DNA from: Sideroxydans sp.
Lineage (GTDB): Bacteria > Pseudomonadota > Gammaproteobacteria > Burkholderiales > Gallionellaceae
Reading direction: 5' to 3'
DNA: 36,589 bases
Assembly (NCBI GenBank): GCA_028687425.1
Contig: JAQUAD010000028.1
Location: 1 to 36,589 of the forward strand
How positions within the stretch are numbered: the first letter of the stretch is position 1; every line of letters begins with the position of its first letter. Position numbers and translations under genes: made by a program. Below are positions 1-36,589 of this stretch, in pieces. The notes under the pieces were generated by a model. It was not told the origin of the DNA, searched no databases, and saw only the letters and a program-made list of their open reading frames with translations.

Positions 1-532
1 CATCTGTGGCGGCATACAGGCTGCTGGCGATCTCGCCGGTCTGTACGAAAACGCGGCGCTCGGTTTCGGCAACTTGCTCCGTCACTCTGAAACTTGCGCC
101 GTCCTTGAAGACTTTTACATGATTGCCGTCATTGTCGGTATATCGCAATGCCAGCAGGTTGTGCGCATCGTCAGTCTCAACCAGTAAAGTCCTGCCGACA
201 CGCAACTGGCGGAACGAGCGCACCGAAGCGTCGCGGCGCAAGAATTCATCCGCGGCCGGGTCTTGCACATTGACTCGGCGCAACAGTTCGCTGACGGTAT
301 CGCCGCGTTGTACGCGGTCATTGCGCCAGAACACGGCGGCTTCAGACGACGGTTCAGTGGCGACAGGCAGCGCAATATTCTCAAAGACACTGTATTGCGA
401 GGCAGACAAGCCGACGGTCTGCGGCATGATGCCGAACGCGGTCAGCACCCCGAGTAACGGCAGGGTGGACAGTGTGATGAACCAGCGCAGCTTCATCTTG
501 TGAGCGTGTAGCAGGGTGTTTTGCGGTAACAT
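1..532 (-). CDS. M23 family murein metallopeptidase, N-terminal part (cut by window edge)
   Basis: Translating the minus strand from the ATG at 532 gives 177 codons with no stop before the window edge, starting [21 protein letters not shown] single hydrophobic segment lies at about residues 17-35 (signal anchor). It is followed by a region containing [19 protein letters not shown] at about residues 74-92, which resembles the OapA/LysM-like part found ahead of the catalytic domain in betaproteobacterial M23 peptidases, and ends near SSLYAATD. The catalytic LytM domain itself lies outside the window, so the peptidase call rests on the N-terminal region and on its position divergent from tyrS, which is common in Betaproteobacteria. 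Such proteins cleave peptidoglycan cross-links in the periplasm. An in-frame ATG at codon 13 is an alternative start. Confidence 0.72.
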
Positions 533-678
533 TCGCGCTTCCTCGGTGGCGTCACCGGCACATATGCGTAAGGCATTGCGACCGGCTGGCAAAATACGGC
601 GCCACTTTAACAGAAAGCGATACCCCATCAAAATCCGCCCGGCCCCCCGGGCAAGTAACAGACGAGCGGTCATTCGAC

Positions 679-1875
679 ATGAGTCAACAAGAAATCCTCA
701 ATCAAATCAAGCGTGGCAGCGATGAACTGCTGATCGAAGCAGAGCTGGTCAAGAAACTGGAACAAAATCGCCCGCTGCGTATCAAGGCGGGCTTCGATCC
801 CACTGCGCCTGATCTGCACCTGGGTCATACCGTATTGTTGAACAAGATGCGCCAGTTGCAGGATTTGGGACACCACGCCCTGTTCCTGATCGGCGACTTC
901 ACCGGCATGATTGGAGATCCTACCGGCAAGAATGCCACCCGCCCGCCATTGACGCGTGAGCAGGTGCTCGCCAATGCCGAAAGTTACAAAGATCAGGTGT
1001 TCAAGGTGCTCGACCCGGCCCGAACCGAAGTCGTGTTCAACTCAGCCTGGATGGACAAATTCAGCGCCGTCGATCTGATCCGTCTGGCAGCGACACATAC
1101 CGTGGCGCAGATGCTGGAGCGCGACGATTTCTCCAAGCGTTACAAAGGCAATCAACCCATCGCGATCCACGAATTCGTCTACCCGCTGGTGCAGGGTTAC
1201 GATTCCGTTGCGCTCAAGGCTGATCTTGAGCTTGGCGGTACCGACCAGAAGTTCAATCTGCTGATGGGGCGCGAGCTGCAGAAACATTATGGTCAGCCGG
1301 CCCAGTGCGTGCTCACCATGCCTTTGCTGGAAGGGCTGGATGGCATCAACAAGATGTCCAAGTCTCTGGGTAACTATGTCGGCATCACCGATACACCGAC
1401 CGAGATGTTCGGCAAGATCATGTCCATCTCCGACGACCTGATGTGGCGCTATTACGATCTGCTGTCATTCCGCAGTCTGGATCAGATCGCGCATTTCAAG
1501 GAAGAAGTTGCGCAAGGCCGCAACCCGCGTGATATCAAGGTAATGCTGGCGCAGGAGATCGTGGCGCGCTTCCATACCCAGAAAGCCGCCGAAGAGGCGT
1601 TGGCGGAATTCGAGGCGCGCTTCCAGAAAGGCGTGCTGCCGGACGATATGCCCGAACTCACCGTACAGTCCGCAGACGGCAGTATCGGCATCGCCCATCT
1701 GCTTAAACAAGCCAACCTGGTGGCCAGTACTTCCGAAGCGTTGCGCATGGTCGATCAGGGCGGCGTCAAGCTGGATGGCGAGAAGGTAAGTGACAAGGCC
1801 CTGCAGATAAAGGCCGGAACGGTCGTCGTGGCCCAGGTGGGCAAGCGCAAATTCGGCCGGGTAACGGTTGCATAA
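679..1875 (+). CDS. tyrS: Tyrosyl-tRNA synthetase
   Basis: The 398-residue product charges tRNA-Tyr with tyrosine in the cytoplasm. The class I signature HLGH is at residues 47-50, and KMSKS is at 225-229. The KMSKS form, rather than KFGKT, places it with the TyrRZ-type enzymes common in Proteobacteria outside the enterics. The substrate-binding stretch GGTDQKFN is at about 186-193. An S4-like RNA-binding domain occupies roughly residues 330-398. The length is normal for this type. The ATG at 679 starts the conserved [10 protein letters not shown]; no strong Shine-Dalgarno precedes it. The gene diverges from the M23 peptidase gene and is followed by a separate promoter for rpsU, so it is probably its own transcript. 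Confidence 0.96.
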
Positions 1876-1882
1876 ATACAGG

Positions 1883-1911
1883 TTGTGTGCCGGGGACGAG
1901 TTCGGTAGAAT
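1883..1911 (+). promoter_or_regulatory. Sigma-70 promoter upstream of rpsU
   Basis: TTGTGT at 1883-1888 and TAGAAT at 1906-1911 are separated by exactly 17 nt, within the 72-nt gap between tyrS and rpsU. Transcription would start near 1918, about 30 nt before the rpsU ATG. This would drive the macromolecular synthesis operon rpsU-yqeY-dnaG. The -35 matches consensus at four of six positions and the -10 at five of six. Confidence 0.62.
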
Positions 1912-1947
1912 CGCGCCCTCGAATTTTTGGTTAAAGGTAGTTTGTCC

Positions 1948-2160
1948 ATGACAACCGTACGTGTTAAAGAAAATGAGCCGTTCGAAGTAGCAATGCGCCG
2001 CTTCAAGCGTTCCGTAGAAAAAACAGGTCTGCTGACCGAACTGCGCGCCCGCGAGTTTTACGAAAAGCCGACAGCTGAGCGCAAGCGCAAGCTGGCAGCT
2101 GCCGTGAAGCGCCACTACAAGCGCCTGCGCAGCCAGACCCTGCCGCCGAAGATGTATTGA
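1948..2160 (+). CDS. rpsU: 30S ribosomal protein S21
   Basis: The 70-residue basic protein [20 protein letters not shown]... is a full-length bacterial S21, a small-subunit protein involved in initiation at the anti-Shine-Dalgarno end of 16S rRNA. The ATG at 1948 is chosen over the in-frame TTG at 1927. It gives the family-standard N-terminus and has a purine-rich AAAGGTAG about 8 nt upstream. The C-terminus [10 protein letters not shown] is typical. It is the first gene of the rpsU-yqeY-dnaG-rpoD cluster, with its own promoter at 1883-1911 and a strong hairpin right after its stop. That hairpin is expected to let much more rpsU mRNA than dnaG mRNA be made, as in the classic macromolecular synthesis operon. 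Confidence 0.97.
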
Positions 2161-2175
2161 TTCAGATTCGCCCGG

Positions 2176-2212
2176 ACGCCGCAATCTTTCGGGGTTGCGG
2201 CGTTTTGCTTTT
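2176..2212 (+). terminator. Intrinsic (partial) terminator after rpsU
   Basis: ACGCCGCAA at 2176-2184 pairs perfectly with TTGCGGCGT at 2195-2203 around a 10-nt loop, followed by TTTGCTTTT. It sits 15 nt after the rpsU stop and 17 nt before the yqeY start. It probably lowers read-through into yqeY-dnaG while allowing high S21 expression. Confidence 0.82.
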
Positions 2213-2229
2213 GTTTTGAGGAGTAGAGC

Positions 2230-2676
2230 TTGAGCCTGAAACAGCAGATCACTGACGACATGAAATCCGCGATGCGCGCCAAAGAGACGGCGCGTCTCGG
2301 TGCGATTCGCCTCCTGCTTGCCGCCATGAAGCAGAAGGAAGTCGACGAGCGTGTAGAGCTGGGCGATGCGGATGTGCTGGCTATCATCGACAAGATGCTC
2401 AAGCAGCGCCGCGATTCTATTACCCAATACGAAGCAGCTGGCAGGCAAGAGCTGGCGGATGTCGAGAAGTTCGAGATATCCGTGCTGCAAACCTACATGC
2501 CGCAGCAAATGACTGAAGCGGAAGTCGCCGCCGCCATCGAGCAGGCAGTTGCCGCATCCGGTGCCGCCGGTGTGCAGGATATGGGCAAAGTGATGGCCAT
2601 CCTCAAGCCGCAACTGGCTGGACGTGCCGATCTGGGTAAAGTGTCCGGGCAGGTCAAGGCTGCGCTGTCCAAGTAA
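2230..2676 (+). CDS. GatB/YqeY domain protein
   Basis: The 148-residue product belongs to the stand-alone GatB/YqeY family, related to the tail domain of the GatB amidotransferase subunit. Its cellular role is not firmly known; a link to tRNA or translation is inferred from the domain. Recognisable family stretches are MKSAMRAKETARLGAIRLLL near the N-terminus and the C-terminal MGKVMAILKPQLAGRADLGKVS. The start is a TTG at 2230, supported by GAGGAG at 2218-2223 with 6-nt spacing; no ATG gives the family N-terminus. The gene between rpsU and dnaG is a common arrangement outside the enterics. Its 5' end lies just past the rpsU terminator, so expression depends on read-through. Confidence 0.92.
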   Translation: MSLKQQITDDMKSAMRAKETARLGAIRLLLAAMKQKEVDERVELGDADVLAIIDKMLKQRRDSITQYEAAGRQELADVEKFEISVLQTYMPQQMTEAEVAAAIEQAVAASGAAGVQDMGKVMAILKPQLAGRADLGKVSGQVKAALSK

Positions 2677-2733
2677 TTTCAACGTCCCGGCATTGTCCGG
2701 GATTCAGTGGTTCTCTATCGAGCGGGGGCTGGA

Positions 2734-4467
2734 GTGATTCCAAAAAGTTTCATTCAGGATCTGCTCAACCGTCTGGATATCGTCGATGTTATCGACCGCT
2801 ATGTACCGCTGAAGAAAGCAGGCGCCAACTACGTCGCCTGCTGCCCCTTCCATAACGAAAAATCCCCCTCGTTCACAGTAAGTCAGAGCAAGCAGTTCTA
2901 TCACTGCTTCGGTTGCGGCGCACATGGCACAGCTATCGGCTTCGTCATGGAGCACATGGGCATGGGCTATGTCGAGGCGATTGAAGATTTGGCCAAAGGA
3001 ATTGGGCTCGAAGTACCGCGCGAAGCTTCCAATACACCTCAACACAAAGTGGCGCCCGACCTGTACGAGTTGATGCAAACCGCATCGCGTTTCTATCGGG
3101 AGCAACTGAAAAAAAATCAGCGTGCCATCGATTACCTCAAGGGGCGCGGGCTTTCGGGTGAAGTGGCGGCACGTTTTGGTATCGGCTACGCGCCCGATGA
3201 CTGGCAGCCGCTCAAAGCGGCAGTAAACAATTATCAGGATGCTGCGCTGGTCGAGACAGGGCTGGTGATCGAAGGTGAAGGGGGCAAACGCTACGACCGT
3301 TTCCGCGACCGCATCATGTTTCCCATCGTCAATGTGCGCGGGCAGATCATCGGCTTCGGCGGACGTGTGCTGGACAAGGGCGAGCCGAAATATCTGAACT
3401 CGCCGGAAACCACGCTGTTCGAGAAAGGTCACGAACTTTACGGTCTGTATCAGGCGCAGAAAGCAATTCGCGCCCAGCAGCGCGTAGTGGTGGTGGAAGG
3501 TTACATGGACGTGGTGGCGCTCGCACAACACGGCGTGGAATATGCCGTGGCGACGCTGGGCACAGCGACGACGCCTTTTCACGTGCAAAAGCTGATGCGC
3601 CTGTGCGATCAGCTGGTGTTTTGTTTCGATGGTGACCGTGCGGGGCGAAAAGCAGCCTGGCGCGCACTTGAAAATGCGCTGCCGCAATTGCAGGACGGCA
3701 AACGCATCGGCTTCCTTTTCCTGCCGGAAGAACATGACCCGGATTCCTATATACGGCAATACGGCACAGAAGCTTTCGAGCACGAGCTGGATGACTCGTT
3801 GACGCTATCCGGTTACCTGCTGCGCGAATTGGCCGCGCAAGTCGATCTGACGACACAGGAAGGCAAGAGCGCATTGGTGAAGAATGCGCAGCCCTTGTTG
3901 ACGGCGATCACCGCGCCGACCACTGCGCTGTTGCTGCGCAAGGAAGTCGCTGCATTGGCCGGATTGGAGCAAGCAGAACTGGAAGCATTGTGGTCGATCA
4001 AACCGGTTGCAGCACCGAAGCGGCCCGCGCCGCAAAAGGCAAAACGCAACACGCCTTCAGAATTGCGACACATGCTGCGTTGCCTGTTGATGAAGCCTGA
4101 ACTGGCTCGCCAGCTGCCGCGCGATTGGTCGAATGAAGGTGCCGAGGGGGCTGCCATTGCGGCACTTGTCGATTGGCTGCATGAGGGCGCAAACGAAGTC
4201 AGCACTGCCGCGCTGATCCAGCATTTCCAGGATACGGAGCACGCTTCGGTTTTTGCGTCCGTGCAGGGAGGAGTCATTCAGCTGGGCGATGATTACGACA
4301 TTGATGCGGACTTTGCCGGGCTGCTGCGCAATATCCGGCGATCGGAGATCGAAAGTGAGATGGCAACGCTGCTGGCCAAAGGACTGTCCGGAATGAGTCC
4401 AGTCGAACGCGAGAAGCTCTCCCAGCTGAGTGATGCATTGCAGCAATTAAAGGCCGGAGTGAGCTAA
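2734..4467 (+). CDS. dnaG: DNA primase
   Basis: The 577-residue primase makes RNA primers at the replication fork. The CHC2 zinc-binding motif is C37-H40-C58-C61. The TOPRIM catalytic core shows E255 in VVEGYMD and D299-G-D301 in FDGDRAG, with the same spacing as E. coli DnaG. A C-terminal helical DnaB-binding region follows a linker rich in K, P and A near residues 430-445. The start is taken as GTG at 2734, which gives the canonical MIPKSFIQDLLNRLDIVDVI and is preceded by GGGGG at 2724-2728. An in-frame GTG at 2707 would add nine non-conserved residues. The gene lies between yqeY and rpoD and has no obvious promoter of its own. Confidence 0.96.
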   Translation: MIPKSFIQDLLNRLDIVDVIDRYVPLKKAGANYVACCPFHNEKSPSFTVSQSKQFYHCFGCGAHGTAIGFVMEHMGMGYVEAIEDLAKGIGLEVPREASNTPQHKVAPDLYELMQTASRFYREQLKKNQRAIDYLKGRGLSGEVAARFGIGYAPDDWQPLKAAVNNYQDAALVETGLVIEGEGGKRYDRFRDRIMFPIVNVRGQIIGFGGRVLDKGEPKYLNSPETTLFEKGHELYGLYQAQKAIRAQQRVVVVEGYMDVVALAQHGVEYAVATLGTATTPFHVQKLMRLCDQLVFCFDGDRAGRKAAWRALENALPQLQDGKRIGFLFLPEEHDPDSYIRQYGTEAFEHELDDSLTLSGYLLRELAAQVDLTTQEGKSALVKNAQPLLTAITAPTTALLLRKEVAALAGLEQAELEALWSIKPVAAPKRPAPQKAKRNTPSELRHMLRCLLMKPELARQLPRDWSNEGAEGAAIAALVDWLHEGANEVSTAALIQHFQDTEHASVFASVQGGVIQLGDDYDIDADFAGLLRNIRRSEIESEMATLLAKGLSGMSPVEREKLSQLSDALQQLKAGVS

Positions 4468-4526
4468 TAACACGAAGCAGGCACGGTAATTGCATCCGGC
4501 CAAATGGCCGAGTGGTGAAGCTAACC

Positions 4527-4556
4527 TTCGGAAAAGTTGAATAAATCTGCTATAAT
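4527..4556 (+). promoter_or_regulatory. Sigma-70 promoter upstream of rpoD
   Basis: A perfect TATAAT lies at 4551-4556 in the 154-nt gap between dnaG and rpoD. The best -35 is the weak TTCGGA at 4527-4532 with 18-nt spacing. The start would be near 4562, leaving a leader of about 60 nt before the rpoD ATG. Confidence 0.6.
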
Positions 4557-4568
4557 CCGCGCCCTTTT

Positions 4569-4591
4569 GGCGGTCACCATACTCGACCGCC
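4569..4591 (+). other. Hairpin in the rpoD 5' untranslated leader
   Basis: GGCGGTC at 4569-4575 pairs perfectly with GACCGCC at 4585-4591 around a 9-nt loop. It is not followed by a T-run, so it is not an intrinsic terminator. It would lie at the very 5' end of the rpoD mRNA and may affect message stability; function unknown. Confidence 0.4.
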
Positions 4592-4621
4592 CGCTAATCA
4601 ATTTAATTCTGGGAACCGAGC

Positions 4622-6664
4622 ATGGCGACTCAGCAAAAAAACAAAACCACGACTTCGACAAAAAATTCTGCAGCCGAAGAAAAGCTTGAAGCGGCAAGCG
4701 CCGGAGCGAAAAGTGCAGGCAAGACTGCCAGCGCAAAAGCCAAGACCGCAGAAGCAACCAGCAAGCAGAGTGACAATTCGCAAGACATCGAAGAGCGTCG
4801 CACGCGTCTCAAAGCGCTGATCCTGCTGGGCAAGGAGCGTGGCTATCTGACCTTCGCCGAAATCAACGACCACCTGCCCGACATGCTGGAAGTCGAGCAA
4901 GTCGAAGGCGTCGTCAGCATGATCAACGACATGGGCATCTCCGTGTGCGACGTCGCACCGGATAGCGAGTCGATGGTGATGAACGAAGTCGCTCCGCCAG
5001 TCGCCGATGAAGATGCCGCCGCCGAAGCTGAAGCAGCAATCTCTACTGTGGATTCAGAGTTCGGACGCACCACCGACCCGGTGCGCATGTACATGCGCGA
5101 GATGGGGGTGGTGAATCTGCTCACGCGTCAAGACGAGATCGAGATCGCCAAACGTATCGAAGATGGCCTGAAGCACATGATCATGGCCATTTCCGCTTGC
5201 CCGGCGACGATCGCCGAGATTCTTCAGCTGGCGCAAAAGATCGCCAACGAAGAGATGAAAGTGGACGAACTGATCGACGGCTTTGTTGATGGCGAGGATG
5301 AAGCCAGTATCGGCAAGGACGACGACAGCGGCAGCGACAGTGATTCGAGCGACGAATCCGATTCGGATGATGATGATTCCGATAACGATGATGAAGACGA
5401 AGAAGCGCAGGCAGAGGCCGCAGCGGCTGTAGCGGCTGCAAACCTGGCACAACTGCGCTCGGATGCACTGGAACGTTTCGCCGTGATCAGCGACCTGTTC
5501 ACCAAGATGGGCAAGGCCTACGAGAAGTACGGCTACCGCAGCAAGCAATACGACAAACTGCAACAGCAGATCTCCGACGAATTGATGCAGTTCCGCTTCT
5601 CCGCCAAGCAGGTGGATGCCCTGTGCGACACCATGCGCAAGATGGTGGAAGAAGTGCGCGCCAGCGAACGCGCCATCCAGACACTGTGCGTCACAAAATC
5701 GCACATGCCGCGTCCGCACTTCATCAAGTCTTTCCCTTCCAACGAGCTCAATCTGGAATGGGTGCAACGCGAGATCGCAGCCAAGAAACCGTACAGCGAA
5801 TCTCTGGCTCGTCACGAAGCGGCGATTGTCGACCAGCAGAAAAAGATGGTCGATCTGCAGCAGCGCGTGGGTATTCCCATCGTTGACCTGAAAGAGATCA
5901 ACCGCCAGATGACCAACGGCGAAGCCAAGGCACGCCGTGCCAAGCGCGACATGATCGAAGCGAACTTGCGTCTGGTCATCTCCATCGCCAAGAAATACAC
6001 CAACCGCGGTCTGCAATTCCTCGACCTGATCCAGGAAGGCAACATCGGTCTGATGAAGGCCGTGGACAAGTTCGAATACCGTCGCGGTTACAAGTTCTCA
6101 ACTTACGCGACATGGTGGATCCGTCAGGCCATCACCCGTTCCATCGCCGACCAGGCGCGCACCATCCGTATCCCGGTGCACATGATCGAGACCATCAACA
6201 AGATGAATCGCATCTCGCGCCAGATCATGCAGGAAACGGGTATCGAAGCCGATGCCGCCACGCTCGCCATCAAGATGGAGATGCCGGAAGACAAGATCCG
6301 CAAGATCCTCAAGATCGCCAAGGAACCCATCTCCATGGAAACGCCGGTGGGCGACGACGATGACTCCCATCTGGGCGACTTCATCGAAGATGCCAACTCG
6401 TTGGCGCCGATTGATGCGGCCGTGTTCGACAGTCTGCGCAACGTCACCAAGGACATCCTCGACAGCCTGACTCAACGCGAAGCCAAAGTGCTGCGCATGC
6501 GTTTCGGTATCGAGATGAACACCGACCACACGCTGGAAGAAGTCGGCAAACAGTTCGACGTCACCCGCGAACGTATCCGTCAGATCGAAGCCAAGGCCCT
6601 GCGCAAACTGCGTCATCCTTCCCGTTCCGAGAAACTGAAGAGCTTCCTCGACGGCGAAGGCTAA
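4622..6664 (+). CDS. rpoD: RNA polymerase sigma factor RpoD (sigma-70)
   Basis: The 680-residue primary sigma factor has a Lys/Ala/Ser-rich N-terminal extension (about 1-55), region 1.1 (about 60-115), and region 1.2 around [12 protein letters not shown] (151-162). A non-conserved region interrupted by a long Asp/Ser/Glu tract at about 233-261 follows. Region 2 includes MIEANLRLV at about 444 and [12 protein letters not shown] at about 495. Region 4.2 has [20 protein letters not shown] near the C-terminus. It directs core polymerase to housekeeping promoters. Proteobacterial RpoD is usually 610-690 residues, so the length is normal. The gene has its own promoter at 4527-4556, and a tRNA starts 7 nt after its stop, so both probably share a transcript and the terminator at 6751-6788. 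Confidence 0.97.
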
Positions 6665-6671
6665 GTGTCAC

Positions 6672-6748
6672 GGGCCCTTAGCTCAGTTGGTTAGAGCAGA
6701 GGACTCATAATCCTTTGGTCCACGGTTCAAGTCCGTGAGGGCCCACCA
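6672..6748 (+). tRNA. tRNA-Ile2 (anticodon CAU, lysidine-modified)
   Basis: The acceptor stem GGGCCCT (6672-6678) pairs with AGGGCCC (6738-6744); discriminator A is at 6745 and CCA is encoded at 6746-6748. The anticodon loop CTCATAA carries CAT at 6706-6708, and the T-loop contains GTTCAAGTCC. A CAT anticodon could mean Met. However, the body, with CCCTTAGCTCAG, GGTTAGAGCAG and ACTCATAATC, matches the pattern of E. coli ileX rather than elongator or initiator Met. It therefore should read AUA after TilS converts C34 to lysidine. The start is 7 nt past the rpoD stop, indicating processing out of a shared transcript. Confidence 0.9.
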
Positions 6749-6750
6749 AT

Positions 6751-6788
6751 AAACAAAAAGCCTCGTAGTGATGCGAGGCTTTTTGTTT
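6751..6788 (+). terminator. Intrinsic terminator of rpoD-tRNA-Ile2 (left copy)
   Basis: A perfect 15-bp stem, 6751-6765 with 6774-6788, has GC-rich GCCTCG/CGAGGC in the core and A-run/T-run on the flanks. The loop can close further with a G-T and an A-T pair to leave GTGA, a GNRA tetraloop. The symmetric A/T flanks mean it works in both directions. An almost identical copy lies at about 8803-8838, after the AIPR gene. Confidence 0.93.
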
Positions 6789-6791
6789 GCG
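6755..6791 (+). repeat. 37-nt direct repeat, left copy (terminator)
   Basis: These 37 nt are identical to 8805-8841 and in the same orientation. They comprise most of the terminator hairpin plus GTTTGCG. Identity ends abruptly at 6792 on the right side. On the left it fades with one A inserted in the A-run of the other copy. The two copies bound the AIPR gene and are offset by 2050 nt. Confidence 0.95.
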
Positions 6792-6932
6792 TCGATAACT
6801 CACAATATGACCTTAATTGAAACTGAATGGCGGTGAAATTGATGTTCCTCAGCTGTATTAAGATAGGCGCAGTTAATCTCTCTGGTATGTAAAATACTTT
6901 TTCTGCTGACTTGATACGTTTACGGGGGATAC

Positions 6933-8759
6933 ATGTCGACCGAGTTACTCGAAGAAAAAATTGATGAGCTAATCAGTGAATCAAAAAAATATTCTGGAAT
7001 TGCCAGACATTACATGTTTGGGGCGGTATGTTGTAAATACATTTTCTTTGATGGTGAATATTCTTTCCCAACTTTCAATAAGTCATTTGTCGACGGTGCA
7101 GGCGATGGGGGAAATGACTTTATATTCCGCGATGCTTCAGGGCGATATAGTGATGAGAGGCTTATTATCGTTCAGTCAAAATATTTTGACTCGTTCAATA
7201 ACGCCTATGACTACGAAAAGGAAGCTAGTAAAGCTATCGATACATTCCATAACTTTGATGGGAAAAAGAATACTGATCAATACAGTAAAAAACTTAGGAA
7301 GGTGTACCAAACAGTTCTAGACGATCTTGAAACTGATGCGCCGATAATACTCATTGCTTTTGTATCAACAACAAAGCTGTCGGAGAATAAAAAGAATGAA
7401 ATTAAAGAGCACTTGAGTGCATTCAATTCTGAGTTTGATTACGAAATCTATGATGTTAATGACATCGAAGCTCATATACGCAGAGTAGAGGAGCCGAAAG
7501 AGTATGTTCCTGAAGATGTAATTTCATTTAATAAAGATGAAGGGATGATTCAAACCACTGTTGAGTCGAAAGGTCTGTCCTTGTCGGGATTTGTTGTGAA
7601 TATTCCAGCAATAGAACTAAAGAGATTGTTTGATAAACATGATGCGGAAGGGGGATTGTTTGCGCAAAACAATCGATTCTTTCAGCCATTGAAAAAAATC
7701 GATGACAAAGTAAAAAAGTCTATAAGCGGTAATCCTGAGCTATTTTGGTACAACAATAATGGTGTAATTATTGCGTGCAAAGACGTTATTCAAGATGGAA
7801 ATAAGTTAAAGCTATACGATTTTTCAATAATCAATGGTTGTCAAACAACGAACCTGCTGAGTAAGACAATTCAGCAGTTGGATAACGTGAAAGTTCTTAC
7901 GAAAATCATCAAGGCGGGGGATAACGCTGAATTAATTAGCCGAGTTGCTGAAGCATCAAATTCTCAAAAGCCAATTAAAGATAGGGATTTAAAGTCGAAC
8001 ACCCCAGAGCAGCGAAAGTTAAAATTTGAGCTTGCCTCACATAACCCGCAAGTGTTTGTAAGTATTAAAAGAGGCGATAAGATCAAGAAAGCGGCAGGCT
8101 TTGAGGCGTGGCAGTACACAACAAACGATGTTGTTGGCAAATTGGTACTTTCATTTGATTATCAAATGCCTGGTACAGCCAGAAGTGCAACATCTAAGAT
8201 TTTTTCTAATGATCATGTATACGAGAAAATTTTCTGTCATGGTTTTGATGTCGATAAAGTGTGCGATCAACTTTTGTTGCTTGATGCAGTCAGGAATTTT
8301 ATTAAGGTGTCAGCGGAATCGGGGGAGGAGAAAGGATACTCATCGAGAATTATGGATATCATTTCCAATGGTGAGACATATCTAATTGCAATGATTGGGT
8401 ATATCGCAAAGCTTCTTCAGAAGAGTGAGTTGATTAAAATTGATGAAGTATCTAAAGGCAGTGCGGACTATCTCAATAGTGAGTTATCGAGCGAGAAGTC
8501 ATCTGGGTATTTTCTAAATAAAAATCATGATGATTTTGAGCAGTTGCTAGAAGGACTTTTATTGGAACTGACGCAATCGATTGTTGATCGCGCGATTCCT
8601 GAAAATGTGGCTCAAATATCCAATTTCATGAAATTGGACTCAAATTATCGCACCAAGGTATTGCCCGAATTGAAGAAGGAGTTTATTAATCCCGTAAGAA
8701 AAAAGGCCTTTGTTTTGAACTACGGGGAAGTATTTATTCTGAAATTTTCTGGCGCTTGA
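6933..8759 (+). CDS. AIPR-family protein with PD-(D/E)XK-like N-terminal domain; candidate stand-alone phage-defence gene
   Basis: The 608-residue product carries the hallmarks of the AIPR family (abortive infection phage resistance). These are LFAQNNRFF at 242-250, FWYNNNGVII at 271-280, IINGCQTTNLL at 299-309, and an R-x-AEASNSQKPIKDRDLKSN stretch ending near 356. The N-terminus has VDGAGDGGNDFIF at 53-65 followed by IIVQSKYF at 78-85. This D...QxK arrangement resembles Mrr/PD-(D/E)XK nucleases, with D62, Q81 and K83 as likely active-site residues. No membrane segment or signal peptide is visible. The start ATG at 6933 follows GGGGGA at about 6922-6927. The 141 nt upstream hold only a weak -10-like TAAAAT at 6890-6895. 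There is no partner methylase, helicase or second toxin gene beside it. AT-rich codon use and flanking repeats point to horizontal acquisition. Defence by nucleic-acid cleavage is inference from the family. Confidence 0.86.
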   Translation: MSTELLEEKIDELISESKKYSGIARHYMFGAVCCKYIFFDGEYSFPTFNKSFVDGAGDGGNDFIFRDASGRYSDERLIIVQSKYFDSFNNAYDYEKEASKAIDTFHNFDGKKNTDQYSKKLRKVYQTVLDDLETDAPIILIAFVSTTKLSENKKNEIKEHLSAFNSEFDYEIYDVNDIEAHIRRVEEPKEYVPEDVISFNKDEGMIQTTVESKGLSLSGFVVNIPAIELKRLFDKHDAEGGLFAQNNRFFQPLKKIDDKVKKSISGNPELFWYNNNGVIIACKDVIQDGNKLKLYDFSIINGCQTTNLLSKTIQQLDNVKVLTKIIKAGDNAELISRVAEASNSQKPIKDRDLKSNTPEQRKLKFELASHNPQVFVSIKRGDKIKKAAGFEAWQYTTNDVVGKLVLSFDYQMPGTARSATSKIFSNDHVYEKIFCHGFDVDKVCDQLLLLDAVRNFIKVSAESGEEKGYSSRIMDIISNGETYLIAMIGYIAKLLQKSELIKIDEVSKGSADYLNSELSSEKSSGYFLNKNHDDFEQLLEGLLLELTQSIVDRAIPENVAQISNFMKLDSNYRTKVLPELKKEFINPVRKKAFVLNYGEVFILKFSGA

Positions 8760-8802
8760 TATTGCGCTGACAAATATGGGGTGATGCAATTACCTCAGAA
8801 AA

Positions 8803-8838
8803 CAAAAAAGCCTCGTAGTGATGCGAGGCTTTTTGTTT
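8803..8838. terminator. Bidirectional terminator between AIPR gene and LysR gene (right copy)
   Basis: The stem AAAAAGCCTCG at 8805-8815 pairs with CGAGGCTTTTT at 8824-8834, with the same GTGA-type loop as the left copy. It lies between two convergent genes and has a T-run on both strands, so it can end both the AIPR transcript (plus) and the LysR transcript (minus). Confidence 0.88.
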
Positions 8839-8841
8839 GCG
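8805..8841 (+). repeat. 37-nt direct repeat, right copy (terminator)
   Basis: Identical to 6755-6791 in the same orientation. To its left the A-run is one base longer (AACAAAAAAG at 8801-8810). To its right the sequence diverges immediately at 8842. It ends 11 nt before the stop of the convergent LysR gene. Confidence 0.95.
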
Positions 8842-8852
8842 GAATACGAAGT

Positions 8853-9758
8853 TCAAGCCAGCTTCAGCACCTTCTCCACATGATCCAGAAACGCGCGCGT
8901 CTTGCTCGGCAGGAAGCGGCGCATCGGCATCACGGCCCATGCGCTGACGGAAGGGAAGCACCAGTCCGGTAGCACGCGCACCAGTCTTTTATGTTTCACA
9001 TCCTCTTCCGCGAACGGTACGGGCAGCATGCCGATGCCTGCGCCGTCCAGTATCAGTTGCTGGATGACGCTGATGGAGTTCAGTGTCATGCGGCCGGGCG
9101 GGACGCCTTGCCATTCTTCCTTGCCGCGCAGTAGTCGCCAGGGCAGCGCTTGTCCGTTCTCTGCGCCCATGCGCAATGCGGTGTGGTGTATGAGTTCATC
9201 CGGATGTTGCGGGGCGTGATGTAGTGCCAGATAGATGGGGCTGGCGTAGAGGCCGAGGTGTTGTTCGTCCAGCTTGCGGGCGACCAGCGTGGAATCGTTC
9301 GCCAGCTCGCCCATGCGGATGGCGAGGTCGAAGCGTTCGCCGATCAGGTCGACCAGTCGCGAACTCAGGTCGAGTTCCAGTTCGATCTCCGGATAGGCTT
9401 CGATGAAGGTGGCGAGTGCGCGCGACAGGCTGCGTCGCGCGTAGTCTTCGGGCATGGAGACGCGCAGTCGGCCTCTGGGTTGCACGTCCTGGCTGCGCAC
9501 GAAGTCCTGTGTGGTGACGACTTCTTCTGCGACGCGGCGGCAGTGGTCGAGGAAGGCTTGGCCGAACTCGGTGAGCGTCAGGCGGCGTGTGGTGCGGATC
9601 AGCAGTTTCTGTCCCAGCGTTTCTTCGAGCTTGCTCAAACGGCGAGAAACCGTGGCTTTGGGCATGCCGAGTTGTTCTGATGCGCGCACCAGACTGGCCT
9701 GCTCGGCAATGTTTGCGAACAGGAGCATGTCATCGGCTGAGATATTAGTTTGTTCCAT
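8853..9758 (-). CDS. LysR-type transcriptional regulator
   Basis: The 301-residue product has the LysR layout. An N-terminal winged helix-turn-helix (about 1-60) contains SLVRASEQLGMPKATVSRRLSKLE. After a linker helix, a periplasmic-binding-like effector domain follows (about 90-295), beginning GRLRVSMPEDYARR. It is the AaeR/DsdC-like general type that commonly controls the divergent neighbour. It diverges from the pirin gene across 89 nt, so it probably regulates the pirin-yceI-yceI-OYE-glutaredoxin group and itself. The effector is unknown; the redox nature of the targets suggests an electrophile, quinone or oxidant. The C-terminus lies next to the right copy of the duplicated terminator. 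Confidence 0.93.
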   Translation of the reverse strand: MEQTNISADDMLLFANIAEQASLVRASEQLGMPKATVSRRLSKLEETLGQKLLIRTTRRLTLTEFGQAFLDHCRRVAEEVVTTQDFVRSQDVQPRGRLRVSMPEDYARRSLSRALATFIEAYPEIELELDLSSRLVDLIGERFDLAIRMGELANDSTLVARKLDEQHLGLYASPIYLALHHAPQHPDELIHHTALRMGAENGQALPWRLLRGKEEWQGVPPGRMTLNSISVIQQLILDGAGIGMLPVPFAEEDVKHKRLVRVLPDWCFPSVSAWAVMPMRRFLPSKTRAFLDHVEKVLKLA

Positions 9759-9847
9759 TTGTGGGATAGTCTATCTCGCCAGATTATATTTATCTATCAA
9801 TTTGGAACGCCTAATATGCAAGCACTTTAGTCAACTAAGGAAGTGCC
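9759..9847. promoter_or_regulatory. Divergent regulatory region between LysR gene and pirin gene
   Basis: This AT-rich 89-nt stretch must hold both promoters and the LysR operator. A short dyad TTAGT-CA-ACTAA lies at 9827-9838, just before the pirin Shine-Dalgarno (AAGGAAG). Other AT-rich pieces such as GATTATATTTATC at 9782-9794 could be part of a LysR footprint. I cannot assign -35/-10 elements with confidence. Confidence 0.4.
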
Positions 9848-10714
9848 ATGAACACGGCGACCCAAACAACACTCAAGCAATCGCGCAGCATAGAGCGTCT
9901 GGTGCAAGGCGTGGCAACCTCGGATGGTGCGGGCGTCAGCCTGACCCGCGTGCTGACCGGCAAGTTGCAGCGCCGACTCGATCCGTTCCTGATGCTGGAT
10001 GCTTTTGGTAGCGATGACCCGGACGACTACATCGCCGGTTTTCCCGATCATCCGCATCGCGGCTTCGAAACGATCACCTATATGTTGTCCGGGCGCATGC
10101 GCCATCGTGACAGTGCAGGACATGAAGGCCTGCTGGAGAACGGCGGCATGCAGTGGATGATCGCCGGACGTGGCGTGATCCATTCCGAGATCCCCGAGCA
10201 GGAAGACGGGCTGATGGAAGGATTCCAGCTGTGGCTCAACCTGCCTGCCGGCAACAAGATGGCGGTGCCTTGGTACAAGGATTTTTCGTCGGCAGAGATT
10301 CCTGAATACGCTACCGCGGAAGGCGCGGCCGTGCGCGTGATCGCGGGCAGCAGCAATGGCGTGGCAGGGGCAGTGACGCGCGAAGTCACGGAGCCGGTCT
10401 ATCTGGACATCCACCTGCCTGCAGGTGCGCAATTCTCTACTGCTTTGCCGCACACCCACAACGCGTTCCTCTATGTCTATCGTGGTGCGGTGCAGGTGGG
10501 AGGAGAGCAAGTCGATGCGCAACGCATGGGAATATTGAGCAATGCACCGGAAGCGGATGGCGTAACCATCGTTGCCAAGGAAGCGGCACGTCTGATTCTG
10601 GTTGCCGGTAAACCACTTAACGAGCCTATCGTGCAGTACGGTCCTTTCGTGATGAATATGCAGGAAGAGATCCATCAGGCACTGGACGACTATCGTAGCG
10701 GGAGACTGGCATGA
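9848..10714 (+). CDS. Pirin family protein (bicupin)
   Basis: The 288-residue product is a pirin-type bicupin. The N-terminal cupin has the metal ligands H68 and H70 (DHPHRGFETITY) and H112 and E114 (GRGVIHSEIPE), matching the spacing in E. coli YhhW, which has quercetin 2,3-dioxygenase activity. The C-terminal cupin spans about 170-285. Such proteins are cytoplasmic and iron- or other metal-binding, and the in vivo role is usually not known. The ATG at 9848 has AAGGAAG upstream. The stop overlaps the next start (ATGA), so it is translationally coupled to the first yceI gene. Divergence from a LysR gene suggests induction by a small molecule. Confidence 0.92.
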   Translation: MNTATQTTLKQSRSIERLVQGVATSDGAGVSLTRVLTGKLQRRLDPFLMLDAFGSDDPDDYIAGFPDHPHRGFETITYMLSGRMRHRDSAGHEGLLENGGMQWMIAGRGVIHSEIPEQEDGLMEGFQLWLNLPAGNKMAVPWYKDFSSAEIPEYATAEGAAVRVIAGSSNGVAGAVTREVTEPVYLDIHLPAGAQFSTALPHTHNAFLYVYRGAVQVGGEQVDAQRMGILSNAPEADGVTIVAKEAARLILVAGKPLNEPIVQYGPFVMNMQEEIHQALDDYRSGRLA

Positions 10715-11307
10715 ATACGCGGCAGAACCCGATGTCTGGCGCATTAGCAAAACTTGCCGCGACATTCCTGCTGATGGCAGTTGGTGTCGCGCACGGGATG
10801 GAATTCCGCCAGGTGCTGACGAATGACAGCGAAGTGAGCTTCGCTTATGCGCAGATGGGCGTGCCGCTGGACGGCAAGTTCGGCAAGTTCGATGCACAGC
10901 TCAGTTTCGATCCGGCAAAGCTGGACAAGGCACAGGCGAAGATCGTCATCGACATCGCCAGTATCGATACCGGTTCCGATGAGGCGAATGAGGAAGTCGT
11001 CGGCAAGCCATGGTTCGACACGGCAAACCATCCGACTGCAACCTTTGTCGCCAGCGGCCTGCAGTCATTGGGCGGCAACCGCTACCAGGCCAGCGGCAAA
11101 CTCAGCATCAAAGGCCGGACACAGGACGTCATCGTGCCGGTCACATTTTCCAGTGCCGGCGCGCGCGGCCAGTTCGACGGTTCGCTGGACATCAAGCGCC
11201 TCGACTTCGCCATCGGCGAAGGCATCTGGTCGGATGTCGGCACTGTCGCCAACGAGATTCAGATCAAGTTCCATTTTGTCGTCACCGCAACACCGAACAA
11301 AAAGTAA
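10711..11307 (+). CDS. YceI family periplasmic protein (first paralogue)
   Basis: The 198-residue product has a signal peptide with the hydrophobic core ALAKLAATFLLMAVGVAHG (about 11-29) and then a YceI lipocalin-like beta-barrel domain. YceI proteins bind isoprenoid-type lipids in the periplasm; the physiological ligand here is unknown. Family stretches are SIDTGSDEANEEVVGKPWFD and SGKLSIKGRTQDVIVPVTF. The start overlaps the pirin stop by 4 nt. A second yceI gene follows after 26 nt. The two proteins are clearly divergent: this one lacks the HS..RF motif near the mature N-terminus that its neighbour has. Confidence 0.92.
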   Translation: MNTRQNPMSGALAKLAATFLLMAVGVAHGMEFRQVLTNDSEVSFAYAQMGVPLDGKFGKFDAQLSFDPAKLDKAQAKIVIDIASIDTGSDEANEEVVGKPWFDTANHPTATFVASGLQSLGGNRYQASGKLSIKGRTQDVIVPVTFSSAGARGQFDGSLDIKRLDFAIGEGIWSDVGTVANEIQIKFHFVVTATPNKK

Positions 11308-11333
11308 CTTCAACCACCCCCAAGGAGAATGAC

Positions 11334-11900
11334 ATGAACAAGACCATCGCTACTTTGATCGCAGCCTGCCTTTCCGCTTCAGCTTATGCGGCTCCCGAGA
11401 CTTACATAATCGACCCGTCGCACTCCATGCCGCGTTTCGAATACAGCCATTTTGGTTATTCCATCCAGCTCAGCCGCTTCGATAATCTCACCGGCAGCAT
11501 CACGCTGGATCGCGCCAAGAAGAAAGGAGCTATCGATGTGACCATCGACGCCAAGTCGGTCAATACCGGTTCGGCCTTGTTCAACGAGCACATTCAGGCC
11601 GCCGATTTCTTTGACACCGAGATGTTCCCCACCATGACCTACAAGTCCAGCAAGGTGAAGTTCGACGGCGACAAAGTGGTGTCTGTGGAAGGCGAGCTGA
11701 CGGCCAAGGGCATCACCAAACCGGTCACGCTCACAGTGAATTCATTCCTGTGCATGCCGCATCCGATGTTGAAGAAAGAGGCCTGCGGTGCGACAGCTAC
11801 AGCCAAAATCAAGCGCTCCGATTTCGATATGGCCAAGCACGCGCCCTATGTGGGCGATGAAGTGACGCTGACGCTGCCGGTGGAAGCCATCAAGCAGTAA
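11334..11900 (+). CDS. YceI family periplasmic protein (second paralogue)
   Basis: The 188-residue product has a short signal peptide MNKTIATLIAACLSASAYA and then a YceI domain starting APETYIIDPSHSMPRFEYSH. Further family stretches are IDAKSVNTGSALFNEHIQAA and FFDTEMFPTMTYKS. It should be a secreted lipid-binding barrel in the periplasm. The ATG at 11334 is chosen because of the strong AAGGAG at 11322-11327 and the signal peptide; the frame is open far upstream, but that part overlaps the first yceI gene and makes no sense as protein. It lies in the same run as pirin, the first yceI gene, the OYE gene and the glutaredoxin gene. Confidence 0.94.
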   Translation: MNKTIATLIAACLSASAYAAPETYIIDPSHSMPRFEYSHFGYSIQLSRFDNLTGSITLDRAKKKGAIDVTIDAKSVNTGSALFNEHIQAADFFDTEMFPTMTYKSSKVKFDGDKVVSVEGELTAKGITKPVTLTVNSFLCMPHPMLKKEACGATATAKIKRSDFDMAKHAPYVGDEVTLTLPVEAIKQ

Positions 11901-11908
11901 TGCAGCAG

Positions 11909-11930
11909 CCGCAGGCCGCGAGGCCTGCGG
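11909..11930 (+). other. Perfect 9-bp hairpin with GNRA loop between yceI and OYE gene
   Basis: CCGCAGGCC at 11909-11917 pairs with GGCCTGCGG at 11922-11930 around GCGA, a GNRA tetraloop. There is no T-run, so it is more likely an mRNA-stability or processing element, or a weak terminator, than a full terminator. It begins 9 nt after the yceI stop. Confidence 0.6.
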
Positions 11931-11958
11931 AAATTCTCAGTACAGCAAAGGAAAAGAC

Positions 11959-13026
11959 ATGACCCAGACATTGTTCACGCCGACCACGCTCGGCAAACAG
12001 CAACTCAAGAATCGCATTGTGATGGCGCCGATGACGCGCTCGCGTGCGACCGGCAACGTGCCGAATGAATTGATGGAAAAATTCTATTCACTGCGTAGCG
12101 ATGCCGGTCTGCTCATCACCGAAGGTACTTCGCCTTCTGCCAACGGTTTGGGATATGCGCGCATCCCGGGGCTGTTTTCGGATGCGCAGGTGCAGGGATG
12201 GAAACGTGTGACCGATGCCGTGCATGCCAAAGGCGGCAAGATGTTCGTGCAATTGATGCATACCGGGCGTGTCAGTCATCCCGCCAATATGTCACCCGAT
12301 GCAAAGATCGTTGCGCCTTCAGCTGTGGCATTGGCGGGGGAAATGTGGACGGACAGTGCGGGGATGCAGCCTTATCCGGTGCCGACCGAGATGGATGACG
12401 ACGATATCGCTACCGCCATTGCCGAATATGCGCAGGCATCGAAGAACGCGATCGCCGCAGGTTTCGACGGCGTCGAACTGCACGGTGCGAACGGCTACCT
12501 GATTGATCAATTCTTCAACACCGCCACCAACCAGCGCACCGACCAGTGGGGCGGCAGCGTGGAGAACCGCATCCGCTTCGCGGTGGAAGTCGCCAAGGCA
12601 TGTGTTGCCGCCATCGGAGCAGACCGTATCGGTATGCGTGTCTCGCCTTACGGTGCGTTCAACGGCACACAGCCGGATGCCAAGATGGATGCCTTGTATC
12701 TGCGTCTGGTGGAAGAGCTGAATGCGATCGGTCTGGTCTACATCCATGTCGTCGATCACAGCTCCATGGGCGCACCGGAAGTCAGTCCCGAGTTGAAGCA
12801 GAAGATACGCGCCAACTTCAAAGGCAAGTACATCCTGTCCGGTGGTTACGATGCCGCGCGTGCCAATGCCGATCTCGATGCGCAGAAAGGTGATCTGGTC
12901 GCATTCGGTCGTCCATATATTTCCAATCCGGATCTGGTGAGCAAGCTGCAAAGCGGTGCCGAACTGACACCGCCGGACATGGCGACCTTCTACACGCCGG
13001 GCGAAAAAGGTTACACCGACTACTGA
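11959..13026 (+). CDS. Old yellow enzyme-type alkene reductase (NADH:flavin oxidoreductase)
   Basis: The 355-residue product is an FMN-dependent ene-reductase of the NemA/OYE family, a TIM barrel. The substrate-binding residues H175, N178 and Y180 in ELHGANGYLIDQFF match the H/N/Y triad of yeast OYE1 (191/194/196). MAPMTRSRA near residue 22 and FGRPYISNPDL near the C-terminus are family stretches. It reduces activated C=C bonds such as those of enones, maleimides and quinone-like electrophiles, using NAD(P)H. The ATG at 11959 has AAAGGAAAAG upstream. Its stop overlaps the glutaredoxin-like gene start (TGATG), and it follows a hairpin after the second yceI gene. Context suggests electrophile or redox stress defence. 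Confidence 0.94.
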   Translation: MTQTLFTPTTLGKQQLKNRIVMAPMTRSRATGNVPNELMEKFYSLRSDAGLLITEGTSPSANGLGYARIPGLFSDAQVQGWKRVTDAVHAKGGKMFVQLMHTGRVSHPANMSPDAKIVAPSAVALAGEMWTDSAGMQPYPVPTEMDDDDIATAIAEYAQASKNAIAAGFDGVELHGANGYLIDQFFNTATNQRTDQWGGSVENRIRFAVEVAKACVAAIGADRIGMRVSPYGAFNGTQPDAKMDALYLRLVEELNAIGLVYIHVVDHSSMGAPEVSPELKQKIRANFKGKYILSGGYDAARANADLDAQKGDLVAFGRPYISNPDLVSKLQSGAELTPPDMATFYTPGEKGYTDY

Positions 13027-13247
13027 TGAAGCTGGTTCTCTACAGTACTTCGCATTGCCATTTGTGCGAGCAGGCTGAGGCCTTGCTCGCGCAGCTTGGT
13101 GTCGAGGCAGAACATATCGATATCGTGGATGATGACGCTCTGCTGGAACGCTACGGCACGTGCATCCCGGTGGTTAAAAGAGCGGATAACGGCAGCGAAA
13201 TCGGCTGGCCGTTCGATATCGCAAGCTTGCGCAGCTTTATCGCCTGA
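13026..13247 (+). CDS. Glutaredoxin family protein
   Basis: The 73-residue product has a thioredoxin-fold N-terminus MKLVLYSTSHCHLCEQAEALL with the redox pair C11-H-L-C14, and the conserved cis-proline region as IPVVKR. It belongs to the small DUF836/glutaredoxin-like group that often accompanies oxidoreductases; it is shorter than classical glutaredoxins. Its start shares one base with the OYE stop, so it is translationally coupled. It may keep a partner thiol reduced in the same stress response; the partner is not known. Confidence 0.9.
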   Translation: MKLVLYSTSHCHLCEQAEALLAQLGVEAEHIDIVDDDALLERYGTCIPVVKRADNGSEIGWPFDIASLRSFIA

Positions 13248-13293
13248 GCTTCAGTTTTCTCCTGGTTTGCGGCGCGAGTTTATTCTAGGCAAA

Positions 13294-13317
13294 CCGGGAA
13301 GGTCGTAACCTTCCCGG
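13294..13317. terminator. Hairpin between convergent glutaredoxin and chemoreceptor genes
   Basis: CCGGGAAGGT at 13294-13303 pairs perfectly with ACCTTCCCGG at 13308-13317 around CGTA. It lies between two convergent genes. T-runs are poor on both strands (only TTT right after the stem on the minus strand), so termination strength is uncertain. Confidence 0.6.
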
Positions 13318-13337
13318 GGCGGCTCAAGCCAGGGCGA

Positions 13338-15488
13338 TCAGGCGGCCTGACTCTGGCTGACCTGGAATTGGTCTGCCAATCCTTTCATGCGGCTTGCCGT
13401 CTGGCGTGCCTGCGTGGCGCTGAAATCCAGTTCGTTGAGCGCGTTGCGCATGGATTCCGTGACTTGCGCCACGCCTTTTACGTTCTCGCCATGGCTCATG
13501 GCGCCGTGCGAGATGTCCTGAATGATGGTGAACATGCGCTCCATGATGTTCTGCATGCCTGACTTGTCGGCAGCGGCAACCTCGGCCAGACGCAAACCTT
13601 CTTCCATGTTCTCGATACCGGATTCCATGGTGAACACGGCATTGCGCGCCTGTCCCTGCACGGTGGTGATCATGTGGCTGATCTCGTGCGTCGCCTTGGC
13701 GGTGCGCTCCGCCAGTTTGCGTACCTCGTCTGCGACGACGGAGAAGCCCCGGCCTGACTCGCCGGCTCGTGCGGCTTCGATCGCGGCATTCAGCGCCAGC
13801 AAATTGGTCTGGTCGGCGATCTCGTTGATCACGCTCACGATCTGGCCGATCTGCGCGGTGCTGTCGCTGAGTGTGCGTATGGTGCGCGACGACTCGTTGA
13901 TCGAGGTGCGTATCCCCTGGGTTCGACTCGACACCACTTCGAACTGGGTCTTCGCCTGTTCCACTGCAGTGTGCATGGCTTGGCGGATCTCGCTGGCGGT
14001 CTGGTTGGCGATGTCGATGTCGGCCAGCTGCTTCTGCAGCGAGGTGGTGATCTCCTGCATCGCGGCGAGTACCTGATTGGTCGCATGGGCTGCCTCCTGA
14101 CTGCGTGCAGCCATCTGTTCCTGGATGCTGTCCATATCGTCGATGCCGTTGATGACGCGGCCGACCGTGCCATCCAGATTGTCGATGAAACTGTTCACCC
14201 ATTGCGCCACCATGGCGGGTTCATCGACGATGTTCTGTTCGCGCGGGACGCGCTGCGCAAGGTTGCCGCCGCCTTCGGCGATGCTGCGTATCATGCGGCC
14301 CATGTCGCGTACCCGCGTCACCACGGGTCTGGTGCCGAAGCGGTAGAACAAGGCGGCACCGACGCCCAGCATGGAAAGATTGATCAGTTCTGTCTGCAGC
14401 ATGCCCAGCGACAAGCCGTGCCCCACGATCATGCTGATCAGCCAGGTGGTGAATACCACCATCAGGTAGATGCGCATCATGCGGAAGTTGACGGAGCGGA
14501 AGCGATAGACCTCTTCCAGATCGGCCTCGCACATCATGCCCCATGTATCGAGCGAGCCGGGCAAGCGGAAGGTCGTGCCCTTGCCGACCACCGGGATATG
14601 ACGATAGTCGGAATAGCCCGGATAGGTCACGAACAGGTTCTCGCCGTGGCGTATGGTTTCGCGCACGCCGGGATGCAGGTCATGCGTCGCCGGGTCGGTG
14701 AACATCAGTTCCAGTTCGGTATGGTTGCGCACCTTCACCATGCCGTATTCGGTTTGCAAGCCATCCTTCAGATTGTCGCCGTGGCTGAAGGTGCTGTCTT
14801 CGAAACGCGAGCGCGAGAGCGCAGTCCCTTGGCGGATGCCGGGATCGAACACAGGTTTCACCATGAACAGATAGTTGTCGCCCGACTCGTGATAGATATG
14901 CCCGGCCTCGCGCTGGATCAGGTCGCCGATCACGTCGTTCGGTACGCGGCCGCACAAGCAGCCCAGCGTCTTCCCTCGCAACGTCAGCGGCAGATAGAAC
15001 ATCAATGTCACCGCGTCATGGAAGCGCGATGAGGAGGGGCCGATTTCCAAAGTGTTCTGGTCGACGTACGGACCGTGCAGGAAAGGTTGCTTCAGTCCCT
15101 GTTGCAGTGCGCGCCGATCCAGATCGGACTGGCCGATGCGCTTGGTGCATGACGATGCAATGACTTTGCCTATGGAATCGACTACGAACAGTTCGGAAAA
15201 GTCCTGGAAGCGTGCGCGATCGATATTGTCCTGTACTACGCTGCGGTTGCTGAAATGATGGGCGATATCATCGCCCAGACTCTGCAGATGCGCCCACTGC
15301 TGCTCGGCCCAACCCTGCAGGATCCTGACCCGGTTCGCTGCAATGCCTTCAAAGGTTTGCTCGAGTATCGAATAGCGATGCCGATTCACATGGCAGGCCC
15401 AGCCCATGGCCAGCTTGCCGGTCTTGCCCAGCCATGGCAGCCAGCTTTTTTCTTGTGGAGATAATTGCATCCGGTGACTCTTCAACAT
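13338..15488 (-). CDS. Methyl-accepting chemotaxis protein with N-terminal Cache-like sensor and mid-protein membrane hairpin
   Basis: The product (716 residues from the chosen start) has the chemoreceptor signalling tip [21 protein letters not shown] at about 550-575, with methylation-helix regions on either side. The first 330 residues resemble a double Cache/PDC sensor ([34 protein letters not shown]). Hydrophobic segments appear only at about 340-358 and 371-385; no membrane segment precedes the sensor. It seems to have several cysteines, including CLC near 177-179. The start at 15488 is preferred over 15512 because AAGGAA lies 7 nt upstream. It is probably a single-gene transcript, convergent to the glutaredoxin gene. 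The ligand is unknown. Confidence 0.9.
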
Positions 15489-15621
15489 GCAGCGGTTCCT
15501 TGTAGTAATCATGACAATTGTTGCGATTGCTACAACATAGCAATAGCTGTGCCATGACCCGCGAGGCCTTATTCAACCGTGATGAACAGGAGTGGCTGCT
15601 GCAGGGTGGTGCATGTGCACC

Positions 15622-15659
15622 AGAAAAAGAGCGGGGTGCGCACTGCTGCGGTGCGCACC
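15622..15659 (-). terminator. Probable terminator after relA
   Basis: Reading the minus strand, GGTGCGCAC (15659-15651) pairs with GTGCGCACC (15643-15635) around a 7-nt loop, and T5 follows at 15628-15624 after 6 nt. It lies 23 nt past the relA stop. A second small palindrome, GGTGCATGTGCACC, is at 15608-15621. Confidence 0.62.
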
Positions 15660-15682
15660 GTTAGCGAGTGGAGTTCTGGAGC

Positions 15683-17635
15683 TCAGCTAGCCCACTTCGC
15701 ATCCAGCAGTCGGTCTTCGCGCTCTTCCGGTACGCGTTGCATGAAGGGGCAGTCGTGGCGGTGGATGGTGATGCCGCGGTCTCTTGTGACGTAGCCGATA
15801 ATGTGAGCGGGGTATTCAGGATGGCAGCACAGGGCGAGTTTGTAGGTCAGCGAGCTTTCGCCTTCGATCAATACGCGCTTGGGTGCTTGCGACGTGCTGC
15901 TGCTTGCTACGGCTTTGCGCTGGGCGGGTGCTTCCGGCACCAGTGCCAGGCTGGCGCGACGCGGGGTGATGTCGCCGCGACCGAGTGCAGCGTACAGATC
16001 GTCCGGCTTGTTGTAGCGTAGTTGCTGGGCCAGCTTCTCAAGGTTCACGTCGGTGACGCCGATGCGGTGCAGTTCGCGATCCAGCAGCGCGCGTCCCTGC
16101 GAGATGCTGTCGTCCAGATTCTGTTCGGCGAACCAGTGGCGCACCTTGGCACGGGCGCGTGAACTTTTCAGGTAGCCGAGCTGCGGATTGGCCCAGTCGC
16201 GGCTGGGGCCGCCTTGCTTGACGGTGAGGATCTCCACGCGCTGGCCGGTCTGCAGCTGGTGTTTGAGCGGCACGATGTTGCCGTCCACTTTCGCACCGCG
16301 TGTGCGATGTCCCAGGTCGGTGTGCAGCACGTAGGCGAAGTCCACAGGCGTCGCACCGGTGGGCAGGTCGATCACCTTGCCTTGCGGGGTCAGTACGTAC
16401 ACGCGATCCTGTATCAACTCGTTGCTGAGCTGTTCCTGCAATTCTCCGCTGTCTGCCAGTTCGGCTTTCCATGCCAGCACCTGACGCAACCAGGCGACCT
16501 TGGCGTCCAGACCGCCTTCGGATTTTTTGTTCTCCTTGTAACGCCAGTGTGCGGCGACGCCGAGTTCGGAATCGTGGTGCATCTGCCTTGTGCGGATCTG
16601 CACTTCCACCGACAGGCGGCGTGGGCCGAGCACGGCGGTGTGCAGCGAACGGTAGCCGTTCGGTTTGGGTCTGGCGATGTAGTCGTCGAATTCTTTCTGT
16701 ATCGGCAGCCACAGTTCATGCACCACGGACAGTGCGGCATAACATTGCTCGATGTCGTCCACCAGGATGCGCACCGCGCGTACGTCGTACAGCTCCTCGA
16801 AGGCCAGATGCTTGCGCTTCATCTTGTTGATGATGCTGTAGATGTGTTTCGGGCGGCCGCTCACTTCGCCCTTGATGCCGGCCAGCTCGAGTGCCTGCTC
16901 CAGTTGTGCGATCAGATCGGTGATGTAGCGTTCGCGATCCACGCGCTTCTCGTCCAGTGACTTCGCGATCTGTTTGTACAGGTCGGGCTCAAGATAGCGT
17001 GTGGAAAGATCCTCCAGTTCCCATTTGATTTGCCATACCCCAAGCCTGTTGGCCAATGGCGCAAAGATGCTGTGCGTTTCTTGCGCCACCTGTCGCTGCT
17101 GCGCTGCATCCAGTCGGGAAAGATTGCGCAGGGTCTGCGTGCGCTCGGCGAGTTTGATCAGTACCACACGGATGTCTTCCACCATCGCCAGCAGCATTTT
17201 GCGCAGCGTCTCGACCTGCTGTGCAGCTTGTTCCGCATCATTATTGCCGCTACGCATTTCGCTGAACTGCCGCACATGTTCCATGCGCGAAATGCCATCC
17301 ACCAGACTGGCAACGTTGGGGCCGAAGCGTTCCTTTAGTACCGTATGGGCTTCCGGCACAAAGTCGGGCACTGCATGCAATGTGGTGGCAGCGATGGCTT
17401 CGTGATCCATATTGAGGCCGATCAGGATCGCTGCTGCACCGAGTGCATGCTGCAGCAGCGGTGTGCCGGTGATGTCGGTACGGCCTTGATAGAGCGGTGC
17501 GGCGAATTCGCACGCCTGTCTGATCAGGTCGATCTCTTCAGGGGCAAAAGTGTCGGATAGTGCGGACATCCAGTGCCGTATGTCGGCACGGTCATCGCCC
17601 GTGAGCGGTGGGAATTGATGTTGAACTGAAACCAT
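15683..17635 (-). CDS. relA: RelA-type (p)ppGpp synthetase lacking the C-terminal ACT domain
   Basis: The 650-residue RelA/SpoT homologue makes (p)ppGpp, normally on starved ribosomes. The N-terminal HD domain is degenerate (TLHAVPDFV where active hydrolases have HD and ED), so hydrolysis is not expected. The synthetase core has RPKHIYSIINK at 261-271, EFDD at 315-318 (the EXDD type of RelA rather than RXKD of SpoT), and PNGYRSLHT. A TGS domain covers about 412-470, and a Cys-rich zinc-finger-like part has CCHPEYP and HRHDCPF near the end. The protein stops at DAKWAS, whereas E. coli RelA is 744 residues and has a further ACT/RRM domain. The gene starts 9 nt after the HD-GYP gene with no clear Shine-Dalgarno, suggesting coupling. 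Confidence 0.93.
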   Translation of the reverse strand: MVSVQHQFPPLTGDDRADIRHWMSALSDTFAPEEIDLIRQACEFAAPLYQGRTDITGTPLLQHALGAAAILIGLNMDHEAIAATTLHAVPDFVPEAHTVLKERFGPNVASLVDGISRMEHVRQFSEMRSGNNDAEQAAQQVETLRKMLLAMVEDIRVVLIKLAERTQTLRNLSRLDAAQQRQVAQETHSIFAPLANRLGVWQIKWELEDLSTRYLEPDLYKQIAKSLDEKRVDRERYITDLIAQLEQALELAGIKGEVSGRPKHIYSIINKMKRKHLAFEELYDVRAVRILVDDIEQCYAALSVVHELWLPIQKEFDDYIARPKPNGYRSLHTAVLGPRRLSVEVQIRTRQMHHDSELGVAAHWRYKENKKSEGGLDAKVAWLRQVLAWKAELADSGELQEQLSNELIQDRVYVLTPQGKVIDLPTGATPVDFAYVLHTDLGHRTRGAKVDGNIVPLKHQLQTGQRVEILTVKQGGPSRDWANPQLGYLKSSRARAKVRHWFAEQNLDDSISQGRALLDRELHRIGVTDVNLEKLAQQLRYNKPDDLYAALGRGDITPRRASLALVPEAPAQRKAVASSSTSQAPKRVLIEGESSLTYKLALCCHPEYPAHIIGYVTRDRGITIHRHDCPFMQRVPEEREDRLLDAKWAS

Positions 17636-17644
17636 TTGGAATGT

Positions 17645-19612
17645 TTAGAGTTGGTACTTGTTTTCCGAAAACAAACGCAATGCGGCATCTGCGACTTCGG
17701 CATCGTAACTCACGCCGCGATGTTTGCTGATCTCCTGCAAGGCAGCTTCGATGCCAAGTCCCGGACGGTACGGGCGGTGTGAAGCCATTGCTTCGATCAC
17801 ATCCGCGACGGCGAGGATGCGTGCGCCCTGAATGATTTCTTCGCCCTTCAGACCTCGCGGATAACCTGTGCCGTCCAAACGTTCGTGGTGCTGCAACACC
17901 ATCTCGGCGACTGGCCACTGGAAATCGATATCTTTAAGGATGTCGTAGCCTGCTTGCGGGTGCGTCTTGATGAATGAGTATTCGATCTCGTTCAGGCGGG
18001 AAGGCTTGCTCAATATCTCCGCCGGGATGGATATTTTGCCCAGATCGTGCACCACGCCGGCAAGGTGGATGGCGAAGATCTGTTCATGAGATAAACCCAT
18101 CTCGCCGGCGATGGCTGCCGCCAGGTCGGCTACGCGCCGTTGATGGCCGGCGGTATAGGGATCGCGCATTTCCACGGTGGATGCGATCGCCTGCACCGTG
18201 CCCTGTAACCCATCCTGCAACCGTTCCAGATAATGCTGTTTATCCAGCAAAGCCTGATCCCGTTCGCCGCGTATGCGCAGACTCCGGAGACCGAATGAAA
18301 GATCTTCTCCCATCTCGGACAGCAGGGCGATCTCATCTGCCGTGAAGGCATCCGGTGTGGACGCATACAACGCAAGCGTGGCGAAGGTCGCACCGTTGTC
18401 TTTCAGGGGGATGGAGATACTGGCACGATAACCATATTTCATTGCCACATCCCGCCATGGCGCGAACAGTGGGTCGTTTGCGATGTCCTGGCAGATGGTG
18501 GTCTCTCCGCTGCGCATGGCGACGCCGGATGGTCCGTTGTTCAGGGCGATTTTGTGCTCAGTCGACAACAGGGATTCCACATAGCCGGGTTGCACGGCAT
18601 GCCAGACCTCGGGCTTGATGGTTTGGGTCTCGTCGTCCTGCACATAGCCGACCCATGCCAGCAGATAGCCGCCTTGTACGACAGCGGCGCGACACATCGA
18701 CTCAAGCAGCGCGTGTTCTTCGCGCGCATGCAGCAGTGTCTTGTTACCGGCACTCAGTGTCCTGAGCGCGCGAATGGCATGGCGCTGAGCCTGCTCCGCT
18801 TCCAGGGCACGCAGGAACGGTTCGCGTACGCTGCCGACGAACACTGTGCGATAGAGCAGGGCATAGGCGATGATTTTGTAGATGTGCCCCAGCAGATTGA
18901 AGATGTCGGTTACGTCGGAATACAGCGTGAAGCTCAATTCGCTGAGAATGGTGATGGCAGCCACATTGAACAGGCCGAGTGCTTCGCGCGGTTTGCCGGC
19001 ACGCGCTTGTCGCCAGTACAGGACGCAGGCTGTCAGCAGCAACGCGACGATGACATATTCAGAAACGATCTTGAAGGCAGTCAGGCCCTGCCCTGCGATG
19101 AAAGTACGCGGCAGCGCATCCTGATGGAACAGGCCCAGCCAGTACACCAGTGCACTGATGGCGATCGCAGCGGCAAGCAAGTTGTAACGGGAGCGGGGAT
19201 GGGTGAAAGCACGCCAGGGGCGCAGCGCAACCGACAGCAACGCCAAGGCGAACAGCAGACGCGCGGCCAGCCAGAAGTTGATGGCTTTCTCGGGGTCGGC
19301 CGGCGTTACCCAGTCCGGCATGCCGGCGAACGACAGCATGTGTGCAAAGTCGATCAGGCCGACGGCCAGCGAGGCGCAAGCGAGGATAATGAGATTGGAT
19401 GCACGGTCCTTGCTATAAGCATTCCAGGCGACGCCGAAAACCAGCATGGAAATGACGAGGGAGACGGTCTCGACCGGCAGGTGCACGCTCTGGTATCTGG
19501 AGATGCCTTCGAACATATGGTTGTTCGGAGCCAGCCAGATGACGAGGAACAAGCCCGCCAGCACTGCCAGCGAGCGGAGCGTCTTGCGCAGTTCAGGGGG
19601 CGCGGAAGTCAT
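17645..19612 (-). CDS. MASE3-GAF-HD-GYP protein, predicted c-di-GMP phosphodiesterase
   Basis: The 655-residue product begins with a multi-helix membrane sensor resembling MASE3 (about 1-260, some seven hydrophobic segments). A GAF domain (about 285-435) follows, containing QDIANDPLFAPWRDVAMKYG. The C-terminal HD-GYP domain has H522-D523 in VVHDLGKISIP and HHERLDGTGYP at 575-585, with the G-Y-P residues at 583-585 intact. HD-GYP enzymes degrade cyclic di-GMP, so the protein is probably active and membrane-bound, controlled by its sensor. It lies 6 nt after trpD and 9 nt before relA, inside the trp run on the minus strand, in the place where trpC is usually found. The signal it senses is unknown. 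Confidence 0.92.
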   Translation of the reverse strand: MTSAPPELRKTLRSLAVLAGLFLVIWLAPNNHMFEGISRYQSVHLPVETVSLVISMLVFGVAWNAYSKDRASNLIILACASLAVGLIDFAHMLSFAGMPDWVTPADPEKAINFWLAARLLFALALLSVALRPWRAFTHPRSRYNLLAAAIAISALVYWLGLFHQDALPRTFIAGQGLTAFKIVSEYVIVALLLTACVLYWRQARAGKPREALGLFNVAAITILSELSFTLYSDVTDIFNLLGHIYKIIAYALLYRTVFVGSVREPFLRALEAEQAQRHAIRALRTLSAGNKTLLHAREEHALLESMCRAAVVQGGYLLAWVGYVQDDETQTIKPEVWHAVQPGYVESLLSTEHKIALNNGPSGVAMRSGETTICQDIANDPLFAPWRDVAMKYGYRASISIPLKDNGATFATLALYASTPDAFTADEIALLSEMGEDLSFGLRSLRIRGERDQALLDKQHYLERLQDGLQGTVQAIASTVEMRDPYTAGHQRRVADLAAAIAGEMGLSHEQIFAIHLAGVVHDLGKISIPAEILSKPSRLNEIEYSFIKTHPQAGYDILKDIDFQWPVAEMVLQHHERLDGTGYPRGLKGEEIIQGARILAVADVIEAMASHRPYRPGLGIEAALQEISKHRGVSYDAEVADAALRLFSENKYQL

Positions 19613-19618
19613 CGCCGA

Positions 19619-20635
19619 TCAGGCGTTGCTCACCTGGACCAGTTGTGCCAGCTTGGCTTTCGCCGCACCGCTGGCAATGACTTCGGCGGCCTTCTGCACG
19701 CCGCTTTGCAGCGTGTCAGCCAGTCCGGCGAGATAGATGGAAGCGCCCGCGTTCAGCAGCACGATGTCCAGCGCTGCACCGGCCTGGTTGTCCAGCACGT
19801 CCAGGATCATGTCGCGTGAAGCCTGCACGGTATCGGTATGGATGTCGTCCAGCGAGGCACACTTCAAACCGAACTGCTCGGGGGTGATGGTGTACTCGCT
19901 TACTACGCCGTCTTTCAGTTCGGCCACCATGGTCTCGCCAGTGATGGTGATCTCGTCCAGCCCGTCCGCACCGTGCACCACCATCACGCGCTTGCTGCCC
20001 AGACGTTGCAACACGCGTGCCTGGATGCCGACCAGGTCGCGATGGAACACGCCCAGCAACTGCTGTTTCGCACCGGCAGGATTGGTCAGTGGACCAAGGA
20101 TGTTGAACAGGGTGCGGATGCCCAGTTCCTTGCGCACCGGCGCGGCGTGCTTCATCGCGCTGTGATAGTTGGGTGCGAACATGAAACCGAAGCCGACCTC
20201 GTTGATGCACTTGGCCGCTTGCTCGGGTGTCAGGTTGATGTTGATGCCCAGTGCTTCCAGTACGTCTGCACTGCCGGATTGCGACGACACGGAGCGGCCG
20301 CCATGTTTGGCGATCTTCGCCCCCGCCGCAGCGGCGACGAATGCCGATGCGGTGGAGATGTTGAAGGTGTGCGCGCCATCGCCACCGGTGCCGCATGTAT
20401 CGACCAGTTTAGGATCGTCGGCCATTTCCACCTTGGTGGAGAGCTCGCGCATCACGGTCGCCGCACCGGCGATCTCGCCTATGGTCTCTTTCTTTACGCG
20501 CAGGCCGGTGATGATAGCGGCGATCATCACCGGTGTGACTTCGCCGCTCATGATCTGGCGCATCAGCGACACCATCTCGTCGTGGAAGATCTCGCGATGT
20601 TCGATGATGCGTTTGAGTGCGTCTTGCGGCTTCAC
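19619..20635 (-). CDS. trpD: Anthranilate phosphoribosyltransferase
   Basis: The 338-residue product transfers the phosphoribosyl group of PRPP to anthranilate, the second step of the tryptophan branch. The family motif [17 protein letters not shown] (PRPP/Mg site) and [18 protein letters not shown] are intact. The start is GTG at 20635, preceded by GGAGGG with 6-nt spacing, giving [20 protein letters not shown]. The open frame extends upstream of this GTG but only overlaps trpG. The start overlaps the trpG stop as GTGA. Downstream, where trpC is expected, lies the HD-GYP gene. Confidence 0.96.
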
Positions 20636-21201
20636 GGTTTGCCCTCCAGGAAATTCTTCAGCATGTCGTGCCCATGTTCGGTGAGGATGGACTCGGGATG
20701 GAACTGTACACCATGCACCGGTAATGTCTTGTGACGCACGCCCATGATCTCGCCGTCGTCGGTCCATGCAGTTACTTCCAGACAATCGGGCAATGTTTCG
20801 CGCTCGATCACCAGCGAGTGGTAGCGCGTCGCGGTGAACGGGTTGGGCAGGCTGGTGAACACGCTGTTGCTGTTGTGGTTGATCAGCGAGGTCTTGCCGT
20901 GCATCAGCGTCTTGGCATGGATGATTCGCCCGCCGAAAGCCTGGCCGATACTCTGGTGTCCGAGGCACACGCCCAGCAGCGGGATCTTGCCTGCGTACTG
21001 TTTGATCGCAGCGACCGAGATGCCCGCTTCGTTCGGTGTGCAGGGGCCGGGGGAGATGACCAGATGTTGCGGGTTCATCTTGGCGATGTCTTCGACGCTG
21101 ATCTCGTCGTTGCGCTTCACCACCACATCCGCGCCGAGCTCGGCGAAGTATTGCACCAGATTGTAGGTGAAGGAATCGTAGTTGTCTATCATCAATAACA
21201 T
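20632..21201 (-). CDS. trpG: Anthranilate synthase glutamine amidotransferase component
   Basis: The 189-residue class I glutaminase supplies ammonia to TrpE. The catalytic triad is C79 in [10 protein letters not shown]168 and E170 in VQFHPES. In many bacteria the same protein also serves PabB in folate synthesis, so trpG/pabA dual use is possible. The ATG at 21201 has AGGAG upstream, located just past the trpE stop (9-nt gap). The stop overlaps the trpD start by 4 nt. The gene order trpE-trpG-trpD is standard for Betaproteobacteria. Confidence 0.96.
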
Positions 21202-21210
21202 GGTGTTCTC

Positions 21211-22698
21211 CTAGCGGTGGTTCTGGGCATCGAGCCCATCCAGCACCATCTCCGCCGCGCGCAGCACTGCGCGTGCCTTGTTCTGCGTTTCCATCCATTC
21301 GCTGTCCGGCACCGAGTCGGCAACGATGCCTGCACCCGCCTGCACGTACAGCGTCTTGTCTTTCACCACGGCAGTGCGCAGTGCGATGGCGACATCCATG
21401 TCGCCGTTGAATCCGAGATAACCCACTGCACCGGCATAGATGCCGCGCTTGGACGGTTCCAGTTCGTCGATGATCTCCATCGCGCGCACTTTCGCGGCAC
21501 CTGAAACGGTTCCGGCGGGGAAGGTGGCTTTCAGTACATCCATCGCATCCAGACCTTGCTTCAGCTTGGCTTCCACGTTGGAGACGATGTGCATCACGTG
21601 CGAGTAGCGCTCGATCACCATCTTGTCGGTGAGTTTCACTGTGCCGTGTTCAGCGACGCGGCCGATGTCGTTGCGGCCGAGGTCGATCAGCATCAGGTGT
21701 TCGGCCAGTTCCTTGGGATCGGCCAACAGTTCTTCCGCGAGTGCGACATCCTGTTCCGCAGTCTTGCCGCGCGGACGCGTACCGGCGATGGGGCGCACGG
21801 TGACCGTTTCGCCTTCCAGGCGCGCCAATATCTCCGGTGAGGAACCGACCACATGATGATCACCCATGTCGTAATAGAACATGTAGGGCGAGGGGTTGAT
21901 GCTGCGCAGTGCGCGATACAGCGACAGCGGCGAAGCAGGGAAGGGCTGTGACATGCGCTGCGACAGCACCACCTGCATGATGTCGCCATCGAAGATGTAG
22001 CGCTTGGATTTCTCGACTGCAGCCTTGAACTCGGCTTCGCCGAATTCGGATTGCGCATCGCTGTGCGGGACGGGCTGCACGAACGGGATCTCCGCCGGGC
22101 GGCGCATCAACGCAACCAGTTCGCGCAGGCGCTCGCGGCCTAGCGCGTAAGCGTCGTCCTGCGCCGGATCGACATACACGATGAAGGTGAGTTTGCCGGA
22201 CAGGTTGTCGATGACTGCGAGTTGCTCGGTGAGCATCAACAGGATGTCGGGCGTGCCCAGTGTGTCTGGTTTTTGTGTCTTGGCCAGGCGCGGTTCGATG
22301 TAACGCACCGTGTCGTAGCCGAAGTAACCAGCGAGGCCGCCGGTGAAGCGCGGCAGGCCGGACAGCGGAGCGACCTTGAAGCGCTTCTGGTAAGCGTTGA
22401 TGAAATCCAGCGGGTTGTCTACCTGAGTGGTGGTCTCGCCTTGCGGTGTGCTCAGCGTGACGCTGTTAACGCGCACCGAGAGATGCGTTTCGGCGGGCAG
22501 GCCGATGAATGAATAACGACCGAAGCGTTCGCCACCCTGCACCGATTCGAGCAGGTAGGAGAAAGGCTTGTTGGCCAGTTTGAGATACAGCGACAGCGGT
22601 GTATCCAGATCGGCGAAGGTCTCGGCGACCAGCGGGATACGGTTGTAGCCTTGTGCGGCTAGGGCGTTGAATTGTTCCTGAGTGATGGGGGACAGCAT
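21211..22698 (-). CDS. trpE: Anthranilate synthase component I
   Basis: The 495-residue chorismate-using subunit makes anthranilate with ammonia from TrpG, the committed step of tryptophan synthesis. Family stretches are [44 protein letters not shown] and [16 protein letters not shown]. The N-terminal part carries [18 protein letters not shown], the region of Trp feedback binding (LLES element). The ATG at 22698 is preceded by AGAGAGG with 5-nt spacing. That Shine-Dalgarno lies within a 10-nt segment fully complementary to the upstream trpL coding sequence, so translation is probably controlled by the leader. Confidence 0.97.
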
Positions 22699-22807
22699 AT
22701 AGACCTCTCTGTTGTTTGTTCGATGACCATGGGTGGACGTGTCGTCCGGTGATGCAGGATCACCATCGCCAATAAGTCGTCTGCAAAGAGAGGTCTGTAT
22801 GTGTCAT
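22699..22807 (-). promoter_or_regulatory. trp leader: anti-Shine-Dalgarno pairing with trpE ribosome binding site
   Basis: On the minus strand, AGACCTCTCT (22796-22787, inside trpL codons 4-7) is perfectly complementary to AGAGAGGTCT (22710-22701), which contains the trpE Shine-Dalgarno. Between them are two small hairpins: GGTGAT/ATCACC (22764-22759 with 22753-22748), overlapping the second Trp codon and the trpL stop, and GGACG/CGTCC (22747-22743 with 22739-22735). There is no T-run anywhere, so a transcription terminator is not seen. The layout fits translational attenuation: slow or queued ribosomes on the Trp codons would keep the 10-bp stem open and free the trpE start. Mechanism is inference. 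Confidence 0.68.
22760..22807 (-). CDS. trpL: trp operon leader peptide with two Trp codons
   Basis: The 15-residue reading frame [15 protein letters not shown] ends with Trp13-Arg14-Trp15 directly before TGA. It begins one base after the gph stop (TGACATG), so it is probably translated by re-initiation or coupling. It lies between gph and trpE, exactly where a trp attenuator peptide is expected. Two Trp codons in the last three of such a short frame are very unlikely by chance. The bases of codons 4-7 form one arm of the 10-bp pairing with the trpE ribosome binding site. It probably acts as a sensor of charged tRNA-Trp; the peptide itself need have no function. Confidence 0.8.
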
Positions 22808-22808
22808 G

Positions 22809-23495
22809 TCAAAGTTTTTTGATGAGTGGCAATACACCGGTGAGGTCGGGGATGACTGCATCCACGTTCAGGGTCTCGACCGGTTCGCCGTGATTGTAGC
22901 CATAAGGCACGCAGATGATGGGACAACCCGCAGCACGTGCAGCTTGCGCATCGCTCAGGGAGTCGCCGACCAGCAGCAGTTGTGCGATGTCGCAGCCGAA
23001 GAACTCGGCAGCATGCAACAACGGCATCGGATGCGGCTTCTTCTCGGGCAGTGTGTCGCCCGCCAGCACGATCTCGAAGTAGGGCGCGAGGCCCGAGGCT
23101 TCGAGGATGGGGGCGGTGTAGCGCATCACCTTGTTGGTGATGCAACCCAGACGGAAACCCGCAGCCTTCATCGCGTCCAGGCCTTGCACCACGTTCTGGA
23201 ACGGCTGGCTGGTGCACGCCAGTTCGGTGTAGTGCTTCTCGAAGATCGGCAGTGCTTCGTCGAACAGCGCGCTGTCCGGCTCGGCATGCATGTCGCCGGT
23301 CAGTGCACGCTTCACCAGCCAGTGGATGCCGTTACCGATGTAGCTCATCAGCAGGTCTTGCGACACGGGCGCATGGCCCATGTCACGCAACATGCGATTC
23401 GCAGATTCGGCCAGCTCCGGCGCGGTATGCAGCAGCGTACCGTCCAGATCGATGACGATGGCAGAGACCGGTAGCGGGAAGTCCTTGAACGCCAT
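22809..23495 (-). CDS. gph: Phosphoglycolate phosphatase (HAD family)
   Basis: The 228-residue HAD-superfamily phosphatase has motif I IDLDGTLLHT with D16 and D18, motif II at ITNK, and motif IV as LLVGDSLSDAQAA. The cap domain and length fit the Gph group, which dephosphorylates 2-phosphoglycolate from DNA repair or Rubisco oxygenation. The ATG overlaps the rpe stop by one base (TAATG), the usual rpe-gph pairing in Proteobacteria. It lies just ahead of trpL-trpE, as in many Betaproteobacteria, so rpe, gph and the trp genes are probably one transcript. Confidence 0.94.
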   Translation of the reverse strand: MAFKDFPLPVSAIVIDLDGTLLHTAPELAESANRMLRDMGHAPVSQDLLMSYIGNGIHWLVKRALTGDMHAEPDSALFDEALPIFEKHYTELACTSQPFQNVVQGLDAMKAAGFRLGCITNKVMRYTAPILEASGLAPYFEIVLAGDTLPEKKPHPMPLLHAAEFFGCDIAQLLLVGDSLSDAQAARAAGCPIICVPYGYNHGEPVETLNVDAVIPDLTGVLPLIKKL

Positions 23496-24184
23496 TACTT
23501 GCCGACTTTTGCCAGCTCTGCGCGCAGTTCGCCGATGATGGTGTCGTACTTGTTCTTGTCGTTGGCGTTGTACTTGCCGAACACAGCGGAACCGGCCACG
23601 AAGGTGTCCACACCTGCTTCAGCGACTTCCTTGATGTTGGCCGGGCCTACGCCGCCGTCGATCTCCAGACGGCAGTTGTAGCCGCCGGCGTCGATCATCT
23701 TGCGTACCTTGCGTGCCTTGTCCAGCACGTGCGGGATGAACTTCTGGCCGCCGAAGCCGGGGTTCACGGACATCAGCAGCACCATGTCCAGCTTGGGCAG
23801 GGTGTATTCCAGGATGTCCAGCGGGGTGGCCGGGTTGAACACCAGACCAGCCTTGCAACCCAGTTCCTTGATCATGCCGATGGTACGGTCGATGTGCTCG
23901 GAAGCTTCCGGGTGGAAGGTGATGTAAGTCGCGCCAGCCTTGGCGAAGTCAGGGATGATGCGATCAACGGGCTTGACCATCAGGTGCACGTCGATGTCGG
24001 CGGTTACGCCATGCTTGCGCAGGGCTTCGCAGACCAGGGGGCCGATGGTCAGGTTGGGCACGTAGTGGTTGTCCATCACGTCGAAGTGCACGATGTCGGC
24101 GCCGGAGGCCAGTACGTTGTCCACTTCCTCGCCCAGCTTGGCGAAGTTGGCGGAAAGGATGGAGGGGGCGATCTGGTAATCCAT
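23495..24184 (-). CDS. rpe: Ribulose-phosphate 3-epimerase
   Basis: The 229-residue TIM-barrel enzyme interconverts ribulose 5-phosphate and xylulose 5-phosphate in the pentose phosphate and Calvin pathways. The N-terminus [18 protein letters not shown] and catalytic or metal residues in [13 protein letters not shown] (H33, D35) and IDVHLMV are intact. [12 protein letters not shown] and [11 protein letters not shown] are the phosphate-binding and second Asp regions. The start ATG has AAGGAACTC upstream. It is the first gene of the minus-strand run rpe-gph-trpL-trpE-trpG-trpD and diverges from apaG. On the minus strand TAAAAT at about 24235-24230 may be the -10; a matching -35 is not clear. 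Confidence 0.96.
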
Positions 24185-24299
24185 GAGAGTTCCTTAATAA
24201 ATGAGACGGGTTTGAATTTTGGACGCGCATTTTACCTGAAATGCGCACTTCGCCGCTGTGCGGCTTGTCATGTCGCGCAAAATACGGTGAAATGCAGCG

Positions 24300-24683
24300 A
24301 TGGAAGATTCTTCTCGATATCGTATTCAGGTTGCCGTGCAGGTGCGACATCTGGCGGAACAATCCGATGAAGCAGATGAACGCTTCGTCTTCTCCTATAC
24401 CATCACCATCACCAATCAGGGAACCCAGCCGGTGCAGCTGTTGTCCAGGCACTGGATCATCACGGATGCCAATAATCACGTGCAGGAAGTAAAAGGCAAA
24501 GGCGTGGTCGGAGAGCAGCCGGTGATCAAGCCGGGCGATAAATTTGAATATTCCAGCGGTACCGTTCTGGCTACTCAAGTCGGTACAATGTCCGGCAGCT
24601 ACCGCATGCAAGTGCTGGACGGCGGCGAGTTCACGGTTCCCGTGCCCCAGTTTGTATTGAGCGTGCCACGCACGCTGCATTAG
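24300..24683 (+). CDS. apaG: ApaG protein
   Basis: The 127-residue product is a single fibronectin-III-like ApaG domain, with FSYTITITNQG, LLSRHWIITDAN, VKGKGVVGEQPVIKPG and YSSGTVLATQVGTMSGSY all present. ApaG occurs in Proteobacteria, often near ksgA-apaH, and its biochemical role is not settled. Here it is divergent from rpe and 10 nt before mltA. No Shine-Dalgarno is visible before the ATG. A promoter-like pair TTGTCA (24265-24270) and TGAAAT (24288-24293), spaced by 17 nt, would start transcription near the ATG itself, so a leaderless message is possible. Confidence 0.93.
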   Translation: MEDSSRYRIQVAVQVRHLAEQSDEADERFVFSYTITITNQGTQPVQLLSRHWIITDANNHVQEVKGKGVVGEQPVIKPGDKFEYSSGTVLATQVGTMSGSYRMQVLDGGEFTVPVPQFVLSVPRTLH

Positions 24684-24693
24684 ATAGGAAGCA

Positions 24694-25860
24694 ATGAAGT
24701 CTTTTTCCTCTGTTCGTAATCTTGCGCTGTTGCTGGTTCTTAGTGTCTGGTTGTCTGCTTGTAATATCTTCAAGCCTTCCGTAATTGAGCCGGTCGGCAA
24801 GGTGTCTCCCGATTTCATGCTGGCAAACTGGGAAGAGCTGCCGGACTGGCTGAACCAGGAATTGCCGGCCTCGTGGCCCGCGCTTGAGCAAAGTTGCAGC
24901 GCGCTCCGCTACAAGACGCTGTGGCTGCCGATCTGCGACGCGGCCAAGACCGTCGCCCCGGACGACCTGATGGCGCAACGCACTTTCTACGAGACTTGGT
25001 TCACCCCCTATCGCATCCTCAATCCGGACGGTACGGACACCGGACTGGTCACCGGCTATTACGAGCCCTTGTTGCATGGCAGCCGCACGCAGAGCGCCAA
25101 GTATCCCTATCCCATCTATGAGCCGCCGGCAGACATGCTTGAGGTCGATATGGGCGAGCTATATCCGGAATTCCGCGGCAAGCGCGTGCGTGCACGTCTG
25201 GACGGCAAGCGCGTCGTGCCTTATTACAACCGGGCGGAGATCGACGCCGGTCAGGCCGATGCGCTGCAAGGGCATGCCTTCCTGTGGGTGGATAATGATG
25301 TGGAGCTGTTCTTCCTGCAGATACAGGGCTCGGGCCGTATCGAGCTGGAAGACGGCACGCGGGTCAAGATCGGTTATGCCGATCAGAACGGGCATCCTTA
25401 CGCTTCCGTCGGCCGGCGTTTGATAGACATGGGCGAGATGACGGCGGATCAGGCTTCTATGCAAAGCATCAAGCGCTGGGCCGAGATGAATCCGGAGCGC
25501 TTGCCGGTGCTGCTGGGACACAATCCCAGTTACGTGTTCTTCCGCGAACTGCCGGATGCCATCTCCGGTCCCGTCGGTGCGTTGGGCGTGCCGCTCACCA
25601 ATGAATACAGCATCGCGGTCGACCGGCGCACCATGCCGCTCGGCGTGCCGGTATTCCTGTCCACCACTCAACCCAATACCGAAGAGCCGCTAAATCGTCT
25701 CGTGTTCGCCCAGGACACCGGCGGCGCCATCAAAGGGGCTGTGCGCGCCGACTTCTTCTGGGGCTTCGGTGAGATCGCCGGCGCCAAGGCGGGGCGCATG
25801 AAGCAGCGCGGCCGCATGTGGGTGCTGTTCCCCAAGGGCGGAGAGCCCACGCTCAACTGA
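24694..25860 (+). CDS. mltA: Membrane-bound lytic murein transglycosylase A
   Basis: The 388-residue lipoprotein cleaves peptidoglycan glycan strands at the outer membrane, making 1,6-anhydro ends. The signal peptide ends in the lipobox LSAC with lipidation at C23. The MltA domain follows (VTGYYEPLLHGSR, FFLQIQGSGRIELEDG) and then the 3D domain with FAQDTGGAIKGAVRADFFWG, in which D341 and D353 are the expected catalytic-region aspartates. AGGAAG precedes the ATG. It follows apaG closely and precedes the dcw cluster with its own promoter, a sensible neighbourhood for a cell-wall enzyme. Confidence 0.96.
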   Translation: MKSFSSVRNLALLLVLSVWLSACNIFKPSVIEPVGKVSPDFMLANWEELPDWLNQELPASWPALEQSCSALRYKTLWLPICDAAKTVAPDDLMAQRTFYETWFTPYRILNPDGTDTGLVTGYYEPLLHGSRTQSAKYPYPIYEPPADMLEVDMGELYPEFRGKRVRARLDGKRVVPYYNRAEIDAGQADALQGHAFLWVDNDVELFFLQIQGSGRIELEDGTRVKIGYADQNGHPYASVGRRLIDMGEMTADQASMQSIKRWAEMNPERLPVLLGHNPSYVFFRELPDAISGPVGALGVPLTNEYSIAVDRRTMPLGVPVFLSTTQPNTEEPLNRLVFAQDTGGAIKGAVRADFFWGFGEIAGAKAGRMKQRGRMWVLFPKGGEPTLN

Positions 25861-25939
25861 GTCCCATCTTCGCGCTACAGAAATCGTCCGAATAATGCGA
25901 AATCTCGCATCGCTCTGCCTTGTGTGTAGGTACTTCCAT

Positions 25940-25964
25940 CACAAACAACTTTAGCTTGTTTGTG
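25940..25964 (+). other. Inverted repeat between mltA and mraZ
   Basis: CACAAACAA at 25940-25948 pairs with TTGTTTGTG at 25956-25964 around a 7-nt loop. A T5 run lies 12 nt further on, too far for a standard terminator. A second small stem ATGCGA/TCGCAT is at 25895-25910. Either could end mltA transcription; otherwise the 267-nt gap holds only the mraZ promoter and operator. Confidence 0.4.
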
Positions 25965-26051
25965 CAATTCATTGCTTTTTAAGCATATTTATTTCTCCTT
26001 AACGAAAGCCGCTAACTCTTTGTCCTGAAAAGAAAAAATCCATTTTCCTGC

Positions 26052-26080
26052 TTGACCGGCCCCATTGTTTTCAATATAGT
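26052..26080 (+). promoter_or_regulatory. Sigma-70 promoter of the dcw cluster (Pmra)
   Basis: TTGACC at 26052-26057 and TATAGT at 26075-26080 with an exact 17-nt spacer. Five of six bases match in each box. Transcription would start near 26087, about 41 nt before the mraZ ATG, inside the TGGG repeat array. Confidence 0.85.
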
Positions 26081-26124
26081 GGGTCCCAGTGGTAAAAAGT
26101 GGGAATAAATGGGAGGGAAGGGGT
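26080..26124 (+). promoter_or_regulatory. MraZ operator: TGGG repeats with 10-bp period
   Basis: TGGGT at 26080, TGGTA at 26090, TGGGA at 26100 and TGGGA at 26110, with a degenerate GGGGT at 26120, follow each other at exactly 10-bp steps. They run from the last base of the -10 box to just before the mraZ start. MraZ is known to bind TGGGN direct repeats separated by 5 nt upstream of its own gene, so this is very likely its autoregulatory site. Confidence 0.85.
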
Positions 26125-26127
26125 TTC

Positions 26128-26574
26128 ATGTTCCAAGGGGCGGCACAATTCAGTCTGGATGGCAAAGGCAGGTTGACGATACCGGCGCGGTATCGAGACA
26201 TGCTGCTGGCCCATTGCGCCGGTCAGCTGGTGCTGACCGCCGATGCAGACGGCTGCCTGTTGGTCTATCCCCAGCCCGAGTGGCAACCCATACGCGAGAA
26301 GCTGATGCAGCTTTCCGCGCTCAATCCAAAGATACGTGCCCTGCAGCGCTTCCTGGTCGGTCATGCCGAAGAGGTGACGATGGATGCTGCCGGGCGGGTT
26401 CTTATCTCCGCGACCCTGCGCGATTACGCCAAGCTGGACAAGCGCGTGATGCTGGTCGGTCAGGGTAATAAATTCGAATTGTGGGACGAGGCGCGCTGGC
26501 AGGCGCAGTACGAGAAGATGACGAGTTTCTCCATGGACGACCTGCCGCCCGAGCTTGAAGGGTTCACCTTGTGA
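26128..26574 (+). CDS. mraZ: Transcriptional regulator MraZ
   Basis: The 148-residue product has two SpoVT-AbrB-like DNA-binding halves, with [17 protein letters not shown] near the N-terminus and [19 protein letters not shown] in the second half. MraZ forms a ring-shaped oligomer and represses the dcw promoter. The ATG at 26128 gives the family N-terminus [11 protein letters not shown] and has AAGGGG upstream; an in-frame GTG at 26089 would sit at the transcription start and is rejected. It overlaps rsmH by 4 nt. The operator lies directly upstream. Confidence 0.96.
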
Positions 26575-27503
26575 GTGAGGCGTTCGCGCACGCGACCGTC
26601 CTGCTCAACGAGGCGGTCGATGCGCTGCAAGTGAAGCCGGATGGCATATATGTGGACGGCACTTTCGGGCGCGGCGGGCATAGTCGGCTGATCTTGCAAA
26701 AGCTGGGTGTGCAAGGCCGCCTGATCGCGCTGGACAAGGACCCGACTGCCATCGCGGCTGGGCGTGCGATCGAAGACGTGAGGTTCACACTGGTGCATCG
26801 CGGCTTCGAACAGCTGGCGCAGGTGCTGCAAGAGCTGGGTGTGGGCAAGGTGGACGGCGTGCTGCTGGACCTGGGGGTGTCGTCCCCGCAACTGGACGAC
26901 GAACAGCGCGGTTTCAGTTTTCGTTTCGATGCGCCGCTGGACATGCGCATGGATACGAGTGGCGGGCAGACGGCAGCGGAATGGCTGGCGACGGTGGAAG
27001 AAAAAGAACTGGCGGAGGTGATACGTGATTACGGCGAAGAACGGTTTGCTAGGCAGATTGCAAGGACGATTGTTGCTGCGCGCCAGGAGCGGGCTATCGA
27101 GACAACCAAACAGCTCAGCGACATCGTGGCGCAGTGCGTGCGCACGCGCGAACCGGGCAAGAACCCGGCCACGCGAACCTTTCAGGCTGTACGGATTTAT
27201 ATCAATCGCGAGCTCGAAGAGCTCGAGAACATCCTTCCGCAGTGCGTGGAGCAACTGAAGGCAGGCGGGCGCATGTCCATCATCAGCTTCCACTCTCTTG
27301 AAGATCGTATCGTGAAGCGTTTCATGCGCGACATGGCGCAGGGCGACAAGGTGCCGAAGTTCGTGCCGATCCGCGCGGCGGATGTGCCGCAGGGGAAAGT
27401 CAGGCTGGTGGGCAAGCCGATCTATGCGTCGGAGGCGGAGCTGGCGCTCAATCCGCGCGCGCGTAGCGCAGTGTTGCGAGTGGCGGAGCGGCTGGGTGGC
27501 TAG
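26571..27503 (+). CDS. rsmH: 16S rRNA (cytosine(1402)-N(4))-methyltransferase
   Basis: The 310-residue SAM-dependent enzyme methylates N4 of C1402 in the 16S rRNA decoding centre. The SAM-binding start [35 protein letters not shown] and [17 protein letters not shown] are family hallmarks. The GTG at 26571 overlaps the mraZ stop as GTGA, giving translational coupling. The second gene of the dcw cluster is always this one in Proteobacteria. Its 3' end overlaps ftsL by 8 nt. Confidence 0.97.
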
Positions 27504-27777
27504 GCTGAATGTATTGCTGTTGATTCTGGTCATCGCCTGTGCGTTGGGAGTCGTCACCTCCCAACACAAGGCGCGTAAGTTGTTTGTGGATTTGCAGTAC
27601 GAGAAAGAGCGGGCGCAACAGATGGATGTTGAGTGGGGTAAATTGCAGCTGGAGCAGAGTACGCTGGCCATGCCGACGCGTGTGGAAAAGCTCGCTCGCC
27701 AGCAATTGCAGATGCACTTGCCTGCCAATGACCAGATGCATCTGGTGCGCATCGACGGCAATGAGGTGCGCCCATGA
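27496..27777 (+). CDS. ftsL: Cell division protein FtsL
   Basis: The 93-residue bitopic membrane protein [20 protein letters not shown] has one membrane helix (about 4-20) followed by a periplasmic coiled coil with [20 protein letters not shown]. It forms the FtsQLB complex that activates septal wall synthesis by FtsWI. The start is taken as GTG at 27496 because the frame upstream overlaps rsmH and is not FtsL-like. GGAG at 27485-27488 gives 7-nt spacing. The short length is normal for betaproteobacterial FtsL. The stop overlaps the ftsI start as ATGA. Confidence 0.88.
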
Positions 27778-29498
27778 ACTACGCCTCGCTGCCACAGACC
27801 TCATCCCAGCTTGCATTGCCCGCATGGCGTTCGCGCGCCTTGTTTGTCGTGTTGCTGCTGGTGATGCTGGCCTTGTTCGCCCGTGCCGTCTATCTGCAGG
27901 GTATCCATAACGACTTCCTGCAACAGAAGGGCGACGCCCGTTATGCGCGCGTGATCGAAGTGCCTGCGCATCGCGGCATGATCACCGACCGCAACGGCGA
28001 GCCGCTGGCGATCAGCACGCCGGTGGAATCCGTCTGGGCCAGTCCTGCCGAGGTGGAGATCGACCTGCGTCAGCTGATGAATCTTGCGCGCGCACTGGAG
28101 ATGAAGCCGGAAGTGCTGCGCGAGAAGCTGCAGGCACGGCGCGACTTCGTATATCTGAAGCGTCAATTGCCGCCGGAGCAGGCGAAGAAAGTGGCGGCAC
28201 TCGGCATCCCGGGCGTATCCCTGCAGCGCGAATATCGTCGCTATTACCCGGGCGGCGAGGTGACCTCGCATCTGCTCGGCTTTACCGATGTGGACGATAA
28301 CGGCCGCGAGGGTATCGAACTGGCATTGCAGGCGCAGCTGGGCGGCAAGCCGGGCAGCCAGCGCGTGATCAAGGACAGGCGCGGACACATCATCGAGGAT
28401 GTGGGCAGTCTGCATGCGCCCAAGGAAGGTGTCGATGTCGCGCTCAGTATCGACAGCAAGTTGCAGTTCCTCGCCTTCCGCGAGATCAAGCAGGCGGTGT
28501 TCGACCATAAAGCGAAGTCCGGTTCGGTCGTGGTGCTGGATGCGAGAAGCGGTGAGGTGCTGGCGCTGGCCAATTGGCCCACCTACAACCCGAATAACCG
28601 CAAAGGTGCGACGCTGTCCGTGATGCGCAACCGCGCTGTGACAGATCTGTTCGAACCCGGCTCGACCATGAAGGCGTTCACGGCGGCAGCCGCGCTGGAA
28701 GAGGGCAAGTACCACTCGGACACGCGCATCGACACCGGCGACGGCAAGTTGACCATCAACGGACGCACCATCCACGACACGCACCCTGACGGGGTGATGT
28801 CGGTGGCGCAGATCATCCAGAAATCCAGCAACGTCGGTTCGTCCAAACTGGCGTTGTCGATGACGCCGCAGACGTTCTGGGGGCATTTGAGCGATGCCGG
28901 TTTCGGCATGCGCACGGGCAGCGGTTTCCCCGGCGAAGCGACCGGCATCCTGCGCAACTTCAAGACCTGGCGCCCGATTGAACAGGCCACCATGTCATAC
29001 GGCAACGGCATCTCGGTCAGCCTGTTGCAACTGGCCCGCGCCTACACCGTGTTCGCCAATGACGGCGAGCTGAAGCCCATCAGCCTGACGCGCCAGGCCG
29101 GGCCTGTCGCCGGAGAGACGGTGTATTCCCCCCGTACCGCGCGCGCAGTACGCGACATGCTGGAGCTGGTGGTGAAGCCGGGCGGCACTGCGCCGTTGGC
29201 GCAGATCCGCGGTTACCGCGTGGCGGGCAAGACCGGAACGGCACACAAGCTGCAGAACGGACGCTACGTGAATGAGTATGTGGCTTCCTTCATCGGCATG
29301 GCGCCCGCCTCAGATCCGCGCCTGATCGTGGCGGTGATGGTGGATGAGCCATCCGGTGCCGAGTACTACGGCGGCCTTGTCGCCGCGCCTGTATTCAATA
29401 ACGTGATGAGCGCCTCCTTGCGCGCACTCGATGTTCCCTATGACGCACCGCTGAACAATGTTCTGCAGTCCACACAACTGGTGGAGGAGGAGACATGA
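27774..29498 (+). CDS. ftsI: Peptidoglycan D,D-transpeptidase FtsI (PBP3)
   Basis: The 574-residue class B penicillin-binding protein cross-links septal peptidoglycan. A single membrane helix lies at about 21-41 (ALFVVLLLVMLALFARAVYL). The transpeptidase motifs are S297-T-M-K, S351-S-N353 and K486-T-G488. The pedestal domain includes VPAHRGMITDRNGEPLAIST. It is the partner of FtsW, encoded further on in the same cluster. It overlaps ftsL and murE by 4 nt each. Confidence 0.97.
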   Translation: MNYASLPQTSSQLALPAWRSRALFVVLLLVMLALFARAVYLQGIHNDFLQQKGDARYARVIEVPAHRGMITDRNGEPLAISTPVESVWASPAEVEIDLRQLMNLARALEMKPEVLREKLQARRDFVYLKRQLPPEQAKKVAALGIPGVSLQREYRRYYPGGEVTSHLLGFTDVDDNGREGIELALQAQLGGKPGSQRVIKDRRGHIIEDVGSLHAPKEGVDVALSIDSKLQFLAFREIKQAVFDHKAKSGSVVVLDARSGEVLALANWPTYNPNNRKGATLSVMRNRAVTDLFEPGSTMKAFTAAAALEEGKYHSDTRIDTGDGKLTINGRTIHDTHPDGVMSVAQIIQKSSNVGSSKLALSMTPQTFWGHLSDAGFGMRTGSGFPGEATGILRNFKTWRPIEQATMSYGNGISVSLLQLARAYTVFANDGELKPISLTRQAGPVAGETVYSPRTARAVRDMLELVVKPGGTAPLAQIRGYRVAGKTGTAHKLQNGRYVNEYVASFIGMAPASDPRLIVAVMVDEPSGAEYYGGLVAAPVFNNVMSASLRALDVPYDAPLNNVLQSTQLVEEET

Positions 29499-30994
29499 AC
29501 GCGCTACGACTCGGAGAATTGGGCATGTTGGGTGTAGAGGTCACGCACCTCGTATCGGACAGTCGTGCGGTGCGGGTCGGCGATACTTTCGTCGCCTATC
29601 CCGGCGAAGGCAATGATGGTCGTCGTTACATTGCACAGGCTATCGCGAACGGCGCCAATGCGGTGATCTGGGAAGCAAAGGATTTCAGCTGGCAGCCGGA
29701 ATGGACGGTGCCCAATCTGCCGGTAGCAGGTTTGCGCCAGCAGGCCGGATACATCGCGGACGGCATTTATGGACAGCCTTCCAGCAAGTTGTGGACGGTG
29801 GGCGTGACCGGTACCAACGGCAAGACATCCATCAGCCAGTGGCTGGCACGTTGCTTCAGCGCGGTGGGCAGCAAGAGCCTGGTGATCGGCACGCTGGGCA
29901 ACGGTTTCCCGGATGCGTTGCAGGCGAGTGTGAACACCACGCCGGATGTGTTGCATCTGCATGCACTGCTGGCTGATGGCATACAGCATGGCGCGCAGGC
30001 GGCGGTGATGGAAGTCTCTTCGCACGCGCTCACGCAGGGCCGTGTGAACGGCATGCAATTCGATGTGGCGCTGTTCACCAACCTCACGCGCGACCATCTC
30101 GATTACCACGGCGACATGCAGCATTACGCAGCCGCCAAGCGCAAGCTGCTCGAGTGGAGCGGACTGAAGTGCGTCGTGGTCAACCTGGACGATGCATTCG
30201 GTGATGAACTGGCAAGCACGCTGCGCGACGGTGCGGCAGAAGTGATCGGCTTCGGTTTGAGTGACGAGGCGCTGCAACGTGCCGGCCGTCTGGGCATCCG
30301 CATGGTGCATGGCCAAGTGGTGCGCGCGGACATGCAAGGTATGTCGCTGTCGCTGCACACCAGCTGGGGCGCAGCGGACATGAACAGTCGGCTGATCGGT
30401 ACTTTCAATGCATCCAACCTGCTGGGGGCGCTGGCTGTGCTGCTGGCGAGCGAAGTGGATATCGAGGATGCAGTGCGCGAGCTGGGGCTGCAGAAAGCAG
30501 TCGCCGGACGTATGCAGACCCTGGGCGGCAAGGATGTGCCGACGGTGGTCGTGGATTATGCGCACACACCGAATGCACTGGAGAACGTGCTGCAGACACT
30601 GCGCGAGGCCACGGCACAGTCCGGCGGGCGTGTGATCTGCGTGTTCGGTTGCGGCGGTGACCGTGATCGCGGTAAGCGTCCGATGATGGGTACGGTCGCC
30701 GAGCGCTTCGCGGATGTGCGCATCGTCACCAGCGACAACCCGCGCAGTGAAGCACCGCTGGAGATCATCGCCGAGATCCGCGCCGGGATGCAGGGTGAAT
30801 GCCAAGTGATAGAAGATCGTGCCCGTGCCATCGCGCAGGCCATCGACAAGGCGCGCCGCAATGACACCGTGCTCATCGCCGGCAAGGGACACGAGGAATA
30901 TCAGGAGATCGCCGGTGTGCGTCATCCCTTCTCCGACAGCGAGTTGGCGCAACGCGCACTGAGCATGTGGAAGCCGGAGGAGCGCTGGTCATGA
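29495..30994 (+). CDS. murE: UDP-N-acetylmuramoyl-tripeptide synthetase (meso-DAP adding)
   Basis: The 499-residue Mur ligase adds the third amino acid to UDP-MurNAc-L-Ala-D-Glu in the cytoplasm using ATP. The ATP-binding loop is GVTGTNGKTSISQW. The motif DNPRSEAP contains DNPR, the signature for meso-diaminopimelate rather than lysine. HTPNALENVLQTL and GKGHEEYQ are family stretches. It starts by ATGA overlap with ftsI and ends by ATGA overlap with murF. Confidence 0.97.
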   Translation: MNALRLGELGMLGVEVTHLVSDSRAVRVGDTFVAYPGEGNDGRRYIAQAIANGANAVIWEAKDFSWQPEWTVPNLPVAGLRQQAGYIADGIYGQPSSKLWTVGVTGTNGKTSISQWLARCFSAVGSKSLVIGTLGNGFPDALQASVNTTPDVLHLHALLADGIQHGAQAAVMEVSSHALTQGRVNGMQFDVALFTNLTRDHLDYHGDMQHYAAAKRKLLEWSGLKCVVVNLDDAFGDELASTLRDGAAEVIGFGLSDEALQRAGRLGIRMVHGQVVRADMQGMSLSLHTSWGAADMNSRLIGTFNASNLLGALAVLLASEVDIEDAVRELGLQKAVAGRMQTLGGKDVPTVVVDYAHTPNALENVLQTLREATAQSGGRVICVFGCGGDRDRGKRPMMGTVAERFADVRIVTSDNPRSEAPLEIIAEIRAGMQGECQVIEDRARAIAQAIDKARRNDTVLIAGKGHEEYQEIAGVRHPFSDSELAQRALSMWKPEERWS

Positions 30995-32367
30995 TGATGC
31001 TCTCGCAAGCGGCCCAGGCATTGCACGCGCACTTTGCGGGTAACGACGTGGAATTCTCCGCGGTCTCGACCGATACGCGCAGCATCGCGCAGGGCGATTT
31101 GTTCATCGCGCTGCGCGGCGAGCATTTCGATGGTGCGCAGTTCGTGGCGCAGGCCGCGCAGGCTGGTGCGGTCGCGGCCATCGTGAAAGAAGGCAGCGTG
31201 CTGGAAGAGGTGAGCTGCCCGGTGTTGTTCGTGCCGGATACGCGCATCGCGCTGGGAAAGCTGGCCGCGCACTGGCGCAAACAATTCGACATCCCGCTGC
31301 TCGCCATCACCGGCAGCAACGGCAAGACCACAGTCAAGGAGATGCTGGCGGCGATCCTCAGTGCGCATGCAGGAGAGGAAGCTGTGCTGGCGACGCGTGG
31401 CAACTTCAACAACGACATCGGCATGCCGCTCACCCTGCTCAAACTGCGCGCGCAGCATCGCTATGCCGTGATCGAGATGGGCATGAACCATCCCGGCGAG
31501 ATCGAATACCTCACGCATCTCGCTCAGCCGGATGTGGCATTGGTCAACAACGCCAGTGGCGCGCACCTGCAAGGGCTGGGCTCGGTGGAGGGCATGGCGA
31601 GCGCCAAGGGCGAGATATTCGCGGGTGTGAAAAGCAACGGCACCGCGGTCATCAATGCAGACGATGCATATGCCGGGCTGTGGCGCACGCTGGCGGACAA
31701 ACATCGCGTGTTCGATTTTGCGCTGGAACATCCCGCTGCCGTCAAGGGCAAGTGGCAGACACATGGATTCGGCGGTGTATTGACTGCCCATACGCCGGCA
31801 GGCGAGTTGCGTGTCGCGCTGCAGGTGCCGGGCGAGCACAACGCTCGCAACGCGCTGGCTGCCGCGACAGCCGCGCTGGCCGTGCATGTGCCGCTGGAAA
31901 CCATAGTGCGTGCGCTGGAGGGTTTCGGTGGTGTGGCAGGGCGCTTGCAGCGCAAGCAGGCGTTGAGCGGAGCGACTCTGATCGACGACACCTACAACGC
32001 CAATCCTGCTTCCATGCGCGCCGCGTTGGAGGTGCTGGCGCAGGCCGAGGGCAAGCGCATCTTCGTGCTGGGCGACATGGGTGAGCTGGGCGACGACGCG
32101 GCGCAGTTCCATCGCGAGATCGGCATTCTTGCGCGAGAACTGGGTATCGAAAGATTGTATGCGCTGGGCGACCTCAGCACACAGGCCGTGAGCGAATTCG
32201 GCAACGGTGCAAAGCATTTCGCGGATGCCGAAGCTTTACTGGAAGTACTCAAACAAGAACTGGATGCGCAGACCACGGTGTTGGCGAAGGGCTCGCGCTT
32301 CATGAAGATGGAACGCATCGTGCAAGCCTGCGCGCTGCAACAGGAGGAAACATGCTGCTCGCATTAG
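30991..32367 (+). CDS. murF: UDP-MurNAc-tripeptide D-alanyl-D-alanine ligase
   Basis: The 458-residue Mur ligase adds D-Ala-D-Ala to complete UDP-MurNAc-pentapeptide. The ATP loop is [14 protein letters not shown], followed by [15 protein letters not shown] and [16 protein letters not shown]. Three successive ATG codons begin at 30991; the first is preferred because it overlaps the murE stop (ATGA), and GGAGGAG lies 8 nt upstream. The frame continues upstream to 30967 but that would be unusual. It overlaps mraY by 16 nt. Confidence 0.96.
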
Positions 32368-33455
32368 CCCAATGGCTGTCCCAGGACGTACGCACTTTCA
32401 GCGTGTTCAATTACATCACGCTGCGTGCGGTGATGGCGGCGATGACGGCCTTGATCATCTCCTTCATGCTGGGGCCGTGGATGATCCGCAAACTGGCGGC
32501 GATGAAGATCGGCCAGTCGGTGCGTACCGACGGCCCGCAGACGCATCTGGTGAAAGCCGGCACGCCGACCATGGGCGGTGCGCTGATCCTGATGTCGGTC
32601 GCCATCACTACCTTGCTGTGGGGCGACCTGCACAACGCCTATGTGTGGGTGGTGCTGCTGACCACTTTGGGTGTGGGCGCCATCGGCTGGGTAGATGACT
32701 ACCGCAAGGTGGTCTACAAGAACCCGGACGGTTTATCCGCGCGCGCCAAGATGTTCTGGCAATCGCTGATCGCGCTGGCGGTCGGTATCTTTCTGTGGAC
32801 GCACGCGACCCTGCCGCAGCACACCGAAGTCATCGTGCCCTTCTTCAAGCATTTCGCCATCCCGCTCGGCATGGTCGGGTTCATCGTGCTGGTGTACCTG
32901 GTCATCGTCGGCAGCAGCAATGCGGTGAACCTGACCGACGGTCTGGATGGCCTGGCCATCATGCCGACCGTGATGGTGGCAGCGGCGCTGGCGGTGTTCT
33001 CCTACGTCGCAGGTCACGCCGAGTTCTCCAAATACCTGGGCGAGCCCTCCATCCCTGGCGCGGGCGAACTGGCCGTGTTCTGCGCGGCCATCTCCGGTGC
33101 CGGTCTGGCCTTCCTGTGGTTCAACGCCTATCCCGCCGAAGTGTTCATGGGCGACGTCGGCGCGCTGGCGCTGGGCGCGGCGCTGGGCGCGGTGGCGGTC
33201 ATCATCCGCCAGGAACTGGTGTTGTTCATCATGGGCGGTGTGTTCGTGGTGGAAGCCGTATCGGTGATGCTGCAGGTGTCCTGGTTCAAATACACCAAGA
33301 AAAAATACGGCACCGGTCAGCGCATCCTGCTGATGGCGCCGCTGCACCACCACTTCGAACAGAAGGGCTGGAAAGAGACACAGGTCGTGGTGCGCTTCTG
33401 GATCATCACCATGCTGTTGGTGCTTATTGGATTGTCCACGCTGAAACTGAGATGA
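32352..33455 (+). CDS. mraY: Phospho-N-acetylmuramoyl-pentapeptide-transferase
   Basis: The 367-residue integral membrane enzyme makes lipid I from UDP-MurNAc-pentapeptide and undecaprenyl phosphate. About ten hydrophobic helices are visible. Catalytic loops contain [20 protein letters not shown] and the C-terminal [15 protein letters not shown] precedes the ATG at 32352, inside the murF end. The stop overlaps murD (ATGA). Confidence 0.97.
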
Positions 33456-34834
33456 CAACTTTGCGCGACAAATCGGTGCTGATACTCGGTCTCGGTGAGA
33501 CCGGGTTGTCGCTTGCGCGCTTCCTGCACGCGCAAGGCGCGCGTCTGCGCGTAGCCGATAGTCGCAACGAACCGCCGGGCGTGACGACACTGCGCAGCGA
33601 GATGCCGCTGGCAGAGTTGCGTTGCGGCGCGTTCGACGATGCCTTGCTGGACGGTATCGATCGCATCGCGATCAGTCCCGGCGTGCCGGTGGCGCAGCCG
33701 CTGGTGCAGCGAGCCATCGCACGCGGTATCCCGGTCGAGGGGGACATCGAATTGCTGGCGCAGCAAATCGCAGATGTGCAACCGAAACCCAAGGTCATCG
33801 CCATCACCGGTGCCAACGGCAAGACCACCACCACAAGCATGGTCGGCGCGATGTGTGTCGCAGCCGGACTGGATGCACAGGTGGCCGGCAACATCTCGCC
33901 TGCCGTGCTGGATGCCTTGCGCGAGCGCGGCGGTCGCCAGCCGCAAGCCTGGGTGCTGGAGCTGTCCAGCTTCCAGTTGGAGACCACGCATACGCTGGAT
34001 GCCGATGCGGCAGTGGTGCTCAACGTCAGCGAAGATCATCTCGACCGCTATGCGAACAGCATGGATCTGTACTCCGCCGCGAAGACGCGCGTGTTCAGCG
34101 GCAGCGGTGTGCAAGTGCTGAACCGCGACGATGCACGTAGTGCGGCGATGGGGTTGGCCGGGCGCAAGCAAGTGACCTTCGGTTTGACGCCGCCGACTAG
34201 CGAACAGGACTGGGGCATCGGCAAGGAAGGTGCGATCACCTGGCTGATGCAGGGCGTGCAGAAGGTGATGCGTGCCGACGAATTGCAAGTGACCGGTCTG
34301 CACAATGTGGCGAACGCGCTGGCTGCATTGGCGTTGTGCCGAGCGCTCGATCTGCCGCTGCCGCCGCTGGTCGCGGCATTACGCGCGTTCAAGGGCTTGC
34401 CGCATCGCGTGGAAGAAGTGGCGCAAGTGAATGGCATCACCTATTACGACGACTCCAAGGGCACCAACGTCGGTGCGACCGAAGCGGCATTGAATGGTCT
34501 GGGCAAATCCGCCGTCGTGATCCTGGGCGGTGATGGCAAGGGACAGGACTTCTCGCCGCTGAAATCCGCTGTCGCACAACATGCGCGTGCCGTGGTGCTG
34601 ATCGGTCGTGATGCACCGCTGATTGCACGCGCCATAGATGGATGCAGCAAGCCGGTATTGAATGCGCGCGACATGGATGAAGCCGTGCGCATCGCAACAG
34701 CCAACGCGCAACAGGGCGATGCCGTGCTGATGTCGCCCGCCTGCGCCAGCTTCGACATGTATCGCAACTACCTGCATCGCGCGGAAGTGTTCATCGCTGC
34801 GGTGCGCAAACTGCAAGCGGAGGCGACATGCTGA
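33452..34834 (+). CDS. murD: UDP-N-acetylmuramoylalanine--D-glutamate ligase
   Basis: The 460-residue Mur ligase adds D-glutamate to UDP-MurNAc-L-Ala. The N-terminal Rossmann stretch is [18 protein letters not shown], the ATP loop is [13 protein letters not shown], and [16 protein letters not shown] and [15 protein letters not shown] are family signatures. The ATG at 33452 overlaps the mraY stop; the frame is open far upstream within mraY but is not MurD-like there. It overlaps ftsW by 7 nt. Confidence 0.97.
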
Positions 34835-35991
34835 ACACCGCACTGAACGCCCCGCGCCGCGCCATGGCCGAATACGACACCGTGCTGACCTGGCTCATCA
34901 CCGCCTTGCTCGCTATCGGTCTGGTGATGGTGTACTCCGCTTCCATCGCCACTGCCGAGGCGGGGCGTTATACCGGCCATCAGGCGACCTACTATCTGGT
35001 GCGTCACGGCATGTTCATGACGGTCGGTCTGGTGGCTGCGGTGATCGCCTTCCAGGTGCCGACGCAGACCTGGCAGAAATATGCGCCGATGCTGTTCGTG
35101 ATCGGCGTGGTGTTGCTGATGCTGGTGCTGGTGCCGGGCATAGGCAAGTCGGTGAACGGCAGCCGCCGCTGGATATCGCTGGTCGTGTTCAACATGCAGC
35201 CTTCCGAACTGATGAAGCTGTTCGCCGTGCTGTACGCGGCCGACTACGCGGTGCGCAAGGCAGCCGTGCGTCACCGCTTCGTGCAGTCCTTCGTGCCGAT
35301 GTTCGTGGTGATGGCGCTGGTCGGTGCGTTGCTGTTGCTGGAGCCGGATATGGGCGCCTTCGTGGTGGTCTGTGCGATCGCGATGGGCATGCTGTGGCTG
35401 GGTGGCTTCAATCTCAAGATATTTGGCGCGCTGACTATCGCATTGCCGCTGGCGTTCGCTGCGCTGATCTTCTCCTCCGAATACCGCATGCAACGCGTGC
35501 TGGGTTTCCTCGACCCCTGGTCCGATCCCTACGGCAAGGGCTACCAGTTGAGCCATGCCCTGATCGCTTTCGGACGTGGCGAGTGGCTGGGTGTCGGCCT
35601 GGGCGGCAGCGTGGAGAAACTGTTCTACCTACCGGAAGCGCATACCGACTTTCTGCTGGCGGTGATCGCCGAAGAGCTGGGCCTGTTCGGTGTGACCGCC
35701 GTGCTGTTGCTGTTCGGCTGGCTGATCGTACGCGCCTTCGCCATCGGTCGTCAGGCTGCGATGTCCGACCGTCTGTATGCCGCACTGGTCGCACAGGGCA
35801 TCGCCGTGTGGCTGGGCGTGCAGGCGATGATCAACATCGGCGTGAATATGGGCGTGCTGCCGACCAAAGGCCTGACCCTGCCTTTCCTGAGCTTCGGCGG
35901 CAGCGGTGTGGTGGTGAACATGGTGGCGGTTGCGGTGTTGTTGCGTATCGATTATGAAAACCGCCGTGTTGCAAGGGGGCTGCCGATATGA
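34828..35991 (+). CDS. ftsW: Peptidoglycan glycosyltransferase FtsW
   Basis: The 387-residue SEDS-family membrane protein polymerises septal glycan from lipid II, in complex with FtsI. About ten membrane helices are present. [37 protein letters not shown] and the C-terminal [13 protein letters not shown] are SEDS hallmarks. The order mraY-murD-ftsW-murG supports FtsW over RodA. GGAGG precedes the ATG, which overlaps the murD end; the stop overlaps murG. Confidence 0.96.
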
Positions 35992-36589
35992 ACCGCACGC
36001 TTATGGTCATGGCTGGAGGTACCGGCGGGCACATCTACCCCGGGCTGGCAGTTGCGGATGCCTTGCATGCACAAGGCTGGAACATCGTCTGGCTGGGTGC
36101 GCCGCACAGTATGGAAGCCGAGCTGGTGCCGAAGCATGGCTACGACATGGCCTGGGTGAAGTTCTCCGGCGTGCGCGGCAAAGGAGCGATGCGCCTGCTG
36201 ACGTTGCCGTTCACGCTGCTGCGTGCGCTGGGGCAGAGCGCTGCTGCAATCCTGCGTCACCGTCCCGATGTGGTGCTGGGTATGGGCGGCTACATCACGA
36301 TGCCGGGCGGATTGATGGCCGCATTCCTGCGCCGTCCGCTGGTGGTGCATGAGCAGAACTCCATTGCAGGGATGAGCAACAAGATATTGGCCAAGCTCGC
36401 GACGAAAGTGCTGAGCGGCTTCCCCGATGTACTGAAAGGAACTGAGTGGGCCGGCAATCCGGTGCGTGCCGACATTGCGGCATTGCCCGAGCCGCAAGCG
36501 CGTTACGCGACACGCAGCGGCAAGTTGAACGTGTTGGTGGTGGGCGGCAGTCTGGGCGCGCAGGCATTGAATGAAGCGCTGCCCAAAGC
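35988..36589 (+). CDS. murG: UDP-GlcNAc:lipid I N-acetylglucosamine transferase, N-terminal part (cut by window edge)
   Basis: The first 200 codons are present and open to the window end. The enzyme adds GlcNAc to lipid I to make lipid II at the inner face of the membrane. The N-terminal glycine-rich loop [18 protein letters not shown] and the second loop near [14 protein letters not shown] are intact, followed by [12 protein letters not shown] and the start of the C-domain loop [13 protein letters not shown]. The ATG overlaps the ftsW stop by 4 nt. The remaining C-terminal UDP-GlcNAc-binding domain lies outside the window. Confidence 0.95.

Follow-up and report, generated by a model that had tools for sequence, protein, structure and literature searches.

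AIPR proteins are widespread and are listed in catalogues of defence genes. Whether such a gene might protect a bacterium with no partner beside it, and how it came to its place, are the questions raised by a locus of Sideroxydans sp. (GenBank assembly GCA_028687425.1, contig JAQUAD010000028.1), analysed here within a stretch of 36,589 nucleotides that we call the window. A preliminary description of this DNA had reported an AIPR-family gene of foreign composition with AT-rich codons, a nuclease-like N-terminus carrying D62, Q81 and K83, and no methylase, helicase, ATPase or toxin partner adjoining it. It had proposed a candidate defence role and had held a self-sufficient AIPR gene to be unusual. 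All of these points are borne out below except the last. The gene and its core are:

6933–8759, plus strand: AIPR-family gene, 608 amino acids, ATG start (open reading frame with PF10592, PADLOC AbiU and PHROG 1841 matches)
7659–8426, plus strand: AIPR core, residues 243–498 (PF10592 and conservation)

Membership of the family is given by Pfam, PF10592 (AIPR) covering residues 243–498 of the 608-aa protein with E = 1.2e-30 and 107.7 bits against a gathering cut-off of 25. The candidate defence role by family is given by two further models. PADLOC AbiU (PDLC02357) covers residues 10–477 with E = 9.8e-36, as a match to the protein model only, and PHROG 1841 (‘Abi alpha-like abortive infection mechanism’) matches with E = 1.7e-48. 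The family-wide residues of the core (N246, R248, NNG at 275–277, NGxQT at 301–305, N343 and Q345) are all present and are invariant or at least 90% conserved in 28 sequences. Those invariant in all 28 are N246, R248, N275, N276, I299, N301, G302, Q304, T305, N343 and Q345. The alignments used (A4, A5 and A6) hold the window protein plus 27, 15 and 19 sequences, picked by score and completeness from 70 loci.

The AIPR family profile matched no solved structure at E up to 1. The NGxQT of the core aligns with DGQHR of DndB (PF14072); since the hhalign comparison of the two profiles falls short of significance (0.5%, P = 0.11, compared with 0.1% for a reversed profile and 0.0–0.2% for ten shuffles; one of the 14 DndB rows, L213, whose locus is cut at the contig start, is out of frame), a link between AIPR and DndB is not established here. 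Three other candidates were rejected. Membership in MzaE (NF041935, MZA system) reached E = 1.7e-6 with 26.9 bits against a cut-off of 1050, and no mza partner genes are adjacent; an Exo70_C match (E = 0.0036, below cut-off) and a collagen-adhesin PDB match (E = 0.021) were taken as chance.

The setting of the gene is defined by the following features:

6672–6748, plus strand: tRNA-Met (CAT), the landmark of the insertion
6755–6791, plus strand: left 37-nt terminator repeat, directly behind the tRNA (100% identical to the right one)
8805–8841, plus strand: right 37-nt terminator repeat, separating the AIPR gene from LysR
8853–9758, minus strand: LysR regulator, the native right neighbour at the empty site of genomes G032, G016 and G018

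The foreign composition is clear from the GC content, which is 0.374 in the AIPR gene versus 0.594 in the window outside the insert, where the lowest value among sliding windows of 1827 nt (step 100 bases) is at least 0.555. At third codon positions it is 0.374 versus 0.722 in rpoD. To the left of the gene lie tRNA-Met and rpoD (named by eye from the sequence), and to the right the LysR regulator, then pirin, YceI and FMN oxidoreductase genes; no methylase, helicase, ATPase or toxin gene adjoins it. It is the single AIPR match in its genome. In a simple scan no sigma-70-like promoter was found just upstream (4 found versus 6.0 expected).

The AIPR gene is a one-gene insert, and three relatives have the corresponding site empty. 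The bounds of the insert, the two terminator repeats, are new relative to the preliminary description. The 25-nt core of the repeat, searched with up to two mismatches, occurs at exactly two sites in the 2.79-Mb draft genome, and the backwards control gave none. G032, G016 and G018, all of the same genus, have a single terminator behind tRNA-Met, with LysR next. When the window flanks were joined across the insert and compared with these empty sites, they matched in 170/189, 168/189 and 167/185 aligned bases, respectively. The insert, 2.0 kb long, is filled by the AIPR gene and leaves no space for an integrase. Most other second copies at the tRNA-Met site include a tRNA 3′ end; the right terminator copy of the window is without one, so that the insertion may have taken another route, for example recombination between terminators. 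Given that the genome is a draft in 119 contigs, a small chance is left that the insert is a misassembly at the repeat.

The tRNA-Met site could be taken from 24 of 33 same-genus relatives (in G013 the sequence breaks off within the tRNA, and in G002 it continues for about 0.25 kb beyond it). LysR synteny behind the tRNA is seen only in G032, G016, G018, G006 and the window, the other relatives carrying other genes there. A second tRNA 3′ end lies further along the contig in eight of the 24 (G006, G007, G014, G015, G023, G025, G028 and G029), at intervals of 1.6 kb in G006, 1.1 and 1.2 kb in G014, 1.1 kb in G023, 1.3 kb in G028, 0.65 kb in G015, 5.3 kb in G029 and 16.6 kb in G025. Another genome, G027, has a terminator-only second copy like that of the window, with an interval of 2.2 kb. 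Copies of the 3′ end of the tRNA are not confined to the site; the empty-site genome G016 carries one on a different contig.

In these relatives the site is used by other defence-type genes. SoFic-type Fic genes fill intervals in G006, G014 and G028, the one of G006 standing between tRNA-Met and LysR (PADLOC SoFic, E = 8e-105), and the interval of G027 holds a nucleotidyltransferase gene (PADLOC candidate type PDC-M05A). Type I restriction genes lie no more than about 3 kb from the tRNA in G003, G004, G011 and G015, and further off in G028 (by eye). In a genome of another genus of the family, a HicA–HicB pair (L226, G139:C128, 349–935) sits in a 0.8-kb interval between tRNA-Met and a second 3′-end copy. 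Integrases lie directly behind tRNA-Met in G009 and G024. Several same-genus sites hold ordinary or unclassified genes, and a 279-aa ORF in the 1.1-kb interval of G023 (L055, 844–1683) is matched by no Pfam or PADLOC model at E 0.001.

Two arrangements deserve separate mention. L056 (G014:C11:129500-134005) carries the tRNA-Met 3′ end plus terminator twice in succession; a Fic gene precedes the first copy, short ORFs separate the two and a RhuM-family gene follows the second, an order that looks like stepwise accretion. In G007 (L067/L077, contig C2), tRNA-Met seems to be split (matches 1–57, 1–34 and 35–79), with further 3′ copies about 30 kb away.

One may speculate that, in this bacterial family, integrase-free defence cassettes of about 0.7–2 kb dock at the tRNA-Met site behind rpoD, bounded by tRNA 3′-end and/or terminator copies and swapped in and out by an integrase acting in trans or by terminator recombination, the AIPR gene being one such cassette from a Bacillota-type stock; we advance this general scheme as a doubtful one. 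In the literature, nothing on this tRNA site as a defence hotspot was found beyond a title on Burkholderia pseudomallei islands (PMC2612704).

From where might the gene have come? With the gene's own genome counted each time, AIPR proteins are present in 16 of 158 genomes at family level, 38 of 399 at order level and 9 of 369 at class level; leaving the gene itself aside, the matches are remote, with best E values of 1e-14, 1.4e-17 and 2.7e-14. No close relative of the window AIPR was found, the best reaching 37% identity over a part. The nearest full-length relative is an Enterococcus faecalis plasmid protein (WP_064686966.1; 31% identity, residues 3–602, E = 2e-47), and other near relatives (L119–L134, 29–37% identity) belong to Clostridia, Streptococcus, Bacillus, Mammaliicoccus, Erysipelotrichaceae and a few Bacteroidota. 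AIPR relatives occur in 14 of 50,697 phage records and 80 of 72,556 plasmid records; a single-protein scan of viral contigs matched eight stretches, none of which encodes a relative.

In a tree of 37 proteins, the window protein falls within a 19-member group (support 100/100) as sister to the other 18 (99/98, midpoint rooting). The named hosts of these others are all Bacillota, Bacteroidota or Mycoplasmatota, and one Enterococcus plasmid and three viral contigs complete the group. Other proteobacterial AIPRs fall outside it, which leaves the window protein as the only proteobacterial member sampled, within 37 rows and with a named-genome scan whose patterns were built on the window and a single Enterococcus protein. 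L151 and L152, relatives on viral contigs, fall in a clade separate from that of the window protein. Taken together, the AIPR gene was most likely acquired horizontally.

We then consider the N-terminal part of the protein, whose features are:

6933–7502, plus strand: Mrr-like nuclease domain, residues 1–190, aligned part about 26–89 (hhalign versus Mrr_cat)
7104–7118, plus strand: DGGND motif, codons D58 to D62 (conservation)
7173–7181, plus strand: QxK motif, codons Q81-S82-K83 (conservation)

D62, Q81 and K83 stand at the residues given in the preliminary description, and D58 belongs to the same motif. Beyond the motif alone, the nuclease-like character of this region is seen as profile–profile homology. 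A profile of 20 N-termini compared by hhalign with a profile of 12 Mrr_cat domains (12 of 18 Mrr_cat matches, alignment A7) gave 92.3% probability and P = 5.6e-7, or 94.4% and P = 8.7e-8 when limited to residues 20–115, whereas the controls gave 0.2% (reversed) and 0.0–0.7% (20 column-shuffled profiles). The stretch aligned with Mrr_cat (PF04471) spans 54 columns, and DGGxD and QxK align with the Mrr motifs. In single-sequence Pfam scans with E up to 1, Mrr_cat was matched by 9 of the 20 N-termini (weakly, best E = 0.0012) and Mrr_cat_2 by five; the own N-terminus had no Mrr_cat match in that scan, and unrelated families reach similar E values in one or two N-termini by chance (DUF5783 0.00045, Exo70_C 0.00073). 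Two matches of the N-terminal profile to solved structures (E 0.4 and 0.87) were also taken as chance.

Conservation was followed at three depths. D58, G59, G60, D62, Q81 and K83 are invariant in the 16-member close subfamily. In the 28-sequence alignment G60 and D62 are invariant, and D58 and Q81 are conserved in at least 90%. Across 15 diverse AIPRs, D62 and Q81 never vary and D58 hardly does; K83 does vary (L080, L084, L108), so that some AIPRs may be without nuclease activity. These data support a relationship of residues 1–190 to Mrr-type PD-(D/E)XK nucleases, the fold and the catalysis being predicted. Makarova 2012 (PMC3506569) places a HEPN RNase at the AIPR N-terminus. HEPN is absent among the best 25 of the 28 Pfam families matched by the 20 N-termini, and the Mrr_cat profile match would speak against such an RNase at this position.

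Is a partner gene usual elsewhere? We surveyed 20 loci of close relatives, genes in other genomes being defined as the longest non-overlapping ORFs rather than by a gene finder. Five have RM genes within 6 kb, 14 were scanned (36 nearest ORFs), and L130 was dropped for doubtful ORF calls. In the five, four carry a C5 methylase: L126 together with an Eco47II-type enzyme, L147 together with a BsuBI/PstI-type enzyme, L148, and L123 at a distance of 4.2 kb. The fifth, L146, has a FokI-type nuclease and Vsr directly upstream. Around the 14 others, no Pfam or PADLOC model with E up to 1e-5 matched more than one of the 36 neighbours (among the best 25 of 53 and the best 25 of 154 families, ordered by count), hence no recurring partner. 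Defence genes among the scanned neighbours include a SMODS cyclase, a SLATT effector and a GajA/OLD-type ATPase.

Stand-alone relatives are known besides. In Salmonella phage RE2010 the AIPR gene, annotated ‘prevents superinfection’, is flanked by a DinI-like gene and the portal gene. The partner-free kin in RE2010 and on Enterococcus plasmids, with the neighbour survey, rule out the stand-alone AIPR as exceptional: homologues are not always partnered, and a single-gene locus is not unusual. Two gene arrangements were noted on the way. On the viral contig L146 (42–3158), a gene with a FokI cleavage domain is followed by one for Vsr and then by the AIPR gene, and the Vsr and AIPR genes share a few bases. 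In Streptococcus sp. ‘caviae’ (L120, 4467–6720), a small HTH gene, possibly a regulator, ends a few bases before the AIPR start.

The starting points for a mechanism are direct observations, namely the family, the profile-level nuclease homology, the conservation of catalytic-type residues and the lack of an adjacent partner. We consider it probable that the locus is a horizontally acquired stand-alone AIPR defence gene, inserted at the terminator behind tRNA-Met, which would act by abortive infection. The AIPR core (about residues 243–498) would be the sensor or lock, recognising an infection signal or being released by it. The Mrr-like PD-(D/E)XK domain (D58/D62, Q81, K83), the putative cutter, would then cut nucleic acid, most likely DNA. 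The cut would stop the phage and probably the infected cell too. With no linked methylase to protect the host, cutting would be expected to need a gate. This could be an infection signal, which means abortive infection and is the reading we prefer, or the state of the DNA.

Gating by the DNA itself would correspond to a type IV-like restriction enzyme, whose Mrr-like domain cuts incoming DNA bearing foreign modifications with neither an infection signal nor an abortive step. The Mrr_cat homology would suit such an enzyme, and so would the lack of a linked methylase, as expected where only modified DNA is cut. We nevertheless think it unlikely: there is no match to a DNA-reading domain, the rest of the protein being AIPR core, the family-level annotation is Abi and not restriction, and a C5 methylase encoded in the own genome would itself modify host DNA. 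That methylase lies on contig C45 (L210, G000:C45, 322–3661) with a neighbouring Vsr-like ORF (by eye) and a 434-aa ORF, and the three perhaps make up a type II restriction system, the family match being for the methylase alone. An unlinked partnership may be imagined, in which the AIPR protein is an accessory or back-up when this C5-methylase RM system fails. Besides the presence of the methylase and the Vsr-like ORF, the five of 20 close relatives within 6 kb of RM genes would fit a helper role there, and Makarova 2012 (PMC3506569) describes AbiU1/AIPR as frequently RM-associated. Such a role is improbable in our eyes, since 14 of the 20 close relatives have no such partner or recurring family among their scanned neighbours (one of the 20 was outside the scan), and since the neighbourhoods of L126 and L147 own a restriction enzyme, so that AIPR is not the missing enzyme of those two.

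The gene could also be an inactive passenger that a mobile element left behind on its way. An insert of 2.0 kb without integrase, no obvious promoter in the simple scan and the lack of close relatives would agree with this. It is very improbable given that the reading frame is full-length and that all residues invariant in the subfamily and in the 28 sequences are intact. The stand-alone defence gene gated by infection is the reading we retain.

What does the locus add? Stand-alone AIPR genes were already known, the AbiU and PHROG 1841 models covering the protein, and the insertion site is the more original part. Surveys already count AbiU among defence systems; in Salmonella Typhimurium, for example, a link with a prophage integrase was reported for 61% of cases (PMC9958689). 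The finding refines known biology and opens no new kind. Among open-access literature titles no mechanistic study of an AIPR protein was found. With an intact motif, no adjacent partner, a defined site and three empty-site relatives, the locus is a clean object for asking whether AIPR protects alone, and it suits equally the question of whether the Mrr-like site is needed for protection. The tRNA-Met site may in addition serve as a guide to further small defence genes in this family of bacteria.

Compared with known systems, the window protein matches both AIPR (PF10592) and PADLOC AbiU. The lactococcal AbiU locus is described as two genes, abiU1 and abiU2 (PMC3985639); the window locus differs in having no second gene, its neighbours being tRNA-Met and LysR. 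With MzaE of the MZA system the AIPR core is common to both, whereas the window gene stands without adjoining mza partners. Mrr-type enzymes pair their nuclease with a DNA-reading domain. The likeness to them lies in the N-terminal D...QxK stretch, whereas no Mrr DNA-reading domain was matched in the window protein, the nuclease-like part being joined to the AIPR core instead. The AIPR of the P2-like Salmonella phage RE2010 is likewise a single gene of the same family, PHROG 1841 matching the window protein too, but differs in sequence (24% identity over 73% of the query). AIPRs of Bacillota and gut anaerobes belong to another host phylum, while the window gene is chromosomal and lies behind tRNA-Met. 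On Enterococcus plasmids, as in the window, the AIPR genes have no restriction-type partner among annotated neighbours, and WP_064686966.1 of the E. faecalis plasmid shares D58, D62, Q81, K83 and the core residues with the window protein, within the same 100/100 clade.
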